A DNA stretch of 64,000 nt from Martelella sp. NC20. GTDB lineage: Bacteria; Pseudomonadota; Alphaproteobacteria; Rhizobiales; Rhizobiaceae. The number at the start of each line of letters is the position of its first letter. Positions within the stretch are counted from its first letter, which is position 1. Below the pieces are notes generated by a model, which worked only from the letters and a program-made list of their open reading frames with translations, was not told where the DNA came from and did not search any database. Of the stretch, positions 1-64,000 are shown piece after piece. The translations under genes and the position numbers were made by a program. Where the stretch lies: the NCBI RefSeq assembly GCF_013459645.1, contig NZ_CP054861.1, positions 3,026,001 through 3,090,000 of the forward strand, read 5' to 3'.

Positions 1-451
1 AAAGGCTCTGCACCGCGACCGCGACGCCCGAGGACGAGCCGCCGGTGATCATGATCGCGCCGTCCTTCTCGATCATGCGCTTGGCGCCGTCGCGGGCGGC
101 ATCGGACTTGGTCTGGGTGTCGCCGGTGACATAGTCGACCTTCTTGCCGAGGATGCCGTTGCCCTTCAGCGTCTTCGACGAGAAGGTGGCGAGCATGCCG
201 CCGTCGCCTTCGCCGTTGAGGTGCTTGGCGGCAAGCTGCAGGGCCTTCAACTCGTCGAGGCCTTCATCGGCATAGGGACCGGTCTGTGGTACGTTGAAGC
301 CGAGCACGACATTGCTGCCTGTCGGCATGTTGCAGGACATGTTGTCCTGGGCATAGGCGCCGCGGACGAAACTCATCGGCGCGGCGAGCGTGACGCCGGC
401 CGCAGCACCTGCTCTCAGCAGGCTGCGCCGGTTCATGATAAAGCGAGACAT
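1..451 (-). CDS. ABC transporter periplasmic substrate-binding protein, N-terminal part (cut by window edge)
   Basis: The gene reads leftward from an ATG at 451 and runs off the window, so only about 150 N-terminal residues are present. The start has a strong ribosome-binding site, GGGAGGAG, five bases upstream. The protein opens with a twin-arginine-type signal (MSRFIMNRRSLLRAG, then a hydrophobic stretch ending in AYA), so it is probably exported by Tat. The mature part begins with the GFNVPQTGPYADEG motif typical of Peripla_BP_6 (LivK/urea/amide type) binding proteins, followed by VDYVTGDTQTKSDAARD and ITGGSSSGVAVA. It should bind an amino acid, amide or similar solute in the periplasm and pass it to a Liv-type permease; the ligand cannot be told. 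The ribosome-binding site is of interest because it is complementary to the loops of the small RNA near 53.3 kb. Confidence 0.85.
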   Translation of the reverse strand, partial: MSRFIMNRRSLLRAGAAAGVTLAAPMSFVRGAYAQDNMSCNMPTGSNVVLGFNVPQTGPYADEGLDELKALQLAAKHLNGEGDGGMLATFSSKTLKGNGILGKKVDYVTGDTQTKSDAARDGAKRMIEKDGAIMITGGSSSGVAVAVQSL

Positions 452-677
452 TCAGACTCCTCCCAGGTCGTGAAAAGGGCTGCGCTCTCCTCAGCGCAGA
501 AGCGCCCATATTCCGGAGCGCATGGGGGGGATGCTAGCAAGTGGTCAAATTGTGGCAATTGACCGAAAGTGATAAGACCTTTGTTTAAGTCAGTATTTAC
601 TTACTTTTCTGCACCCTGACGACGGGTTGAAGCCATGGGGCGATGCGCGCATATAGGCGGTTCGGCTGAAGGGAAGA

Positions 678-1154
678 ATGATGGCTCAAGAAACTGGTGA
701 ACCGTTCTGGCGGGTCAAGCGGCTCGATGAGATGGATAATCGCGAATGGGAGTCGCTGTGCGACGGTTGCGGGCTTTGCTGTCTGAACAAGCTGGAGGAT
801 TGGGAGACGGGGGAGGTGGCTTTCACCTCGGTCGCCTGCCGGCTGCTGGACGGACATAGCTGTCAGTGTTCGGATTACGGGAACCGGAGGGTGATCGTGC
901 CGGAGTGCATTCAACTCGATATCGAGGGCGTGGAGGAAATACCCTGGCTGCCGCCGACCTGCGCTTACCGGCTGGTCCATGAGGGGCAGGATCTTTACTG
1001 GTGGCATTATCTGGTTTCCGGAGACCGGGAGACGGTGCATCAGGCCGGTATCTCCGCGCGCGACAGGACCATCAGCGAGATGAAGGTGGCGGTGGAGGAC
1101 TATGAGGATTACCTGATCGAGTGGCCGGTGCTGACCGGTGAGAAGACCGGGTGA
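678..1154 (+). CDS. UPF0260 (YcgN-type) cysteine-cluster protein
   Basis: This 158-residue protein has the arrangement of the UPF0260/YcgN family: an N-terminal EPFWRVKRLDEM segment, then a cysteine cluster (CDGCGLCCLNKLED, a later VACRLLD and CQCSDYGNR) thought to bind zinc or iron, and the family's C-terminal PPTCAYRL and YLVSGD motifs. The biochemical role of the family is not established. The start at 678 is one of two adjacent ATG codons and follows a GGGAAG sequence. It is a single gene between the divergent substrate-binding gene and the GTA cluster, with no evident operon partner. The family assignment is firm; function is unknown. Confidence 0.88.
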   Translation: MMAQETGEPFWRVKRLDEMDNREWESLCDGCGLCCLNKLEDWETGEVAFTSVACRLLDGHSCQCSDYGNRRVIVPECIQLDIEGVEEIPWLPPTCAYRLVHEGQDLYWWHYLVSGDRETVHQAGISARDRTISEMKVAVEDYEDYLIEWPVLTGEKTG

Positions 1155-1316
1155 CTTTCGCTTGGGATTTTACAAGATAAGAAAAAAAACCTAAGATAGG
1201 AAAATAATCCTTGACGGCGTAACGGTGCTTTGGTAGCTTCTGGCTACGGTCGGGAATTTGCGGGTTGAACTTGCTTCACCCTCTGTCCCGCCGGACTCGA
1301 GCCGTCACTCAGACTG

Positions 1317-1353
1317 GAGCGGTTCCGCTTTTCCTCGAAGCGCGGAACCGCTC
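1317..1353. repeat. Palindromic intergenic element with 12-bp perfect arms
   Basis: GAGCGGTTCCGC (1317-1328) is matched by its exact reverse complement at 1342-1353, leaving a 13-base spacer. A short T-rich stretch follows on the plus strand. The form is that of the short palindromes dispersed between genes in rhizobial chromosomes; it could also act as a terminator for the upstream UPF0260 gene. Whether it is repeated in this genome cannot be seen from the window. Confidence 0.6.
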
Positions 1354-1412
1354 TATCTTTTTGGTTTGAAACGGAAAGCGAGCCTTTGTCGGCTCCATCA
1401 GGAATTGCTGCC

Positions 1413-1437
1413 GCCCGGTTTCGACCGGGCTTTTTTT
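1413..1437 (+). terminator. Rho-independent terminator-like hairpin ahead of the first GTA gene
   Basis: GCCCGG (1413-1418) pairs with CCGGGC (1425-1430) around a six-base loop and is followed by seven T residues (1431-1437). It ends only about 47 bases upstream of the GTG start at 1485, so it lies in the leader of the GTA cluster rather than at the end of a gene. Two similar hairpins occur further inside the cluster (3771-3797 and 7113-7137). Confidence 0.6.
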
Positions 1438-1484
1438 ATGGTCGAACGGCACGCTTTACAAGCAGAGCCGGAAGGAGCTTCATT

Positions 1485-1967
1485 GTGGCTGACCATGAGT
1501 CATTCGATATCTCCCTGTTCGGGTTATGGCCGCGCAATCCGCGTTACGAAGGCGGGGCCGGGCGAACGGAGGCGGGCTACCATTTCATCGAACCGAAGAC
1601 GCGACGCGGCGGCGGCGACGATGACATGCGGCTGCTTTTGAACGACCTGACGGCGGAAATGCGGGCGCAGTTCACTTTTTTCAAGCGGCTGCGCATGCGG
1701 GCGGTGAAGAGGGGAGCCGAGGGCGATGACGGCGATGCGCGCGCCGAGGTGAAGGCCGCGACCGACGCGATCGCGCTGATCATCCGCACGCTGGAAAAGG
1801 CGGATGAACTGCAGCGGCGGCTTGCGGCCAACCGCAAGGACGAGGAAGAGCGCCAACTGAATTTCAGGGATTACGACAATGCCAAAGCCCATTTCCTCGA
1901 CCTCATCGAAAAACGGGCCGAGGAACTGGCGGAGCGAAAGCTCGCCGGACGCGCAGGGGCCGTCTGA
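1485..1967 (+). CDS. GTA small-terminase-like protein (position of RcGTA g1)
   Basis: Directly upstream of the large terminase lies a 160-residue ORF. I chose the GTG at 1485 because GGAAGGAG stands seven bases before it; the same frame opens further upstream but across the terminator hairpin. The C-terminal two thirds are charged and predicted helical (MRLLLNDLTAEMRAQ, then AEVKAATDAIALI and RAEELAERKLAG), as expected for a DNA-recognition/oligomerisation protein. In GTAs this position is held by the TerS-like g1 product, which feeds DNA to the large terminase. No domain is recognisable with certainty, so the assignment rests mainly on position. The gene overlaps the terminase start by 89 bases if that start is correct. 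Confidence 0.6.
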   Translation: MADHESFDISLFGLWPRNPRYEGGAGRTEAGYHFIEPKTRRGGGDDDMRLLLNDLTAEMRAQFTFFKRLRMRAVKRGAEGDDGDARAEVKAATDAIALIIRTLEKADELQRRLAANRKDEEERQLNFRDYDNAKAHFLDLIEKRAEELAERKLAGRAGAV

Positions 1968-3204
1968 TCCGTTTCACTATGCCGCTTTTCTTGCGAAGGA
2001 GTGGCGGTTTCTGGCGCGGCCGGAGCAATTGCCGCCGGCGCATGACTGGCGGACATGGCTGCTGATGGGCGGGCGCGGTTCGGGCAAGACCCGCGCAGGC
2101 GCCGAATGGGTGCATGACCTGGCGATCGCCGATGGCGAGAAGAGCGAATTGCGGATCGCGCTGGTGGCGGAGACGCTGGGCGACGCCCGCGAGGTGATGA
2201 TCGACGGCGTTTCCGGGATCTGCCGGGTGGCGCGGCGGATGAAGCCGGATTTCGAAATCACGCGCCGGCGGCTGGTGTGGCCGAACGGGGCGATGGCCTA
2301 TCTGTTTTCCTCCGAGGATCCGGAGGCGCTGCGCGGGCCGCAATTTCACTTTGCCTGGTGCGACGAACTGGCGAAATGGCGCTACGGGCAGGAATGCTGG
2401 GACATGCTGCAGTTCGGCCTGCGGCTCGGTCGCCTGCCGCGGCAGATGGTGACGACGACGCCGCGCGCCGTGCCGCTGCTGAAGCGGCTGATGGCGGACG
2501 ACGACACCGTGTTCACCCGGATTTCGACGGCGGATAATCGTGTCAATCTGGCGCCCGGCTTCATCAAGGCACTGTCCAGCCGCTATGGCGGAACCCGGCT
2601 CGGGCGGCAGGAACTTGACGGCGAACTGATCGAGGATCGCGAGGATGCGTTGTGGCGGCGTGCCGATCTGGAGACGATCGTTTCCCGCCGCGCGATGGCG
2701 TCCGGTCGGATCGTGGTCGCCGTCGATCCGCCGGCGGGGTCGGGGCGCAATTCGGTCTGCGGCATCGTGGTTGCGGGCGGGATGGAAAGCGGCGGGGCGC
2801 TGGTGCTGGCCGACTGTTCGGTGGAGGGCGGCTCGCCGGCGCAATGGGCGCGGGCGGTGGTGGAGGCCTATCGGCGTTTCGATGCCGACCGGGTGGTGGC
2901 CGAAATCAACCAGGGCGGCGACATGGTGACGGCGATGCTGCGCAGCGTCGACGAAAGACTGCCGGTCTCGACCGTACGCGCCACGCGCGGCAAGTTTCTG
3001 CGTGCCGAGCCGGTGGCGGCGCTTTACGAGCAGGGCCGGGTGCGCCATGCCGGGCATTTTGCCAGGCTCGTCGACCAGATGTGCGATTTCGGTCCCGACG
3101 GGCTTTCGGCGGGCCGGTCTCCCGACAGGCTGGACGCACTGGTCTGGGCGCTGACGGCGCTGCTTCTGGAGGGCGACGGGATGCCGCGCGTGCGCGGTGT
3201 ATAG
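1879..3204 (+). CDS. GTA/phage large terminase (DNA-packaging ATPase-nuclease)
   Basis: This 441-residue protein drives DNA into the capsid and cuts it at the end of packaging. The ATPase domain shows a Walker A motif (GGRGSGKT, residues 64-71) and a Walker B motif (FAWCDE, 158-163) with the conserved TTTPRA coupling segment near 192-197. The C-terminal RNase H-like nuclease is marked by VVAVDPPAGSG (Asp 283), VVAEINQGGDM and RLDALVWALT, which supply the metal-binding acidic residues. It matches RcGTA g2-type terminases in size and order. The ATG at 1879 follows AGGGA at a suitable distance but implies a long overlap with the upstream gene; the first residues (about 30) look poorly conserved and the true start could be later. 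GTA terminases package host DNA headfully. Confidence 0.93.
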   Translation: MPKPISSTSSKNGPRNWRSESSPDAQGPSDPFHYAAFLAKEWRFLARPEQLPPAHDWRTWLLMGGRGSGKTRAGAEWVHDLAIADGEKSELRIALVAETLGDAREVMIDGVSGICRVARRMKPDFEITRRRLVWPNGAMAYLFSSEDPEALRGPQFHFAWCDELAKWRYGQECWDMLQFGLRLGRLPRQMVTTTPRAVPLLKRLMADDDTVFTRISTADNRVNLAPGFIKALSSRYGGTRLGRQELDGELIEDREDALWRRADLETIVSRRAMASGRIVVAVDPPAGSGRNSVCGIVVAGGMESGGALVLADCSVEGGSPAQWARAVVEAYRRFDADRVVAEINQGGDMVTAMLRSVDERLPVSTVRATRGKFLRAEPVAALYEQGRVRHAGHFARLVDQMCDFGPDGLSAGRSPDRLDALVWALTALLLEGDGMPRVRGV

Positions 3205-3263
3205 CGACTTGCGCGCCGCAATTGCCCGTGCTAGCCGATCCCGGAACAGCGCAGAGGTCTGGC

Positions 3264-3581
3264 ATGATACGACATATCGTTTTCTTCTCGGTTCCCGAAG
3301 GCGGGGATGCGGATGCGATCGAGACCGGGCTTTCGATGCTGACGGAAAACCCGCATGCAGATGTGCTGGAAATCGGACGCAATACCCGCAGCGATCTTTA
3401 TGACGAAAAGGTCGACTTCATCGTCTATGGCGAATTTGCGGACGAGGCGGCTCTGGCGGCTTATCGGGCGCACCCGATTTATCAGAAGTCGACGGCGACC
3501 GTGCGACCCTTGAGAGAGATGCGGATCGCGGCGGATTACGATGCCGACAAGGCGGTGAAGACGTCGCGTTTTGTGGGGTGA
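3264..3581 (+). CDS. Dabb-family (stress-responsive A/B barrel) protein
   Basis: This 105-residue protein begins MIRHIVFFSVPEGGD and continues through VDFIVYGEFADEAALAAYRAHPIYQ and VRPLREMRIAADY, the recognisable layout of the small Dabb ferredoxin-like fold (opening beta strand RHIVFF, helix, H-P-x-Y near the C-terminus). Dabb proteins are dimeric and of varied, mostly unknown function; none is a known phage structural protein. The gene sits between the GTA large terminase and portal, separated from the portal by about 240 bases that hold a palindromic repeat and a terminator-like hairpin. The same frame is open far upstream across the terminase, but the ATG at 3264 gives exactly the expected domain start. 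Its place inside the cluster is unexplained. Confidence 0.8.
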   Translation: MIRHIVFFSVPEGGDADAIETGLSMLTENPHADVLEIGRNTRSDLYDEKVDFIVYGEFADEAALAAYRAHPIYQKSTATVRPLREMRIAADYDADKAVKTSRFVG

Positions 3582-3642
3582 GGGATAGCTGTTTGGGCGG
3601 GATAGCGCGGTATGTCCCGGTAGATTTCTCGTTGGGATAGAT

Positions 3643-3701
3643 TCCCCCCTCACTGCCCCTTTCGGGGCATCTCTCCCCTCCGGGGCGAGAAGATTGGGGG
3701 C
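3643..3701. repeat. REP-like palindromic intergenic element
   Basis: Nested inverted repeats run from CCCCC at 3644-3648 to GGGGG at 3696-3700, with inner hairpins GCCCCTTTCGGGGC (3655-3668) and CCCCTCCGGGG (3675-3685). Elements of this style are scattered between genes in rhizobial genomes. Finding one inside a structural GTA cluster marks a break in the otherwise tightly packed gene order. Confidence 0.55.
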
Positions 3702-3770
3702 TGTGCGACTGGGTCGGCGCGATAGCCGGCGTACGGAAACGCGGCGGTTTTCGTTGGTTCCATGATTGTC

Positions 3771-3797
3771 AAAGCTCCGGTTTTCCGGGGCTTTTTT
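3771..3797 (+). terminator. Terminator-like hairpin ahead of the portal gene
   Basis: AAAGCTCCGG (3771-3780) pairs with CCGGGGCTTT around a TTTT loop, with one T-G wobble, and runs into six T residues (3792-3797). It ends 25 bases before the portal ATG at 3823. It could end transcription from the Dabb gene or attenuate read-through into the capsid genes. Confidence 0.6.
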
Positions 3798-3822
3798 CGT
3801 TTTGAAAACAGAGAGGTGTGGC

Positions 3823-4983
3823 ATGAAGATGCCCTTTCATCTGCCGGGGCGGCGTCCGGCGGACGCCGTTGTCGTGTCCGAGAAAAAGGCAGCGCCCGTG
3901 ACGCTTTCGGCGCTTTCGGTGAGCGGGGAGGCGCGGTGGACGGGACGGTCCTACGCCGCGCTGTCACGCGAGGGGTTCATGAAGAACCCGGTCGCGCACC
4001 GTGCGGTGCGGCTGATTGCCGAGGCTTCGGCTTCGATGCCCTGGCAATTATTCGACGAGGGAGCGCTGGTCTCCGACCATCCGCTGCTTTCGCTTTTGAA
4101 GCGGCCGAACGGGCGGATGAGCGGATCGGATTTCTTCGAGGCGCTGTTCGGGCATCTGCTGCTTTCCGGCAATGCCTATGTCGAGCCGATTGTTGTCGGC
4201 GAAACGCTCCGGGAACTGCATCTGTTGCGGCCCGACCGGGTGCGGATCATCGAGGGGCGGGACGGGTGGCCGGAAGCCTATGAATACCGGATCGGCGCGC
4301 ATGCAAGCCGGTATTCGGCCGAAGGCGATGGGCTGACGGTGCTGCATATGCGGCTGTTCCATCCGCTTGACGATCATTCGGGGCTTTCGCCTTTGGCGGC
4401 GGCGCAGATGGCGCTTGACCTGCACAATGCCTCGTCCGTCTGGAACAAGGCGCTGCTCGACAATTCGGCGCGGCCTTCCGGCGCGCTGGTCTATCAGCCG
4501 AAGGATGGCGGGAACCTGACGGAGGAGCAGTATGAGCGGCTGAAGCAGGAGCTGGAGGAAGGCTATGCCGGGCCGATGCGCGCAGGACGGCCGCTGCTGC
4601 TTGAGGGCGGGCTTGACTGGAAGGCGATGGGGCTGACGCCGCGCGATATGGACTTTACAGAGGCGCGCAACGGCGCGGCGCGCGATATCGCACTGGCGAT
4701 CGGGGTGCCGCCGATGATGCTCGGCATTCCCGGCGACAACACCTATTCCAACTATCAGGAGGCGAACCGGGCTTTCTACCGGCTGACGGTTCTGCCGTTG
4801 ATTGCCCGCACCGCCGCAGCGCTGACGACCTGGCTTGCCCCGGTTTACGGCGCGGCACTGACGCTTGAGGTCGACCTCGATCAGGTATCCGCCCTTTCGG
4901 CGGAGCGCGATGCGCTCTGGGCCCGGGTGTCCGGCGCAGATTTTCTTTCCGACGAGGAGAAGCGCGAAGCCGTCGGTTATTAG
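3823..4983 (+). CDS. GTA/phage HK97-family portal protein
   Basis: The 386-residue product is the dodecameric ring at one vertex of the head through which DNA enters and leaves and to which the tail joins. Family signatures include the start-proximal GFMKNPVAHRAVRLIAEA, HPLLSLLKRPN, SGNAYVEPI, LHMRLFHPLDD, GLSPLAAAQMALDLHN, and the late IPGDNTYSNYQEANRAFY segment typical of HK97 gp3-type portals. I start it at ATG 3823, preceded by GAGAGG; an in-frame ATG at 3766 would put the terminator hairpin inside the gene. It is the first gene of a close-packed run (portal, protease, capsid). Corresponds to RcGTA g3. Confidence 0.93.
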   Translation: MKMPFHLPGRRPADAVVVSEKKAAPVTLSALSVSGEARWTGRSYAALSREGFMKNPVAHRAVRLIAEASASMPWQLFDEGALVSDHPLLSLLKRPNGRMSGSDFFEALFGHLLLSGNAYVEPIVVGETLRELHLLRPDRVRIIEGRDGWPEAYEYRIGAHASRYSAEGDGLTVLHMRLFHPLDDHSGLSPLAAAQMALDLHNASSVWNKALLDNSARPSGALVYQPKDGGNLTEEQYERLKQELEEGYAGPMRAGRPLLLEGGLDWKAMGLTPRDMDFTEARNGAARDIALAIGVPPMMLGIPGDNTYSNYQEANRAFYRLTVLPLIARTAAALTTWLAPVYGAALTLEVDLDQVSALSAERDALWARVSGADFLSDEEKREAVGY

Positions 4984-5015
4984 CGCCACCCGGCGCCTCT
5001 TTCAAAGGAGTGGAT

Positions 5016-5702
5016 ATGGGCGAGAACACCATGCTGGCCGACGAATTGAAATATGCCGACCTGTCGCTGACGGACCTTGCGGGCGATGGTTCGTTTTCGG
5101 GCTATGCGAGCCTGTTCGGCGAGATCGATCTCGGCAAGGACATGATCGAGCGCGGGGCGTTTTCGCGCTCGCTGCAGAAGCGCGGCGCGGGCGGTGTGCG
5201 GATGCTGTTCCAGCACGATCCATGCGAGCCGATCGGGGCGTGGACCAAGATCCGCGAGGACGGGCGCGGGCTTTATGTCGAGGGCGTGCTTTCGGCGGAC
5301 GTGGCCCGTGCCCGCGAGGTGCACGCCTTGATGAAGGCGGGCGGGCTCGACGGACTTTCAATCGGTTTCCAGACGGTTCGGGCGAGGACGGACGCCAAAT
5401 CCGGGGTCCGCAGGGTGCTGGAGGCCGACCTATGGGAGATATCGATCGTCACCTTTCCGATGCTGCCGTCCGCGCGGATCGCCAATGTGAAACAGGCGGG
5501 CGATATCTTTCCGACAATCAGAGAATTCGAGCGATGGCTGACGCGGGATGCCGGCCTCTCCCGAAAGGCGGCGCGCCGGCTTCTGGCCGGCGGCTATGAT
5601 GCGCTTGTTGGCAGGCAGGACGCTGCCAGCGGCGCAGACGGGGCGGATGACGACCGGCTTCTGGGTCTGCTGCGGCAGGCAAGCCGGATGATGGCGCCCT
5701 GA
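5016..5702 (+). CDS. HK97-family prohead protease (peptidase S78)
   Basis: This 228-residue serine protease trims the scaffold-like N-terminus of the major capsid protein during head maturation. Features of the S78 family are GSFSGYASLFGEIDLGKDMI near the N-terminus, the catalytic histidine in LFQHDPCEPIG (His 67) and the serine in GLDGLSIGF (Ser 115), followed by LWEISIVTFPMLPSARI. The ATG at 5016 follows AAAGGAG by five bases. The C-terminal 70 residues, after the protease fold, are probably disordered or scaffold-like. It lies between the portal and its substrate, the capsid gene, as in HK97 and RcGTA (g4). Confidence 0.93.
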   Translation: MGENTMLADELKYADLSLTDLAGDGSFSGYASLFGEIDLGKDMIERGAFSRSLQKRGAGGVRMLFQHDPCEPIGAWTKIREDGRGLYVEGVLSADVARAREVHALMKAGGLDGLSIGFQTVRARTDAKSGVRRVLEADLWEISIVTFPMLPSARIANVKQAGDIFPTIREFERWLTRDAGLSRKAARRLLAGGYDALVGRQDAASGADGADDDRLLGLLRQASRMMAP

Positions 5703-5775
5703 CACCTACCATCGGGGGCCGGATGCCACAGGCATAGCGGCCCTGTTCCAACGACAATTGCGAGAGGACACGATT

Positions 5776-7014
5776 GTGACCACGTCTCAGATGAAGGTTG
5801 CGCCCGAGATCAAGAGCGCGCCGATCAACCAGGCTTTCGAAGACTTCATGTCGAGCTTCGAGGCCTTCAAGGAAACCAATGACCGCCGGCTCGGCGAAAT
5901 CGAGAGCAAGATGGGCGAGGACACGGTAACCCGCGACAAGGTCGAGCGCATCAACCGCGCCATGGACGCCCAGTCGCGGCTGATCGACGAGATGCAGTTG
6001 AAGAAGGCGCGGCCTTCGCTTGGCCGTTCGAACAGCCTGGCGGCGAGCGAGCACAAGGCGGCTTTCGAGAACTATATTCGCCGCGGCGACGAGCATGGGC
6101 TTCGCGCCCTTGAAGCCAAGGCGATCTCGACGACCGAGAGCGACGGCGGCTATCTGGTGCCTGATGAAACCGACACCGAAATCGGCCGGCGGCTGACGGC
6201 GGTTTCGCCGATCCGTCAACTGGCGACGGTTCGCCAGGTTTCGGGGGCGGTGCTGAAGAAACCGTTCATCGCCTCCGGCTTTACCGCCGGATGGGTGGGC
6301 GAGATTGCCGATCGCGACCAGACAGCGACGCCGGATATTTCCGAACTCTCCTTCCCGACAATGGAGCTTTACGCGATGCCGGCGGCGAGCGCTTCGCTGC
6401 TGGACGATGCGGCGGTCGATGTCGAAAGCTGGATCGCCAGTGAAATCGACATCGCGTTTGCCGAGCAGGAAAGCGCTGCCTTCATCAACGGCAGCACATC
6501 GACGATGCCGAAGGGTTTTCTGAGCTACACCAATGTGGCCGAAAGTGCCTGGGAATGGGGCAAGATCGGGTATGTTGCGACGGGCGCCGAGGGTGCGTTC
6601 AAGGCCGCCGATCCTTCCGATACGCTGATCGAGACGATCTATTCGCTGAAGGCGGCGCATCGTCAGAATGCCCATTTCGTGATGAACCGGAAGACGCAAG
6701 GGACGATCCGCAAGTTCAAGGACGATGACGGCAATTATCTGTGGCAGCCGCCGGCCGGCCTCGGCCAGTCCGCCTCGATCATGGGTTTCCCGGTGACGGA
6801 AGCCGAGGACATGCCGGATATCGGCATCGACGAGACCGCGATCGCCTTCGGTGATTTTGCCGCGGGCTATCTGGTGGTCGACCGCACCGGCGTTCGGGTT
6901 TTGCGCGATCCCTATTCGGCCAAGCCTTACGTGCTGTTCTACACCACCAAGCGTGTTGGCGGCGGGGTGCAGAATTTCGAGGCGATCAAGCTGATCAAGT
7001 TCGGCGAGGCGTAA
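5776..7014 (+). CDS. HK97-family major capsid protein
   Basis: The 412-residue product forms the head shell. Residues about 15-90 are charged, helical delta-domain sequence (FEDFMSSFEAFKETNDRRL onward), expected to be removed by the prohead protease near residue 112-118, just before AISTTESDGGYLVP, the usual start of the mature HK97 fold. Downstream are GFTAGWVGEIADRD, AEQESAAFINGS and GFPVTEAEDMPDIG, conserved in GTA capsids. The GTG at 5776 has GAGAGG eight bases upstream; TTG 5758 and ATG 5791 are alternatives. A hairpin lies in the leader and strong hairpins follow the stop (7028-7055 and 7113-7137), which could set the level of this abundant protein. Equivalent to RcGTA g5. Confidence 0.94.
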   Translation: MTTSQMKVAPEIKSAPINQAFEDFMSSFEAFKETNDRRLGEIESKMGEDTVTRDKVERINRAMDAQSRLIDEMQLKKARPSLGRSNSLAASEHKAAFENYIRRGDEHGLRALEAKAISTTESDGGYLVPDETDTEIGRRLTAVSPIRQLATVRQVSGAVLKKPFIASGFTAGWVGEIADRDQTATPDISELSFPTMELYAMPAASASLLDDAAVDVESWIASEIDIAFAEQESAAFINGSTSTMPKGFLSYTNVAESAWEWGKIGYVATGAEGAFKAADPSDTLIETIYSLKAAHRQNAHFVMNRKTQGTIRKFKDDDGNYLWQPPAGLGQSASIMGFPVTEAEDMPDIGIDETAIAFGDFAAGYLVVDRTGVRVLRDPYSAKPYVLFYTTKRVGGGVQNFEAIKLIKFGEA

Positions 7015-7027
7015 GCGCCAAAAAGAA

Positions 7028-7055
7028 CCGGCTTCGGTGGTTTCGCCGGAGCCGG
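7028..7055 (+). other. Stable RNA hairpin just downstream of the major capsid gene
   Basis: CCGGCT-T-CGG pairs with CCGG-AGCCGG (7028-7055) fourteen bases after the capsid stop. It has no T tract, so it is more likely a 3' stabiliser or processing signal for the capsid message than a terminator. The pairing was read by eye, not computed. Confidence 0.4.
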
Positions 7056-7112
7056 ATGACCGGCAGGTTTGCCGCTTTCCGAACCAGGAAAGGGCGAGCG
7101 ATGCCAGATTGG

Positions 7113-7137
7113 CCCCGGCGCTTGCGTCGGGGTTTTT
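7113..7137 (+). terminator. Terminator-like hairpin between capsid and connector genes
   Basis: CCCCGGCGC (7113-7121) pairs with GCGTCGGGG (7124-7132) with one wobble and is followed by five T residues (7133-7137). It lies 22 bases upstream of the connector start at 7160. Partial termination here would give more capsid than tail protein. Confidence 0.6.
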
Positions 7138-7159
7138 CGTTGCCAGAGGATTTCGGACA

Positions 7160-7726
7160 ATGAGCTATGCCCTGATAACACCGCCCGCCGAAGAGCCGGT
7201 GAGCCTTAGCGAGGCCAAGGCGTTCATGCGCCTCGATGGCAGCGAGGAAGATGAGTTCGTGGCTGCGCTGATCGTGGCCGCACGTGAATACCTCGAAAGC
7301 GTCAGCGGGCTTGCGCTGGTGACGCAGACCTGGCGGCTTTACCGCGACACATGGCCGGCAAGCGGCATGATTTCGCTGGCGCATGGGCCGGTTCAGGCCG
7401 TCGATCAGGTGACCGCGTATGATGCCGATGGCGAGGCGACCGCAATTGCGCTCGATGGAGCGCGACTCGATGGCCGGGCGCGGCCCGCGCGGTTCTACCT
7501 GCCCGGCATGGGCGGATGGCGGGCCGGCGTCAACGGTATCGAAGTGGCGTTCACGGCGGGTTTCGGGGCGGCAGCAGCCGTGCCGGAGGCCGCCAGACAG
7601 GCGATCCTGCGGCATGTGGCGCACATGTTCGTGTTCCGGGGGGCGGTCGGACCCGACCAGCAGCCCGCCGGAGTACCCGATGGCTATGACCGGCTGATTG
7701 CGCCGCTCAAGGCATGGAGGCTTTGA
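7160..7726 (+). CDS. Head-tail connector protein (RcGTA g6 type)
   Basis: This 188-residue protein resembles the phiE125 gp8/HK97 gp6-like connectors that sit under the portal. The N-terminal part, EPVSLSEAKAFMRLDGSEED followed by EFVAALIVAAREYLES, is the well-known helical DNA-packaging module; the middle GLALVTQTWRLY and the late EAARQAILRHVAHMFVFRG helix are also typical. ATG 7160 follows AGAGGA; the frame is open further upstream but through the terminator hairpin. The stop codon overlaps the next start (TGATG), suggesting coupled translation. Confidence 0.88.
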   Translation: MSYALITPPAEEPVSLSEAKAFMRLDGSEEDEFVAALIVAAREYLESVSGLALVTQTWRLYRDTWPASGMISLAHGPVQAVDQVTAYDADGEATAIALDGARLDGRARPARFYLPGMGGWRAGVNGIEVAFTAGFGAAAAVPEAARQAILRHVAHMFVFRGAVGPDQQPAGVPDGYDRLIAPLKAWRL

Positions 7727-8055
7727 TGCGGACATTCGATCCGGGGGCGTTTTCGGCCCGTCTCGATCTGACGGCCCCCGCTTTTGCATCGGACGGGCAG
7801 GGCGGCGCGACGGAAAGCTGGTCCGAGGTCGCAAAGCTCTGGGCGCGGATCGAGCCGGTCTCGATTGCCTTCGATGAGCAAGCCAATGGCGAGGTCTTTC
7901 GCCTGACCCATGAGATCTGGATGCGCGCGCGGACGGATCTGGCGCCGGGGATGCGGCTGCAGCGCGGCGGGCGGATGTTCAAGATCAATGGCTGGCGCGA
8001 TCCCGACGAGACGGGGCGATACCTGGTCTGCCGCTGCGAGGAGATCGAACCATGA
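7726..8055 (+). CDS. Head-tail adaptor protein (RcGTA g7 type)
   Basis: The 109-residue product matches the phage SPP1 gp16-like head-tail adaptor family in size and pattern: DLTAPAFASDGQGGATESW, LWARIEPVS, FRLTHEIWMRAR, MRLQRGGRMFKINGWRDPDE and a final YLVCRCEEIE. It should form a ring joining the connector to the tail. ATG 7726 has GGAGG five bases upstream and overlaps the connector stop; its own end overlaps the next gene by ATGA. Confidence 0.88.
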   Translation: MRTFDPGAFSARLDLTAPAFASDGQGGATESWSEVAKLWARIEPVSIAFDEQANGEVFRLTHEIWMRARTDLAPGMRLQRGGRMFKINGWRDPDETGRYLVCRCEEIEP

Positions 8056-8459
8056 GTTCATGTGAAAACGCGCTGCTTGCGGCAATCCATGCGGTGCTTT
8101 CCGGCGATGGCGAACTGACGGGGCTCATCGGCGCGGACGCGATCTTCGACCGGTTGCTGAAGCGGCCGCAACTGCCCGCCGTCGTATTCGGAGAGTGCGT
8201 CACCACCGATCTCTCGACGGTGGATGGAAAGCTCTTCGAGCATGCGCTGAATATCGAGATCTGGTCGGAGGCGCATGGGCGCAAGGCGTTGCAGGAGATC
8301 GAGGCGCGGGTGAAGGCATTGCTCGACGATGCGGCGCTTTCGCTCACCGGTGCGACGCTCATCAATCTTGTTCATCGCTCGACCAGGGTGAAGCGGGTGG
8401 CGCGAACCGGCTATTTCCTCGCAGAGATGCGCTTTCGCGCTGTGACCGAACCGGCGTGA
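8052..8459 (+). CDS. DUF3168 tail-completion/terminator protein (RcGTA g8 type)
   Basis: A 135-residue protein of the DUF3168 family: ENALLAAIHAVLSGDGELT at the N-terminus, RLLKRPQLPAVVFGE, and ALNIEIWSEAHGRKALQEI are characteristic. In siphovirus-like particles it caps the tail tube at the head-proximal end. Its start overlaps the adaptor stop in an ATGA, implying translational coupling. Confidence 0.87.
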   Translation: MSSCENALLAAIHAVLSGDGELTGLIGADAIFDRLLKRPQLPAVVFGECVTTDLSTVDGKLFEHALNIEIWSEAHGRKALQEIEARVKALLDDAALSLTGATLINLVHRSTRVKRVARTGYFLAEMRFRAVTEPA

Positions 8460-8493
8460 GCCGCTGATTTTCAGACAGATAACGGAGAGTTCC

Positions 8494-8904
8494 ATGACTG
8501 CCCAGAAAGGCAAGGATCTGCTTTTGAAGCTGCATAATGGCAGCGCCTATGAAACCGTCGCGGGCCTCAGGTCGCGGCGATTGTCGTTCAACGCCGAAAC
8601 GGTGGACATCACCGATTCCGAAAGCGCCGGCCGCTGGCGCGAACTGCTGGCTGGCGCTGGCGTTCAGCGGGCCTCAATGACGGCTTCTGGTATCTTCAAG
8701 GATCAGGCATCCGACGAGACGGTGCGCGCGGCGTTTTTCGCTGCCGCCCTGGTGGAGGCGCAGATCGTGATCCCGGGGTTCGGCATCGTCGCCGGGCCCT
8801 TCCAGATTTCCGCACTCGAATATAACGGCCAGCACAATGGCGAGGTCCAGTTCGAGATCGCGCTGGAATCCGGCGGAGCGGTGAGCTTCGGAGCGGCGGC
8901 ATGA
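8494..8904 (+). CDS. Major tail tube protein, TP901-1 family (RcGTA g9 type)
   Basis: This 136-residue protein forms the hexameric rings of the tail tube. KGKDLLLKLHNGS, VAGLRSRRLSFNAETVDITD and SAGRWRELLAGAGVQRASM are the conserved opening of TP901-1-type major tail proteins, and the ending FEIALESGGAVSF is equally typical. A 34-base gap separates it from the previous gene, and GGAGAG precedes the ATG. Its last codons overlap the start of the next gene (ATGA). Confidence 0.91.
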   Translation: MTAQKGKDLLLKLHNGSAYETVAGLRSRRLSFNAETVDITDSESAGRWRELLAGAGVQRASMTASGIFKDQASDETVRAAFFAAALVEAQIVIPGFGIVAGPFQISALEYNGQHNGEVQFEIALESGGAVSFGAAA

Positions 8905-9254
8905 CGCGCGGCGGGCGGGCCAACCGCCACCGCGGCGAGGTGGAAGCGGTTTTCGATGGCGAGCGGCGGATATTGTGCCTGACGCTTGGGGCGCTCGCGG
9001 AGCTTGAGACCGCTTTTGCGGTGGACGGGCTCGGCGACCTTGGCAAGCGGCTTGCCTCGGGCGGGCTGAAGGCGCGCGATCTGATCGCGATCATCGGCGC
9101 CGGTTTGCGCGGCGGCGGCAATGCGATCGACGATGAGGATGTGGCCGCCATGGGCATGGAAGGCGGGGTTGCCGCTTATGCGGGCCTTGTCGGCGAGCTT
9201 CTGACTGTCACGTTTACGGGAGGGGATGCCCCCAAGAAGGCGGACCCTTCCTAG
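8901..9254 (+). CDS. GTA tail-assembly chaperone, GTA gp10 family
   Basis: The 117-residue protein carries HRGEVEAVFDGERRILCLTLGAL, then ELETAFAVDGLGDLGKRL and DLIAIIGAGLRGGG, the conserved pattern of the GTA gp10 (Phage_TAC_11-like) family. Such proteins bind the tape measure during tail assembly, like the lambda gpG protein. The natural stop is a TAG at 9252-9254 after a DAPKKADPS ending. A C-run (CCCCC, 9229-9233) lies seven codons before the stop, and the next chaperone is encoded in the -1 frame over this point, so a fraction of ribosomes may produce a longer fusion. Confidence 0.85.
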   Translation: MTRGGRANRHRGEVEAVFDGERRILCLTLGALAELETAFAVDGLGDLGKRLASGGLKARDLIAIIGAGLRGGGNAIDDEDVAAMGMEGGVAAYAGLVGELLTVTFTGGDAPKKADPS

Positions 9255-9463
9255 CCGCAGCGGCAGAGCCTGCCATCGCCGAACCGTTCCCCTGGCGAGC
9301 GGCGATCCATACCGGGCTCTGCACGCTGCGGCTTCCCCCTGAGGTGTTCTGGGCGTTGTCGCCGCTGGAGTTCGCGGCGATGGCGGGTGCGTTTGCGCCG
9401 GCCGAGGGCTTTCCGACGCGGGCGGCCCTTGATGACCTGATGACCCGCTTTCCCGACAGATGA
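9137..9463 (+). CDS. Phage tail-assembly chaperone (rcc01693/TIGR02216 type) with no visible start codon; probable frameshift product
   Basis: Open reading between the in-frame stop at 9134-9136 and the TGA at 9461-9463 encodes a recognisable small tail-assembly chaperone. Its core runs EPFPWRAAIHTGLCTLRLP, PEVFWALSPLEFAAMAGAF and TRAALDDLMTRFPDR, the pattern of the protein that follows gp10 in GTAs (g10.1). I read every codon upstream of the core: there is no ATG, GTG or TTG until a GTG at 9344, which lies inside the conserved motif. The frame is -1 relative to the upstream chaperone gene and overlaps its end. The simplest reading is a gp10-g10.1 fusion made by -1 slippage near 9228-9236; a non-standard start or a sequence error are alternatives. 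Coordinates give the open frame, not a proven protein start. Confidence 0.7.
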   Translation, partial: GCGRHGHGRRGCRLCGPCRRASDCHVYGRGCPQEGGPFLAAAAEPAIAEPFPWRAAIHTGLCTLRLPPEVFWALSPLEFAAMAGAFAPAEGFPTRAALDDLMTRFPDR

Positions 9464-9472
9464 GGACGTTTC

Positions 9473-10051
9473 ATGGACATTGACGAGACGAGTATCGATG
9501 GCGCGCGAGAGAGCGCCAGCGCGCTTCACGATGTGCTGCTCGATCTGGAAACCCAGTCCGATCGGTTTGCGGGCGCGCTTACCGGGGCGTTGAAGGATGC
9601 AACGCTTGGCGGCAAGGGATTGCAGACGGTGCTGGGCGATCTGGGTCGCCGGCTGAACGATCTGGCGCTGAACGCGGCTCTGAAGCCGCTCGAAGGCGTG
9701 ATCTCGAGCCAGATCGGGTCGCTGACCGAAGGTCTGGTGCAGGTCGTTGCCCATGCCAAGGGCGGCGTGCCGGGCAGGATCACGCCGTTTGCGGCCGGCG
9801 GCATCGTTTCAACGCCGACCTATTTCGGAATGAATGGCGGCCTGGGACTGATGGGCGAGGCCGGCAGCGAGGCGATCCTGCCGCTGAAGCGGGGAGCGGA
9901 CGGCTCGCTCGGCGTTGCTGCAGGTAGTGGCGGCGGCGCGCGGATTGTCTTCAACGTTTCGACGCCGGATTCGGAGAGCTTCCGAAAGAGCGAGGGACAA
10001 ATCTCGGCGATGCTGGCGCGGGCGGTGCGCTCCGGCCAGCGCAATATCTGA
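9473..10051 (+). CDS. Short tail tape measure protein (RcGTA g11 type)
   Basis: At 192 residues this is far shorter than phage tape measures, but it agrees with the short GTA g11 proteins. The second half contains the typical tape-measure C-terminus: a glycine-rich AKGGVPGRITPFAAGGIV, then PTYFGMNGGLGLMGEAGSE and AILPLKRGADGSLGV. The N-terminal half is helical (ESASALHDVLLDLETQ and on). It should span the inside of the tail tube and fix its length. It starts nine bases after the chaperone stop, with GAGGACG upstream. Confidence 0.9.
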   Translation: MDIDETSIDGARESASALHDVLLDLETQSDRFAGALTGALKDATLGGKGLQTVLGDLGRRLNDLALNAALKPLEGVISSQIGSLTEGLVQVVAHAKGGVPGRITPFAAGGIVSTPTYFGMNGGLGLMGEAGSEAILPLKRGADGSLGVAAGSGGGARIVFNVSTPDSESFRKSEGQISAMLARAVRSGQRNI

Positions 10052-10061
10052 GGAGGCCGCC

Positions 10062-10691
10062 ATGAGCGCGAGTTTTCATGAGGTGCGGTTTCCGCTGCGC
10101 CTGTCACTTTCGGTGAGCGGCGGGCCGGTGCGGCGCACCGATATCGTCAATCTTTCCAACGGCCATGAGGCGCGCAACCAGCGCTGGCGTGATTCGCGGC
10201 GCGCCTATGACGCGGGCTCGGCCGTGCGTTCGGTGGCCGATCTTTACGAACTGATGGCGTTTTTCGAGGCGCGGGGCGGCCAGCTCTGCGGGTTCCGGTT
10301 TCGCGATCCCGTCGATTTCAAATCCTGCGGACCGCTTGCCGAACCATCCGCCGGCGATCAGTGGATCGCGACCGGGGACGGCGCGACGGCGAGTTTTCAG
10401 TTGATCAAGACCTATGGCGATGGGGCGGCGTCCTGGACGAGGACGATCCAGAAGCCGGTGTCCGAGAGCTTGAAGGTCTCGGTGGATGGCGTTGCGATTT
10501 CAGGGTTTTCCGTCGATGCGGCGAGCGGTGTGGTGACGCTTTCGAGCCCGCCCGCGAATGGCGCGGCGATTTTCGCGGGTTACGAGTTCGATGTGCCTGT
10601 GCGCTTCGATATCGATCGCATCGACATCAACATGAAGGCATTCAATGCGGGCAGCGTGCCATCGGTGCCGCTGGTGGAGGTCAAGCCATGA
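10062..10691 (+). CDS. Distal tail protein, DUF2460 family (RcGTA g12 type)
   Basis: This 209-residue protein begins SFHEVRFPLRLSLSVSGGP, continues RRTDIVNLSNGHEARNQRW and ends with a strand-rich half (VDGVAISGFSVDAASGVVTLSS), the standard layout of DUF2460 proteins. In the RcGTA particle the equivalent forms a ring at the tail end, between tube and hub. GAGGAGG precedes the ATG at 10062. The stop overlaps the next start in an ATGA. Confidence 0.9.
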   Translation: MSASFHEVRFPLRLSLSVSGGPVRRTDIVNLSNGHEARNQRWRDSRRAYDAGSAVRSVADLYELMAFFEARGGQLCGFRFRDPVDFKSCGPLAEPSAGDQWIATGDGATASFQLIKTYGDGAASWTRTIQKPVSESLKVSVDGVAISGFSVDAASGVVTLSSPPANGAAIFAGYEFDVPVRFDIDRIDINMKAFNAGSVPSVPLVEVKP

Positions 10692-11578
10692 GAGACATCG
10701 AAGCGGGCCTTCTGGGCCACCTTGCCGGAGATGCAACCACAGTGTGTTCCTGCTGGCGGGTGGTGTTGAAGGATGGCACTGTACTGGGCTTTACCGAGCA
10801 CGACCACGACCTCTTCTTTGCGTCGACGGCCTTTCTGGCGGCCAGCGGTTTTTCGGCATCGAACCTCGAGGCCGAGGAGGGGCTTGCGGCCAACACCAGC
10901 GAAGTCGCGGGCGGGTTTTCCAGCACTGCGATCACCGAGGAAGCGCTTGCGGCCGGGCGGTATGACGGCGCGCGGGTGGAGGCCTATCTGGTCAACTGGC
11001 GCGAGCCGTCTCAGCATCAGCGGATGTATGTGCATGAAATCGGTGAGGTGACCCGCGAGGGCGGCGGCTTTACAGCGGAGTTGAGAGCGGTGACGCACCG
11101 GCTGTCGCAACCCCAGGGGCGCAGTTTCTCGCGCCGTTGTGATGCCGTGCTCGGAAACGGGAAATGTGGTTTCAACCTTGCGACGCCGGGTTTCGTGGCG
11201 AGCGGGACCGTTCTTGAGGTCAACAGCGACGCGCAACTGACGGTTTCGGTCAGTGGTGAATTCGCGGCGGGTTTCTTTTCGTTTGGGGTTCTTGCCTTCG
11301 AGAGCGGCGAACTCGCCGGTGTGGCAGTCGATATCGAGAACAATCAGGGTGCGGGGGCGTCGATGCGGCTGGACCTCTGGCTCCCGCTGGAGGCGACGCC
11401 GGCGGTCGGCGATCCGGTGCGGCTGACGGCGGGCTGCGACAAGTCCTTTGCCACCTGCCGAACGAAGTTCGGCAATCACCTCAATTTTCGGGGCTTCCCG
11501 CATGTGCCGGGCGCCGACTTTGCCTATTCCTATGTGAATGGCGAGAGCGAGCATGACGGCCGGGCGATCTACAAATGA
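10688..11578 (+). CDS. Tail hub protein, DUF2163 family (RcGTA g13 type)
   Basis: The 296-residue product matches the DUF2163/phage_BR0599 family: LKDGTVLGFTEHDHDL near the N-terminus, and a cysteine-bearing C-terminal part with RRCDAVLGNGKCGFNL and GCDKSFATCRTKFGNHLNF, then GFPHVPG. These four cysteines are the expected ligands for the iron-sulfur cluster reported, as far as I recall, for the hub of the R. capsulatus GTA. The protein should form a trimeric hub at the tail tip. It is linked by ATGA overlaps to both neighbours. Confidence 0.9.
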   Translation: MRDIEAGLLGHLAGDATTVCSCWRVVLKDGTVLGFTEHDHDLFFASTAFLAASGFSASNLEAEEGLAANTSEVAGGFSSTAITEEALAAGRYDGARVEAYLVNWREPSQHQRMYVHEIGEVTREGGGFTAELRAVTHRLSQPQGRSFSRRCDAVLGNGKCGFNLATPGFVASGTVLEVNSDAQLTVSVSGEFAAGFFSFGVLAFESGELAGVAVDIENNQGAGASMRLDLWLPLEATPAVGDPVRLTAGCDKSFATCRTKFGNHLNFRGFPHVPGADFAYSYVNGESEHDGRAIYK

Positions 11579-12012
11579 CGGGCCTTGGCGATGCGGCCGT
11601 AGCGGCGGCTGAAAAATGGCTGGGGACGCCCTATCGCCACCAGGCGAGCGAATGCGGGCTCGGATGCGATTGCCTGGGGCTGATACGCGGCGTGTGGCTG
11701 GAGCTCTATGGTTCCGCACCCGAGCCGGCAACCCCTTACGCCGCCGATTGGGCCGAGCGTAGCCGCGAGGAGCGGCTGCTTCATGCAGCCCTTCGCCATT
11801 GCGGACCGGCGATTGCGATGAGCGAGATGCAGCCGGGCGATATTCTGCTGTTTCGCTGGCGGGCGCAGTTCGCGGCCAAGCATGCCGGCATTCTGTGCGG
11901 TCCCGAGCATTTCATTCACGCCTACGAACAGGCGGGGGTGATCCGCTCTGCGCTTGTTCCCGCATGGCGGCGCAAGGTCGCCGGGGTTTTCCGCTTTCCC
12001 GACCGAGATTGA
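11575..12012 (+). CDS. NlpC/P60-family cell-wall peptidase (RcGTA g14 type)
   Basis: This 145-residue protein is a tail-associated peptidoglycan peptidase. The catalytic cysteine lies in GCDCLGLIRG (Cys 33, the second of the two), with histidines in KHAGIL (His 103) and EHFIHAY (His 115). It would help the injected DNA cross the periplasm by cutting peptide cross-links. The preceding gene overlaps it by ATGA and the large baseplate gene follows nine bases later, as in RcGTA. Confidence 0.91.
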   Translation: MTGLGDAAVAAAEKWLGTPYRHQASECGLGCDCLGLIRGVWLELYGSAPEPATPYAADWAERSREERLLHAALRHCGPAIAMSEMQPGDILLFRWRAQFAAKHAGILCGPEHFIHAYEQAGVIRSALVPAWRRKVAGVFRFPDRD

Positions 12013-12021
12013 GGTTTCAGC

Positions 12022-15000
12022 ATGGCAACTATCGTGTTTCAGGCGGCCGGCGCCGTGTTTGGCGGGCTGCTCGGCCCATTCGGCGCGGTCGCCGGCCGGG
12101 CGATCGGCGCTCTGGCCGGCAATGCCCTTGACGGCATGATCTTTTCCGGAGGGCAGAAGGTCCAGGGCAGCCATCTTTCAAGCGCGCGGATTGGCGGCGC
12201 GGAGGAGGGAGGGGCCATTCCCCGGGTTTATGGCACGTCGCGGATCGGCGGCGCGCTGATCTGGGCAACGCGGTTCGAAGAGGAAGTGACCGAGGAGCGC
12301 ACCGGCGGCAAGGCCGCAGGCTCCACGGTGGAGAGCTTTGCCTATTTCGGAAATTTCGCCTACGGGATTTGCGAAGGGCCGGTGGCGGCAATCCGGCGCG
12401 TCTGGGCGGACGGGCGCGAACTCGATCTCGAGAATATCGAGATGCGGTTTTTCCCGGGGTCCGAAAGCCAGTTGCCCGATCCGCTGATCGAAGCCAAGCA
12501 GGGCGCGGGCAATGCGCCCGCCTATCGGGGCCTTTGCTATGTCGTGTTCGAGCGTCTGCCGCTGGACGCGTTCGGAAACCGGATACCGGTGATCCAGTTC
12601 GAGGTGCTGAAGCCGACAGGTTCGCTGGAAAGCCAGATCCGGGCGCTCGCGATTATCCCGGGCGCGACCGAGCACGGGCTTTGTCCGTTTCCCGTGACCG
12701 AGGCGCTCGGCAGCGGCCAGCAGCGGATCATGAACCGCAACACGTTGACGCGGGCGACCGACTGGGAAGCTTCGATCGACGAGTTGACGGCATTGTGTCC
12801 CAACCTGGAGCGGGTGGCGCTGGTGGTGGCATGGTTCGGATCGGATCTGCGCGCGGGAGAATGCCGGATCGAGCCGGGCGTGGAAACGCCGTTCAGGAAG
12901 GAAGAGAGTGCGCCGTGGCGGGTATCGGGCATTGCGCGGGGCGAGGCTCATATCGTTTCCAGCCATGATGGCGGTCCGGCTTATGGGGGCACGCCCAACG
13001 ACGCCGGGCTGATCGCTGCGATCGCCGATCTGAAGGCGCGGGGCCTCGAGGTTTACCTCTATCCGTTCCTGATGATGGATGTGCCGGCAGGTAACGGCCT
13101 GCCTGACCCGCATGGCGGCGTCGAGCAACCGCGCTACCCCTGGCGGGGACGGATAAGCTGTCATCCCGCCCCGGGTCAACCGGGCACCACCGACCGCAGC
13201 GCCTCGGCTCGAAGCCAGGTGGAGGCGTTTCTGGGCACGGCGGAAAACCATCAGTTCAGCATTTTCGGCGGCGGGGTGAGTTTTGCGGGCGATGACAAAG
13301 GGTATCGCCGGTTCATTCTGCATTACGCACACCTTGCGGATGCGGCGGGCGGGGTGGACGGGTTCATTATCGGCTCTGAAATGAAGGGGCTGACATCTGT
13401 GCGGGACACAGGCGATGCCTTTCCGTTCGTCGAAGGCCTGATCACGCTGGCGGCCGATGTGCGAGCCGTCCTGGGGCTTGGGGCGAGGGTGACCTATGCC
13501 GCCGACTGGAGCGAGTATTTCGGCTACCATCCCGCCGATGGCAGCGGCGATGTCTATTTCAACCTCGACCCGCTCTGGGCGAACCATAATATCGCGGCGA
13601 TCAGTATCGACAATTACATGCCGATCTCGGACTGGCGCGACAGCGATCTGGCCGCGGTAAACCCGGATGGCTTCAAGGTCGCGAATGATACAGACGGCTT
13701 CCGGGGGCAGATTGCCGCCGGCGAGGGATATGACTGGTATTATGCAAGCGATGCCGATCGGGCGGCGCGCATTCGCACGCCGATCACCGACGGCTTGGCA
13801 GGCAAGCCCTGGGTCTATCGCTACAAGGATATCCAGAACTGGTGGACGAACCCGCACTATAATCGTGTCGGCGGCGTGGAATTGGCGACGTCGACAGCCT
13901 GGATACCGATGTCGAAACCGGTGTGGTTTTCCGAACTCGGTTGCGCCGCCGTCGACAAGGGCGCCGGTCAGCCGAATGTGTTTGCCGATCCGAAATCGGC
14001 CGAATCGGCGTTTCCGTATTTTTCAAGCGGGCAACGGTCAGATGCCGAGCAACGCCGGTTTCTGGAAACGCAGCTTTCCCGGTTCGAGACGACGGAGACG
14101 CCCGTCGACTACGGGCACATTTTTCTTTGGTGCTGGGACATCAGGCCCTATCCCGCCTTCCCGCAGAATGCCGATCTGTGGAGCGACGGCGGCAACTGGA
14201 CCACCGGTCACTGGCTGAACGGTCGGCTGGGGGCAACGACGCTTGCCGATACGGTGCGCGCTCTTTTGGCGGATCACGGCTTCTACGATTGCGATGTGCG
14301 GCTTCTGAACGGCGACCTCACGGGTTATCAGCAGGCCGATATCGACAGTGCCCGCAATTTGCTCGAGCCGCTGCTTTCGCTGTATTCGGCCGATACGATC
14401 GAACGCGACGGCGTGCTGCAGTTCCGCTCCCGATTGAGGGCGAGCCTGCCGCCCGCGACAATCGACGTGACGGCGGAACGTGACGAGGCCGGGCGTTTCA
14501 GGGAAACACGCAGCCATGAGAGCGATCTCGCCGGCGAGGCGGTGGTTTCCTATTTCGACCCTTTCACCGATTACGAACAGGCCAACGTTCGTTCCAGCCG
14601 CGTTGTGGCGGCCAATGATCGGGTGTTGCGCTATGCGTTGCCGACGGTTCTGCCGGAAACGACGGCGCTGGCACTGGCGGGAGACATGCTGCGGGAGAGC
14701 CGGGTTTCGGTGCGCACGCTCTCGATTGATCTGTCGCCGCAGGCGCGGGGCCTTGAAGTGGGCGATGTCGTGCGCATCGATGACGGGCCGGCGGGGCGGT
14801 TCATGGTCACGCGCCTCGAGCTTGGCGAGACCTTGCAGGTTGAGGCGCGTTCGTTTGCGCCGCTTGTGGGTGCGGCGCTGCGGCCGGTGGATCGGGGACG
14901 GGTTCAGGAGGACGCGTCCAGCGGATTTGCGCCGCGGGTTGTCTTTCTGGACCTTGCCCGCGACGGGGGCGGATCAGCGGAAAACTTCGCCCGTATCGCC

Positions 15001-15861
15001 GTGTTTGCCAGGCCATGGCGTCGCATCTTCGTTTCCTCGTCTGCCACGAATGAAGGATATGCCGCGAATGCCGTGGTGGAACGGCCGGCGGGCACTGCGC
15101 GTCTTGCCGAGGCGCTGACGCCTGGAGCCAGCGGTCGTTTTGATTTCTCTTCCGATCTGGTCATCGACCTCGACTTCGGCGGTCTTTCCTCGGCTTCCAG
15201 ATATTCAGTCTTGAGCGGGAGCAACCGGATAGTGGTCCGCGCCGAAAACGGTGTTTTCGAGATCATCGGATTTCTCAATGCCACAGAGATTTCGGCAGGA
15301 CGCTGGCGGCTCAACGGCCTGCTGCGGGGGCTTAACGGGACTGAAGATGCCATGATGGCGGGAGCTTCGGCTGGTAGCGATGCGGTTGTCCTGAGCGATG
15401 CCGTGATCCCGGTTGGTTTGAGCGCACGCGATGTCGGCCTTGCACGAAATTACATGATCGAGGCTGCCTACGGGCAACAGGACCCGAAAGCGCCCTACGC
15501 TTTCGCGGGCGGTCTGCGCGCCGAGACGCCGCTGGCGCCGGTTCATCTGCGGTCGCGCCGGCTGGCCTCCGGGGACATCCTTTTCAACTGGATCAGACGT
15601 TCGCGGATCGACCAGGATGACTGGGCGGCGGCCGAGATATCGCTGGACGAGGATGTCGAGCGCTACCGGTTTGAATTGTATGACGGCGCGACATTGGTGC
15701 GACGCTCCGAGGTGGGCGTGCCGGAATTTGTGTATTCGGCCAGCGATCAGGAGGACGACTTCGGGTCATTGGCGGGCTCGGTGACAATCAGGCTCTGCCA
15801 ACTTGGTCGCAAGGTGCCCCTCGGTATCCCGCTCACAGCAGAAATCCATGTTCCCTCCTGA
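12022..15861 (+). CDS. GTA baseplate megaprotein with TIM-barrel-like domain (RcGTA g15 type)
   Basis: A 1279-residue protein, the largest in the cluster. The N-terminus (MATIVFQAAGAVFGGLLGPF then GRAIGALAGNALDG) is the glycine/alanine-rich GTA opening; IPRVYGTSRIGGALIWATRF follows. Residues about 430-740 form the glycoside hydrolase/TIM-barrel-like domain (GGVDGFIIGSEMKGLTSVRD, YHPADGSGDVYFNLDPLWA, MSKPVWFSELGC, IFLWCWDIRPYP), followed by a phage-tail_3-type region (about 800-960, with GLEVGDVVRIDDGPAGRF) and a C-terminal receptor-binding or tail-tip part. It likely builds the baseplate and contacts the recipient cell wall. Uninterrupted length argues that the cluster is maintained by selection. 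Confidence 0.93.
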   Translation: MATIVFQAAGAVFGGLLGPFGAVAGRAIGALAGNALDGMIFSGGQKVQGSHLSSARIGGAEEGGAIPRVYGTSRIGGALIWATRFEEEVTEERTGGKAAGSTVESFAYFGNFAYGICEGPVAAIRRVWADGRELDLENIEMRFFPGSESQLPDPLIEAKQGAGNAPAYRGLCYVVFERLPLDAFGNRIPVIQFEVLKPTGSLESQIRALAIIPGATEHGLCPFPVTEALGSGQQRIMNRNTLTRATDWEASIDELTALCPNLERVALVVAWFGSDLRAGECRIEPGVETPFRKEESAPWRVSGIARGEAHIVSSHDGGPAYGGTPNDAGLIAAIADLKARGLEVYLYPFLMMDVPAGNGLPDPHGGVEQPRYPWRGRISCHPAPGQPGTTDRSASARSQVEAFLGTAENHQFSIFGGGVSFAGDDKGYRRFILHYAHLADAAGGVDGFIIGSEMKGLTSVRDTGDAFPFVEGLITLAADVRAVLGLGARVTYAADWSEYFGYHPADGSGDVYFNLDPLWANHNIAAISIDNYMPISDWRDSDLAAVNPDGFKVANDTDGFRGQIAAGEGYDWYYASDADRAARIRTPITDGLAGKPWVYRYKDIQNWWTNPHYNRVGGVELATSTAWIPMSKPVWFSELGCAAVDKGAGQPNVFADPKSAESAFPYFSSGQRSDAEQRRFLETQLSRFETTETPVDYGHIFLWCWDIRPYPAFPQNADLWSDGGNWTTGHWLNGRLGATTLADTVRALLADHGFYDCDVRLLNGDLTGYQQADIDSARNLLEPLLSLYSADTIERDGVLQFRSRLRASLPPATIDVTAERDEAGRFRETRSHESDLAGEAVVSYFDPFTDYEQANVRSSRVVAANDRVLRYALPTVLPETTALALAGDMLRESRVSVRTLSIDLSPQARGLEVGDVVRIDDGPAGRFMVTRLELGETLQVEARSFAPLVGAALRPVDRGRVQEDASSGFAPRVVFLDLARDGGGSAENFARIAVFARPWRRIFVSSSATNEGYAANAVVERPAGTARLAEALTPGASGRFDFSSDLVIDLDFGGLSSASRYSVLSGSNRIVVRAENGVFEIIGFLNATEISAGRWRLNGLLRGLNGTEDAMMAGASAGSDAVVLSDAVIPVGLSARDVGLARNYMIEAAYGQQDPKAPYAFAGGLRAETPLAPVHLRSRRLASGDILFNWIRRSRIDQDDWAAAEISLDEDVERYRFELYDGATLVRRSEVGVPEFVYSASDQEDDFGSLAGSVTIRLCQLGRKVPLGIPLTAEIHVPS

Positions 15862-15877
15862 CAGAAAGGATAATATT

Positions 15878-16084
15878 ATGGATGTGAAGAAATGGTATCT
15901 CTCCAAGACCGTGTGGGGGGCGCTTCTGGCGGTCGCCGCGCCGCTGCTACAACTCGGCGGAATCTATGTCGATGAAGGCACGCAGGGTGAACTTGCGGCT
16001 TCGATTACCACGATCGCGGGCGCTACAGGCGGGTTACTCGCGCTGTTCGGCCGGATTTCTGCGAAGTCGTCGTTGACCCGCTAG
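15878..16084 (+). CDS. Small holin-like membrane protein at the end of the GTA cluster
   Basis: A 68-residue protein, MDVKKWYLSKTVWGALLAVA, with a hydrophobic first helix, a polar linker (YVDEGTQGELAAS) and a second hydrophobic segment (ITTIAGATGGLLALFGRI) before a short basic tail. This is the form of small phage holin-type proteins of the W-Y-x-S-K-T-x-W-G type. AAAGGA precedes the ATG by seven bases, and it follows the baseplate gene by 16 bases, so it is probably cotranscribed. A role in cell lysis for particle release is an inference; no endolysin gene accompanies it here. Confidence 0.65.
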   Translation: MDVKKWYLSKTVWGALLAVAAPLLQLGGIYVDEGTQGELAASITTIAGATGGLLALFGRISAKSSLTR

Positions 16085-16234
16085 GACGAATCTTTCCTGA
16101 TCACGCATGGTTGGCCGGGGCCTGAGGTTCCGGCTGACGCGTTCATCTGCAACTTTGCTAAAATTCAGATTGCAAGTGTTCTGACGGGGCTATTCATTTG
16201 CAGTTCAGCCACATATCTTTATGAGGAGTTTCAG

Positions 16235-16276
16235 ATGGAATGCAGGATTGCGAAGAAGGCGTTTCGATGTCGTTGA
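16235..16276 (+). CDS. Possible 13-residue leader peptide overlapping the feuN start
   Basis: An ATG at 16235 stands six bases after GAGGAG (16223-16228), the best ribosome-binding site in this region, and opens a 13-codon frame (MECRIAKKAFRCR) that stops at 16274-16276. The stop lies just past the presumed feuN start (ATG 16267), in another frame, so its translation would control or couple with feuN initiation. Nothing proves the peptide is made. Confidence 0.35.
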   Translation: MECRIAKKAFRCR

Positions 16277-16509
16277 AACCCATATATATTCTGGTATTGA
16301 CCGGCCTGTTGCTGGGTGCGAACGGTGAAGCGGCCGACGCGGCCAGCTGCGCTGCTGCGGCGCGCCAGGTCCAATCCAGCACGGGCGGCGATCTGCTTTC
16401 CGCTCTGCCTGCGCCGGACGATCCGAATATGTGTATGGTAACGGTTATCGTACCGGCAAGCGACGGCAACCCTCCCCGCAAGATTACCCGCCGCGTACCG
16501 GCTAGCTGA
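16267..16509 (+). CDS. feuN: FeuN-like small periplasmic protein
   Basis: This 80-residue protein starts with a signal peptide (MSLKPIYILVLTGLLLGANG, cleavage expected near AADA) and has a short mature part with two cysteines (ASCAAAARQV and NMCMVTV) that could form a disulfide. It sits immediately before feuP and feuQ. In Sinorhizobium meliloti the equivalent small periplasmic FeuN restrains the FeuP-FeuQ osmosensory system and is needed for normal growth. The identification is by size, export signal, position and general pattern. ATG 16240 in the same frame is an alternative start; ATG 16267 places the signal peptide correctly. Confidence 0.7.
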   Translation: MSLKPIYILVLTGLLLGANGEAADAASCAAAARQVQSSTGGDLLSALPAPDDPNMCMVTVIVPASDGNPPRKITRRVPAS

Positions 16510-16548
16510 TGTTTGTCGGGCTGTTGCCTGTAAGAGCGGATGACTGAC

Positions 16549-17211
16549 ATGCGAATTCTGCTGATAGAAGATGATGAGAACCTGAATCGCCAGCTCGCCC
16601 AGATGTTGCGGGACGCGGACTATGTCGTTGACTGCGCCTATGATGGCGAGGAAGGTCATTTTCTGGGTGATACCGAACCTTATGATGCGGTCATACTCGA
16701 TATCGGACTGCCCCAGATGGATGGCGTGACCGTGCTTGACAAATGGCGGCAGGCCGGGCGCACCATGCCGGTTCTGATATTGACCGCGCGTGATCGATGG
16801 AGCGACAAGGTTGCCGGGATCGATGCCGGCGCCGATGACTATGTCACCAAGCCGTTTCACATCGAAGAGGTGATGGCTCGGATCAGGGCACTGATCCGCC
16901 GTGCCGCCGGCCATGCGACGGCAACCATCACCTGCGGTCCGATCGAACTTGACGTCAAGGCCTCTAAGGCCACGGTTGACGGAGTGATATTGCGGCTGAC
17001 CTCGCACGAATACCGGTTGCTGTCCTACCTGATGCATCACCAGGGTGAGGTGGTCTCGCGGACAGAATTGACCGAACATCTTTACGATCAGGATTTCGAT
17101 CGGGATTCCAATACGATCGAGGTTTTTGTCGGTCGACTGCGAAAAAAAATCGGGGCTGACTGGATCGAGACGGTTCGCGGCCTCGGTTACCGCATGCAGG
17201 CGCCGGGATGA
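16549..17211 (+). CDS. feuP: FeuP-type OmpR-family response regulator
   Basis: The 220-residue protein has a receiver domain with acidic pocket (IEDD, residues 6-9), phosphoacceptor Asp 51 in VILDIGLPQMDG and Lys 101 in VTKPF, then an OmpR/PhoB winged-helix domain (LTSHEYRLLSYLMHH, RTELTEHLYDQ, IEVFVGRLRKKIG, VRGLGYRM). In rhizobia FeuP with FeuQ senses low osmolarity and drives cyclic beta-glucan export genes such as ndvA. An in-frame ATG at 16540 would add three residues. The stop overlaps the feuQ start (ATGA), so the two are translationally coupled. Confidence 0.85.
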   Translation: MRILLIEDDENLNRQLAQMLRDADYVVDCAYDGEEGHFLGDTEPYDAVILDIGLPQMDGVTVLDKWRQAGRTMPVLILTARDRWSDKVAGIDAGADDYVTKPFHIEEVMARIRALIRRAAGHATATITCGPIELDVKASKATVDGVILRLTSHEYRLLSYLMHHQGEVVSRTELTEHLYDQDFDRDSNTIEVFVGRLRKKIGADWIETVRGLGYRMQAPG

Positions 17212-18587
17212 GGTTTGCGAATTCCCTCACCTTGCGTTCGCTGGCGCTGACGACCGGATGGTCTGCCATAGCGCTTCTGGTGATCGCGATCGTGATTTCA
17301 GCGCTTTATCGCAATGCCGCTGAGCGCGGTTTCCGTCAGCTTCTGCAAGCCGAAATGTTCAACGTGATCAATTCGGTATCGATTGACGATAAAGGCGATC
17401 TCAAGGGATCTCCACAACTTGGCAACCTGAATTATCAGCAGCCTCAGACCGGATGGTACTGGGTCGTTGATCCTCTTTATGATAAATCGAAACAGTCGCT
17501 GCAATCGCCCTCCCTCGGAGAGCAAGACCTGCCGGTCACCCCGGAAAGCGAGGTGCCGTATGACGGCAATTATCGCCGGACCTATATCGTGCGGGACGAC
17601 AACCGCAATGAACTGGCAGTGATCGAAACCGTGGTTGTGATGGACGAGAATGATCGTGCAACCCGGATTCGGGTGTCCGGCAATCGCGATGCCGTTGACA
17701 ATGATGTGCGCTGGTTTTCACGACGGCTTTATCTCGCGCTCGCGCTTTTCGGCATCGCAAGCATCCTCCTGAATGGTCTTGTCATCTTGTGGGCTCTTCG
17801 CCCCCTCGATCGCGCGCGTGTCGCATTGCGCCAGATTGCCGACCAGGGTGAGGGAGAGATGCGCGGGCGGTTTCCGGTGGAAATTCAACCGCTCGCCGAT
17901 GAGATCAACGCGTTGCTTTCCAACAACAGGGCCATTGTGGAGCGGGCGCGGGTGCAGGTTGGAAATCTTGCGCACTCGTTGAAGACGCCGATTGCGGTAC
18001 TTCTGAACGAGGCGCAGGGTATGGAAGAGAAGGAAGGAAAACTCGTCGCTTCCCAGGTGGTGATGATGCAGGCCCAGGTGCAGGCCTATCTGAACAGGGC
18101 CCGCATTGCAGCTCAGACGGAATCGGTTCTGACCCGCTGTGAGGCAGAGCCGGTGCTTGAGAGGCTTGTGCGGGTGATGCGCCGCCTGAACCCGGAGAAG
18201 TCGTTCGTTCTCTCTTGCGAGACGGGTCTTCTTCTGGCGACCGAACAGCATGATCTTGAGGAGGTTGTCGGCAATCTCCTGGAAAACGCCGCACGGTTTG
18301 CCGATAGCGAGGTGCGGGTCAGCGCCCAACGGCAGGTAGATGCCGCAGCGCCCGGAGAATGGGCAGAGATCATCGTGCAGGATGACGGACCCGGCCTGAC
18401 ACCTGATGAAATTCAAAGAGCGATGAAGCGTGGCCATAGGCTGGATGAAAGCAGGTCCGGTTCGGGCCTGGGTCTATCGATCGTTGACGATATTGTGCAG
18501 GCCTATGGCGGGCGTTTCGAACTGACCGGACTTGAGCAGGCGGGGCTGCACGCGCGCGTTATTCTCCCGGCCAAGCACAGGAAATAG
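17208..18587 (+). CDS. feuQ: FeuQ-type sensor histidine kinase
   Basis: A 459-residue inner-membrane kinase. A first membrane segment near residues 15-33 and a second near 180-200 (LALFGIASILLNGLVILWAL) bracket a periplasmic sensing region that contains the YWVVDPLYDKS and SEVPYDGNYRRTYIV motifs. A HAMP-like linker leads to the HisKA motif NLAHSLKTPIAVLLNEAQ (His about 256) and a Bergerat ATPase with LLENAARFA, DDGPGL and SGSGLGLSIVDDI. It pairs with FeuP; FeuN, encoded just upstream, would act on its periplasmic part. Confidence 0.87.
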   Translation: MRFANSLTLRSLALTTGWSAIALLVIAIVISALYRNAAERGFRQLLQAEMFNVINSVSIDDKGDLKGSPQLGNLNYQQPQTGWYWVVDPLYDKSKQSLQSPSLGEQDLPVTPESEVPYDGNYRRTYIVRDDNRNELAVIETVVVMDENDRATRIRVSGNRDAVDNDVRWFSRRLYLALALFGIASILLNGLVILWALRPLDRARVALRQIADQGEGEMRGRFPVEIQPLADEINALLSNNRAIVERARVQVGNLAHSLKTPIAVLLNEAQGMEEKEGKLVASQVVMMQAQVQAYLNRARIAAQTESVLTRCEAEPVLERLVRVMRRLNPEKSFVLSCETGLLLATEQHDLEEVVGNLLENAARFADSEVRVSAQRQVDAAAPGEWAEIIVQDDGPGLTPDEIQRAMKRGHRLDESRSGSGLGLSIVDDIVQAYGGRFELTGLEQAGLHARVILPAKHRK

Positions 18588-18714
18588 TCGATCGCGAGGC
18601 CAAGTGCGAAATCTGGCCACATTCTGCCCTTAGCTGCAAGTTTGCCATATCGTCATGTGGTTTGGGAACCATTTTGGCGACCTGAGGCTTTCTTTGATGA
18701 CGTGATTCAATACG

Positions 18715-19137
18715 ATGGGAACTCTCGTGATACGGAATTGGCAACTGATTGCTGTCGTCCTAATGATCTCAGGCTGTTCCGCAACAGGCGGAGACGGCTC
18801 GCCCATTATTCCTCAGCGCTCCTCGTCCCAACCGGTGGCGCAGCCACCTGCACTGAACGGCGGGCTGATTCAGCGGGCCGGAATTTCACTGTCTTCTTTC
18901 GATCAGACCAAAGCACTTCAGGCAGAGCAGTACGCACTGACCGCCGCACCGGCTGGTGAAGCAGTGAACTGGCAGGGAGAGCAGGCACGTGGCAACGTTT
19001 CGGCTGCAAGCCCCTACCAGGTCGGCGATCAGAACTGCCGGCAATATACCCAACGCATTTTTGCCAATGGCGCCGAGTTTGTCGGTCGTGGCGCCGCCTG
19101 TCGCGAAGCCGATGGCTCCTGGAGCCTGCTCGACTGA
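18715..19137 (+). CDS. Probable lipoprotein with surface-antigen-like C-terminus
   Basis: This 140-residue protein has a lipoprotein signal: a short positive start, a hydrophobic stretch (LIAVVLMISGC) and a lipobox cysteine. The middle is low in complexity, rich in S, P, A and Q. The last 45 residues (GDQNCRQYTQRIFANGAEF, GRGAACREADGSWSLLD) match the small C-terminal fold of rickettsial 17-kDa-antigen-like and RT0821/Lpp0805-type surface proteins. It follows feuQ by about 130 bases; function is unknown. Confidence 0.7.
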   Translation: MGTLVIRNWQLIAVVLMISGCSATGGDGSPIIPQRSSSQPVAQPPALNGGLIQRAGISLSSFDQTKALQAEQYALTAAPAGEAVNWQGEQARGNVSAASPYQVGDQNCRQYTQRIFANGAEFVGRGAACREADGSWSLLD

Positions 19138-19242
19138 ACTGCTCGCCACGCAGCAGCATCGGTCTGCGACGTTTTGAGGCAGGCTCACTGGTTGGAGTTT
19201 TGAACTGTTGGAATTTTTACAGTGGTGGCGTACGAAGATGGC

Positions 19243-20379
19243 ATGATGTTCGCACTCGTCGCCATTTTTCTGACGCTTGCCGTGGCTTTTGCGGTTGCCG
19301 CTCCACTGTTTGGGCGGGATGCAACCGTCGTTGCCGCCGCCGCCGGGTCGAACTTAATTTACCGTGAGCAACTGCAGGAACTCGAGCGGGAAAAGCAAAA
19401 CGGCCGTATCGATGACGAGGCTTATGCTTCGGCCCGAGCGGAAATCGGGCGCAGGTTGATCGCCGCGGAAGCAAAGTCTGCGGACCGATCCGTGGTTGGC
19501 CGGTCTATTGCACTGCGCCATCGATTGATTGCGGCATCAGTCGTGTTTGCTGCCTTGGCCGGGGCGGGGCTTGTCTATCCCCTTCTCGGCGCTCCCGGCG
19601 CGAAGGATTATCCCTTGGCTGCCCGCTTGAATGCTGAAAATCCGGAGCTTGCCGTGCTTGTCGCGCAGGTCGAGAGGCACCTTGCGCAAAATCCCGGTGA
19701 TGGCAGGGGATGGGATGTGATCGCGCCGGTATATTTGCGCGAGAACAAATTCCAGCGCGCCCATGAAGCCTACAGTAATGCAATACGGATTTCCGGTCCC
19801 AGTCCGGAGCGGCTTCTGGGTTTGGGCGAGACGCTTGTGGCGCTTGGCTCGGGTGTCGTGGACGATGAGGCAGTCGAGGTGTTCAGGCAGCTCGACGATG
19901 TGTCACCGGGCAATATAAGAGCAGGGTATTATATCGCATTGGCCTCCGAGCAGGCAGGAGACTACGAGGACGCGCTCGATCTGTTCGTCGCTCTGCTTGA
20001 GAGAATGCCGGAAACCGCGGCCGGGCGCGATGTGGTGGCGCGGCATATCGCATTCAATCGCGACCAGTTGGGGCAGGAGGAAGAGCAGATACCCGGACCC
20101 GATCAGCAGGATATCGAAGCCGCGGCCTCGCTGTCGCCGCAACAACGCACTGAAATGGTCGAGGGAATGGTGTCGGGGCTCGCGGAGCGGCTTGAACGGG
20201 AGCCTGACGATATTGATGGCTGGATGCGTTTGATCCGCTCCTATGCGGTGCTGGGTCGCGAGGGTGATGCGATCTCGGCTCTGAACTCAGCGCTGGCTTT
20301 TTTCGGCGCGGAAAGCGCAGCCGGGATGCAGATCGAAGCGCTGGCCGCGGAACTTGCGCTTTCTGGAGGAAAATCATGA
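19243..20379 (+). CDS. cycH: Cytochrome c maturation protein CcmI/CycH
   Basis: The 378-residue product is the apocytochrome-holding subunit of the System I haem ligation complex. It has an N-terminal membrane helix ([20 protein letters not shown]), the conserved [19 protein letters not shown] segment, a second membrane helix (about 95-115), and a periplasmic TPR region ([15 protein letters not shown] repeats, [17 protein letters not shown]). Two ATG codons at 19243 and 19246 fit the membrane start; a GTG at 19222 is an alternative. It heads a four-gene operon with ATGA/GTGA overlaps. No ccmG thioredoxin or ccmABC genes are present here. Confidence 0.9.
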
Positions 20380-20825
20380 CGCGCAAGCAGAAGAGGCTCG
20401 CCGTCATCGGCGGCGGGGTGGCTTTTATCGCGATCGCGGTTCTGCTTGTGCTTTTTGCGTTGAGCCGCAGCGTCTCGTATTTTTTCATGCCCTCCGATTT
20501 TGCTACAAACCCGGTTGGACCCGATACGCGGATAAGGCTGGGAGGCCTTGTCGAAGACGGTTCGGTCCATCGGGCGGAAGGGGCGGATGTAGCGTTTGCA
20601 GTCACCGACGGCAGTGCTTCGGTCGAGGTACACTACGGAGGAATTCTGCCCGACCTGTTCCGTGAAGGGCAGGGCGTGGTGACGGAAGGGCGGCTGGGCC
20701 CGGACGGCATTTTTCGTGCCGACACCGTTCTCGCCAAGCATGACGAGAACTACATGCCCAAGGAAGTCGCCGACCGGCTGAAAGCGGAAGGGGTATGGGA
20801 AGGCGAGGAGGGCGCGAAACCGTGA
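20376..20825 (+). CDS. cycJ: Cytochrome c-type biogenesis haem chaperone CcmE/CycJ
   Basis: A 149-residue haem chaperone anchored by an N-terminal helix ([20 protein letters not shown]). The OB-fold periplasmic part includes [15 protein letters not shown] and the haem-binding motif [15 protein letters not shown], with the histidine (about residue 122) that forms the covalent haem bond. It ferries haem from CcmABC to the ligase. The gene overlaps cycH (ATGA) and cycK (GTGA). Confidence 0.94.
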
Positions 20826-22816
20826 CCGTTGAACTCGGACTTTATGCGCTGATCCTCGCTCTGGCGGTTGCGATTGTGACTGCAACGCTGCCCCTGCTCG
20901 GCGCGCGCACCCGGAACGTGGCCTTGATGGGCGTTGCGCGCAGCGGCACGTTGAGCCTTTTCGCGCTGGTGGCATTGTCGTTTGCCATTCTGATCAGGAG
21001 CTATCTCGTCTCCGACTTTTCCCTGCGCAATGTCTGGGAGAACTCTCATTCCCTGATGCCGCTGATCTACAAGTTCTCAGGCGTATGGGGCAATCACGAG
21101 GGCTCCATGTTGCTGTGGCTGCTGATCCTGACGTTTTTCAGCGCCCTGGTGGCGGCCTTCGGTCGCAATCTGCCGGCGGATTTGAGGGCCAATGTGCTTT
21201 CCATTCAGGCCCTTATTGCCACTGCCTTCATTCTTTTCATTCTTTTCACCTCCAATCCCTTCAGCCGTGTTTTCCCGGTTCCCGCCGAAGGGAGGGAGCT
21301 CAATCCAATCCTGCAGGATATCGGCCTCGCCATTCATCCGCCGCTTCTCTATCTGGGCTATGTCGGCTTTTCAGTCTGTTTCTCGTTCGCGGTCGCCGCA
21401 CTCGTCAGCGGCCGGATCGATTCAGCCTGGGCTCTTTGGGTGCGGCCGTGGGCGCTGCTTGCCTGGCTTTTCCTGACTGCCGGTATCGCGATGGGTTCCT
21501 ACTGGGCCTATTATGAACTTGGCTGGGGCGGATGGTGGTTTTGGGATCCGGTGGAAAACGCGTCCTTCATGCCGTGGTTGGCGGGCACCGCACTTCTCCA
21601 TTCCGCTCTGGTCATGGAGAAGCGGGAAGCCCTGAAGATATGGACGCTGTTGCTGTCGATCCTGACGTTCTCGCTCTCCCTTCTGGGAACGTTTCTGGTT
21701 CGCTCCGGCGTCCTCACATCAGTTCACGCATTTGCGACAGACCCGACCCGAGGCGTTTTCATTCTGGCCATACTCGTTATCTTCATTGGCGGCGCTCTCA
21801 CGCTTTTTGCCCTGCGGGTGCCGCTTTTGAAGTCCGGAGGTCTGTTTTCGCCGATGTCGCGGGAAGGCGCGCTGGTGTTCAACAACCTGATCTTGACAGT
21901 GGCAGCCGGTACGGTTCTGATCGGGACGCTTTATCCGCTCTTTCTGGAAACGCTGACCGGTGACAAGATCTCGGTCGGCCCTCCGTTCTTCAATCTGACC
22001 TTCGGGATATTGATGATCCCGCTGCTTCTTGCCGTGCCCTTCGGCCCGATGCTCTCGTGGAAAAGAGGTGATCTCAAAGCCGCCTCGGAACGTCTTATGG
22101 CTGCTGCGGTACTGGCATTGATCTGCGGGGCGGCTTTCGTGTATTTCCATGATGGCGGCCCGGTTCTGGCCATGCCCGGAATAGCGATTGCTTTCTGGCT
22201 TATTTTCGGAGCGGTCGCGGATATCTGGACCCGCTCGGGGTTTTTCCGTTTGCCGTTTTCGAAGTCATGGCCGCGCTTCAAGGGCTTGCCGCGATCGGCC
22301 TTCGGTGCGGCCCTCGCGCATTTCGGTCTGGGGGTAAGCGTATTGGGCATCCTCGCAGTTTCGCTCTACGAAACGGAACTCGTGCTTGAGATGGCGCCCG
22401 GTTCCGAGGTCGAGTTGAGCGGCTATTCCGTCGCCTTCGAGGGAATCGAGACTGTACGCGGTCCCAACTACACCGATGAACGGGGCAGCTTCGCCATCAG
22501 CGCGAACGGGACCGAATCCGGAATGGTTCATTCGGCAAAACGGGTCTATTCGTCGAGCAATATGCCGACCACCGAGGCGGGTATAATGACCGTTGGTTTC
22601 AGCCAGCTTTATATTTCGCTTGGCGATCCGCGCGAGGACGGGGCCTGGGTCGTGCGGGTATGGTGGAAGCCTTTCATTCTGTGTATCTGGCTTGGATGTG
22701 TGCTGATGACCGTCGGCGGAATCGTGTCGCTTTCGGATCGACGTTTGCGGATCGGCGCTCCGGTACTCAGCCGGAAACGTCCGCAGATTGCGCAAGCCGT
22801 AAGGGCCGCCGAATGA
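20822..22816 (+). CDS. cycK: Haem lyase subunit CcmF/CycK
   Basis: A 664-residue polytopic membrane protein of the haem ligation complex. It contains the tryptophan-rich haem-handling WWD motif ([20 protein letters not shown], about residues 230-250), the conserved histidines in [20 protein letters not shown] and [15 protein letters not shown], and about 14 hydrophobic segments. GTG at 20822 is preferred: it overlaps the cycJ stop as GTGA and gives the usual start. The end overlaps the cycL start (ATGA). Confidence 0.95.
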
Positions 22817-23271
22817 TGCGGCTTGTGGTGTTGCTTGTGGCCGTGCTGATGCCGATGGCGGTTGCCGCCGTCGAGCCGGACGAGATGCTGAGCGATCCGG
22901 CACTTGAAGCGCGGGCAAGAGACATATCCGCTGAGCTTCGCTGCATGGTCTGTCAGAATCAGTCAATTGACGATTCGAACGCCGATCTCGCGCGCGACCT
23001 GCGGCTTCTGGTCCGCGACAGGCTGACAGCCGGCGATAGTGACGACGAGGTCGTTGACTATGTCGTTTCGCGCTATGGCGAGTTTGTTTTGCTGAAGCCC
23101 CGATTTTCGCCGCAGACCTGGCTTCTCTGGGGCGCGCCGGCTCTCCTGATCGTATTGGGCGCAATCGGTTTGTGGCGGCTTGCACTCAGCCGTCGTGCAG
23201 CGGACAGGCCGCTTTCCCGGGACGAGGAGGCGCGGCTGGAGACGATTCTGTCAGACGGGGAAGACCATTAA
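22813..23271 (+). CDS. cycL: Cytochrome c-type biogenesis protein CcmH/CycL
   Basis: A 152-residue thiol oxidoreductase of the cytochrome c maturation pathway. A signal/anchor ([20 protein letters not shown]) is followed by the redox motif [19 protein letters not shown] (Cys 44 and Cys 47), and a C-terminal membrane helix near [20 protein letters not shown]. It reduces the CXXCH thiols of apocytochromes before haem attachment. Last gene of the cycHJKL operon; degP follows after about 100 bases. Confidence 0.95.
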
Positions 23272-23377
23272 CAATCCGTCATCTCGCGGACAGCGTTTTG
23301 TAAGGTCCAAGCTTTTATAGTCCCCTCTATTCGATATGAAATCATTCAACCATCGACACTAGAGGAAAAGTAGAGCT

Positions 23378-24910
23378 ATGTTCCAGCAGCCCACCGGACC
23401 AAACAAGTTCAGGTCACTCTTGAAAGCCTCGGCAGCTGCGGGTGTTGCCGCCGTGCTGTTTTCCGCCGGCGCTCCCCTGACGGTGACGGAAGCGCTCGCG
23501 GACCCCGTCCATGTTCAGGCTCCGGAGGTTCCGGGATTTGCCGATGTCGTCGAAGCGGTCTCTCCCGCGGTTGTTTCCGTGGTCGTTGAAAGCAATGTAC
23601 AGCCCGTTGCCCAGCAGGATGGCAGTTTCGGGTTTGGCGGCCGCGGTTTCGACAATCTGCCTGATGACCACCCCCTCAAGCGTTTCTTCCACGATTTCGG
23701 CGCACCGAACGAGCCCTCCCCGCCGCCGCAGCCGCGCAAGGGCGGCCCACGCCCGGTTGCTCAAGGGTCCGGATTCTTCGTCTCTGAAGACGGTTATCTC
23801 GTGACGAATAACCACGTTGTGCGGGAAGGCGATGCTTTCTCGGTGCGTATGGATGACGGGACCGAATACGACGCAAAGTTGATCGGAACTGATCCCCGCA
23901 CCGACCTCGCTGTGCTCAAGGTCGATGCCGATCGCGAATTCACCTATGTAAAGTTCGCAGATGATCAGAACCTGCGCGTTGGCGACTGGGTCGTTGCCGT
24001 TGGCAATCCGTTCGGCCTCGGCGGCACGGTTACGTCGGGCATCGTTTCCGCGCTCGGCCGCGATATCGCCTCCGGTCCCTACGACGATTACATCCAGGTC
24101 GATGCGGCAGTGAACCACGGCAACTCCGGCGGTCCGACATTTGACCTCAGTGGCGAAGTCGTCGGCGTCAATACCGCGATCTTCTCGCCGTCCGGCGGCA
24201 ATGTCGGCATTGCATTCGCAATTCCCGCGCATCTGGCGCAGGACGTCGTTGCCGACCTCATTCAGGACGGTACTGTCGAACGCGGCTGGCTTGGTGTGCG
24301 CATTCAGCCCGTCACCGATGACATTGCCGAATCGATCGGGCTTGCCAAACCCGAAGGGGCGCTCGTCTCGGAACCCACCAGCGACAGCCCCGGCGCCAAG
24401 GCCGGTCTGAAACAGGGTGACGTCATCACCGCCGTGAATGGCGACGTCATTGAGGATGCCCGTTCGCTCTCCCGCATGATCGGCATGATGGAGCCCGGCG
24501 ACAACGTCGAACTGTCGGTTTGGCGTGACGGAAAGTCCCAGACGATCGACGTCAAGCTCGGCGAATTTCCGAGCGACGATGAGCTTGCCGCCGCCGACGG
24601 CCTCGGCGGACCGATGGAAAGCTCGCTGATGAAGCAGCTTGGCATCGAGGTTCGCCCCGCTGACGATGGTAAGGGCGTGACAGTCACGGCCGTGGATCCA
24701 GACTCCGACGCTGCGACCAAAGGCATGGCCGCGGGACAGAAGATCCTGAGCGTCAACAACAAGGAAGTCAGCACTGCGGCGGATATCCTGAAGCAGGTCA
24801 AGGATGCGGCCGATCAGGGCCGCAAGCAGGCGCTGTTCCAGGTCGAGACCGAAAACGGCAGCATGTTTACCGCGCTGCCGACGGAGACCGACGCTGAAGA
24901 CGCCGGCTGA
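23378..24910 (+). CDS. degP: DegP/HtrA-family periplasmic serine protease
   Basis: A 510-residue periplasmic protease/chaperone. A signal peptide ends near ALADP. The trypsin-like domain shows the catalytic triad: His in VTNNHVV (about residue 146), Asp in DPRTDLAVLK (about 176) and Ser in NHGNSGGP (about 250). Two PDZ domains follow (RGWLGVRIQPVTDDIAE and on; then GIEVRPADDGKGVTVTAV and on). A proline-rich LA-loop (PSPPPQPRKGGPRP) precedes the active site, as in other rhizobial DegP proteins. It degrades or refolds misfolded envelope proteins. A terminator-like hairpin follows. GAGGAAAAG precedes the ATG. Confidence 0.94.
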   Translation: MFQQPTGPNKFRSLLKASAAAGVAAVLFSAGAPLTVTEALADPVHVQAPEVPGFADVVEAVSPAVVSVVVESNVQPVAQQDGSFGFGGRGFDNLPDDHPLKRFFHDFGAPNEPSPPPQPRKGGPRPVAQGSGFFVSEDGYLVTNNHVVREGDAFSVRMDDGTEYDAKLIGTDPRTDLAVLKVDADREFTYVKFADDQNLRVGDWVVAVGNPFGLGGTVTSGIVSALGRDIASGPYDDYIQVDAAVNHGNSGGPTFDLSGEVVGVNTAIFSPSGGNVGIAFAIPAHLAQDVVADLIQDGTVERGWLGVRIQPVTDDIAESIGLAKPEGALVSEPTSDSPGAKAGLKQGDVITAVNGDVIEDARSLSRMIGMMEPGDNVELSVWRDGKSQTIDVKLGEFPSDDELAAADGLGGPMESSLMKQLGIEVRPADDGKGVTVTAVDPDSDAATKGMAAGQKILSVNNKEVSTAADILKQVKDAADQGRKQALFQVETENGSMFTALPTETDAEDAG

Positions 24911-24931
24911 TCCCCTTTCAGTACCGGAGGA

Positions 24932-24958
24932 GGCGCATAGCGGAAGCATGCGCCTTTT
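24932..24958 (+). terminator. Rho-independent terminator-like hairpin after degP
   Basis: GGCGCAT (24932-24938) pairs with ATGCGCC (24948-24954) and is followed by TTTT. It stands 22 bases after the degP stop and 21 bases before the start of the next response regulator, separating the two units. Confidence 0.65.
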
Positions 24959-24978
24959 CCGTTTTCAGGAGACGTCAC

Positions 24979-25722
24979 ATGTTTTCCAAAGAGCCGGTTG
25001 ACCCTGCTTGTCACAAAGACGCCGATGGCGATATGGTCCCCGGCATGCGTGTACTTGTCATCGAAGACGATCTGGAGGCAGCCGCCTATCTGACCAAGGC
25101 CTTTCGCGAGGCCGGTATTGCTTGTGAGCATGCCGGCGATGGCGAAAGCGGTCTGTTTATGGCGAGCGAAAATGAATACGACGTTCTCGTCGTCGACCGC
25201 ATGTTGCCGCGCCGCGACGGCCTGTCGGTGATATCGGCGCTGAGGGCGCGCGGCACCAACACGCCGGTGCTTATACTCTCCGCGCTCGGTCAGGTCGATG
25301 ACCGGGTGACCGGTCTCAGGGCAGGGGGGGATGACTACCTTCCCAAGCCCTATGCCTTCAGCGAGCTTCTGGCGCGCGTCGAAGTGCTCGGTCGGCGCAA
25401 GGGCGCGCCCGATCACGATGTGCTCTACAAGGTTGGCGATCTGGAACTCGATCGGCTTTCACATGAAGTGCGGCGTGCCGGACGCGAGATCACGCTTCAG
25501 CCGCGCGAATATCGCCTGCTGGAATATCTGATGAAGAATGCCGGGCAGGTCGTCACCCGCACCATGCTTCTGGAAAATGTGTGGGACTATCACTTCGATC
25601 CGCAGACCAATGTGATCGATGTGCATGTTTCGCGCCTGCGCGCCAAGATCGAGAAGGATTTCGACAAACCGCTGCTGAAGACCATTCGTGGCTCCGGCTA
25701 TATGATCAAGCATGATGCATAG
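24979..25722 (+). CDS. OmpR-family response regulator (second two-component system)
   Basis: A 247-residue regulator: receiver domain with IEDD pocket, phosphoacceptor Asp (about 73) in VLVVDRMLPRRDG, LILSALGQVDDRVTGL and the lysine in DDYLPKPYAF, then a PhoB-type winged helix (LQPREYRLLEYLMKNAGQVV, ENVWDYHFDPQTNVIDVHVS, IRGSGYMI). The ATG at 24979 has AGGAGA six bases upstream and adds a 22-residue N-terminal extension; ATG 25045 (MRVLVIEDD) would give the usual start. It is cotranscribed with the kinase three bases downstream. The signal and targets are unknown. Confidence 0.88.
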   Translation: MFSKEPVDPACHKDADGDMVPGMRVLVIEDDLEAAAYLTKAFREAGIACEHAGDGESGLFMASENEYDVLVVDRMLPRRDGLSVISALRARGTNTPVLILSALGQVDDRVTGLRAGGDDYLPKPYAFSELLARVEVLGRRKGAPDHDVLYKVGDLELDRLSHEVRRAGREITLQPREYRLLEYLMKNAGQVVTRTMLLENVWDYHFDPQTNVIDVHVSRLRAKIEKDFDKPLLKTIRGSGYMIKHDA

Positions 25723-25725
25723 CGG

Positions 25726-27150
25726 ATGAAGGGGCGACTCAAGCTTCTGTTCAGGTCGACGGCGGTGCGCCTCTCCGTCGTCTACATTCTGCTGTTCGGG
25801 CTCTGCGCGGCGGTGATGGTGTTTTATGTCACAGCCGTATCCGAAAGGCTGGTCGAGCGGCAGATGCGGGATTCGCTGCACCGTGAGATCGCCCAGCTCG
25901 ATGCTTCGTTTGAAAGCGGCGGCATTCGCCGGCTTTTCAACACGATCGAACGGCGCGCCCGCCAGCCCGGCGCCAACCTCTATGTCATAGCCAGTCCGCA
26001 GGGCGAGATCCTGGCAAGCAACGTCGCCTCCCTGCAACCCGGCGTTCTCGAGCATTCGGGCTGGCTCGACACCCCCTTCCGCTATGAAGGCTTTGCCGAA
26101 AACAACAGCGGCGACCGTTACAGCCTGGCGATCGGTTATGTGATCGCGCTCGACAATGGCATGAAGCTCATGATCGGCCGCGATCTGGGCGATCCAGAGC
26201 GGCTGCATATCGTCGTCAGGCAGGCTTTGCTTCTCGCGCTCATCATCATGGGCGTCGGGGCGCTGGTGATCTGGTTTGCCATTGGTCGCAATGCGCTGAA
26301 ACGCATGGACAGGATGTCGGCGGCGAGCGGCAAGATCATGGCCGGCGATCTGTTGCAGCGCCTTCCGGTAACCGGTTCCGGCGACGAGTTCGACCGCCTC
26401 TCCAATTCGCTGAACCTCATGCTCGATCGGATCGTGCGGTTGAACGAGGGGCTGAGGCAGGTTTCCGACAACATTGCCCACGACCTCAAGACCCCGCTGA
26501 CCCGCCTGCGCAACAAGGCGGCGGATGCCGCTGCCGCCGAGGATGCCGAGGAACGGCGTGCATCGCTCGAAGGCATCATCGCCGAATCCGACCAGCTCAT
26601 CCGCACCTTCAATGCATTGTTGATGATCTCACGGGTCGAGGCGGGCGCTGTCGCGGCGGAGATGTCACCGGTAAGCCTGTCGGCAATCGTCGAGGACAGC
26701 GCCGAACTTTATGGCCCGGTGGCCGAAGAGGCCGGAATGACGCTCGATATCGCAATCGAGCAGGACCTTTCGGTAAACGGCAACCGGGAGCTGATCGGGC
26801 AGGCGATTTTCAACCTTCTTGACAATGCCATCAAATACGCTTCGGCCTCGGAGAATGAGCCGCGCATTTTCCTGTCGCTCAAGCGCGAGGGGGCGCAGGC
26901 CGTGTTCGTGGTTGCCGATAACGGACCCGGCATTCCGACCAATCACATGGAGGACGTCAAACAGCGGTTTTTCCGCCTTGACGAAAGCCGCACAAAGCCG
27001 GGCACCGGTCTCGGCCTCTCCATGGTCGATGCGGTTACCGATATGCATGGCGGCACATTTCTGCTTGCCGAAGCAGGGCAATATGTTCCGGGCTATGGCG
27101 GCCTTGCCGCTATCCTTCGCTTTCCGCTCGCACTCAATCGTCCGCGTTGA
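25726..27150 (+). CDS. Sensor histidine kinase (partner of the 24979 regulator)
   Basis: A 474-residue membrane kinase. Membrane helices lie near residues 15-35 (SVVYILLFGLCAAVMVFYV) and 160-185 (LLLALIIMGVGALVIWFAI) around a periplasmic sensor; a HAMP domain follows (ALKRMDRMSAASGKIMAGDL). The HisKA motif is DNIAHDLKTPLTRLRNKAAD (His about 252) and the ATPase has NLLDNAIKYAS, VADNGPGIP and GTGLGLSMVDAV. The regulator gene ends four bases before its start. Ligand unknown. Confidence 0.9.
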   Translation: MKGRLKLLFRSTAVRLSVVYILLFGLCAAVMVFYVTAVSERLVERQMRDSLHREIAQLDASFESGGIRRLFNTIERRARQPGANLYVIASPQGEILASNVASLQPGVLEHSGWLDTPFRYEGFAENNSGDRYSLAIGYVIALDNGMKLMIGRDLGDPERLHIVVRQALLLALIIMGVGALVIWFAIGRNALKRMDRMSAASGKIMAGDLLQRLPVTGSGDEFDRLSNSLNLMLDRIVRLNEGLRQVSDNIAHDLKTPLTRLRNKAADAAAAEDAEERRASLEGIIAESDQLIRTFNALLMISRVEAGAVAAEMSPVSLSAIVEDSAELYGPVAEEAGMTLDIAIEQDLSVNGNRELIGQAIFNLLDNAIKYASASENEPRIFLSLKREGAQAVFVVADNGPGIPTNHMEDVKQRFFRLDESRTKPGTGLGLSMVDAVTDMHGGTFLLAEAGQYVPGYGGLAAILRFPLALNRPR

Positions 27151-27210
27151 GTGGCTTTTGCTTCCGCCCGGTCAATGCTAAGGCGGAGAAAAGAAGTTGC
27201 GGAGGAAGCT

Positions 27211-30162
27211 ATGGAGGAGATCGAAGGGCGTTTGACCGGCGTTGCGGCAGGGCGCATCTTTGCACTTGATGAGGCGGCCGCCGAAGCGGTAACGGCGGAG
27301 CTTGCCGAGGCCGTCGATGCCCATGAACTTCCCGCCGTGCTCGCCGATCCCGAAGCGCCGCTGACCGCCTTTATAGCGGCCGCTTTCACCCTTTCCCCTT
27401 TTCTCCACGACGCCTTCCGCTCGAAGCCTGAGCTTCTTTGCCGGACTGATGAGCCGATCCGTCCCCGGATCGAGGCTGAGATCGAACAGGCGCGCAATGC
27501 CTGGATTGCCGAAGGCGGCACTCAGGGCGATGGCGGGATCATGTCGCGGCTTCGCCATTCCAAGCAGCGCGTCGCCTTCCTCACCGCGCTCGCCGATCTC
27601 GGCGGTATCCTCACAGTCGAAGTCATCACCGATCTCCTGAGCCGTTTTGCGGCCGCCGCCGTTGCTGCAACGCTCGATCACCTGCTCGCCTCTGCGGCCG
27701 GCGAAGGCAAGATCAAGCTGGCGTCCGCGCAACACCCTTCGGAAAACTCCGGCGTCGTCGTGCTCGGCATGGGCAAGCTCGGCGCAAACGAGCTCAACTA
27801 CTCCTCCGACATCGATATCGTCGTCTTCTTCGATGCCGCCGCCGAGATCATCATCGATCCCGATAACGCCCGTGAGCTTTTCCCCCGGCTTATGCGGCGG
27901 CTTGTTCGCATCCTGCAGGAGCGCACCGGGGATGGGTATGTATTCCGGACGGACCTGCGTCTGCGGCCCGACCCCGGCTCCACGCCGCTTGCAATCCCGG
28001 TCGAGGCGGCCCTGATCTATTACGAAAGCCGCGGCCAGAACTGGGAGCGCGCCGCCTACATCAAGGCGAGGCCGATCGCGGGCGATATTGCGGCCGGTGA
28101 AGCATTCCTCGCCGAGATGACGCCTTTCATCTTCCGCAAATATCTCGATTATGCCGCGATCTCCGATATCCACGCGATCAAGCGGCAGATACACGCGCAC
28201 AAGGGCTTCGGCCTTGTTGCCGTCCATGGTCACAACGTCAAGCTCGGGCGCGGCGGTATTCGTGAAATCGAATTCTTCGCCCAGACCCAGCAATTGATTG
28301 CCGGCGGGCGCATGCCGCAATTGCGCTGCCGTCGCACCGTCGATGCCCTCGATGCCCTGCATCAGGCCCGATGGGTCGACAAGTCGACCGCAGATGAGCT
28401 GAAGGCTGCCTACTGGTTCCTCCGCAATGTCGAGCATCGTATCCAGATGGTCCGCGATGAACAGACCCATATCCTTCCGGAGGATGATGCCGAACTGCTG
28501 CGGATCGCCCGGATGAGCGGGTATCGCACGACCGAGGCGTTCGCCGCAGCGCTTGTGGCGAACCTGAGGACGGTCGAGAAGCGCTATGCCCGGCTGTTCG
28601 AGCGGGAGCTGACGCTTTCGGGTGCGACCGGCAACCTCGTCTTCACCGGCGAGGATGATGATCCCGGTACGCTCGAAACGCTTTCGAAGCTCGGGTTCGA
28701 GCGGCCGGCCGATATCGCCCGCACCATCCGCACCTGGCATTACGGCCGCTATCGCGCCACCCAGAGCACCAAGGCCCGCCAGCGGCTGACCGAAATCATG
28801 CCCGATCTGCTCTCCGCCTTCGGCGCCAGCCGGCGCGCGGATGAGGCGCTGCTCCGGTTTGATCGCTTCCTTTCCGGCCTTCCCGCCGGCATTCAGCTCT
28901 TCTCGCTGTTGAAGAGCAATCCCAACCTGCTGCTGCTGTTCGTCGAGATCATGTCCGCCGCGCCGCGCCTGTCCGAGATCATCGCCGCGCGCGCCCACAT
29001 CGTCGATGGCATGCTCGATCCGGCGTTGCTCACGGAAATCCCGACGCGGGATTATCTGGCGGGCCGCCTCGAAGCCTTCATGACCGGCGCCGAAATCTAT
29101 GAGGAACGGCTCGATCGCCTCCGGATATTCACCGCCGAACAGCGTTTCCTCATCGGCATTCGTCTGCTCACCGGGGCGACCGGCGGTTTTGCCGCCGGCC
29201 GGGCGCTGACCGTGCTCGCCACGCTTGCAATCGATGAGGCGCTGGAGGGCGTTCTTTCGGAGATCGCGCAGACCCATGGCAAGCTTGAAGGACAGCGGGT
29301 CGCGGTGCTGGCCATGGGCAAGCTCGGCAGTGCGGAGCTGACGGCGGGCTCGGATGTCGATGTGATCGTGCTTTACGATTGCGACGATCCGCTCGGCGCC
29401 TCCGATGGACCGAAATCGCTCGATGCTCCGCGTTATTTCGCGCGCGTGACGCAGAGGCTGGTGGCAGCGCTCAGCGCCCCCACCGCTGAAGGTGTGCTCT
29501 ACGAGGTCGATATGCGGTTGAGGCCCTCCGGCAATGCCGGGCCGCTGGCGACCCGGCTTGCCGCTTTCGAGAAATATCAGCTCAACGAGGCCTGGACGTG
29601 GGAGCATATGGCGTTGTCGAGGGCCCACCCTCTCTGCGGCGATGCCTCGCTGATGGCGGACATGGCTACCGTCATCGATCGGGCTCTGGTGAAGCCGCGC
29701 GACCGGGCAGCGCTTGCGCGCGATATCGCGGAGATGCGGGCCAGGATCGAGCGTGAAAAACCGGCGAAGAGCATCTGGGATCTGAAGCTGATCGCGGGCG
29801 GCCTGATCGACATCGAATTTCTCGCCCAGTTCTGCCATCTCGCCTCCGATCAGCCGCGTGAAAAGGCCGGCGGCGGCGAGGCGATGAGCACGGATGACGT
29901 GTTGATCCGTTTCGGGCCTGACCTGATGGATGCGGGCGATCTGGAAATCTGCCGCAAGGCGCTCGCGCTTTACACCGATATCGCCCAATTGACCCGGGCC
30001 TGCCTGACGACGGGCTTCAGCCCGGCGACCGCGCCCGCGGGACTTCTGGATCGGCTGTGCAAACGTTCGGATTGTCCTGATATCGAAGCGCTGGAAGCGC
30101 TGATCACCGACACGGCTGATGAGGTGCGTTCGATCTTCAAAAAGCTGCTGCCGCTCGTGTAA
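27211..30162 (+). CDS. glnE: Bifunctional glutamine synthetase adenylyltransferase/deadenylase
   Basis: About 983 residues. GlnE adenylylates glutamine synthetase when nitrogen is plentiful and removes the AMP when it is scarce, under PII control. It has two nucleotidyltransferase domains: the deadenylase one with GMGKLGANELNYSSDIDIVV (near residue 186-207) and the adenylylase one with AMGKLGSAELTAGSDVDVIV (near 698-720), separated by the regulatory helical region; each has its downstream HND-type motif (KLGRGGIREIEFFAQ and KLIAGGLIDIEFLAQFCH). ATG 27211 follows GGAGG by five bases; ATG 27175 or GTG 27151 would lengthen the N-terminus slightly. Confidence 0.95.
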   Translation: MEEIEGRLTGVAAGRIFALDEAAAEAVTAELAEAVDAHELPAVLADPEAPLTAFIAAAFTLSPFLHDAFRSKPELLCRTDEPIRPRIEAEIEQARNAWIAEGGTQGDGGIMSRLRHSKQRVAFLTALADLGGILTVEVITDLLSRFAAAAVAATLDHLLASAAGEGKIKLASAQHPSENSGVVVLGMGKLGANELNYSSDIDIVVFFDAAAEIIIDPDNARELFPRLMRRLVRILQERTGDGYVFRTDLRLRPDPGSTPLAIPVEAALIYYESRGQNWERAAYIKARPIAGDIAAGEAFLAEMTPFIFRKYLDYAAISDIHAIKRQIHAHKGFGLVAVHGHNVKLGRGGIREIEFFAQTQQLIAGGRMPQLRCRRTVDALDALHQARWVDKSTADELKAAYWFLRNVEHRIQMVRDEQTHILPEDDAELLRIARMSGYRTTEAFAAALVANLRTVEKRYARLFERELTLSGATGNLVFTGEDDDPGTLETLSKLGFERPADIARTIRTWHYGRYRATQSTKARQRLTEIMPDLLSAFGASRRADEALLRFDRFLSGLPAGIQLFSLLKSNPNLLLLFVEIMSAAPRLSEIIAARAHIVDGMLDPALLTEIPTRDYLAGRLEAFMTGAEIYEERLDRLRIFTAEQRFLIGIRLLTGATGGFAAGRALTVLATLAIDEALEGVLSEIAQTHGKLEGQRVAVLAMGKLGSAELTAGSDVDVIVLYDCDDPLGASDGPKSLDAPRYFARVTQRLVAALSAPTAEGVLYEVDMRLRPSGNAGPLATRLAAFEKYQLNEAWTWEHMALSRAHPLCGDASLMADMATVIDRALVKPRDRAALARDIAEMRARIEREKPAKSIWDLKLIAGGLIDIEFLAQFCHLASDQPREKAGGGEAMSTDDVLIRFGPDLMDAGDLEICRKALALYTDIAQLTRACLTTGFSPATAPAGLLDRLCKRSDCPDIEALEALITDTADEVRSIFKKLLPLV

Positions 30163-30168
30163 GAAGAC

Positions 30169-31812
30169 TTACGCGACCGTTTTGCGGATGATGGTTCCCG
30201 TCTGGGGAGCGCCTGTTTCGGATGAAAGTCCGATCTCTCCGGCATATCGGTCTGTCATGTCGCGACCGAGCGCCCGAGTGAGCGCGGCGCATTTGAGTTC
30301 CAGGCTGCGGCGCGCGGCGGCAAGGGCGGCCACCTTTTCAAGCAGGCGCGCCTGCTCGCTCTGGAGGCGGCATTCGTCGCTCTTGAATGCCGTGATATCG
30401 GAGCCCACGGTGAGCATCGCGCCGCCGGGCAGCAGGTTCTCGCTGACGGCCTGCCATTGCCCCAGTCGCGTCCTGATCTCGCTCGATACGGCATCCTCGC
30501 GGCAGACGCGGCGGATCACCACCGCCTCGTCTGCGACAAGGCTGTCGCGGCGGGCGCCGGCTTTCACGCCGTAGGCTGTCGTGAAGCTGGCGTTGGCGAG
30601 CTCAAGGCGGCCATCCTTGCCCCAGAGCGCCAGCGCCTGCGGCATTGCGTCGAATGCCGTCTGATACAGGCTGGCGCGCTTTGTCGCCGCCTCGATTTCG
30701 CGGCGGCTCGCGCCGGCCGTGCGGATCGCCGTGCCGCTGACGGCGATCTTGCCGCCGGTCTGGCCGGCATGGGCGCGGATATCGATGCGGGCATACTGGC
30801 CGTCATGCTGGCGGATGCGGAAACCCGTCTCGATCAGTCCTGTGTCCCCCGGCCTGAGCCGGCGAAAGAAGCCGCGACGGTCGTCGGGATGGATGAGCGC
30901 AAGCAAACGCCTGAGGGCAAGCTGCCGCGGCGCCGATCCAAGGCCAAGGGCCGAGGCGGCGGAGCCATCGAGAAATGCAATGCCTGCATGCGGATCGAAC
31001 GACCAGAGACCCGTTTCGCCATTGGCTAGCATGGCATCGCGCCGCGCCTCGATTTCCGCCATCAGGTCGGTGGTCTGATCGGCACGGTTGAGCTGGGCAT
31101 AATAGGCATAGACCACCACCAGCAGCAGCAGCGCCATTGCCGCGAACAGCGTGACGTTGAGATTGATTTCCGCCCGCCACAGCGCGTTCATCGCTTGCAT
31201 CGAATGCAGCGCGATCACCATACCGCCATCGGTTCCCGCCAGATGCATGGACACCTGATAGGGGACGCCATCGATGTGGGTTTCCACGACGCCGCTCGAA
31301 GACGGGTTGTGGCGCGCGGAGGTGAGTTCGGGAAAGACGTCGGCAAGCGAACGGCCGATCAGGTTCTCGCTGTCGCCAGTCGCCGCCAGTACAGCGCCTG
31401 ACGTGTCGATTGCGACAAGGTCGGTATCGGAATCGGCCGCGACCAGCGCGCCCAGTTCCTTGGCGGTTGCCACAGCACTGGCCGGATCGAAAAGCTGAGG
31501 CTCATCCTCAAGCGCGGCAAGGGCCATGGCCGACGTCAACTCGGTTGCCTGCCGAACCGCATCTTCCATCCGGGCATGGCTCGACATCAACGACAGTCCG
31601 CGCGCCGCGGCCACACTGATGAGAAAGGCGATGATGAGGAGGGGAATCGACTTCTTCAGGATCCGTTCGATGACCGGCCGGTTGATGACAGGCAGGCCTT
31701 CAAGTCCTGCAAATCCCGCCTGCTGCGTCGCAGCGACCGCTTGCCGTGTCCCAGCATAGGCGCGCAACTTCCCGTTGACCGCGGGACGCTCCCACATGTC
31801 CGATCTCTTCAT
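30169..31812 (-). CDS. Membrane PAS-domain protein lacking a kinase domain
   Basis: A 547-residue protein. Helices near residues 53-72 (KSIPLLIIAFLISVAAARGL) and 216-240 (INLNVTLFAAMALLLLVVVY) enclose a periplasmic sensor region. Two cytoplasmic PAS-like domains follow: one around NGETGLWSFDPHAGIAFLDG and LLALIHPDDRRGFFRRL (a PAS_3 type), and one around FDAMPQALALWGKDGRLELA. A coiled coil (LQSEQARLLEKVAALAAARR) then leads to an unstructured tail. Proteins of this layout usually continue into HisKA and HATPase domains; here the frame ends. GAGGGAAC precedes the ATG. The stop abuts that of glnE (convergent genes, six bases apart). Confidence 0.78.
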   Translation of the reverse strand: MKRSDMWERPAVNGKLRAYAGTRQAVAATQQAGFAGLEGLPVINRPVIERILKKSIPLLIIAFLISVAAARGLSLMSSHARMEDAVRQATELTSAMALAALEDEPQLFDPASAVATAKELGALVAADSDTDLVAIDTSGAVLAATGDSENLIGRSLADVFPELTSARHNPSSSGVVETHIDGVPYQVSMHLAGTDGGMVIALHSMQAMNALWRAEINLNVTLFAAMALLLLVVVYAYYAQLNRADQTTDLMAEIEARRDAMLANGETGLWSFDPHAGIAFLDGSAASALGLGSAPRQLALRRLLALIHPDDRRGFFRRLRPGDTGLIETGFRIRQHDGQYARIDIRAHAGQTGGKIAVSGTAIRTAGASRREIEAATKRASLYQTAFDAMPQALALWGKDGRLELANASFTTAYGVKAGARRDSLVADEAVVIRRVCREDAVSSEIRTRLGQWQAVSENLLPGGAMLTVGSDITAFKSDECRLQSEQARLLEKVAALAAARRSLELKCAALTRALGRDMTDRYAGEIGLSSETGAPQTGTIIRKTVA

Positions 31813-31866
31813 TGGTCTGGTTCCCTCGTGTGATTCGGCAAACCGCCCTTGCGAATCTGCCCTAGT

Positions 31867-31882
31867 GAATCAAACGTGATTC
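31867..31882. promoter_or_regulatory. Short inverted repeat upstream of the PAS-protein gene
   Basis: GAATCA and TGATTC, separated by AACG, form a perfect 6-bp palindrome about 55 bases upstream of the PAS-protein start. It has the size of a dimeric-regulator operator, but nothing identifies a regulator, and a chance match is possible. Confidence 0.25.
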
Positions 31883-32039
31883 GCCTTGTCCAGCGCCTCC
31901 CGAGAACCTTTTGTTAACCATAAGCATAAAAAGGCTTTTTTGTGTTTCTGCACTCTTCCTCTTCCTGCGTGAAACGGCTTGATAGCGCAACGGGTTACAC
32001 AGGCAAGGACTCCGAACGGATTTTTTTGCAAGCCCCCGC

Positions 32040-34682
32040 TCAGCTTTTCAACATGCGGTTGACGATGTCGCGCAGGTTGCGGGAAAGGTCTTCATGGCCA
32101 GCAATGCGTTCAATCTCTTCCCGCGCCTTTTGGCGTCGACCTGCCTCAAGCGACTGGAACGAACGCATGGCGGTCATCATCCGCGCCGTGAGCGTGGCAT
32201 TGCGCGGGTCCGTTGCAAGGATGAAGTTGGCAAAGAACCGGTAGCTGGCTCCATCCGGCCGGTTGAACCCGGTGGGATTGGAAGAGGCGAAAGCGCCAAT
32301 CAACGCGCGAACGCGGTTGGGATTGCCTTCGTCGAAAGCAGGGTCGCCCATCAGTTCGGCCACCCGGTCCAGCGTGGCTTCGCCGGGAACGGTCGCCTGA
32401 GCGGAAAACCACTTGTCGAGCACCAGCGGTTCGCCATCGAAACGCTGTCGGAAATCGGCGAGCGCCGCCCTGGTTTCGTCGCTGCCCGGAAACTGGTGCG
32501 CCAGTATCCGAAGCGCCGCGATCATATCCGTCATGTTGGTTGCCGCGTCATAGGCCTGTCGCGCCGGCAGCGGCGATTGCGCGGCATCGGCGAGATAGGC
32601 AAGGGCTGCGTTGCGCAGCGCCCGACGCCCGGCACTGGCGGCATCAGGGCTGAAATCGCCGTCCTCCCGCAATTCCTCCACCAGCCGGGCGAAAGACGCG
32701 CGTCCTGAGCCGGCAATGGCGGAAAATACCGCCTTGCGGGCGAGATGGATTGCGTCCGGGTCCACGTCTTCGCCGATCTCGCGGCCGATATCGAGCTCGC
32801 CCGGCAGCGTCAGCGCAAGCGCGCGGAAAGCAGGCTCAAGCTTGCCGTCCTCCGCCGTCTCGACCAGGACTTCGCCAAGGGCGTTGTCGGTATCCACGGG
32901 CCGTCCGGCCCTGACCGCCGCCGTTGCGCGCGTGAGAACCTCCAGCGCCAGGCCGTTGATCGTGTCCCAGCGCGCCACCAGATCGCTTTCCGCCCCCGCG
33001 ATCTTGAGCCGATCCTCGCGCGACTGGTCGAACCGAACCCTCACAGGCGCGGAAAAATCGCGGTTGAGCGAAATCGCCGGTTTCGCACCTAGGCCCTCGA
33101 ACACGAAGGTCTGTTCTCTCTCCGTCAAATGCAGCACATCGCCGGTGCGTTCTCCACCGCTCACCGCCGACGGTTCCATGCCGTCGCCATTGGGGCTGAT
33201 CAGCCCGACGCGCAGGGGAATATGAAGCGGCTTCTTGTCGCTTTCCCCGGGCGTCGGCGGCGTGTTCTGCGAAAGCGTGAGTTCCAGCCGTCCCTCGCCC
33301 TCGTCATAGAGGCTGCGCGCCGTGATCACCGGCGTTCCTGCCTGATGGTACCATAGCGCGAAATGCGACAGGTCCCGGCCGGTCGCATCCTCGAAGCATT
33401 TCAGATAATCCTCGATCGTCACCGCCCCGCCGTCATGGCGGACGAAAAACAGGTCGAGCCCCTTCCTGAAACCATCCTCTCCGAGCAGCGTCGCGATCAT
33501 GCGGGAGACTTCGGAGCCCTTTTCGTAGACCGTGGTCGTATAGAAATTATCGATCTCCAGATATTGCGTCGGACGCACCGGATGGGCGAGGGGGCCGCCG
33601 TCCTCCGGGAACTGATGCGCGCGCAGGAACCTGACCTCATCCACCCGCACAACGGCCCGCGACCTCTGGTCGGCCGAGAATTCATGCTCGCGGTAGACGG
33701 TGAGTCCCTCCTTGAGGCTGAGCTGAAACCAGTCCCGGCAGGTGATCCGGTTGCCGGTCCAGTTGTGGAAATATTCATGGGCGACCACCGCTTCGATGAG
33801 GGCATAGTCGTCATCGGTCGCGGTTTCCGGATCGGCGAGGATCAGCCGGTCGTTGAAGATGTTGAGCCCCTTGTTTTCCATCGCGCCCATGTTGAAGTCG
33901 GAGACCGCGACGATCATGAAGATGTCGAGGTCGTATTCGCGCCCGAACCGTTCCTCGTCCCATTTCATGGCGCGTTTCAGCGCATCCATCGCATAGCCGG
34001 CGCGCTCCGCCTTGCCGTGTTCGACGTAGATGCGAAGCGTGACCGCGCGCCCTGATATCGTTGTGAACCGGTCCTCGATCATCGCCAGATCGCCCGCCAC
34101 CAGCGCGAACAGATAGGAGGGCTTTCTGAAGGGATCGTGCCATTTCGCCAGATGCCGGCCGTCGCCGAGATCGCGTTCCTCGACGAGATTGCCGTTGGAC
34201 AGAAGCAGCGGGTTCTTCGCCTTGTCCGCGATGATGGTCACGGTGTAGACCGCCAGCACATCCGGGCGGTCGTAGAAATAGGTGATCCGGCGGAAGCCCT
34301 CCGCCTCGCACTGCGTCGAATAGACGCCGTTGGTGCGGTAAAGGCCCAGCAACTGGGTGTTGGCGGTCGGATTGATATTGGTCTTGACCGTCAGCGTGAA
34401 CATGTCCTCGGCAGGCAGGTCGCTGATTGTCAGATGGTCTGAGGTACACGCGTAGCGCTCGGGCAGAACCGGCTTGCCGTCAAGCGCGAGACCGGCAAGG
34501 TGCAGGCCGTCGCCGACAAGCTCCAGGGGGGTATCGGGCGAGACGCCGGGCCGCCGCTTCATCCGGATCTGGGACCCCACCGTCGTCAGTTCTTCGCCAA
34601 GCTCGAAAATCAGATCCACGGTTTCGATGATGAAGTCGGTCGGGCGATAGTCTTTCAGATAGACGGTTCGATCCGTATGCAT
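32040..34682 (-). CDS. pepN: Aminopeptidase N (M1 zinc metallopeptidase)
   Basis: An 880-residue cytosolic aminopeptidase that removes N-terminal residues from peptides. The substrate-binding GAMENKGLNIFND motif is near residue 265 and the zinc site HEYFHNWTGNR near residue 300, with the second glutamate in SLKEGLTVYREHEFS. The C-terminal half is the alpha-helical DUF3458-type domain of proteobacterial PepN, ending NLRDIVNRMLKS. The start is supported by GAACGAGGTTACA before ATG 34682. Length is normal for the family. Confidence 0.95.
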   Translation of the reverse strand: MHTDRTVYLKDYRPTDFIIETVDLIFELGEELTTVGSQIRMKRRPGVSPDTPLELVGDGLHLAGLALDGKPVLPERYACTSDHLTISDLPAEDMFTLTVKTNINPTANTQLLGLYRTNGVYSTQCEAEGFRRITYFYDRPDVLAVYTVTIIADKAKNPLLLSNGNLVEERDLGDGRHLAKWHDPFRKPSYLFALVAGDLAMIEDRFTTISGRAVTLRIYVEHGKAERAGYAMDALKRAMKWDEERFGREYDLDIFMIVAVSDFNMGAMENKGLNIFNDRLILADPETATDDDYALIEAVVAHEYFHNWTGNRITCRDWFQLSLKEGLTVYREHEFSADQRSRAVVRVDEVRFLRAHQFPEDGGPLAHPVRPTQYLEIDNFYTTTVYEKGSEVSRMIATLLGEDGFRKGLDLFFVRHDGGAVTIEDYLKCFEDATGRDLSHFALWYHQAGTPVITARSLYDEGEGRLELTLSQNTPPTPGESDKKPLHIPLRVGLISPNGDGMEPSAVSGGERTGDVLHLTEREQTFVFEGLGAKPAISLNRDFSAPVRVRFDQSREDRLKIAGAESDLVARWDTINGLALEVLTRATAAVRAGRPVDTDNALGEVLVETAEDGKLEPAFRALALTLPGELDIGREIGEDVDPDAIHLARKAVFSAIAGSGRASFARLVEELREDGDFSPDAASAGRRALRNAALAYLADAAQSPLPARQAYDAATNMTDMIAALRILAHQFPGSDETRAALADFRQRFDGEPLVLDKWFSAQATVPGEATLDRVAELMGDPAFDEGNPNRVRALIGAFASSNPTGFNRPDGASYRFFANFILATDPRNATLTARMMTAMRSFQSLEAGRRQKAREEIERIAGHEDLSRNLRDIVNRMLKS

Positions 34683-34805
34683 TGTAACCTCGTTCTCCTT
34701 CAGCGCGCCTGCGCGATTTGAGCGCTAAGAAAGCGCTGAACGTTCAAAAAAGCAAATCCTCCGTCGCGCGGCGGAGAGTTTGTGTATTCCCGCGCCAGGT
34801 GGCAT

Positions 34806-35792
34806 ATGGGTGTTCCAAGACCTGTCGAACGGGAAGACCCCCCTGGAATGCCACATGCGCCCGACGATCCCCTGCGCGGGATCATCCTCAAACTATCTTC
34901 GATACTGGCATTCCTGTGCATGCAGACCTGTATCAAGCTCGCCGGCAGCGGCATCGCGCCGGGGCAGGTGACGTTCTACCGCTCGCTTTTCGGTATCGTG
35001 CCGATCCTCGTCTATCTCGCCTGGCGGCGCGAGCTCAGGGGCGCCTACAGGACCAGCCGGCCGGTCGGGCATTTCCTGCGCAGTCTTATCGGCATCACGT
35101 CCATGGGCATGGGTTTTTACGGCCTCATGCACCTGCCGTTGCCGGAAGTGATCGCGCTCGGCTATGCCCTGCCGCTGCTGTCAGTCGTGTTCGCGGCGCT
35201 GCTCTTGGGCGAGGTGGTGCGGATCTATCGCTGGTCGGCGGTGGCCGTCGGGATGATCGGCGTGCTGATCATCTCGTGGCCCAAGCTGACGCTGTTTCGC
35301 CAGGGCGGCATCGGCGAGACGGAGGCGCTTGCCGTCGTCATGGTGCTTGCCGGCGCGTGTCTTGGCGCGCTGGCCATGGTTCAGGTGCGCAGATTGCTGG
35401 TGACCGAGACGGGGCCGACGATCGCGCTCTATTTCTCCACCTTTGCTGCCCTGATCTCGCTTGCGACCCTGCCGTTCGGATGGGGCGATCTTGCGGTGCT
35501 GCCGCTGATGCTGTTGGTTCTTTCCGGCCTGTTCGGCGGCGTCGGGCAGATCATGATGACGGAGTCCTACCGTTTCGCCGACGCCTCCACCATCGCGCCC
35601 TTCGATTACAGCTCGATCATTTTCGGGATACTCATCTCGCTCTTCGTCTTTGGAGAGATTCCCACCCTGAACACGATGGCTGGCTCGGTGTTCGTCGTCG
35701 GCGCCGGCATATTCATCATCTACCGCGAGCACAAGCTCGGCCTTGAGCGCCGGAACCTGCGTCGCGTGTCATCCTCGCAAACCCCGAACTGA
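34806..35792 (+). CDS. DMT-superfamily (EamA) transporter
   Basis: About 328 residues with ten hydrophobic segments arranged as two EamA repeats: the first from LKLSSILAFLCMQTCIKLAG with RSLIGITSMGMGFYGLMHLP and PLLSVVFAALLLGEVVRIYR, the second ending YSSIIFGILISLFVFGEIP and AGIFIIYREHKL. Such drug/metabolite transporters export amino acids, nucleosides or other small metabolites; the substrate is not predictable. The start is uncertain: ATG 34806 (with AGGTGG upstream), GTG 34782 and ATG 34848 share the frame. It is divergent from pepN. Confidence 0.85.
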   Translation: MGVPRPVEREDPPGMPHAPDDPLRGIILKLSSILAFLCMQTCIKLAGSGIAPGQVTFYRSLFGIVPILVYLAWRRELRGAYRTSRPVGHFLRSLIGITSMGMGFYGLMHLPLPEVIALGYALPLLSVVFAALLLGEVVRIYRWSAVAVGMIGVLIISWPKLTLFRQGGIGETEALAVVMVLAGACLGALAMVQVRRLLVTETGPTIALYFSTFAALISLATLPFGWGDLAVLPLMLLVLSGLFGGVGQIMMTESYRFADASTIAPFDYSSIIFGILISLFVFGEIPTLNTMAGSVFVVGAGIFIIYREHKLGLERRNLRRVSSSQTPN

Positions 35793-35802
35793 ACGGCCGC
35801 GT

Positions 35803-37083
35803 TCATCCCGTACGGGACGTTTCGTCGAAGCTCGTCGGGTCGTATTCTTCCTCATAATCGACAGCCAGACTGCCGGCGGCGTCGGTGCCGCGCATCGGTA
35901 CCGCGATCGCATGGAAGTCCGCGCGGTCTTCGGGGCTGACGGTTGGATTGCCTCTCAGGACGCGCCAGCCGGCGTAAGCGCCGTAGATCGCAAAGCCGAC
36001 GGCCAGATAGAGCATCAGCCCGCGTGGACCTGCAAGCTCCATGGCGCCGCCGCCGATCAGCGGCCCGGCGACCGTGCCGAGGCCGTAAAGCACCATCAGC
36101 GAGCTCGAAATCGTGACATATTCGCTGGGATCGGCGCGGTCATTGGCATGCGCCACATTCAGCGCATAGATCGGATAGAGCATGGAACCGACGATAAACG
36201 CGGTGAAGTAAAGCAGGTTGGGCGTCAGGGGGGTCATGAAGAACATCGCGAAGGCCGAGATCACCCCGGCCACGCCGCAGGCCGCCATGACGTAGCGCCG
36301 GTCGGTCAGGTCCGATATCCTGCCGATCGGGATCTGGCCGAGCGCGCCGCCTGCCAGAACGCAGGCGAGCAGCGTTGCGCCCTGCGCCGTCGAAAGCCCG
36401 CTGCCGGTGGTATAGACGCCGCCGAGACTGCTCCATGTGCCGGACAGGATACCGGCAAGGATGGCGCCGATGAAGGCGACCGGCGATCGTTGGTAAAGCT
36501 TGCCGAGACCGAGTTGCACCTTGGCGATCGGGGCCGGCGATTGCGCGGTCGAGAGCGCGGTCGGCAGGATCGAGATCGCGAACAGGATCCCGCAGACGAT
36601 GAACAGCGTTGTGCTCTGGGGATCGCCGAGCGGCACGAGATACTGCCCGGCGATCGCGCCGGCCAGCGTCACGATCATGTAGACCGAAAACATGGTTCCG
36701 CGGGTCTCGTTGGTCACGCGTTCGTTGAGCCAGCTTTCGATGACCAGATAGCAGCCGGCAACGGCAAAGCCGGCGACCGCGCGCAAAACCGTCCAGACCT
36801 GCCATTCCACCATCAGCGCGCTTGCAAGAATTGCCGCCGTCAGAAGCGTTATAAGCGCACCGAAGACGCGCACATGGCCGACCCTCAGCACAAGCGTCGG
36901 CGTGACGATGCACGACAGCGTGAAGCCCACCGTATAGCCGGTCGCGATCAGCGAAATAAGCAGCGGCGACCACCCTTCGGCAACGGCGCGCACAGGCACC
37001 AGGTAGTTCATCAACCCGTATCCCACCATCATCAGGAAGGTGGACAGCATCAGGCTGGCGATTGAGAACAGGCTGGCAAACAT
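35803..37083 (-). CDS. MFS transporter (YcaD-like)
   Basis: A 426-residue protein with twelve predicted membrane segments. It begins MFASLFSIASLMLSTFLMMV and contains YLVPVRAVAEGWSP, CYLVIESWLNERV and GALGQIPIGRISDLTDRRYV, the last being the MFS loop motif between helices; the WLNERV segment is characteristic of YcaD-type MFS proteins. The C-terminus is a cytoplasmic acidic tail. Substrate unknown. It converges with the DMT transporter gene, which ends ten bases before. Confidence 0.85.
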   Translation of the reverse strand: MFASLFSIASLMLSTFLMMVGYGLMNYLVPVRAVAEGWSPLLISLIATGYTVGFTLSCIVTPTLVLRVGHVRVFGALITLLTAAILASALMVEWQVWTVLRAVAGFAVAGCYLVIESWLNERVTNETRGTMFSVYMIVTLAGAIAGQYLVPLGDPQSTTLFIVCGILFAISILPTALSTAQSPAPIAKVQLGLGKLYQRSPVAFIGAILAGILSGTWSSLGGVYTTGSGLSTAQGATLLACVLAGGALGQIPIGRISDLTDRRYVMAACGVAGVISAFAMFFMTPLTPNLLYFTAFIVGSMLYPIYALNVAHANDRADPSEYVTISSSLMVLYGLGTVAGPLIGGGAMELAGPRGLMLYLAVGFAIYGAYAGWRVLRGNPTVSPEDRADFHAIAVPMRGTDAAGSLAVDYEEEYDPTSFDETSRTG

Positions 37084-37300
37084 GATCGATCAGCTCCGAC
37101 CGTTACGGATTTCGATGGCTCTCCTCGGAGATCGGCCAGTGTCAATGCCCGGCCTATAGGATTTTCCCGGCCATGTCGCAACCGCCATGCCGTAAAAGGC
37201 GACTGTCTTTTTGGTCGCGATATCCTTAAGTTTTTCAAAAAAAGGAATCAATCGGAACATATTCTCCGGCTGAGATGATGCCCCTGGATTCAAATACAAC

Positions 37301-38134
37301 ATGCCCCTTTCCGTTGATATCATCTGTTCGCACCCCAGTTTCCTGCCGTCCCTTGCATATTATGGTGAAGCTCTGGCGGACGTTTACCATACCAACCAGC
37401 GGCTCGGCGCCAATCTCGCCTCCCAGCGCCGGTGGTTGATTTCGCAGACGGCGCTTGCGCTTTATTGGGGCGATGGCGGCGGCCTGACGGTGAACCGTCT
37501 GATCGAGGTGCTGGCGCCGTTCAGGATTGCCAGCCCGAATACGATCCGCGCCTTCATCAACGAATCCGTCCAATACGGCTTTTTGAACATCGACCCCGAT
37601 AGTCGCAGCATTCGTCCACGCTACTGGAGGCCCACCGAGGTCGTGAGTACGGCATTGATGGAATGGGTGGCGCTCAACCTGACGATGCTCGATCGCATCG
37701 ACGGTAAGAACCGCGTGTCGATGTTGATGCAGCGGCCGGACCTCGTTTTCTCGGTCCAACCCAGGCTTGCCTGGAACTGCCTCAACGATCCCGCCTGGCG
37801 TCAGCCGCCGCCGCGCGTCGCCCTTCTGCAGAACACCATATCGGGCGGCATGGTGATGGATCATATCGTTTCGCAGATCGGCGCGGGCGCGCCGCAAGAC
37901 GAACGCTATCTTATACCGCCGATCAATGCGCGCCGGCTTTCCGAGCAGATTTTCATATCGCGCACCCATCTGCAGCGGATACTGAGCAAGGCCGGCGAAA
38001 CCGGCGTGCTTGGATGGAGCCGGCTGCCGTTCGAGAGCGAGATGTGGATCGACAAGCTGTTCATCGACGAATATTGCCGCTGGCAGGCCGTAAAATCCCA
38101 TCATATCGACGAGGCCTTCGAATTCTTGACGTGA
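37301..38134 (+). CDS. Unknown protein with two winged-helix-like segments; possible transcription regulator
   Basis: A 277-residue soluble protein I do not recognise by name. Two segments look like winged helix-turn-helix units: LTVNRLIEVLAPFRIASPNT followed by RAFINESVQYGFLNID (about residues 67-105), with a basic RSIRPRYWRPTE wing, and INARRLSEQIFISRTHLQRIL leading to AGETGVLGWS (about 207-240), which resembles a Crp-like recognition helix. The middle has a hydrophobic helix (VVSTALMEWVALNLTMLD). It is divergent from the MFS gene by about 220 bases, so it could regulate that transporter; this is inference. Confidence 0.7.
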   Translation: MPLSVDIICSHPSFLPSLAYYGEALADVYHTNQRLGANLASQRRWLISQTALALYWGDGGGLTVNRLIEVLAPFRIASPNTIRAFINESVQYGFLNIDPDSRSIRPRYWRPTEVVSTALMEWVALNLTMLDRIDGKNRVSMLMQRPDLVFSVQPRLAWNCLNDPAWRQPPPRVALLQNTISGGMVMDHIVSQIGAGAPQDERYLIPPINARRLSEQIFISRTHLQRILSKAGETGVLGWSRLPFESEMWIDKLFIDEYCRWQAVKSHHIDEAFEFLT

Positions 38135-38360
38135 GGCGAACATGCGTCGGAAGGCGGTGCCGTGCGGCTCCCGGGCGCAGTGCGGCGACAGATTATCGCG
38201 CGTTCCTGCGAAATTTCTTGCTTAAGACACAATTTACCCAGCCGCGTTAATATAATAGCTTGAATTTCCGGGTTTTGCCTGCGGTATCTGCTGCAAGGTT
38301 GAAAACCTTTGGGGTCGGGCCGATATGGACCGGCATTGGTAAAATAATCGGGTGCGCTAA

Positions 38361-39602
38361 ATGAATTCCGAGTTCTCGCGTAAAGCGGACAACACACGGG
38401 TCGTGCAGACGCTGAATCGGGTGCCCGAAAGTGTGCTGCTGTTGAATGCCGCCGGGGTGATCGAACTTGCGAATGAACCCGCATTGGCGCTTTTTGATGT
38501 AGACGCCGGCGAACGCGACCTGAACGGGACGCGACTTGCCTCCTTGTTCGATACCCATGGAGCGGCGCGTATCGATCTTGCGCTTGCACGCGTCCTTGGC
38601 GATGAGCCGGGCAACAGGCTGGAGGAGGTCCGGGCCGATCTCGTGACCGTACCGTCGCGCATCATCAACCTTTCTCTTGCCCGGATGCGCCACCGTGACG
38701 GCGTCTGTGTCGTCGCAACGCCCGGCGGCGCGTCCGCTGCTCCGCAACCGCCGTTGACGCCGAAAGTCGATGGCGTATCCTTCGTCCGGGAGCAGGATCA
38801 GCCGGCGCGGCAGCAGATGCGATCCGACCCGCCGTCACAACCGCCGAAAGCCGTAACCGCACCGCTTTCGAGCCACATGCCCTGGAATAATCATGCACGT
38901 CGTGTCGCCCTGGACGAGGTGGAACGGGACCAGCCGCAGAATACGCAATCCCATAAGTCGCTGGCTGCGTCGACCAGGCCCGCTCAGGACCATTTGGAGA
39001 AAAATGCCAGAGACGTTGCTGCAGATAAGGCTGATAGCGCTAACAAGAATACCCATGCTGATGTTCCGGCGGAGATGTCTTCGCGGGCAAGCTGGAAAGC
39101 CAGGCGGCGAGATATCTATGCGGAGTTCGAGTCGGTAAAAGACGAGCGGGAGCGGAACCCGGATTTGCCGCTGATCTCTCCGGCCAAATGTCTGTCGTCA
39201 GCCATTGGGCGGCATCGCGGCGAGGCGATCTCGGAGAGCCTGCTGCTGGTCACGGATATCGATGACCGCGAACATCATGTCCGCCTCGATGAAGACATGC
39301 TGACCGGGATGTTCGAACATCTGGTCGAGCGCATCATCGCCGTGTCGCCGCCCTATTGCGAGGCCAGGATCAGCCTGTCGCTCGAGGGGCACGAGGGTTT
39401 CATCGTCAAATTCGTCGATATCGGGCGCGGGCTCAGCGAGCAGGAACTGGAGGCTGTCTTCAGGCAACCGGAACTCGCCCTCGGCATCTCGCATACCGGG
39501 CTGGTCGAGGCTCAGAAGGCGGCTGCCTCGCTCGATCTCGGCTTTTCCGTCAACTCCGGCGTCGCAAGCGGCACGACCGTCGAAATCACCTATGACAGTT
39601 AA
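38361..39602 (+). CDS. PAS and HATPase-like protein without a phosphoacceptor histidine domain
   Basis: A 413-residue soluble protein. The N-terminal 110 residues form a PAS-like domain (VPESVLLLNAAGVIELANEP, ALFDVDAGERDLNG). A long, polar, low-complexity linker (about 125-260) follows. The C-terminal 130 residues look like a degenerate Bergerat ATPase: DDREHHVRLDEDMLTGMFEH in place of the N box, VKFVDIGRGLSEQELEAVF in place of G1, GISHTGLVEAQKAAASL and a final GVASGTTVEITYDS matching the G2 end. No HisKA histidine motif can be found. It could be an adaptor or a partner for another signalling protein. Confidence 0.75.
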   Translation: MNSEFSRKADNTRVVQTLNRVPESVLLLNAAGVIELANEPALALFDVDAGERDLNGTRLASLFDTHGAARIDLALARVLGDEPGNRLEEVRADLVTVPSRIINLSLARMRHRDGVCVVATPGGASAAPQPPLTPKVDGVSFVREQDQPARQQMRSDPPSQPPKAVTAPLSSHMPWNNHARRVALDEVERDQPQNTQSHKSLAASTRPAQDHLEKNARDVAADKADSANKNTHADVPAEMSSRASWKARRRDIYAEFESVKDERERNPDLPLISPAKCLSSAIGRHRGEAISESLLLVTDIDDREHHVRLDEDMLTGMFEHLVERIIAVSPPYCEARISLSLEGHEGFIVKFVDIGRGLSEQELEAVFRQPELALGISHTGLVEAQKAAASLDLGFSVNSGVASGTTVEITYDS

Positions 39603-39619
39603 GTCCGGTATCGCCATAT

Positions 39620-39647
39620 AAAAAAGAGCCGGCGTTGCGGCCGACTC
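39620..39647 (-). terminator. Terminator-like hairpin (minus strand) between the HATPase-like gene and a small ORF
   Basis: GAGCCGGC (39626-39633) pairs with GCCGACTC (39640-39647) with one mismatch; read on the minus strand it is followed by a run of T residues (complement of 39620-39625). It suits the end of a leftward transcript from the small gene starting at 39941. Confidence 0.5.
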
Positions 39648-39716
39648 ATGCATCATGAATTGTCGGGATCGGCATTGACCCGCAGGCCTTGCTTTTTCCC
39701 GGAAAGGCGCTTGTTC

Positions 39717-39941
39717 TCAGGCGCCGAGCGCGCGCGGTGCGGGGCGCAGAGCGCGGGCATCGTGGTGGCCGACGAGCTTGGAAAAACCCTTGGCAATCGC
39801 CCGGTCAATGCCGCGCTGGCCATGGTAACCATTGGTCGAACGTCCGAGCTCGAGCGAAAGGCGTGTGTTCTGCATCAGAGTGGCGTCCATATCGTCAAGA
39901 GGTTTCATCTGCCTTGGTTCCTGTGGATCCTCCCAAGACAT
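39717..39941 (-). CDS. Small hypothetical protein
   Basis: A 74-residue ORF (starting MSWEDPQEPRQMKPLDDMDA, with RLSLELGRSTNGYHGQRGID). It has no membrane segment or signal, and I do not recognise a family. The composition looks like coding sequence and a minus-strand terminator-like hairpin follows at 39620-39647, which supports a real transcription unit, but the ribosome-binding site is weak. Confidence 0.45.
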   Translation of the reverse strand: MSWEDPQEPRQMKPLDDMDATLMQNTRLSLELGRSTNGYHGQRGIDRAIAKGFSKLVGHHDARALRPAPRALGA

Positions 39942-40046
39942 GATGTGTTATCTCAGACTCGCGCGATCGCGGCAATGGGACCTGCCGGGGGGCTGCTATG
40001 CGGTGCGCGCATGCCGGCATTAACTGACTGGTGAAGAAACGGGCAG

Positions 40047-40880
40047 TCAGCCGAGTCTGGCGCGCAGGGCCTGGAGGTCCAGCCACGCCTCTTTCTTGTT
40101 CTTGGGCGCTGCCAGCAGTTCCGAGGGCGAGAATGTCACCAGCGTTTCGAAGCTCTGCCCGCCGATCTCCTTCCGGTGCCAGCTGCCGCGAAGATCGAAC
40201 ACGGTCTTGTGCGGGTCGATCGTCATGCGGCAGGCGAAATTGCCGAGCGTCACCAGCAGCTTCGGCTCGGCCAGCGCGATCTGGCGCTCGAGGAACGGTT
40301 GGCAGATCTGGGCCTCGGAGGCGGTCGGCGCGCGGTCGCCGGGCGTGCGCCACGGCAGCGCGGTGGTGACGCCGATATCGGCGCGCGACAGCCCGATCGC
40401 GGCCAGCATGCGCTCGAACAATCCGCCGGCGGGACCTGAAAGGGCGGCGCCGGCCTTGTCATCCTCGCCGGTCGGAAACCCGCAGACCATCAGGATACCG
40501 CTTTTCGGCATCTCTTCGAGAACGATCGTGGAGCGGGCATTCTGTTTCAGATTGCAGCCCGTGAAGCCCCGGAGGACATCGGCGAGCTCGGCAAGCGAAC
40601 GGGCGCTCTCGGCGGCAAAGACCGCATCGGAAACCGCCTTGTCGTCGGGGATGGTGGTTTGGGCGGCGGTTGCGGTTCGCGGCGGCTCGGGAGCGCGCGC
40701 CGGCGTTTTTGCGGGAGCTGCCCGTTCTGCAGGCTCCGCCCGTGCGGTCTCGGCCTTGTCGGCTGCGGCCTGCGTAAGGTCGGTTGCTTCATCCTCCATC
40801 ATCGCATCGACGCCGGCATCGGCGTAAAAGCTGAGGAGGGCTGCTGCTTCCCGGGCTGTCAGCGCGCTGGCGATCGTCAT
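40047..40880 (-). CDS. Uracil-DNA glycosylase-like protein (family 4 fold, degenerate motifs)
   Basis: A 277-residue protein with an alanine/proline-rich N-terminal half (to about residue 105) and a C-terminal UDG-superfamily domain: GCNLKQNARSTIV, ILMVCGFPTGEDD, SGPAGGLFERMLAAIGLSR, ICQPFLERQIALAEPKLLVT, LGNFA and FDLRGSWHRKE. In active family 4 enzymes two CxxC-type cysteines and two later ones bind an iron-sulfur cluster, the first motif reads GEAPG, and the last motif has HPS. Here only two of four cysteines remain, GEAPG is replaced and HPS reads SPS. ATG 40880 follows AGGAGC. It probably lies on the same leftward operon as the SDR gene upstream. Confidence 0.8.
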   Translation of the reverse strand: MTIASALTAREAAALLSFYADAGVDAMMEDEATDLTQAAADKAETARAEPAERAAPAKTPARAPEPPRTATAAQTTIPDDKAVSDAVFAAESARSLAELADVLRGFTGCNLKQNARSTIVLEEMPKSGILMVCGFPTGEDDKAGAALSGPAGGLFERMLAAIGLSRADIGVTTALPWRTPGDRAPTASEAQICQPFLERQIALAEPKLLVTLGNFACRMTIDPHKTVFDLRGSWHRKEIGGQSFETLVTFSPSELLAAPKNKKEAWLDLQALRARLG

Positions 40881-40899
40881 GATGCTCCTGTTGGTTCCG

Positions 40900-41688
40900 T
40901 CAGATGCCGCGCGTGGCGCCGCCGTCACAGCGGATCAGGCTGCCGGTCAGGTAGCTGGCCTGCTGCGAGCACAGGAAGGCGGCGATTGCCGCGAACTCCT
41001 CAACCCGCCCGAGCCTGCCCGCCGGTATCGCCGTAAGCGTGCCCTTGCGCACCTCGACAAGGGGCTTGCCGGTGCGCTCGGCGGCTGCGTAGTCCAGTTC
41101 GTCGATCCGGTCGGTGTGGATGCGGCCCGGCAGCAGGAGATTGGCGGTGATGCCGGATGCGGCGACTTCGCTTGCGAGCGTCTTGTTCCAGCCGACAAGG
41201 GCGGACCGCAGCGTGTTGGAAAGCGCGAGGTTGGGGATCGGCTCCTGCACGCCGCCTGAGGCTACGGTGACGATCCTGCCCCAGCCCTTTTCCTTCATGT
41301 GCGGAACCAGCCGGTTGGTCAGCGCGATAATGGGGGCAACCATGGAATTGAAGAACCGGTCGAGTTTTTCCGGCGTCATGTCGGCCACGGTTCCAGGCGT
41401 CGGCCCCCCGGAATTGTTGACCAGGATGTCTGCCCCGCCGAGCTTTTCCGCAATCGCATCGACCAGCGTTTCGACCACATTTTCTTCGCCGAGATCGGCG
41501 ACAACATAATCGGCCTTGCCCGCAGTCGTGTCGTTGATCACCTTGCAGTTCTGCGCCAGGCGGTCTTCCGTCCGGCCGCACAGCAGCACATGCGCGCCTT
41601 CTTTAGCCAGCGCCTCCGCTATGCCGGCGCCAAGGCCTCGCGAGGAAGCGAGTATGATGGCTTTCCTGTCGGCAATACCGAGATCCAT
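40900..41688 (-). CDS. Short-chain dehydrogenase/reductase-family protein (atypical active site)
   Basis: A 262-residue SDR fold: ASSRGLGAGIAEALAKEGAH (nucleotide-binding TGxxxGxG equivalent), NNSGGPTPGTVADM, and RLVPHMKEKGWGRIVTVASG. The usual YxxxK catalytic pair is replaced: the aligned segment reads LALSNTLRSALVGWNKTLA, giving Ser and Arg. The end LCSQQASYLTGSLIRCDGG is typical of FabG-like proteins. AAGGAG precedes ATG 41688. The gene lies 19 bases before the UDG-like gene and is divergent from ETF-QO. Substrate unknown. Confidence 0.88.
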   Translation of the reverse strand: MDLGIADRKAIILASSRGLGAGIAEALAKEGAHVLLCGRTEDRLAQNCKVINDTTAGKADYVVADLGEENVVETLVDAIAEKLGGADILVNNSGGPTPGTVADMTPEKLDRFFNSMVAPIIALTNRLVPHMKEKGWGRIVTVASGGVQEPIPNLALSNTLRSALVGWNKTLASEVAASGITANLLLPGRIHTDRIDELDYAAAERTGKPLVEVRKGTLTAIPAGRLGRVEEFAAIAAFLCSQQASYLTGSLIRCDGGATRGI

Positions 41689-41918
41689 GACGAACTCCTT
41701 GTTGAACAGCATACGGGATCGAACGGCCTTGAGGCCAGTTGGGGTTGGCGCACCATAGCCCTTCGCGCCGTCGTGATTCAATCACTATCGGACGCAAACC
41801 CGCGCGTCGATCAAATCGGTTTTATTGAGAATCGCCTCATTTGCTGCTGGAAAATGCTGCAATCATTACGATACCTTGTCGGCGCGCCGGACGAGGCCGG
41901 TTGGGAAAGAGGATACGC

Positions 41919-43577
41919 ATGAACGAAGACTTACCTGAACGCGAAAGCATGGATTTCGATGTGGTGATCGTGGGGGCGGGCCCGGCCGGGCTTGCGGCCG
42001 CGATTCGTCTCAAGCAGGTCAACGAGGAGTTGAGCGTCGTCGTGCTCGAAAAGGGCGCGGAAGTCGGCGCCCATATTCTTTCCGGGGCGGTTGTCGATCC
42101 CTCGGGCATCGACCGGCTCTTGCCCGGCTGGCGCGATGAGGAGGGGCATCCTTTCAAGACCCCGGTGACCAGGGATCAGTTCCTGCTGCTCGGTCCGGCG
42201 GGCTCGGTTGCGCTGCCCAATTTCCTGATGCCGCCGCTGATGAACAATCATGGCAATTATGTCGTGTCGCTCGGCAATGTCTGTCGCTGGCTCGGCGAAA
42301 AGGCCGAGGCCCTTGGCGTCGAGATCTATCCCGGCTTTGCCGCTACCGAAGTCCTTTACGATGAGAACGGCGCGGTCAAGGGCGTCGCCACCGGCGACAT
42401 GGGCATAGGACGCGACGGCAGTCCCGGCCCGAATTATACCCGCGGCATGGAGTTGCACGGCAAATACGTGCTGATCGGCGAGGGCGTGCGCGGGTCGCTG
42501 GCCAAAGAGCTGATCGCGAAGTTCGGGCTCGATGCCGACCGCGAGCCGCAGAAATACGGCATCGGCCTGAAGGAACTCTGGCAGGTGAAGCCGGAGAATC
42601 ACAAGCCCGGTCTGGTCCAGCATTCCTTCGGCTGGCCGCTCGATCGCAGAACCGGCGGCGGCTCCTTCCTTTATCATCTGGAGGATAATCAGGTTGCCGT
42701 CGGCTTCGTCGTGCACCTCAACTACAAGAACCCGTATCTTTACCCCTTCGAGGAATTCCAGCGGTTCAAGACCCATGCCGCGATCGCGCCCACCTTCGAG
42801 GGCGCCAAGCGGCTTTCCTATGGCGCGCGCGCGATTTCCGAGGGCGGATACCAGTCGGTGCCGAAGCTTTCCTTCCCCGGCGGCGCGCTGATCGGCTGTT
42901 CGGCAGGCCTCGTCAACGTGCCGCGCATCAAGGGTTCGCACAATGCGGTTCTGTCCGGCATCCTCGCCGCCGAACATATCGCCGATGCGCTTGCGGCCGG
43001 CCGCAGCAATGATGAGGTCACCGGGATCGAGGCGGACTGGCGCAAGGGCGCCATCGGCAAGGACCTGAAGCGGGTCCGCAACGTCAAGCCGCTCTGGTCC
43101 AAATTCGGCACCTATGCCGGCATTGCGCTGGGCGGTCTCGACATGTGGATGAACACCCTATTCGGCGTCTCGCTCTTCGGCACGATCAGGCACGGCAAGA
43201 CGGATGCCGAGGCGCTGGAGCCTGCGGCCAGACACAAGCCGATCGACTACCCCAAGCCCGACGGCGTGCTGACTTTCGACCGGCTGTCGTCGGTGTTCCT
43301 GTCCAACACCAACCACGAGGAGGATCAGCCGGTCCATCTCAAGGTCAAGGACATGGACCTCCAGAAGCGTTCCGAACTGGAGATTTATGCCGGCCCGTCC
43401 AGCCGCTACTGTCCGGCAGGGGTCTATGAATGGGTGGAAAAGGACGGCGAGGAGACATTCGTCATCAACGCCCAGAACTGCGTCCACTGCAAGACCTGCG
43501 ACATCAAGGATCCCAACCAGAATATCGTCTGGACGCCGCCGCAGGGCGGGGAGGGGCCGGTCTACCCGAACATGTAG
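41919..43577 (+). CDS. Electron transfer flavoprotein-ubiquinone oxidoreductase
   Basis: A 552-residue membrane-bound enzyme that takes electrons from ETF (fatty acid, branched-chain amino acid and dimethylglycine oxidation) and passes them to ubiquinone. The FAD-binding VVIVGAGPAGLAAAIRLKQ motif is near the N-terminus (residues 15-33), EVGAHILSGAVVDPSG follows, and the C-terminus has the [4Fe-4S] site: RYCPAGVYEW and AQNCVHCKTCDIKDP. The middle carries GHLE-type FAD/quinone sequences (GGAYQSVP-like ISEGGYQSVPKLSFPGGAL). ATG 41919 follows AGAGG. Gene symbol left blank because usage varies (etfD, etf-QO). Confidence 0.95.
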   Translation: MNEDLPERESMDFDVVIVGAGPAGLAAAIRLKQVNEELSVVVLEKGAEVGAHILSGAVVDPSGIDRLLPGWRDEEGHPFKTPVTRDQFLLLGPAGSVALPNFLMPPLMNNHGNYVVSLGNVCRWLGEKAEALGVEIYPGFAATEVLYDENGAVKGVATGDMGIGRDGSPGPNYTRGMELHGKYVLIGEGVRGSLAKELIAKFGLDADREPQKYGIGLKELWQVKPENHKPGLVQHSFGWPLDRRTGGGSFLYHLEDNQVAVGFVVHLNYKNPYLYPFEEFQRFKTHAAIAPTFEGAKRLSYGARAISEGGYQSVPKLSFPGGALIGCSAGLVNVPRIKGSHNAVLSGILAAEHIADALAAGRSNDEVTGIEADWRKGAIGKDLKRVRNVKPLWSKFGTYAGIALGGLDMWMNTLFGVSLFGTIRHGKTDAEALEPAARHKPIDYPKPDGVLTFDRLSSVFLSNTNHEEDQPVHLKVKDMDLQKRSELEIYAGPSSRYCPAGVYEWVEKDGEETFVINAQNCVHCKTCDIKDPNQNIVWTPPQGGEGPVYPNM

Positions 43578-43643
43578 GCGCCGGGCCGGAACCATCGCAT
43601 TGTATCCGGCGTTGGTGTGCGACAACCTTTTCAAGGAACCCGA

Positions 43644-44549
43644 ATGCGTCTCAAGGGCATCTTCAACCGCGATGGCGGCACGTTCAAGACTACCGACATG
43701 GACGCGTTCCACAAACTGGCCACCGAGATCTTCACCGCTGCGGGCCATGAATTCGACTGCGATATTGTCGAGGGAAAAGGGGTCAAGCAGGCAATCGAGA
43801 AGACTGCCGAAGGTTCCGGTTTCGACGGCATGATCGTCGGCGGCGGCGATGGCACCGTGTCGCTCGCCGCAGGTTTCCTGCACGGCAAGGATAAGCTGCT
43901 GGGCGTGGTGCCCGCCGGCACAATGAACCTTTTCGCCCGCAGCCTTGGAATTTCGTTCGATATCGAGGAAGCGCTGGAGGAGCTTGCCAATGGCAGGCCG
44001 GTGCGCGTCGACATGCCGACGATCAACGACCGGCCGTTCATCCATCAGTTCTCCGCCGGCCTCCATGCCACGATGATCAGGAACCGGGAAAAGCTCGACT
44101 ATGATTCGCGCCTCGGCAAGATTTCAGCCAGCACCCGCGCCTGGTTCGATACGCTGAGGACGGTGCCGGACGTGCGTGTGCGCTACCAGAGCGACCACGG
44201 CGATGGCGAGGGCAGCTTTGCCCTGCTCGGCGTCTCCAACAATCGCATTCACAACAATGCCGTACCGTTTTCCGACCGTCCGCAGGGCGGAAAGCTCGGC
44301 GTCTATCTGGTCAAGGCAAGCGATTTCGACAACATGGTGGGCTTCGCCATGGACTACCTGACCGGGCATCTCGAGGATAGCGAGAATGTCACGCTGTTCG
44401 AGGCCGAACGGATTACGCTCGATTTTGCCTCCACCGACATGGATCAGTCGCTCGATGGCGATCTGATCGAGGTGATCGGTCACGCGGTGATCGAACAGCA
44501 TCCGGGCGCGTTGCATGTCATCGTGCCCGCCGATAGCGATCTTACCTGA
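43644..44549 (+). CDS. Diacylglycerol kinase-family lipid kinase
   Basis: A 301-residue DAGK-catalytic-fold protein. The ATP-binding motif GGGDGTVSLAAGFLHG is at residues 66-81, followed by LGVVPAGTMNLFARSLGI, a signature of the bacterial YegS/DgkB-type lipid kinases. The C-terminal beta-rich half (GVSNNRIHNNAVPFSDRPQG, SLDGDLIEVIGHAVIEQHPG) is also typical. ATG 43644 follows AAGGA. It likely phosphorylates a lipid (diacylglycerol or sphingoid/other) at the membrane; the true substrate is unknown. Confidence 0.85.
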   Translation: MRLKGIFNRDGGTFKTTDMDAFHKLATEIFTAAGHEFDCDIVEGKGVKQAIEKTAEGSGFDGMIVGGGDGTVSLAAGFLHGKDKLLGVVPAGTMNLFARSLGISFDIEEALEELANGRPVRVDMPTINDRPFIHQFSAGLHATMIRNREKLDYDSRLGKISASTRAWFDTLRTVPDVRVRYQSDHGDGEGSFALLGVSNNRIHNNAVPFSDRPQGGKLGVYLVKASDFDNMVGFAMDYLTGHLEDSENVTLFEAERITLDFASTDMDQSLDGDLIEVIGHAVIEQHPGALHVIVPADSDLT

Positions 44550-44555
44550 TCCGGT

Positions 44556-46052
44556 TTACTGAAAGGCCGTCTCGTAGAAGCTTCTGAGCTTGCGTGAATG
44601 CAGCCTTTCGGGCGGCATCGCCGCGAGCTTCTGCACCGCCTTGATGCCGATATGGAGGTGCTGGCGCACCTGGGTGGTGTAAAACGCGGTCGCCATGCCG
44701 GCTAGTTTCAACTCGCCATGCAGCGGCCGGTCGGAAACGCACAGAAGTGTGCCGTAAGGCACCCGGAAGCGAAAGCCGTTGGCGGCGATCGTCGCCGATT
44801 CCATATCGAGCGCGATCGCGCGCGACTGGGACAGCCGCTTGACCGGCCCGCTCTGGGGGGAAAGCTCCCAGTTGCGGTTGTCGATGGTCGCCACGGTGCC
44901 GGTGCGCATCACCCGCTTCAGCTCGTAGCCTTCGAGCCCGGTCACCTCTGCGACGGCCTCCTCCAGCGCGAGCTGCACTTCCGCAAGCGCCGGGATCGGC
45001 ACCCAGACCGGCAGGTCGTCGTCCAGCACATGGTCCTCGCGGACATAGGCATGGGCCAGCACATAATCGCCGAGCTTCTGGCTGTTGCGCAGCCCCGCGC
45101 AATGGCCGAGCATCAGCCAGGCATGCGGGCGCAGCACAGCGATATGATCGGTGATCGTTTTGGCGTTGGATGGCCCGATGCCGATATTGACCATCGTTAT
45201 CCCGCAATTGTCGCCACGTTTCAGATGATAGGCGGGCATTTGCGGCAGGCGCGCGCTGCCGCGGCCTTCTTCCGGCTCGACCTCGCCCGGAAGCGTGATG
45301 ACATTGCCCGGCTCGACGAAAGCGGTATAGCCATCGCCGCCATTCGCCATGGTCTCGCGGGCAAAGGCGCAGAACTCGTCGACGTAGAACTGATAGTTGG
45401 TGAACAGCACGAAGTTCTGGAAATGCGCCGAACTCGTCGCCGTGTAATGGCTGAGCCGCGCCAGCGAGTAATCGACTCGTTGCGCGGTAAATGGCGCCAG
45501 CGGCTGCGGCTTGCCGGGCTCCGGCTCGTAGTCGCCATTGGCGATCAAATCGTCGGTGGTGTTGAGGTCCGGGGTATCGAAAATGTCGCGCAGCGGCACG
45601 TCGGCGAGCGCCGCGAGGTCGGCCTCGACATGGGTATTCTCGCCGAAGGCGAAATGGAGCGGGATCGGCGTTTCCGATTCGCCGATGGTCACCGGAACCC
45701 CGTGATTCTTGATCAGCAGCGAAAGCTGGGCGATGAGGTAATCCTCGAACAGGTCCGGACGGCTGATCGCGGTCGCATATTCGCCGGGGGTTGCTACATG
45801 CCCGAAGGAGAGGCGAGAATCGGTGAGGCCGTAGCTTCCCGTTTCGATGCTGATCTGCGGATAGAAGGCGCGATACCGCCCCTCGATCGCCGCGCCGCTC
45901 GCAAGCGCCACGAAGGCATCGATCAGAAAGCGGGTGTTGCGCTTATAGAGCGCCTGCAGCGCCTTCACCGCCTCGCGCGCATCGGTAAAGCCTTGCGGCT
46001 CCTGGCGGTCCGGGCTGATGATCCTTGCTGCCATAGGTTCGTAATCGCGCAT
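44556..46052 (-). CDS. amn: AMP nucleosidase
   Basis: A 498-residue enzyme that splits AMP into adenine and ribose 5-phosphate. The N-terminal regulatory half (YRAFYPQISIETGSYGLTDS, SRLSFGHVATPGEYATAISR) and the C-terminal phosphorylase-like catalytic half (TMVNIGIGPSNAKTITDHIA, LRPHAWLMLGHCAGLRNSQ, IALDMESATIAANGFRFRVP) are those of the Amn family, with the usual length. It converges with the lipid kinase gene and is divergent from the GST-like gene. Confidence 0.95.
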   Translation of the reverse strand: MRDYEPMAARIISPDRQEPQGFTDAREAVKALQALYKRNTRFLIDAFVALASGAAIEGRYRAFYPQISIETGSYGLTDSRLSFGHVATPGEYATAISRPDLFEDYLIAQLSLLIKNHGVPVTIGESETPIPLHFAFGENTHVEADLAALADVPLRDIFDTPDLNTTDDLIANGDYEPEPGKPQPLAPFTAQRVDYSLARLSHYTATSSAHFQNFVLFTNYQFYVDEFCAFARETMANGGDGYTAFVEPGNVITLPGEVEPEEGRGSARLPQMPAYHLKRGDNCGITMVNIGIGPSNAKTITDHIAVLRPHAWLMLGHCAGLRNSQKLGDYVLAHAYVREDHVLDDDLPVWVPIPALAEVQLALEEAVAEVTGLEGYELKRVMRTGTVATIDNRNWELSPQSGPVKRLSQSRAIALDMESATIAANGFRFRVPYGTLLCVSDRPLHGELKLAGMATAFYTTQVRQHLHIGIKAVQKLAAMPPERLHSRKLRSFYETAFQ

Positions 46053-46178
46053 CTTGTCACCCTTGCATTTACCCGCCGATCGGCGCTCACTGACGTGAAG
46101 CCCACCGGTCTTTTAACTGCTTCAGATCGATCTATATCGTTTGGGACGGGGTTTTACGACACGAAGAGGATGATTTTC

Positions 46179-46880
46179 ATGACCACTCCGATTGAACTTT
46201 ATTACTGGCCCACGCCCAATGGCTACAAGATCACCATCTATCTTGAGGAGGCTGGCGTTCCCTACAATGTGAACTATGTGAATATCGGCAAGGGCGATCA
46301 GTTCAAGCCGGATTTCCTGAAGATATCGCCCAATAACCGCATGCCGGCGATCGTCGATCCGGACGGCCCCGGCGGCGGGCCGATCTCCGTGTTCGAGTCT
46401 GGCGCGATCCTGCAATATCTCGGCCGCAAATTCAAAAAATTCTACCCCGAGACCGAGCGCGAGCGCGTCGCGGTGGAAGAGTGGCTGTTCTGGCAGGTCG
46501 GCGGTCTCGGGCCGATGGCGGGCCAGGCCCATCATTTCCGCAATTACGCCCCGGAAAAGATCGAATACGGCATCAACCGCTATACCAATGAGGTCAACCG
46601 CCTCTATGGCGTCATGGACCGGCGGCTGGCGGAGGCCGAATATCTCGGCGGCGACTATTCCATTGCCGACATGGCATCGATCGGCTGGGTCAGATCCCAT
46701 GAGGGCCAGGGGCAGGATCTCAACGATTTCCCGCATCTCAAGCGCTGGTATGAAACCGTCATGGCCCGCCCCGCCGTCAAGGCCGGCATCGCGGTCGGAC
46801 AGGCCGAGCGGGAAAAGATGAACCTTGCCACCGACAAGGACGCGCAATCCGTGCTGTTCGGCCAGAAGGCGCGTTCATGA
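46179..46880 (+). CDS. Glutathione S-transferase-like disulfide-bond oxidoreductase (YfcG/YghU type)
   Basis: A 233-residue GST fold. The N-terminal thioredoxin-like domain has IELYYWPTPNGYKITIYLEE with the threonine/asparagine of nu-class GSTs, NIGKGDQFKPDFLKISPNN, RMPAIVDPDGPGGG and VFESGAILQYLG (the ES motif for glutathione); the C-terminal helical domain has WLFWQVGGLGPMAGQAHHFR and GDYSIADMASIGWV. Nu-class members reduce glutathionylated or disulfide substrates. ATG 46179 follows AAGAGGA. Confidence 0.9.
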   Translation: MTTPIELYYWPTPNGYKITIYLEEAGVPYNVNYVNIGKGDQFKPDFLKISPNNRMPAIVDPDGPGGGPISVFESGAILQYLGRKFKKFYPETERERVAVEEWLFWQVGGLGPMAGQAHHFRNYAPEKIEYGINRYTNEVNRLYGVMDRRLAEAEYLGGDYSIADMASIGWVRSHEGQGQDLNDFPHLKRWYETVMARPAVKAGIAVGQAEREKMNLATDKDAQSVLFGQKARS

Positions 46881-46949
46881 TCAACAGCAGTCCGGTTTTC
46901 GCTGGAAGCGCGGCATCTGCCGGGCGTTCCGGGAAATGTCCGGTCGCGA

Positions 46950-48146
46950 TCACAACTTCCGCACCGCGATCGGCGAGCCGTTGCTGATCGTGTCGCTTGG
47001 ATGCTGGATGACGCGATCGCCGGGCGAAAGCCCGCCGGTGATCTCGGCGCTTTCGTCGTTCATCTGGCCGATTGTAACGCTCGTCAATTCGGCGCGGTCG
47101 TCCAGGACCCGGAAAACCTGCCACTGATTGCCGGAGCGGAAAAGCGCCGCGATCGGGACCTGTACGACATCGTCCGCCTGCCAGACGGTCAGTCGAGCGT
47201 AGATGCGGAAGGCATCGCCGAGCCCTGCGGGCACATGCTCGAAATCGAGGATTGCGTCGACGCGCTGTTCGGAGATGCCGAGCGCCGAGGTCTTTTCGTA
47301 AGCGGCCGGATCGATGCGCCGTACGGTTGCCGCGATCGGTGAGCCGCCCCAGTCGACAATCTCGGCGCTCGACCCGGGACCGATCCTGACCGCGTCGCTC
47401 GACAACAGATCCACCACGGCTTCGAGATCGTGCGGATCGCCGATATCGGCGATCTTGGCGCCGATCGCGACCGGCTGCGCGCTGCGGGCGTAAATCTTCA
47501 GGATCATCCCGTCGGCGGGCGTCACGAGATCGATGCAGCAATCCTTTTCCGGCGCATAGGCGGTCGCGCGCGGTTCGGAGAGGCGGGCGGCGGCGGCCTT
47601 CAACTCGGCCTCTCGCAGGGTCACCGTTGCCGCGGCGGCATCGAGCTGCGCCCTTGCAACGTTCACGGCGGTCATCGCCTGTTGCAGTTCCATTTCCGAG
47701 ATGGTGTTGCGCTGGCTGAGGTTCCTGTAGCGCCGCAGTTGATCCTCCGCCTGCTCAAGGTTCGCGGCCGCCCTGATGTTGTCCGCCTTGGCAATGGCCA
47801 CCGCCACCTCCGTCGCGTCGCGCGCGGCCCCGAGCTCAACCTTGGTGCGCGGGTCGAGCAGCGCCGAGGCCGAGGGCAGAATCCGCGCGACGACGCTCCT
47901 TCCGGCTTCGACCGCGTCGCCCTCCTCGAATTCGGTGCGCAGCATCTGGCCTGCGATCGGCGTGTGGATGGTGTAGATATCCTTCACCCGGGTCTTGCCC
48001 TCCTGAAGGATGGTCACCGCCATCGGTCCGCGCTCGACGGTTGCGACGTCAATGGAGACCGGCTTTTCGCGCATGGCGTAATAAAAGCCGCCGATGATTG
48101 CGAGTATGAGAAGGGCCAGAAGCCCTCTCTTGATCCACTTGGCCAT
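46950..48146 (-). CDS. HlyD/MFP-type periplasmic adaptor of an ABC exporter
   Basis: A 398-residue membrane fusion protein. One N-terminal membrane helix (LLALLILAIIGGFYYAM) is followed by a barrel/lipoyl half (VTILQEGKTRVKDIYTIHTP, GQMLRTEFEEGDAVEAG), a coiled-coil hairpin (about 110-210, with NLEQAEDQLRRYRNLSQRN) and a second lipoyl half (TPADGMILKIYARSAQPV). It links the ABC permease to the periplasm or an outer-membrane channel. It is the last gene of a leftward ATPase-permease-adaptor operon (DevBCA or MacAB-like); the permease stop is only four bases from its start. Confidence 0.9.
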   Translation of the reverse strand: MAKWIKRGLLALLILAIIGGFYYAMREKPVSIDVATVERGPMAVTILQEGKTRVKDIYTIHTPIAGQMLRTEFEEGDAVEAGRSVVARILPSASALLDPRTKVELGAARDATEVAVAIAKADNIRAAANLEQAEDQLRRYRNLSQRNTISEMELQQAMTAVNVARAQLDAAAATVTLREAELKAAAARLSEPRATAYAPEKDCCIDLVTPADGMILKIYARSAQPVAIGAKIADIGDPHDLEAVVDLLSSDAVRIGPGSSAEIVDWGGSPIAATVRRIDPAAYEKTSALGISEQRVDAILDFEHVPAGLGDAFRIYARLTVWQADDVVQVPIAALFRSGNQWQVFRVLDDRAELTSVTIGQMNDESAEITGGLSPGDRVIQHPSDTISNGSPIAVRKL

Positions 48147-48150
48147 CAGG

Positions 48151-50514
48151 TCACTCTCTTGTTTTCAAAACCTCGACCAGATCGAAACGGTCGATCCGGC
48201 GGCGGACAATCAGGGCGGAAACAATACCCGCGACAAAGACAACCATCGATGCACGCGCATAGCTGCCGATATCGACGGCGAACGGAATGGTGAAAACGTC
48301 GCTGGAGAGGTCCGCGATGAGTGTTTTGGCGATTTGGTAGCCGATATACCAGCCGATCGGCTGGGCGAGCGCCAGCAACACGGTGATTTCGACCAGCAGA
48401 ACCTGCGAGACCTCGCCGCGTGAAAACCCCAAAACCCGCAGGCTCGCCAGCTCGCGCCCGCGCTCGGAAAGCAGAATGCGGGCGGTGTTGTAGACGATGC
48501 CGAAGGTGATCACTGCGGCCAGCAGCACGTAGATCGTCGTCATGATCGAGATGTTTTCGTTCATGGTCTTGCGGAAATTGGCGAGCGAAAGCCGGTTGAG
48601 CGCAACGCCGGCGATCTTTGGCGTGGCCTTCACCGCGCGGTAAAAATCGGAGAGCCGGGCCTCGTCGAGGGCGATGTTGGCCGCCGAAACGCGCCTGCCG
48701 TCGCCGATCATGTGGTCGAGCGCGGCGGCGTCCATATAGACCGACAGTCCGAGCAGGCTCTGGACCACCGAGGTCACCGGCACGGAGACGATCCGGTGGT
48801 TGCGAGTGACGAGTTCCACCTCTGCCATATCGCCGGGGGAAAGACCGAGCGTTTCGGCGACGCGTTCGGAAATCATCAGCCCCTGAGGGGGGATCGAAAG
48901 CCGGACCGCGTCGGGATCGACCACGCGGGAAAGGTCGTCGGCGTCGGAGGCGCTTGCGATCGAAACATGTTTTTCGCGGTAGCCGTTGCGCATGATCACC
49001 GGCACGTTGCGGTACCCCTCGCTGCGCATCACGCCCGGCAGGCGCGCGACAGCAAGAAGCGCCTCCAAGGCCTGGTCGTCGCTAAACTGCACCGTTGCGA
49101 ACTGGCGCTGGGTATCGAAAAAGATCGACTTGATCATCGCGTCCATCGAATTGGTGCTCGCAAGTCCAACGGTCAGCAGCGCGACCGGCATGGCGATGCC
49201 GATGATGGTCAGGCCTGCGCGCACGGGAAACCGTGTCAGATTTCGCAATGCCATGATCGTAAGCTCGGAAAAAAGCCGGGGTAGATGCCAGCGTCCGACA
49301 AACGAAAGCTTGTAGTGCAAGGGTTCGGGCGGGCGCATGGCCACGGCGGCAGGCAGGCTGGCGGCCTGATAGATGACCCGCGCCGCGCCCAGAAGCGCTG
49401 CACCCGTCGCAACGCCGGCCGCGAGGAGATAGACATCCAGGCTCCAGGCGAAAACCAGAAAGGGAAATGTGTAAAATCGCACGTAGACGCGCGTCATCTC
49501 CACGCCCCGCCAACTGCCGAGCGCAAAGCCGACCGCGATGCCGGCGACGACGATGATCAGGATCAGCTTGGTATAGTGAACGGCAATGGCGGCACTTGAG
49601 AAGCCGAGTGCCTTCAACAACCCGATCTGTTCGCGCTCGAGGGCGATGAGGCGCGAGAGGACCATGTTGACCAGAAAGGCCGCCACCGCCAGAAATATCG
49701 GAGGAATGATCGAGGCCATGGCCTCGAGCCCCTGGAGTTCGCCATCCAGAAAGGTGTTGGACATCTGCCGGTCGCGGCCGTAAGCGCCGATGGCGCCATA
49801 GGGTTTGAGCACGGTGTCGAGCCGCTCGATCACCGTCGCCTCGTCGGCGTTGCGACCGAGCGTCACGGCGACGGAATTGAACGCGCCGTCCATGTCGAAA
49901 ATCCCGTCGAGCACGGTTTCGGGCATGAAAAGAACGCCGAATCGGGCGTTGTCGGGCACCATGTCGCCGGGGCCGATGGCATAGACATATTCCGGCGAAA
50001 GCACGATAGCGGTGATGCTCAGCCGGCGCTTTTTGCCGTTCATCAGCGCCTCGAAATGATCGCCGGGAGAAAAACCGTGCGCCTTTGCGAAGCTCTCCGA
50101 AACCGCCACCTCGCCGGGACGCTCCGGATCCGGCAGTCGGCCGGCGCGGATATAGGGGCGGTTGAGCACTGGTTCGCCGCTATCGGGCAGCGAGATCACC
50201 ATGCCGGCGGCGGGTTCGGCCATGCCGGTGACATCCAGCACCACCGAATGGACAACGCGGAAATCGGCAAGCGTCACGCCGTCAATGGCGCGTATATTGC
50301 TTGCAAGATTATCGGGTGCGCGGGTGACAGTCGCGAACACATCGGCAAAGCGATAGCGCGCATAAAAAGTATCGCGGGTTTCGACCAGCGAGCGGTAGAC
50401 GCCGACGGCCATGATCAGCGTTGCCACGCCGCAGGCAAGCACCAGCGCGACGGCGAGCAACTGGGCCCAGAGTCTCAGAACGTCGCGAAACAGCTTGCGG
50501 TCGAGAATCGGCAT
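48151..50514 (-). CDS. FtsX-type ABC transporter permease
   Basis: A 787-residue permease with two FtsX (MacB-like) repeats: one membrane helix near the N-terminus (LLAVALVLACGVATLIMAVG), a large periplasmic domain, then three helices around residues 270-380 (IPPIFLAVAAFLVNMVLSRL), a second N-terminal helix near 440 (VRAGLTIIGIAMPVALLTVG), another periplasmic domain and three final helices (TIYVLLAAVITFGIVYNTAR, VFVAGIVSALIVRRRI). The double repeat suggests it works as one long chain or a dimer. It moves a lipid, peptide or other hydrophobic substrate across the envelope; the substrate is unknown. Confidence 0.9.
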   Translation of the reverse strand: MPILDRKLFRDVLRLWAQLLAVALVLACGVATLIMAVGVYRSLVETRDTFYARYRFADVFATVTRAPDNLASNIRAIDGVTLADFRVVHSVVLDVTGMAEPAAGMVISLPDSGEPVLNRPYIRAGRLPDPERPGEVAVSESFAKAHGFSPGDHFEALMNGKKRRLSITAIVLSPEYVYAIGPGDMVPDNARFGVLFMPETVLDGIFDMDGAFNSVAVTLGRNADEATVIERLDTVLKPYGAIGAYGRDRQMSNTFLDGELQGLEAMASIIPPIFLAVAAFLVNMVLSRLIALEREQIGLLKALGFSSAAIAVHYTKLILIIVVAGIAVGFALGSWRGVEMTRVYVRFYTFPFLVFAWSLDVYLLAAGVATGAALLGAARVIYQAASLPAAVAMRPPEPLHYKLSFVGRWHLPRLFSELTIMALRNLTRFPVRAGLTIIGIAMPVALLTVGLASTNSMDAMIKSIFFDTQRQFATVQFSDDQALEALLAVARLPGVMRSEGYRNVPVIMRNGYREKHVSIASASDADDLSRVVDPDAVRLSIPPQGLMISERVAETLGLSPGDMAEVELVTRNHRIVSVPVTSVVQSLLGLSVYMDAAALDHMIGDGRRVSAANIALDEARLSDFYRAVKATPKIAGVALNRLSLANFRKTMNENISIMTTIYVLLAAVITFGIVYNTARILLSERGRELASLRVLGFSRGEVSQVLLVEITVLLALAQPIGWYIGYQIAKTLIADLSSDVFTIPFAVDIGSYARASMVVFVAGIVSALIVRRRIDRFDLVEVLKTRE

Positions 50515-50517
50515 CGG

Positions 50518-51267
50518 TCACCACTGAATTTCGGAGGGTTGCAACCGGGTCTCGTTGACGTCGATCCCGTCAATGGCGCCGTCGCGGAAGTAAACAACCC
50601 GATGGGCGATTTTGCGGATATCGGCGTTGTGCGTGATGATGGCGACGGTCGCGCCGAGTTCGGCATTGATGCGATAAAGCACATCGAGTACCAGAATGCC
50701 GGTCTTGGAATCGAGCGCGCCGGTCGGCTCGTCGCAAAAGAGCACGTCCGGCTTCTTGGCGATCGCGCGGGCGATGGCGACGCGCTGCTGTTCCCCGCCT
50801 GACATCTGTGCGGGGAAATGATCGAGCCGGTGTTTCAGCCCGACCATTTCCAGCGCCTCCTCCGGTCGCATCGGGTCTTTCGATATTTCGGCCACAAGTG
50901 CCACGTTCTCGCGCGCCGTCAGACTCGGGATCAGATTGTAGAACTGGAATACGAAGCCGATATGGGCACGGCGATAGCGGGTGAGCTTCCACTCGGGATA
51001 GTCTGAGATCATCTCGTCGCGGAAGCGCACCGATCCGGAACTGGCGCGGTCAAGGCCGCCGATGATGTTGAGTAGCGTGGACTTGCCGCTGCCGGAAGGT
51101 CCGAGCAGCACAACCATCTCGCCGGCATGGATGTCGAGGTCGACGTCGCGCAACGCCGTCACCTCGACATCGCCGCTGCGGTAGACCTTGGAAATGCCGC
51201 GCACGGAAAAAATCGGGATGCCGACCGGCGCGGCGTCCATTTCAGTGTTGCTGTGGCGGTTCTGCAT
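50518..51267 (-). CDS. ABC transporter ATP-binding protein (LolD/MacB type)
   Basis: A 249-residue ATPase. It shows Walker A ([20 protein letters not shown]), the signature [20 protein letters not shown], Walker B ([12 protein letters not shown]) and the H-loop ([18 protein letters not shown]). GGAGA precedes ATG 51267. The permease starts four bases after its stop, and the adaptor follows: the order ATPase, FtsX permease, HlyD adaptor defines an export system of the macrolide/lipid exporter superfamily. Confidence 0.93.
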
Positions 51268-51503
51268 AATTCTCCGTTTTCCCGGATTCACCGAATGCTG
51301 CCTGCGATCGCGTCAGGCTGATCGGCAAACCATGCGCTGGGACAAGTTTATACCAGGCTACCGCAGTTGCATTGAGCTTTGTCAACGCAAGGCGGGCTAT
51401 CCGGAGAATTGAATGCGGTGCTGTCGTTTGCTACCGGGATCGGTGAGGTCGGAACGAGGCTGTACTCATCCGCCTTGCCGAGGCCGCAGCGCCGCGCCGT
51501 ATC

Positions 51504-52616
51504 TTATGCGAGCGCCTTCAGCACCGCCGGCAGTTCTTCGGCAAGGAGTTGCATGTCGCGATGCGGGCCGGTCGACACGCGGATGCAGCGGTTGAGCGGC
51601 GCGACGCCCGGCATGCGGATGAACACGCCGCGCGCGCCGAGGGCATCGACGATGGCGCGCGCATAGGCGCCGTCCCGGCCGCAATCGATCGCCACGAAAT
51701 TCGTGGCCGAGGGCAGGGGCGCGAGACCGTTGTCGCGCGCGATGCCGGCGATCTCCTCGCGCGAATCCCGGATGCGGCCGACCACGGCCTGCAGATAGGC
51801 CTGATCGGCAAGCGCTGCCTCGGCCGCCACGAGGCTCAGCCGCGGCATGCCGAAATGGTTGCGGATCTTGTCGAATGCGCGGATCGTCTGCGGCGCGCCG
51901 ATTGAATAGCCGACCCGCGCGCCCGCCAACCCATAGGCCTTGGAAAAGGTGCGGAAGCGGAGAATATTCGGGCGGTCGAGAAAACGCGCGATATCGGGAA
52001 AGGCCTCGGCCGGGCCGCATTCGCAATAGGCCTCGTCCAGCACCAGCATGCAGGTTTCCGGAAGCGCGTCGGCAAAGCGGGCGACATCGTCGGCATGCCA
52101 GAAACTGCCCATCGGGTTGTCGGGATTGGCGAAATAGACCAGCGTGGCGTCGTTCGTGCTCACCGCCTCGATAAGCCCGTCGATATCCTCACGATCGCCG
52201 GCATAGGGCACATTGATGCGCCGGCCGCCATAGCCATCGACATGGTAGCTGAAGGTGGGATAGCCGCCGAGCGAGGTGACGACAGCGGTTCCGGGTTCCA
52301 CCAGCAGGCGCACGATCATGCCCAGAAGTCCGTCGACCCCTTCGCCGATCACGATGTTCTCGCTGCCGCAGCCAAGATGGGCCGCCAGCGCCTGGCGCAG
52401 CGACAGGTGTTCGGGATCGGAATACTTCCAGACCTCGCCCGCCGCCTCGCGTATCGCCGCAAGCACTGTCGAGGCTGGGCCGAACCCGCTTTCGTTGGCG
52501 CCGAGCCTCGCGATGATCGGATAGTTCCGGGTGCGCTCCAGCGCCTCCGGTCCCACGAACGGCACGGTCGCGGGCAGGTTTTGGGCAAGGGCGGTAAAGC
52601 GCGGGAAGTCGGTCAT
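51504..52616 (-). CDS. PLP-dependent aminotransferase, HisC-like (class I/II)
   Basis: A 370-residue aminotransferase. The PLP-binding lysine is in RFRTFSKAYGLAGARVGYS; other class I/II features are GANESGFGPASTVLAAIREA, IVIGEGVDGLLGMIVRLLVE, YFANPDNPMGSF and MLVLDEAYCECG. It is related to histidinol-phosphate aminotransferase but stands alone outside a his operon, so the substrate could be another amino acid. The frame is open 255 bases further upstream, but ATG 52616 gives the normal family start (MTDFPRFTALAQNLPATVPF). Confidence 0.88.
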   Translation of the reverse strand: MTDFPRFTALAQNLPATVPFVGPEALERTRNYPIIARLGANESGFGPASTVLAAIREAAGEVWKYSDPEHLSLRQALAAHLGCGSENIVIGEGVDGLLGMIVRLLVEPGTAVVTSLGGYPTFSYHVDGYGGRRINVPYAGDREDIDGLIEAVSTNDATLVYFANPDNPMGSFWHADDVARFADALPETCMLVLDEAYCECGPAEAFPDIARFLDRPNILRFRTFSKAYGLAGARVGYSIGAPQTIRAFDKIRNHFGMPRLSLVAAEAALADQAYLQAVVGRIRDSREEIAGIARDNGLAPLPSATNFVAIDCGRDGAYARAIVDALGARGVFIRMPGVAPLNRCIRVSTGPHRDMQLLAEELPAVLKALA

Positions 52617-52707
52617 GAAAGGCGTTCCGGTTTGAAAGTCGCACAAACATAATCGCTCGCCCATCAATGGCAAGCAAAGCTGTCGCCGGAAACCCGCCGC
52701 AAATGCA

Positions 52708-52729
52708 AACGGCGCCCGAAGGCGCCGTT
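52708..52729 (-). terminator. Terminator-like hairpin after the DUF1127 gene
   Basis: AACGGCGCC (52708-52716) pairs perfectly with GGCGCCGTT (52721-52729) around CGAA. It stands about 25 bases past the end of the leftward DUF1127 gene. The following T tract on the minus strand is short, so termination may be inefficient. Confidence 0.55.
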
Positions 52730-52753
52730 GATCATGGCATGCGCGCTTGCCGC

Positions 52754-52897
52754 TTAGCGGAAGGCGCGAGCCGAAACGCGGTCGATATCGGAAGGCAGAA
52801 GGCCGATATCCTTGAGTTCTGCAGCCGAAAGATTGCGCAGCTGGGCGCGGGTGCGGCGGTAGGAGAACCATTTCATGGTGAGGTCGAAGGGGTTCAT
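52754..52897 (-). CDS. DUF1127 (YjiS-like) small protein
   Basis: A 47-residue protein starting MNPFDLTMKWFSYRRTRAQL and ending RNLSAAELKDIGLLPSDIDR then VSARAFR, the hallmark of DUF1127. GAGGAAA lies six bases before the ATG. Small arginine-rich DUF1127 proteins in alphaproteobacteria have been linked to phosphate and carbon metabolism and to RNA regulation; nothing here says which. A hairpin (GGAGC TTGT GCTCC, 52920-52933) lies in its leader and a terminator-like hairpin follows the gene. Confidence 0.85.
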   Translation of the reverse strand: MNPFDLTMKWFSYRRTRAQLRNLSAAELKDIGLLPSDIDRVSARAFR

Positions 52898-53124
52898 GGG
52901 TGTTTCCTCGTGAATGACAGGAGCTTGTGCTCCGGATTTCTTATGTGAGGCCTATATACCCGAATCCGAAAGCTGCTGTTGTGCAAGTTTTATGCAACTG
53001 CCATGCATTTGTGCGCATGGTTGCGCATTCCGTATGCAGTCCCGACGCTGTGATTATTTTTGAGGCTGGTTCGCCTGGAGGGTCCTGAACGGCGCGCAAC
53101 GTCGCCGCAGACGCGCATGCTATA

Positions 53125-53205
53125 GCGTCGGGCGAAAAAGTGGAATCCGGTTTTTCGCCCGACGCGTCAAACTAAAGAATCTAGAGCATTGCCCGATGCT
53201 CTGGA
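53125..53205. repeat. Tandem rhizobial palindromic intergenic elements
   Basis: The first palindrome has 15-bp perfect arms (53125-53139 and 53151-53165, GCGTCGGGCGAAAAA and its complement) with the 11-base spacer GTGGAATCCGG. The second (53180-53189 and 53196-53205) has 10-bp arms with one mismatch around TGCCCG. The mosaic of two palindromes resembles the RIME-type intergenic elements of Rhizobium and relatives. It ends about 45 bases from the terminator of the small RNA. Confidence 0.75.
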
Positions 53206-53249
53206 CAGGAATGATTCCCGGATGATTCCGGCAAATGTCGGGAGAAGGG

Positions 53250-53376
53250 CAAAAAAATAACGCCCACCGGGGGAGGAGGATCCGGTGAGCGTCATTTGCG
53301 TTGGTCGACGACTGGGAGGAGGAGTGTCGTCAACCCATCGAAGCGCGTATGGGAGGAGGAGCACGCTGCTTCGAAT
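53250..53376 (-). ncRNA. Small regulatory RNA with three anti-Shine-Dalgarno loops (NfeR1/alpha-r14-like)
   Basis: The minus strand would give an RNA of about 125 bases with three hairpins. Each loop contains the same decamer, UCCUCCUCCC (complement of 53351-53360, 53314-53323 and 53271-53280). Stems: GAAGC/GCTTC plus ACGC/GCGT for the first, GACGAC/GTCGTC for the second, and CACCGG/CCGGTG with outer ACGC/GCGT for the third. The third is followed by a T run (complement of 53251-53257), making a rho-independent terminator. Three CCUCCUCCC loops in a ~123-base RNA is the described design of Sinorhizobium NfeR1 and other alpha-r14 RNAs, which block translation of transporter and other messages at the ribosome-binding site. 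The 5' end is estimated. Confidence 0.82.
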
Positions 53377-53536
53377 ATGTAACCCGTTTCCGGGCCAGGT
53401 ATCGGCTCGACCATCTGGCCTTCCGATCACCCTGTTGATCCTTATATAGCGCGCCCTGATGTTTTTGGGGAGTGACATATCGACATGGAAGGTATGCACT
53501 CAATGCATGTCTCGCGCGGCCAGCGGCGCTGAGCCG

Positions 53537-56113
53537 TCAGCGCGGACACCTGGCGAGGTATCGCACGATCTGTGCTTCATCCATCGGGCGGCAGAAAAAA
53601 TAGCCCTGCTGGAAATGACAACCAATCGCGTCGAGCTTGTCCCTGTGCTGCGCGGACAGCACGCCCTCGCAGATCACCTCGATTTCAAAGGATTCCGCGA
53701 TTTTTGCGATCGTCTCGACAATCACCAGGCTTTCCGGTGAACGCACGATCGGCTCGATCAGCTGTCCGGCGATTTTCAGCCGGTCGGGCCGGACCTGCGT
53801 CAGTCCGACCAGCGACGCATAGCCCGAGCCGAAGTCATCAAGATCGATGCCGATGCCGGTTTTTCGGATTTCGTTGACGACTTTCAGCAGCGCGTTATCG
53901 CTGTCATCGAAGGGGATCGACTCAAGCAGTTCGAAATGGAATTTGCCCGGCGGCAGTTTGACGGCCTTGAGTTGCTGCAGCAGTGACGGGTCCTGCAGAC
54001 GCTGGGCGGAAACATTGACGGAGAGCGTCGGCAGCGCGATGCCCTCGGCCTCGCAGCGGCCCAGGACGTCGAGCGTCTTTGCGAACACGATCTCATCGAT
54101 CCGGTGCAGCAGGCTCAGCTTTTCGGCGACATCGATGAACATTTTCGGTTCCATCAGGCCGCGTTGCGGGTGCCGCCAACGCGCCAGCGCCTCGACCCCG
54201 ACGACCTCGAACGTTCTGCTATCGAAAATCGGCTGGTAGAAAGCGGTGATCTCGCCGCGTTCCAGCCCTTCCTGCAGGTCGTCCTCAAGGCGTTTCAGTT
54301 CAAAGGTTTGCGCCATCAGGTCATGGGTGTAGTGCACGGTGCGGCCCCGCCCGCGATTCTTGGCGTCGTAGAGCGCAAGGTCGGCCTTCACCAGCAGGTC
54401 GCTGGCTGAAACGGGCTCCGCATCGACGACGGCAATGCCTATGCTGATACCCACCCTGCATGCGCGTCCGTCGATTTCCACCGTTTTCGCAAAGGCATTC
54501 GCGAGGCTGTCAGCGAAGGCGTCGACATCGCTTTGCGGCGGCATCAGAACGACAAACTCATCGCCGCCGGTGCGCGCCAGAAAATCGTCAGGGCCGAGTT
54601 TTTCAGTGAAGATGTTCGCCGCAAACCGCAGAACGTCGTCGCCGAACACATGGCCCATCGTGTCGTTGAGAGTCTTGAAGCCGTCGAGGTCTATCAGCAC
54701 GAGCTTGGTGCCCTCGCGCAGCGTTCCGCCGGTTTGCGCCGCTTCGAGCTTTTTTTCGAAGTGCCGCCGGTTCGCGACGCCGGTGAGCGGGTCCTCGAGC
54801 GCGAATTTTTCCATCTGCAGTCGCGCGTTCTCGAGTTCGGCATTCTGGGCTTCGGCGCGGGCCTTCGCTTCTGTCAGCGCTTTCTGCTGTTCCTTGTCGG
54901 CGGAGACATCCCAGTTCACGCCAACATATTTTCGTCGTCCGTCCGCATCGCGGAAGGCGTTGCCGGCCGATCGGATCGACTTCTCGACGCCATCCGGCGT
55001 AATGATGCGGTATTCCTGTCGAAAGCCCGTGTCGCCGGTATCCTTCCAACTGAACCGTTTCATCCGCGCGCGGTCATCGGGATGTAGGAAGCTGCGCCAT
55101 TCTTCAAACGTATGGAAATTGCCCCAACCCTCGATCCCGTAGATTTTCAGGATCTGGTCGTCCCAGATCTGCTCTCCGGAATCGAGGTCGTGCTCCCATA
55201 GGCCGATATTCGAAGCGTTGAGCGCAACGTCGAGATGGCGCGACAGATTGTCGATCGCCATCATGCTTTGCTGGATATGCCGGTTGTCGCGCAACCGCGC
55301 CCTGAGAAGGATGATCAGGGCGAGAAAGGGGGTCAGGAACGCAAGCACCACGATGCCGGCGATCATGAGGAATATCCGGCTCCAGTTATTCGGACCCTCG
55401 TCCAGCGGGTCGGGAAGGATGCGGATCGTCCATTTGGCATTGCCGATCTGGGTGGAGAAATTGACGGTATCCGCGGCATTGAGATTGGCGTTTCCGGCAA
55501 TCGCCTCGGCTTTGTCCATGCCATCGATCTCGACCGAAAACAGCGTCGATTTGGCGAGTTCCAGCAAGCCGACCGCTTCCAGGACGGACCTGAACCCGAT
55601 CACCAGTTCAATGACATCGTTATCCGCGCCGATACGGTAGATGAGCCCCTTCTGGCCATCCGGCAATGTGTAGGGACCGAAGAACTGCTGGCCCGTATTC
55701 CCCTTCGGCGGCAATGGCAGCGAGAGCACAGCCTGCCTGGCGGATTGCGGAAGCACCAGCGGAGGCTGGCCCGGGCGCTGCAGGATGACCGCCTGCGTCC
55801 AGGGCGCGGTTGCCAGGTAGGCCGCCGTCGCGCGCTCGAAATGGGACATGTCGGTGCCGTCCGCGAGCGCCGCCGAAAGCGTCTCCCCCCCTTGAATCGA
55901 AACCTCGAAAATGGTCCTGAGCGCTTTGCCGAACGTGCTCAGCCTGCCCTCTGCCAGGATGCGTCGTTCTTCCTTTATCGACTCGCGGAGAAATATGCCG
56001 CCCGCATAGGTGCCGATCGCGAGCGTTCCAAAGAACAGTATTGTGAGTATCGTGAGCAGCCGGATTGTCCGGCTGTGATCGCGAGCATTCCTCACATCGT
56101 TCAGCGTCTCCAT
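53537..56113 (-). CDS. Membrane GGDEF-EAL protein with PAS domain (cyclic-di-GMP turnover)
   Basis: An 858-residue protein. Membrane helices near residues 20-45 (LLTILTILFFGTLAIGTYAG) and 245-270 (FLMIAGIVVLAFLTPFLALI) enclose a periplasmic sensor region. A PAS domain (about 300-420, ASNIGLWEHDLDSGEQIWDD), a short coiled coil, a GGDEF domain with intact ARTGGDEFVVLMP (near residue 519) and an EAL domain with VVGVEALARWRHPQRG (near 640) follow; later EAL residues (NVSAQRLQDP, DDFGSGYASL) are also present. Both catalytic sites look intact, so it may make or degrade cyclic di-GMP. ATG 56113 was chosen over an open frame up to 56299 because it gives a normal membrane start. Confidence 0.9.
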   Translation of the reverse strand: METLNDVRNARDHSRTIRLLTILTILFFGTLAIGTYAGGIFLRESIKEERRILAEGRLSTFGKALRTIFEVSIQGGETLSAALADGTDMSHFERATAAYLATAPWTQAVILQRPGQPPLVLPQSARQAVLSLPLPPKGNTGQQFFGPYTLPDGQKGLIYRIGADNDVIELVIGFRSVLEAVGLLELAKSTLFSVEIDGMDKAEAIAGNANLNAADTVNFSTQIGNAKWTIRILPDPLDEGPNNWSRIFLMIAGIVVLAFLTPFLALIILLRARLRDNRHIQQSMMAIDNLSRHLDVALNASNIGLWEHDLDSGEQIWDDQILKIYGIEGWGNFHTFEEWRSFLHPDDRARMKRFSWKDTGDTGFRQEYRIITPDGVEKSIRSAGNAFRDADGRRKYVGVNWDVSADKEQQKALTEAKARAEAQNAELENARLQMEKFALEDPLTGVANRRHFEKKLEAAQTGGTLREGTKLVLIDLDGFKTLNDTMGHVFGDDVLRFAANIFTEKLGPDDFLARTGGDEFVVLMPPQSDVDAFADSLANAFAKTVEIDGRACRVGISIGIAVVDAEPVSASDLLVKADLALYDAKNRGRGRTVHYTHDLMAQTFELKRLEDDLQEGLERGEITAFYQPIFDSRTFEVVGVEALARWRHPQRGLMEPKMFIDVAEKLSLLHRIDEIVFAKTLDVLGRCEAEGIALPTLSVNVSAQRLQDPSLLQQLKAVKLPPGKFHFELLESIPFDDSDNALLKVVNEIRKTGIGIDLDDFGSGYASLVGLTQVRPDRLKIAGQLIEPIVRSPESLVIVETIAKIAESFEIEVICEGVLSAQHRDKLDAIGCHFQQGYFFCRPMDEAQIVRYLARCPR

Positions 56114-56338
56114 TGGTCTGCCCGCTGGAGAGACCTGGCACCATAATGCATCGCAAATCCCCTGTTGCGCACTTGCCCGTTTCGGAGTTGAACCGTCCTG
56201 CCCTGCCTCGGCAATGTTCCCTTGCCGGTCAGAACATGCGCTCCGACCGCGCAATTTTTTGACCCCTTCTGTGATAGGATCGCGCCGGCCCGTAGTCAAA
56301 CGCGTTCGCCTTTTGAAGGACCGGAAGCGTCGCGTCGG

Positions 56339-56629
56339 TTAATCGGCGATGAAGGAGAGAGCGAGCGTCGCGGGGGCGTAGAACTGGCGCTGTGTACGGG
56401 GATCGCGGCGATCAAGGGTGAGGAGCGGCGGCTCGGCGCCAAGCATCGCAACGGCGCGAAGCACCAGCGCGTGCGCGGTTGAAAGCCGCTTCGCCGCCGA
56501 GCGGCTGTCGCGCGCCAAGTCCAGGAGCGCCAGCGCCAGCACCGCGCTTGCGAGATAATCGCCGTGAAGACGCTCGTCCTCGAAAAGCGTGGCCGCGAGC
56601 CTTGCCGCAGCTTCCGGCAGTTCTGCCAT
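56339..56629 (-). CDS. Small unknown protein coupled to the oxidoreductase gene
   Basis: A 96-residue, alanine/leucine-rich and largely helical protein (MAELPEAAARLAATLFEDER, YLASAVLALALLDLARDSRS, RTQRQFYAPATLALSFIAD). Its ATG overlaps the stop of the upstream oxidoreductase gene (TGATG), so it is almost certainly translated with it. I do not recognise the family. A role as a partner or maturation factor for the molybdoenzyme is possible but not shown. Confidence 0.65.
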   Translation of the reverse strand: MAELPEAAARLAATLFEDERLHGDYLASAVLALALLDLARDSRSAAKRLSTAHALVLRAVAMLGAEPPLLTLDRRDPRTQRQFYAPATLALSFIAD

Positions 56630-58923
56630 CAGGCCGCCGTCTGGCGCAGCGTCAGCCGGACCGCGATCGATTTCGAGGTCGGCGTCCCGCTCTCGTCGCC
56701 ATAGCTCGAAAGCGGCACAAGCACGTTGAGTTCGGGGAAATAGCCCGCCAGGCAACCACGCGGAATGTCGTAGGGGATCAGCTTGAAACCCGCTGCCACA
56801 CGGGTGACGCCGTCGGCATCCGGGCCGGTGATGTCGACCCGCTGATGGGCCTTTGCGCCAAGCGCCGTGATATCGTCCGGGTTTGCGAACACCACCTTGC
56901 GTTCGCCGTAGACCCCGCGATAGCGGTCGTCCATGCCGTAGATCGTGGTGTTGTACTGGTCGTGGCTTCGCATCGTCTGGAGGACGAAGCGATCGGGTTC
57001 ATCGGCCCGCGCCTGATATTCGGTGCGCGCCGGCAGCGCGCCGGTATAGAAATTGGCCCGGCCGTTCGGCGTGTTCCATTCGCGTCTGGCGGCGCTGTTG
57101 CCGAGGTCGAAGCCGCGCGCCCGCCGCACCCGGGCGTTGAAATCGTGAAATCCCGGAATCGTTCTTTCGATCAGATCGCGGATCCGGTCGTAATCGTCGG
57201 CAAGGCCCGGCCAGTCGACGATGTCGGAGCCGACCGTGGCATCGGCTATCCCCGCGACGATCGCGATTTCCGAGCGCAGTTCGGGGTCGGCGGGCGGATT
57301 GATGCCGGCCGAGCCGTGCACCATGCTCATCGAATCCTCGACCGTCACCAGTTGCGGCTGGCCGGCACTGTCGAGATCGATTTCGGTGCGTCCCAGACAG
57401 GGCAGGAGATAGGCGTTTTCGCCGGGCATGGTGTGGCTGGCGTTGAGCTTGGTCGCGATCTGCACCGTCAGCCGCTGGCCTCTCAGCGCGTTTTCGATGA
57501 AGCCGCTGTCGGGCACCGCGCGGGCGAAATTGCCGCCAAGGCCGATAAAAGCCTTCGACCGGCCGGAGATCATCGCCCCGATCGCCTCGATCGTGCTGTC
57601 GCCATTGTCGCGCGGCGGGCTGAAGCCGAACTCTCGCTCCAGCGCATCGAGAAACGCCGCCGGCGGCTTCTCGTTGATGCCCATGGTGCGGTCGCCCTGG
57701 ACGTTGGAATGGCCGCGCACCGGGCAAAGCCCCGCGCCCGGCCGGCCGATATGGCCGCGCAGCATCATGAAATTGGTGATCTCGCGGATGGTGATCACCG
57801 AATGGCGGTGCTGGGTGATGCCCATCGCCCAGGTGCAGATCACCCGGTCGGCGGAAAGATAGATCGCCGCGGCTTTCTCGATTTCGATGCGGGAAAGCCC
57901 CGACTGATCCTCGATCGCCGCCCAGTCCGTCGCATCGACTGCGGCGACGTAATCCTCGAAACCGTCGCAGTGGGCGGCGATGAAGGCATCGTCGAGAACC
58001 GGCTTTTCGCCTGCAGCGCGCGCGTCGCGATCGGCCGCGATCACGGCCTTTGCCATGCCGCGAAACACTGCCATGTCGCCGCCAAGCCGCGGCTGGAAAT
58101 AGTCGCTGGCGATCCGGGCGCTGCCGTTGACGATCATCTCGCGCTTGCGCTGCGGATCGGCGAAGCGCTCCAGCCCGCGTTCCTTCAGCGTGTTGAAGGC
58201 CACGACCCGGGCGCCGCGTTCGGCCGCGCGTCTGAGGTCGCCCAGCATGCGCGGATGGTTGGTTCCCGGGTTCTGGCCGACCACGAAGATCGCATCCGCC
58301 TGTTCGAAATCCTCAAGCCGCACCGTGCCCTTGCCGATGCCGATCGAGCGGGAGAGCGCCACGCCGGAGGCCTCGTGGCACATGTTGGAACAGTCCGGCA
58401 TGTTGTTGGTGCCGAAAATCCGCACGAACAGCTGATAGAGATAGGCCGCCTCGTTGCTCGCCCGGCCGGAGGTGTAGAACTGCGCCTCGTGCGGACTTTC
58501 CAGCGCATTGAGATGCGCGGCGATTTCGGCAAACGCGACCGCCCAGCTCACCGGCTCGTAATGGTCGGTCTCGCGGTTGTAGCGCATCGGGTGCGTCAGC
58601 CTGCCGTAATTTTCGAGCGTGAAATCATCGAGCTGCCTGAGTTCGCTGACGCTCAGTCGCGCAAACAGGGCGGGATCGGCGCGTCGCTCGGTCGCCTCCC
58701 AGGAGACCGCCTTCACGCCGTTTTCGCAGAATTCGAAGGAGGAGCCGTGCTCGGGATCGCCCCATGCGCAGCCGGGACAGTCGAAGCCGTCGGGCTGGTT
58801 CGCCTTCTGCAGCGCCCGGACGCCGGAAAGCGGCGCGCCGCTTGCCACCAGCGACCTGCCGGAGGCAATCAGCGCCGGCCAGCCGCCGGCCGCCTTCGAC
58901 GCTCTTCTATCCTTCTGATCCAT
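56629..58923 (-). CDS. FdhF/YdeP-family molybdopterin oxidoreductase
   Basis: A 764-residue member of the formate dehydrogenase-alpha-like (YdeP) family. The N-terminus has GFDCPGCAWGDP (fewer cysteines than a [4Fe-4S] site needs), followed by FYTSGRASNEAAYLYQLFVR and NNMPDCSNMCHEASGVAL, cofactor-binding sequences such as IFVVGQNPGTNHPRMLGDL, TWAMGITQHRHSVITIREIT, NFMMLRGHIGRPGAGLCPVRG, and a C-terminal molybdopterin-binding domain (LQTMRSHDQYNTTIYGMDDR, RGVYGERKVVFANPDDI). YdeP-type proteins take part in acid resistance in E. coli; the substrate is unknown. GGGAGGC precedes ATG 58923. Confidence 0.92.
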   Translation of the reverse strand: MDQKDRRASKAAGGWPALIASGRSLVASGAPLSGVRALQKANQPDGFDCPGCAWGDPEHGSSFEFCENGVKAVSWEATERRADPALFARLSVSELRQLDDFTLENYGRLTHPMRYNRETDHYEPVSWAVAFAEIAAHLNALESPHEAQFYTSGRASNEAAYLYQLFVRIFGTNNMPDCSNMCHEASGVALSRSIGIGKGTVRLEDFEQADAIFVVGQNPGTNHPRMLGDLRRAAERGARVVAFNTLKERGLERFADPQRKREMIVNGSARIASDYFQPRLGGDMAVFRGMAKAVIAADRDARAAGEKPVLDDAFIAAHCDGFEDYVAAVDATDWAAIEDQSGLSRIEIEKAAAIYLSADRVICTWAMGITQHRHSVITIREITNFMMLRGHIGRPGAGLCPVRGHSNVQGDRTMGINEKPPAAFLDALEREFGFSPPRDNGDSTIEAIGAMISGRSKAFIGLGGNFARAVPDSGFIENALRGQRLTVQIATKLNASHTMPGENAYLLPCLGRTEIDLDSAGQPQLVTVEDSMSMVHGSAGINPPADPELRSEIAIVAGIADATVGSDIVDWPGLADDYDRIRDLIERTIPGFHDFNARVRRARGFDLGNSAARREWNTPNGRANFYTGALPARTEYQARADEPDRFVLQTMRSHDQYNTTIYGMDDRYRGVYGERKVVFANPDDITALGAKAHQRVDITGPDADGVTRVAAGFKLIPYDIPRGCLAGYFPELNVLVPLSSYGDESGTPTSKSIAVRLTLRQTAA

Positions 58924-59121
58924 GCGGATGCCTCCCGTGATGATCAATCATAGCAAATAACCGTTTCGTCCTTCAATGCGTTCGTCGTGCGGCGATTTCA
59001 CACCCCTGTCATCAAAAGGTTGTCAGACGGCGATTCCATTTCCATGCGAAACCCACTAAGAGATGGGCGCCGGGGGAACCGCATGCGCGGGGCAGCGTTG
59101 CAGACAGAAAGGTCATCACAA

Positions 59122-60537
59122 ATGAGCCATCTGGACGAAGTATTGCCGGGTCAGAACGAACCGCGCGACGCGCTGCTGGAAATCTACAATGAGGAAGGCG
59201 CCGTCAGCGCCGAATTCATTGCTCAGATAGAGCAGGCGATCGCCGATGGCGATGTCGATTTCCTGCGCGAACAGATCGCGGGCCGCCACGAATCCGAAAC
59301 CGGCGATGTCATCGAGGCGCTTTCCCACGAAAACCGTCCGGAACTTGTGCGGCTGCTGGGCGAGGATTTCGACCTTACCGCGCTGACGGAAGTCGATGAG
59401 GCGATCCGTCTCAACATCATCGAATCGCTGCCCCCCGAACAGTTCGCCACCGCCCTGGCCGCGCTCGATTCCGACGATGCCGTCTACATTCTGGAGGACC
59501 TCGCCGACGACGATCGCGAGGAGATTCTCTCCAAGCTGCCCTTTACCGAAAGGATCCGCTTCGCCCGATCGCTCGACTATCCCGAAAGCTCTGCCGGTCG
59601 GCGCATGCAGACCGAGTTCGTGGCCGTGCCGCCGTTCTGGACCGTCGGTCAGACGATCGATTACATGCGTGAGGATGAGGAACTGCCCGAGAGTTTCTCG
59701 CAGATTTTCGTGGTCGATCCGACATTCCGATTGCTCGGCGCCGTCTATCTGGACCAGATCCTGCGGACCAAGCGTCAGGTCAAGATCGAAGCGATCATGC
59801 ACGACACCAACCACCCGATCGCCGCCGAACTCGATCAGGAGGAGGCGGCGCAGGTGTTCGAGCAGTACGACCTTCTCTCCGCCGCCGTGGTCGACAGCAA
59901 TGACCGCCTCGTCGGCGTGCTGACGATCGACGACGTCGTCGATGTGATCCATGAAGAGGCCGATGAGGATATCAAGCGCCTCGGCGGCGTCGGCGACGAG
60001 GAACTGTCGGACAATATCTTCCGTGCGATACGCTCGCGTTTCGGCTGGCTGCTGATCAATATGGGCACCGCGTTTCTGTCCGCCAGCGTGATCGGCCTGT
60101 TTGACGAATCGATCGGCAAGATGATCGCGCTCGCGGTGCTGATGCCGGTGGTGGCCTCCATGGGCGGCAATGCCGGCACCCAGACCATGACCGTGACGGT
60201 GCGCGCGCTCGCCACCCGCGACCTCGATATCTACAACGCCGCGCGGATCATCCGCAGGGAGGCGGGCGTCGGCATTTTCAACGGGCTTGCCTTTGCGCTG
60301 CTGATCGCGCTTGCCGCAGGCTACTGGTTCGACAATCCCCAGCTTGGCGGCGTCGTGGCCGCCGCGATGATCATCAACATGTTCGCCGCCGCCATGGCCG
60401 GTATCCTGATTCCGCTGCTTCTCGACAGGGCCGGCGCCGACCCCGCCATATCATCGTCCGTTTTCGTGACCACCACCACGGATGTGATCGGTTTTTTCTC
60501 GTTTTTGGGAATTGCGACATGGTGGTTTAATATCTAG
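59122..60537 (+). CDS. mgtE: MgtE magnesium transporter
   Basis: A 471-residue magnesium channel/transporter. The N domain (to about 180, with EVDEAIRLNIIESLPPEQFA and DDREEILSKLPFTERIRFAR), a CBS pair (about 190-305, YMREDEELPESFSQIFVVDP, VDSNDRLVGVLTIDDVVDVI) and five membrane helices (RFGWLLINMGTAFLSASVIG, ending ATWWFNI) are present. The pore signature is VVASMGGNAGTQTMTVTVRA. The CBS and N domains close the pore when intracellular magnesium is high. ATG 59122 is preferred (AAAGG upstream); the frame is open 135 bases further upstream. Confidence 0.94.
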   Translation: MSHLDEVLPGQNEPRDALLEIYNEEGAVSAEFIAQIEQAIADGDVDFLREQIAGRHESETGDVIEALSHENRPELVRLLGEDFDLTALTEVDEAIRLNIIESLPPEQFATALAALDSDDAVYILEDLADDDREEILSKLPFTERIRFARSLDYPESSAGRRMQTEFVAVPPFWTVGQTIDYMREDEELPESFSQIFVVDPTFRLLGAVYLDQILRTKRQVKIEAIMHDTNHPIAAELDQEEAAQVFEQYDLLSAAVVDSNDRLVGVLTIDDVVDVIHEEADEDIKRLGGVGDEELSDNIFRAIRSRFGWLLINMGTAFLSASVIGLFDESIGKMIALAVLMPVVASMGGNAGTQTMTVTVRALATRDLDIYNAARIIRREAGVGIFNGLAFALLIALAAGYWFDNPQLGGVVAAAMIINMFAAAMAGILIPLLLDRAGADPAISSSVFVTTTTDVIGFFSFLGIATWWFNI

Positions 60538-60592
60538 TTATGTCGGCACTTACATTTAGAATTGCTTGAATAAAGTATGACGGGGCGGGAAC

Positions 60593-60982
60593 GTGCAGAG
60601 AAGGCATTATTCGATTTCGGAACTGACGCGCGAGTTCGGGGTATCGACCCGGACGCTTCGGTTCTACGAGGATGAGGGCCTTTTGCAGCCCGAGCGGCGC
60701 GGCCGGACACGGCTCTACAGCGAGGGCGAGCGGGTGATGATCAAGGAAATCCTTCGCAGCCGCCGCATCGGTTTGTCGCTCTCCGAGATCAAGGACGTGC
60801 TGGCCCTGTTCCATGGCCTTCCCAGCGAAACGAAAGAGCTCAAGAAGACGATGGAATCGATCAAGGCCTGGCGCGAATCGCTGCGCCAGAAGCGGCGCGA
60901 CATCGACGAACTGATGGGCGAGCTGGATCTGGCCGAGGAAAACTGCCTTGGCCGGCTCGCTGAAATCGGCGTCGGCACCTGA
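60593..60982 (+). CDS. MerR-family transcription regulator
   Basis: A 129-residue regulator. The winged helix at the N-terminus reads RRHYSISELTREFGVSTRTL then RFYEDEGLLQPERRGRTRLY, the MerR DNA-binding signature; a dimerisation coiled coil follows (SETKELKKTMESIKAWRESL). The C-terminus lacks a cysteine-rich metal site except one cysteine (ENCLG). This type often regulates branched-chain amino acid/acyl-CoA catabolism (LiuR-like), but no such genes are adjacent. GTG start at 60593, close to the mgtE end. Confidence 0.88.
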   Translation: MQRRHYSISELTREFGVSTRTLRFYEDEGLLQPERRGRTRLYSEGERVMIKEILRSRRIGLSLSEIKDVLALFHGLPSETKELKKTMESIKAWRESLRQKRRDIDELMGELDLAEENCLGRLAEIGVGT

Positions 60983-61003
60983 CGTTTCTCCCCATTTGAA
61001 AAT

Positions 61004-61924
61004 TTAGCGGCTGCTGCACATCATCGATATGCGGCCGAGCGCGACCGCGTCCTGCTCCGTGGTCTGGTTGCGCATCAGCGGGCCGAGCAGGCCTTCATCC
61101 TTGAGCGTGTCGAGCGTGCAGGCGCAGTAGGACGCGCAGAAGGCGGCATCATCTGTGCGCTCGCAGCTCGCCTGACAGCTCGACAGATAGGCGGGGGAGG
61201 GATCGGGCGGCATCACCAGCGTCGCGCCATAGACGAGCCCGAACAGGATTGGCTGGTGCAGCAGGTAGAAGACGAGGCTGTGGCGGCCGAAAAAGGTGAG
61301 AATGTTCTCGCCCTTCGGTATCTGCCTCTGGCGTTTCAGCCAGCCGAGTGAGAGCTTCGAGATTGCAAGCCCCGCGAGAAACGGTCCGATCCAGGGCAGC
61401 AGCGGCACATAGTCGTTCGAGGACGGCGGGTGCGCCGCCATGCCGATCCAGGCGAGCCAGCGCGGATCCAGCACATCGAACCTCACGAAATGCGGAAGCA
61501 TGACCGCGGCAATGGCAACGGCCAGCGTCACGAGCGCTGGAACACGCAGGAACAACAGGCCGATGATCGATGCGACGGCGATGTTGTGCAGGATCCCGAA
61601 ATAGATCACCGCGTCCGGCGTCGTGAACCAGGAGACGATGGTAATCGCCAGCGAGGCCAGCACCAGTATTCCGAGCCGCTTCAGGAAAGAGGCCATCCGC
61701 AGACGCGTGCCCTGCGCCATCCACAGACTGTAGCCGGCCACGAACAGAAAGCTGCCGGCGATGAGATGGGCAAAGATCGCCCAACCGCCCGTGGTCGCGA
61801 GCCCGGAACGGACATAGCCGAAGAAATCGAGGTCCCAGGTGAAGTGGTAGACCGCCATCGCGACCAGCGCGATCCCGCGCGCGGCGTCGATGGCATGAAT
61901 CCGCCGTTTGGCATTCTCGCTCAA
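61004..61924 (-). CDS. DUF1624 heparan-alpha-glucosaminide N-acetyltransferase-like membrane protein
   Basis: A 306-residue polytopic membrane protein. It opens KRRIHAIDAARGIALVAMAV YHFTWDLDFFG, the signature of the HGSNAT_cat/DUF1624 family, and has about seven to eight membrane segments (HLIAGSFLFVAGYSLWMAQG, LGILVLASLAITIVSWF, VFYLLHQPILFGLVYGA). The C-terminus has a cysteine-rich soluble tail (SSCQASCERTDDAAFCASYC) that may form disulfides. It probably acetylates a sugar or amine from cytosolic acetyl-CoA. It overlaps the next upstream gene by four bases. Confidence 0.85.
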   Translation of the reverse strand: MSENAKRRIHAIDAARGIALVAMAVYHFTWDLDFFGYVRSGLATTGGWAIFAHLIAGSFLFVAGYSLWMAQGTRLRMASFLKRLGILVLASLAITIVSWFTTPDAVIYFGILHNIAVASIIGLLFLRVPALVTLAVAIAAVMLPHFVRFDVLDPRWLAWIGMAAHPPSSNDYVPLLPWIGPFLAGLAISKLSLGWLKRQRQIPKGENILTFFGRHSLVFYLLHQPILFGLVYGATLVMPPDPSPAYLSSCQASCERTDDAAFCASYCACTLDTLKDEGLLGPLMRNQTTEQDAVALGRISMMCSSR

Positions 61925-62631
61925 GACATTTCCTCCGCGCCCTCAAGGGCTGCTATGACGGTTGTTCGCGCATCCGAAAAATATTGCCGCCGCAACAGGA
62001 TCATGAAGACGAATGCGGTGGTGGCCATGAAGACGTAAGGGCCGAGGAACCAGCCGAGATAGCCGATCGACAGAAAGATCGCCCTGAGCCCGGTGTTGAA
62101 ATGACGCGCGGCGATGATGTTGACCTCGGCGATCCGGGCCGCAAGCCGTTCGGCCCGTCCCCTGTCGCGTTCGGTCTCCGCCATCATCGGCAACGATCCG
62201 AACAGGATGGTGTTGTAGTTGAACAGCCGGTAGGACCAGCCGAACTTGAAGAAGGAGTAGCCGAAGATCGCCGCGAGCCCGCCCGCCTTCATCTCGAAGG
62301 CCGCGCGCGTGCTCGGCGCCACCAGCGGCAGGTCCTGAAACAGCGACTGCGCCGTGTCGGCTTCCCCCATCAAGGCGAAACAGCCGCCGATGGCGAAGAT
62401 CGAGGTCGAGGCGAAAAACGCCGTGCCGTTCTGCAGCCCCGCCATGATCTGGGTGTCGATGATCTTCAGGTCCCGCGTCAGCGCGTTCAGCATCCAGCGC
62501 TTGCGGTGGATCGACATCACCTCGGTCAGGCTGCGGCGGGAGAACGGGCGGAAACGACCGCTGACGAGGCTGTCGAACAGGAACCAGCAGCCCAGGAAGA
62601 AGATAAGCGCGAATAGATCGACTGTCGTCAT
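61921..62631 (-). CDS. DUF599 membrane protein
   Basis: A 236-residue protein with four predicted membrane helices (TTVDLFALIFFLGCWFLFDS, FFASTSIFAIGGCFALMGEA, GGLAAIFGYSFFKFGWSYRL, SIGYLGWFLGPYVFMATTAF) and the DUF599 segments RKRWMLNALTRDLKIIDTQI and GLRAIFLSIGYLGWF. Function unknown. It overlaps the acetyltransferase-like gene by four bases (ATGA), so the two form an operon. Confidence 0.88.
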   Translation of the reverse strand: MTTVDLFALIFFLGCWFLFDSLVSGRFRPFSRRSLTEVMSIHRKRWMLNALTRDLKIIDTQIMAGLQNGTAFFASTSIFAIGGCFALMGEADTAQSLFQDLPLVAPSTRAAFEMKAGGLAAIFGYSFFKFGWSYRLFNYNTILFGSLPMMAETERDRGRAERLAARIAEVNIIAARHFNTGLRAIFLSIGYLGWFLGPYVFMATTAFVFMILLRRQYFSDARTTVIAALEGAEEMS

Positions 62632-62851
62632 TAACTTTCTGCCTGCGCTTTTCGGCTGTCCGATCCGGATGGCGAACGACGTTTTCGATCGCGTCGTTAC
62701 CGTTTTGTCTCCTGTCTTTTACCATTGCAAGCGGACATTTTCTAAATTTTCCACGAATACCCATTGCAGTTTATGTGACAGTTTAATAAAGCGGTAACCA
62801 TCCGCACGCATTCTCCCAAGGGCGTGCCGGGTCATGTCAATCGGAGTAATC

Positions 62852-62953
62852 ATGGTAGATACCGCACACAAATCCTGTTGGGGTGTGACCCTCAGGGCTG
62901 TAATCGGCTTTGGTGCTATTCTCGGACTTGCCTATCTTATCGTCGCCGTCTGA
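62852..62953 (+). CDS. Very small membrane protein (33 residues)
   Basis: ATG 62852 follows GGAG by six bases and opens a 33-codon frame: a short polar head (MVDTAHKSCWGVTL) and a single hydrophobic helix (AVIGFGAILGLAYLIVAV). A terminator-like hairpin starts about 22 bases after the stop, giving a compact start-to-end unit. I do not recognise the family; small single-helix proteins often modulate membrane complexes. ATG 62834 in frame would add six residues. Confidence 0.55.
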   Translation: MVDTAHKSCWGVTLRAVIGFGAILGLAYLIVAV

Positions 62954-62974
62954 TCGGCCCGGAATTTGAAGAGA

Positions 62975-63010
62975 ACAACGGTGCTGCCCATTCGGGCCGC
63001 CGTTGTTTTC
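62975..63010 (+). terminator. Terminator-like hairpin after the small membrane protein
   Basis: ACAACGG (62975-62981) pairs with CCGTTGT (63000-63006), with an inner CCC/GGG pairing around ATTC, followed by TTTTC. It separates the small gene from the serine dehydratase gene. Confidence 0.5.
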
Positions 63011-63150
63011 ATTTCCGCTATCCTCCCGCCACATTCTGCGGTTTGCGATGTCGTAGACGCATGCGGGCCATGTCGGTCCAAAGCCTGCGTGGCGGTGCCA
63101 TTTTCGCTGAAGATGGCGTAGTGTCGGGCGCGAAATCTGGAGGTGGCGGT

Positions 63151-64000
63151 TTGTTTCTGTCGGTATTCGAGGTTTTCAAGATCGGGATCGGCCCGTCGAG
63201 TTCCCACACGATGGGACCGATGTCGGCGGCCAACCGGTTTGTCGACCTGCTCGCATCGAACGACTGGCCGCGGCCTGCCGGGACCGTTGTTTCCAGGCTG
63301 AGGGTGAGCCTGCACGGCTCGCTCGCCTATACCGGCGTCGGCCATGCCAGCGACCGCGCGGTGATCCTCGGTCTTGCCGGCGAGCGGCCGGATACCGTCG
63401 ATCCGGACGAGATGCCGGAGATTCTCGAAGCAATCCGGAAAAGCGGAAAAGTCCAACCGTCGGGCCACCCCGCCTACCTGTTCGATTGCGACGAGGATGT
63501 GATCTTCGACCGCAGGCAAGCGCTGCCGGGCCACGCCAACGGCATGGCCTTTTACGCGCTCAACGCCGATGGCAATGTCCTGCTGCGCCAGGTCTACTAT
63601 TCGATCGGCGGCGGTTTCGTGCTCTCCGATACCGAGCTTGCGGCGTGGAAACAGCAAAAAACCTTTCCCGCAGCCGAAAAGACCGATGAGAATACGCCTT
63701 TCCCGTTTCGCTCCGCGAAGGAAATGCTGGAGATGGCGGGCCGCTCCGGCCTCAGCATCGCCGCCATGAAACGCGCCAACGAGGAGGCGCGGATGCCGCG
63801 CGGCGAACTCGATGCCGGGCTGGATTTGCTCTGGACGGCGATGGATGGCTGTATCGATCGCGGTCTCAAGGGCGAGGGCGAACTGCCCGGCGGGCTGCGG
63901 GTCAAGCGGCGCGCCGGCAAGCTTTACGAGAAATTGTCGCAGGCGCGGCTCTCCAACCAGTTCGACCCGATGATGGCCAATGACTGGCTGTCGATGTTCG
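63151..64000 (+). CDS. sdaA: L-serine ammonia-lyase (serine dehydratase), N-terminal part (cut by window edge)
   Basis: The first 283 residues of an iron-sulfur L-serine dehydratase that converts serine to pyruvate and ammonia. The opening FLSVFEVFKIGIGPSSSHTM, then GPMSAANRFVDLL, HGSLAYTGVGHASDRAVILG and QPSGHPAYLFDCDEDVIFD are family signatures. The start is a TTG at 63151, six bases after GGAGGT; no better start fits. The cysteine cluster lies beyond the window end. Confidence 0.92.
   Translation, partial: MFLSVFEVFKIGIGPSSSHTMGPMSAANRFVDLLASNDWPRPAGTVVSRLRVSLHGSLAYTGVGHASDRAVILGLAGERPDTVDPDEMPEILEAIRKSGKVQPSGHPAYLFDCDEDVIFDRRQALPGHANGMAFYALNADGNVLLRQVYYSIGGGFVLSDTELAAWKQQKTFPAAEKTDENTPFPFRSAKEMLEMAGRSGLSIAAMKRANEEARMPRGELDAGLDLLWTAMDGCIDRGLKGEGELPGGLRVKRRAGKLYEKLSQARLSNQFDPMMANDWLSMF

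What the first reader, a model, noticed from the sequence alone, without database searches (positions are those of the whole stretch)
9137..9463. Second GTA tail chaperone has no start codon and lies in the -1 frame: possible programmed frameshift
The conserved chaperone core (EPFPWRAAIHTGLCTLRLP to MTRFPDR) is clearly encoded in 9233-9463, but between the in-frame stop at 9134 and a GTG at 9344 (inside the core) there is no ATG, GTG or TTG. The frame is -1 relative to the gp10 chaperone, which reads over the same bases until 9254. At 9228-9236 the gp10 frame reads GCC CCC AAG; a proline tRNA on CCC (9231-9233) can slip to 9230-9232, also CCC, giving a ...DAP-QEGG... fusion. Lambda-like phages make gpG/gpGT by the same -1 logic between tape-measure chaperones. 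A one-base error (four rather than five C) would instead create an ATG start at 9226, but would destroy the sensible gp10 ending.
Basis: partly seen in the sequence, partly recalled or inferred. Interest (0 to 1): 0.78.

Follow-up and report, generated by a model that had tools for sequence, protein, structure and literature searches.

The report
Frameshift joins two GTA tail chaperones
In this bacterium's virus-like gene transfer agent, the second of two tail-building helper proteins has no start signal and is most likely made only when ribosomes slip back one base near the end of the first, at a conserved site followed by a strong RNA hairpin that related bacteria also keep.

Summary
gp10.1 (PF09550/TIGR02216) has no ATG/GTG/TTG between its in-frame stop and its core, and lies -1 to gp10. 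The proposed CCCCC (9229-9233) is not conserved. 13 of 13 loci of the genus (Martelella) instead keep GGACCCTT (9242-9249); 10 of 13 have no start codon within 330 nt upstream. In the family, 70 of 78 -1-frame loci carry RRACCCTN5GCCGCAG-like elements: the slip site plus the 5' arm of a stem whose 3' arm is the codons of gp10.1's LRL motif. In the window it is 20 bp (9253-9272/9313-9333; z -6.4); 60 of 70 loci fold it with P>0.5, with covariation beyond permutation. Anti-SD complementarity peaks 6-10 nt upstream on average (16 nt here). Some other families have C_CCU_UUN or lambda's G_GGA_AAG without this stem, or an ordinary start codon. This is a lambda G/GT-like -1 frameshift with a dnaX-like signal; ten paper searches found no description in GTAs. 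There is no protein evidence.

The parts
8494..8904 (+). gp9, major tail tube protein, immediately upstream (tail tube, chaperone, second chaperone, tape measure: the order of lambda V-G-T-H, recalled)
   Evidence: PF06199 E 5e-42, TIGR02126
8901..9254 (+). gp10, zero-frame tail chaperone (117 aa)
   Evidence: PF11836 Phage_TAC_11 E 3e-26; fusion query found 5442 proteins at E<=1e-3, the 120 listed all PF11836
9218..9225 (+). GGGAGGGG, Shine-Dalgarno-like stretch, possible 5' stimulator (16 nt before the heptamer here)
   Evidence: anti-SD duplex energy -10.3 kcal/mol in -24..-4; classes lower than composition shuffles; weak (-2.4 to -6.6) in 9 of 13 Martelella loci
9242..9248 (+). GGACCCT, most likely -1 slip site (G_GAC_CCT; overlapping C_CCT_TCC at 9245-9251)
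   Evidence: GGACCCTT in 13 of 13 Martelella loci; motif in 70 of 78 family loci; proline codon CCT in 60 of these 70 against 35 of 455 proline codons elsewhere (set chosen on the motif)
9252..9254 (+). zero-frame stop TAG of gp10, one codon after the slip site
   Evidence: sequence
9253..9272 (+). 5' arm of the stimulatory stem, starting 4 nt after the heptamer
   Evidence: MFE -53.2, z -6.44, 0 of 200 shuffles as stable; pair probabilities of 9253-9262 0.80-1.00
9313..9333 (+). 3' arm of the stem (bulged A 9323); 9324-9333 covers the LRL codons of gp10.1
9248..9463 (+). -1-frame coding part of the gp10-gp10.1 fusion (187 aa product); conserved core about 9287-9460; stop 9461-9463
   Evidence: PF09550 E 8.5e-16, TIGR02216 70.1 bits; product
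9473..10051 (+). gp11, short tape measure protein, next gene
   Evidence: NF058675 RcGTA_tape 163 bits, below its cut-off of 220

Best explanation
gp10 and gp10.1 are the G and GT equivalents of this gene transfer agent. Most ribosomes read gp10 to its stop at 9252. A minority reach GAC_CCT (9243-9248), or CCT_TCC one codon later, and are held by the stem-loop 9253-9333 just ahead of them, possibly helped by an upstream Shine-Dalgarno-like stretch. The proline tRNA re-pairs from CCU to CCC, the frame moves by -1, and gp10.1 is added as a C-terminal extension, giving a 187-residue gp10-gp10.1 fusion in a fixed minor ratio. By analogy with lambda gpG/gpGT, both would bind the tape measure protein and the extension would recruit the tail tube protein. 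Shown here: absence of a start, the -1 frame, the conserved slip site, the covarying stem, their position and spacing. Inferred: that slippage occurs, at which codon, how often, and the chaperone function.
For: No start in 10 of 13 Martelella loci within 330 nt while GGACCCTT and the stem persist in 13 of 13. In the family 70 of 78 -1 loci reach at best >=10 of 14 for RRACCCTN5GCCGCAG, against 1 of 7332 background positions; the gp10 stop moves (0 to 78 nt after the heptamer) but the motif stays. 26 of these 70 have no start codon within 75 nt, 57 none except the TTG created by CCCTTG. Stem: P>0.5 in 60 of 70 loci, median 22 bp, mean z -4.26; pairing beyond permuted partners (10.10 of 12 against 8.99, maximum 9.36 in 5000); the LRL Arg codon, not used in choosing the loci, is CGG in 63 of 70 against 92 of 302 elsewhere. 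Same stem and register in nine loci of two other families. Seven of the ten loci without it have a local hairpin in about the same register (z -1.0 to -2.9). Anti-SD complementarity peaks 6-10 nt before the heptamer, but 2-6 nt before the start codon in 72 own-start loci. Strict heptamers in the overlap: 110 in 2292 codons of no-start loci, 15 in 1296 of own-start loci, 16 in 14872 of the gp10 body; they include lambda's GGGAAAG in 8 loci of 6 families, all 8 without a start within 75 nt.
Against: No proteomic, reporter or profiling data. The Martelella heptamer GGACCCT is not a strict X_XXY_YYZ: re-pairing of GAC to GGA is poor, so slippage would rest mainly on the proline tRNA. CCCTTGA relatives could start at the TTG, and databases hold Ciceribacter gp10.1 from it (P0125/P0126). 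One Martelella cluster (P0122) has a callable start shortly before PFPW, and L015 has a GTG at -6. Phylogenetically independent pairs of own start against slip motif give only median p 0.125. 17 loci have neither an own start nor a counted slip motif (two of them start at the core itself, two have CCGCCCT plus a 13-bp stem), and 21 have both. The stem was found by inspecting the same 70 loci, though z, permutation and other families are further tests; 10 of 70 lack it. The CCCTTTN and GGGAAAG classes show no excess structure; non-family heptamer loci as a group do not differ from own-start controls (p 0.53).
Confidence: 0.91

Rival explanations
1. gp10.1 is translated as a separate protein from a start codon by coupling to gp10 termination (TTG of CCCTTGA in relatives; a non-standard start such as ATC 9275 here).
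For: 39 of 70 family motif loci have TGA directly after the heptamer; 41 of 226 loci hold a TTG of CCCTTG; Ciceribacter proteins are held from it and P0122 has an M at the ATC place; many loci in other families have ATGA/GTGA overlaps, with SD complementarity best 2-6 nt before the start.
Against: 11 of 13 Martelella loci lack that TTG yet keep slip site and stem; so do loci with TAG/TAA or later stops (e.g. L032, L118, L130, stem). SD strength before these TTGs equals random positions (-3.60 against -3.33, p 0.68) and is weaker than before own starts (-4.76, p 0.03). The ATC is at that place in 2 of 13 loci.
Confidence: 0.045
2. Slippage occurs at the CCC of the CCCCC run (9229-9233).
For: The -1 frame is open from there on and the run is slippery in principle.
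Against: The run is not seen in the other 12 Martelella loci and ends 19 nt before the stem; the conserved element starts 13 nt further 3'.
Confidence: 0.025
3. Sequencing or assembly error, or a decayed gp10.1.
Against: Same arrangement in 10 of 13 loci of the genus and in other genera; core and neighbouring GTA genes intact.
Confidence: 0.005
4. Transcriptional slippage rather than ribosomal slippage makes the fusion.
For: None specific; same product possible.
Against: No long homopolymer at the conserved site (CCC only); a stem and an SD-like stretch are features of ribosomal stimulators.
Confidence: 0.01

Closest known systems
Phage lambda G/GT tail assembly chaperones (-1 frameshift at G_GGA_AAG, PMC7618472 passage)
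   Same: Two small genes between tail tube and tape measure genes, second without a start in -1 frame, slip near the end of the first, fusion product; eight loci in six other families carry the very heptamer GGGAAAG, five of them directly before the gp10 stop.
   Different: Here the site is RRACCCU and a stable covarying stem follows; [quoted passage not shown] Homology to gpG/gpT was not shown.
E. coli dnaX -1 frameshift signal
   Same: Three parts: SD-like element 5', slip site, stem-loop 3' (legend passage of PMC3711429).
   Different: Other gene and product logic, different heptamer; here the stem's 3' arm is conserved coding sequence.
RcGTA g10 / rcc01693 (Rhodobacter capsulatus GTA)
   Same: Same protein families.
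   Different: In family f59 (best scores to TIGR02216; probably Rhodobacteraceae, inferred) 27 of 29 newly fetched loci have an ATG/GTG within 42 nt before the core, the other two begin at the core with ATG or GTG, and frames are mixed (16 -1, 11 +1, 2 same). So the model RcGTA probably does not frameshift here; R. capsulatus itself was not examined.
Tail chaperone frameshifts of R. capsulatus phages and of Pseudomonas phage Adele
   Same: PMC8601537 calls the frameshift usual in its phages' tail chaperone genes (passage); PMC12846349 infers one in Vandenendeviridae from comparative genomics (passages).
   Different: True phages; Adele's motif is GTTTTT. The passages seen mention no covarying stem and no GTA chaperone.
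Listeria phage tsh frameshift at CCC_UGA
   Same: Proline codon just before the stop (PMC5009743 passage).
   Different: +1 direction, structural tail protein.

Membership tests
lambda-type tail assembly chaperone frameshift (G/GT) | two ORFs between tail tube and tape measure genes | tested here: met
   gp9 8494-8904, gp10, gp10.1, gp11 9473-10051
lambda-type tail assembly chaperone frameshift (G/GT) | second ORF without own start, in the -1 frame | tested here: met
lambda-type tail assembly chaperone frameshift (G/GT) | X_XXY_YYZ heptamer near the end of the first ORF | tested here: inconclusive
   window GGACCCT is a relaxed form; strict A_AAC_CCT/C in 48 of 199 -1 loci
lambda-type tail assembly chaperone frameshift (G/GT) | minor fusion product in a fixed ratio | not testable with these tools
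   needs reporter or mass spectrometry
lambda-type tail assembly chaperone frameshift (G/GT) | chaperone fold or homology | tested here: inconclusive
   Pfam TAC families (PF11836 is described as tail tube protein, GTA-gp10); model of gp10 poor (pLDDT 57.7), no hit at E<=0.001 in PDB or BFVD, several weak BFVD hits named tail assembly chaperone
dnaX-like three-part -1 signal | downstream stem-loop a few nt 3' of the slip site | tested here: met
dnaX-like three-part -1 signal | SD-like stimulator 5' of the slip site | tested here: inconclusive
   met on average over classes; in the window 16 nt away, weak in 9 of 13 Martelella loci
RcGTA-type gene transfer agent | conserved head-tail cluster | tested here: met
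   portal, protease, capsid, connector, TIGR02217/02218/02219, RcGTA tape below cut-off; terminase only a weak NCBIfam match and gp8 none
start-stop overlap (translational coupling) | start codon for gp10.1 at or near the gp10 stop | tested here: not met
   L012

The most novel reading that the evidence does not exclude
Gene transfer agents keep a phage-type ratio device under long-term selection at the RNA level. A hairpin written into the second chaperone's own conserved codons, together with RRACCCU, sets the gp10 : gp10-gp10.1 ratio across this family (Rhizobiaceae), and the device has been exchanged repeatedly between at least four solutions (RRACCCU plus stem, C_CCU_UUN, lambda's G_GGA_AAG, or a plain start codon) while the two-protein design stayed.
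Probability: 0.65. Interest if true: 0.7.

Novelty: new variant of a known kind. Interest (0 to 1): 0.62.

Why it matters
It would mean that the tail module of a widespread domesticated phage is expressed by recoding, that gp10.1 may be widely missed by gene callers in these bacteria (8 database proteins for its core, against 5442 for the gp10-gp10.1 fusion query; the searches select by shared words and length, so this is only indicative), and that GTA upkeep can be read from an RNA element as well as from proteins. Natural variants with different heptamers, with long, local or no stems, and with start codons form a ready panel for asking why some tail frameshifts need a stimulator and others do not.

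Tried and rejected
Local folding of 55 nt after the slip site: no excess (mean z -0.14 against -0.09 in the gp10 body); the partner lay further 3'. Pairing of GCCGCAG with 16S rRNA helix 45 (recalled sequence, not tested) was dropped once the stem explained the conservation. Excess structure in CCCTTTN, CCCGGGG and GGGAAAG loci: none on average. Natural gp10-gp10.1 fusion proteins: none covering over 72% of the query among the 120 listed of 5442. Rfam: only a chance mir-2387 match on the other strand (E 0.006, 29.5 bits against a gathering score of 93). Pattern RRACCCTN5GCCGCAGC in 81 family genomes: 14 have it, once each; 12 of the 14 lie just before a TIGR02216 match or 9 (G042's match is weak), two elsewhere (G028:C19, G071:C1:957399) and not followed. 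Structure of gp10 too poor to use; gp10.1 modelled at pLDDT 81.9, not searched. Codon-position test in the Martelella linker too short to tell (7, 6, 10 variable of 15 each in 12 loci). Independent pairs: direction as expected, not significant. Relatives of the gp10.1 core in phage records: 1 of 50,697; PDB by sequence for gp10: none.

Papers: searches listed no open-access paper describing frameshifting in GTA tail chaperones. Passages (term hits) were seen of PMC8601537, PMC3711429, PMC5009743, PMC10299305, PMC9022992, PMC10885494, PMC7618472, PMC3610622, PMC12846349, PMC8718954 and PMC10721106; PMC7296036 holds none of the six terms asked. Other listed papers were seen as listings only. Subscription papers on lambda and GTAs were not seen.

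Full report
What is there. The window lies in an RcGTA-type gene transfer agent cluster: HK97-type portal, protease and capsid, connector proteins, tail tube gp9 (8494-8904), gp10 (8901-9254), gp10.1, short tape measure protein gp11 (9473-10051), and the TIGR02217/02218/02219 tail-tip proteins. gp10 matches PF11836. The -1 frame 9137-9463 matches PF09550 and TIGR02216 from residue 50/51 on. No ATG, GTG or TTG stands between the in-frame stop (9134-9136) and that core. A search of named genomes returned contigs of the same lengths as two of the genus loci, labelled Martelella limonii and Martelella mediterranea (lengths), so the window's genus is Martelella; family f1 is then Rhizobiaceae (inferred).

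Sampling. TIGR02216 was searched in 13 genomes of the genus (13 with a match), 121 of the family (85), 247 of the order (149), 290 of the class (30) and 100 of family f59 (79); these sets overlap. Only part of the matches was fetched, mostly the better-scoring ones: 199 loci (L003-L201, the window's own among them) and 29 new f59 loci (L211-L239). Two loci (L097 no gp10, L100 no core) were dropped, leaving 226 loci with both genes. Named loci L202-L210 were looked at but not counted. Genomes without a match were not examined; weak relatives are under-represented.

The conserved junction. In the genus, 13 of 13 loci end gp10 with GGACCCT followed by TCCTAG (10), TCGTAG (1) or TGA (2). Ten have no ATG/GTG/TTG within 330 nt upstream of the core in its frame, two have the TTG of CCCTTGA, one a GTG at -6. 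In family f1, 70 of 78 -1-frame loci have a best score of at least 10 of 14 for RRACCCTN5GCCGCAG; of 7332 same-frame positions in the gp10 body one reaches 10. The zero-frame stop follows directly in 45 of the 70, three nt later in 12, and 9 to 78 nt later in 13, while the spacing between CCC(T) and GCCGC stays. The proline codon is CCT in 60 of 70, against 35 of 455 elsewhere (the set was chosen on the motif).

The stem. A scan for partners of positions 12-17 (mostly GCCGCA) showed one place, core +40 to +45, able to pair in 58 of 70 loci: codons of the conserved Leu-Arg-Leu of gp10.1. The arms vary together; examples are GCCGCAACAGGC/GCCTGTTGCGGC (L020), GCCGCAGGAAGCC/GGCTTCCTGCGGC (L131), GCCGTAGTTG/CAGTTACGGC (L123, two G-U pairs) and GCCGCATCCGG/CCGGATGCGGC (L108). 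With identical arm pairs counted once and eight loci left out, 50 loci pair 10.10 of 12 positions (Watson-Crick) against 8.99 with partners dealt out anew (maximum 9.36 in 5000); all 58 distinct arm pairs give 9.26 against 8.30 (maximum 8.66). Folding from the heptamer to core +52 gives the stem with probability over 0.5 in 60 of 70 loci, median 22 bp; mean z over all 70 is -4.26 and 58 have z below -2. In the window it is 20 bp with one bulge, -53.2 kcal/mol, z -6.44, 0 of 200 shuffles as stable. Of the ten loci without it, seven (L038, L042, L121, L133, L137, L140, L141) have a local hairpin in about the same register, with 55-nt z from -1.0 to -2.9. The same stem and register appear in nine loci of families f23 and f36 with at least 9 contiguous pairs (a best-of search over spacing and partner). 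Over 115 nt, motif loci have mean z -2.66 against -0.33 (48 own-start loci) and -0.72 (29 f59 loci); 55 heptamer loci of other families have -0.54 and do not differ from these controls.

Upstream element. Complementarity to the anti-Shine-Dalgarno sequence is highest when the 8-mer ends 6-10 nt before the heptamer (means -4.0 to -4.5, against -1.55 in the gp10 body). In 72 own-start loci the peak is 2-6 nt before the start codon. It exceeds composition shuffles in four classes: f1 50 of 70 loci, GGGAAAG 8 of 8, CCCTTTN 28 of 33, other AAACCC 12 of 15. gp10 tails are purine-rich, so part of this is composition; in the window the strongest stretch is 16 nt away, and in 9 of 13 Martelella loci it is weak.

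Other solutions. Strict heptamers in the overlap of the 199 -1 loci: AAACCCT/C in 48 loci; CCCTTTN in 34, of which 20 are formed by the PFPW codons themselves with the gp10 stop inside the core; GGGAAAG in 8 loci of six families. No-start loci hold 110 heptamers in 2292 overlap codons (overlapping pairs such as CCCTTTCCCT count twice), own-start loci 15 in 1296, the gp10 body 16 in 14872. Exactly one of slip motif and own start is present in 188 of 226 loci (113 + 75), both in 21, neither in 17. On a gp10/gp10.1 FastTree both states change often (31 and 41 changes), but independent pairs do not reach significance (median p 0.125), so the Fisher values must be read with that in mind. In f59, 27 of 29 loci have a start within 42 nt before the core and two start at the core, and frames are mixed (16 -1, 11 +1, 2 same), as expected if frame matters only where a shift must be made.

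Mechanism. The simplest account is a -1 programmed ribosomal frameshift with slip site, 3' stem and perhaps an SD-like 5' element. In many family loci the heptamer is A_AAC_CCU; in Martelella it is G_GAC_CCU, where the P-site Asp tRNA would re-pair poorly, so slippage of the proline tRNA from CCU to CCC, alone or with Ser UCC to UUC, is the likelier step (reasoned from codon pairing). C-terminal Asp-Pro is reported to lengthen the pause at termination (passage of PMC5009743); many relatives end in Asp-Pro-stop or Asn-Pro-stop, Martelella mostly in Asp-Pro-Ser-stop. Product: 187 residues. Function by analogy with lambda gpG/gpGT (PMC5009743 passages).

Rivals. A TTG start can explain CCCTTGA relatives only; it lacks an SD and is missing where the rest of the signal persists. 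Counter-evidence to my reading: database Ciceribacter proteins start there, and one Martelella protein cluster (P0122) has a callable start before AEPFPW. An error in this genome is excluded by relatives.

Novelty. Frameshifting between tail chaperones is well known in phages, including phages of R. capsulatus (PMC8601537 passage). The ten paper searches listed found no description for GTAs in the open-access library; subscription papers could hold one. The new points are its presence in GTAs, the covarying stem placed in the second gene's conserved codons, and the turnover of slip sites. I file it as a new variant of a known kind.

Noticed in passing
L202 (MW091529.1, locus 2118-2680): A sewage record filed as 'Bacteriophage sp. 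103231' carries the same AAACCCTTGAGTGCCGCAG junction; its gp10.1 is annotated from inside the core (2522), an example of how a caller can miss the frameshift.
   Followed up: partly
protein P0122: A 62-aa cluster 92% identical to the window's gp10.1 begins MAEPFPW, so some Martelella strain has a callable start three codons before PFPW; its DNA was not seen.
   Followed up: no
L220 (family f59): gp10 and gp10.1 lie in one open frame without a stop between them, with an altered gp10 C-terminus: a natural fusion, or an indel or sequencing error.
   Followed up: partly
L046 and L196: About 250 nt of GC-rich, repeat-like sequence (not tested) lie between the gp10 stop and the gp10.1 core; start codons occur near the core there.
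   Followed up: no
loci with CCCTTTCCCTGG (e.g. L062, L145, L154): The PFPW codons form two overlapping in-phase heptamers (C_CCU_UUC and U_UUC_CCU), so a core protein motif may double as slip site.
   Followed up: partly
window 9473-10051: The tape measure protein is only 192 aa and scores below the NCBIfam cut-off for RcGTA tape measure (163 against 220 bits).
   Followed up: no
window 9259-9327, minus strand: Weak Rfam match to mir-2387 (E 0.006), taken as a chance echo of the hairpin.
   Followed up: partly
G028:C19:9338-9357 and G071:C1:957399-957418: Two exact copies of RRACCCTN5GCCGCAGC away from the GTA place; chance or another use of the motif.
   Followed up: no
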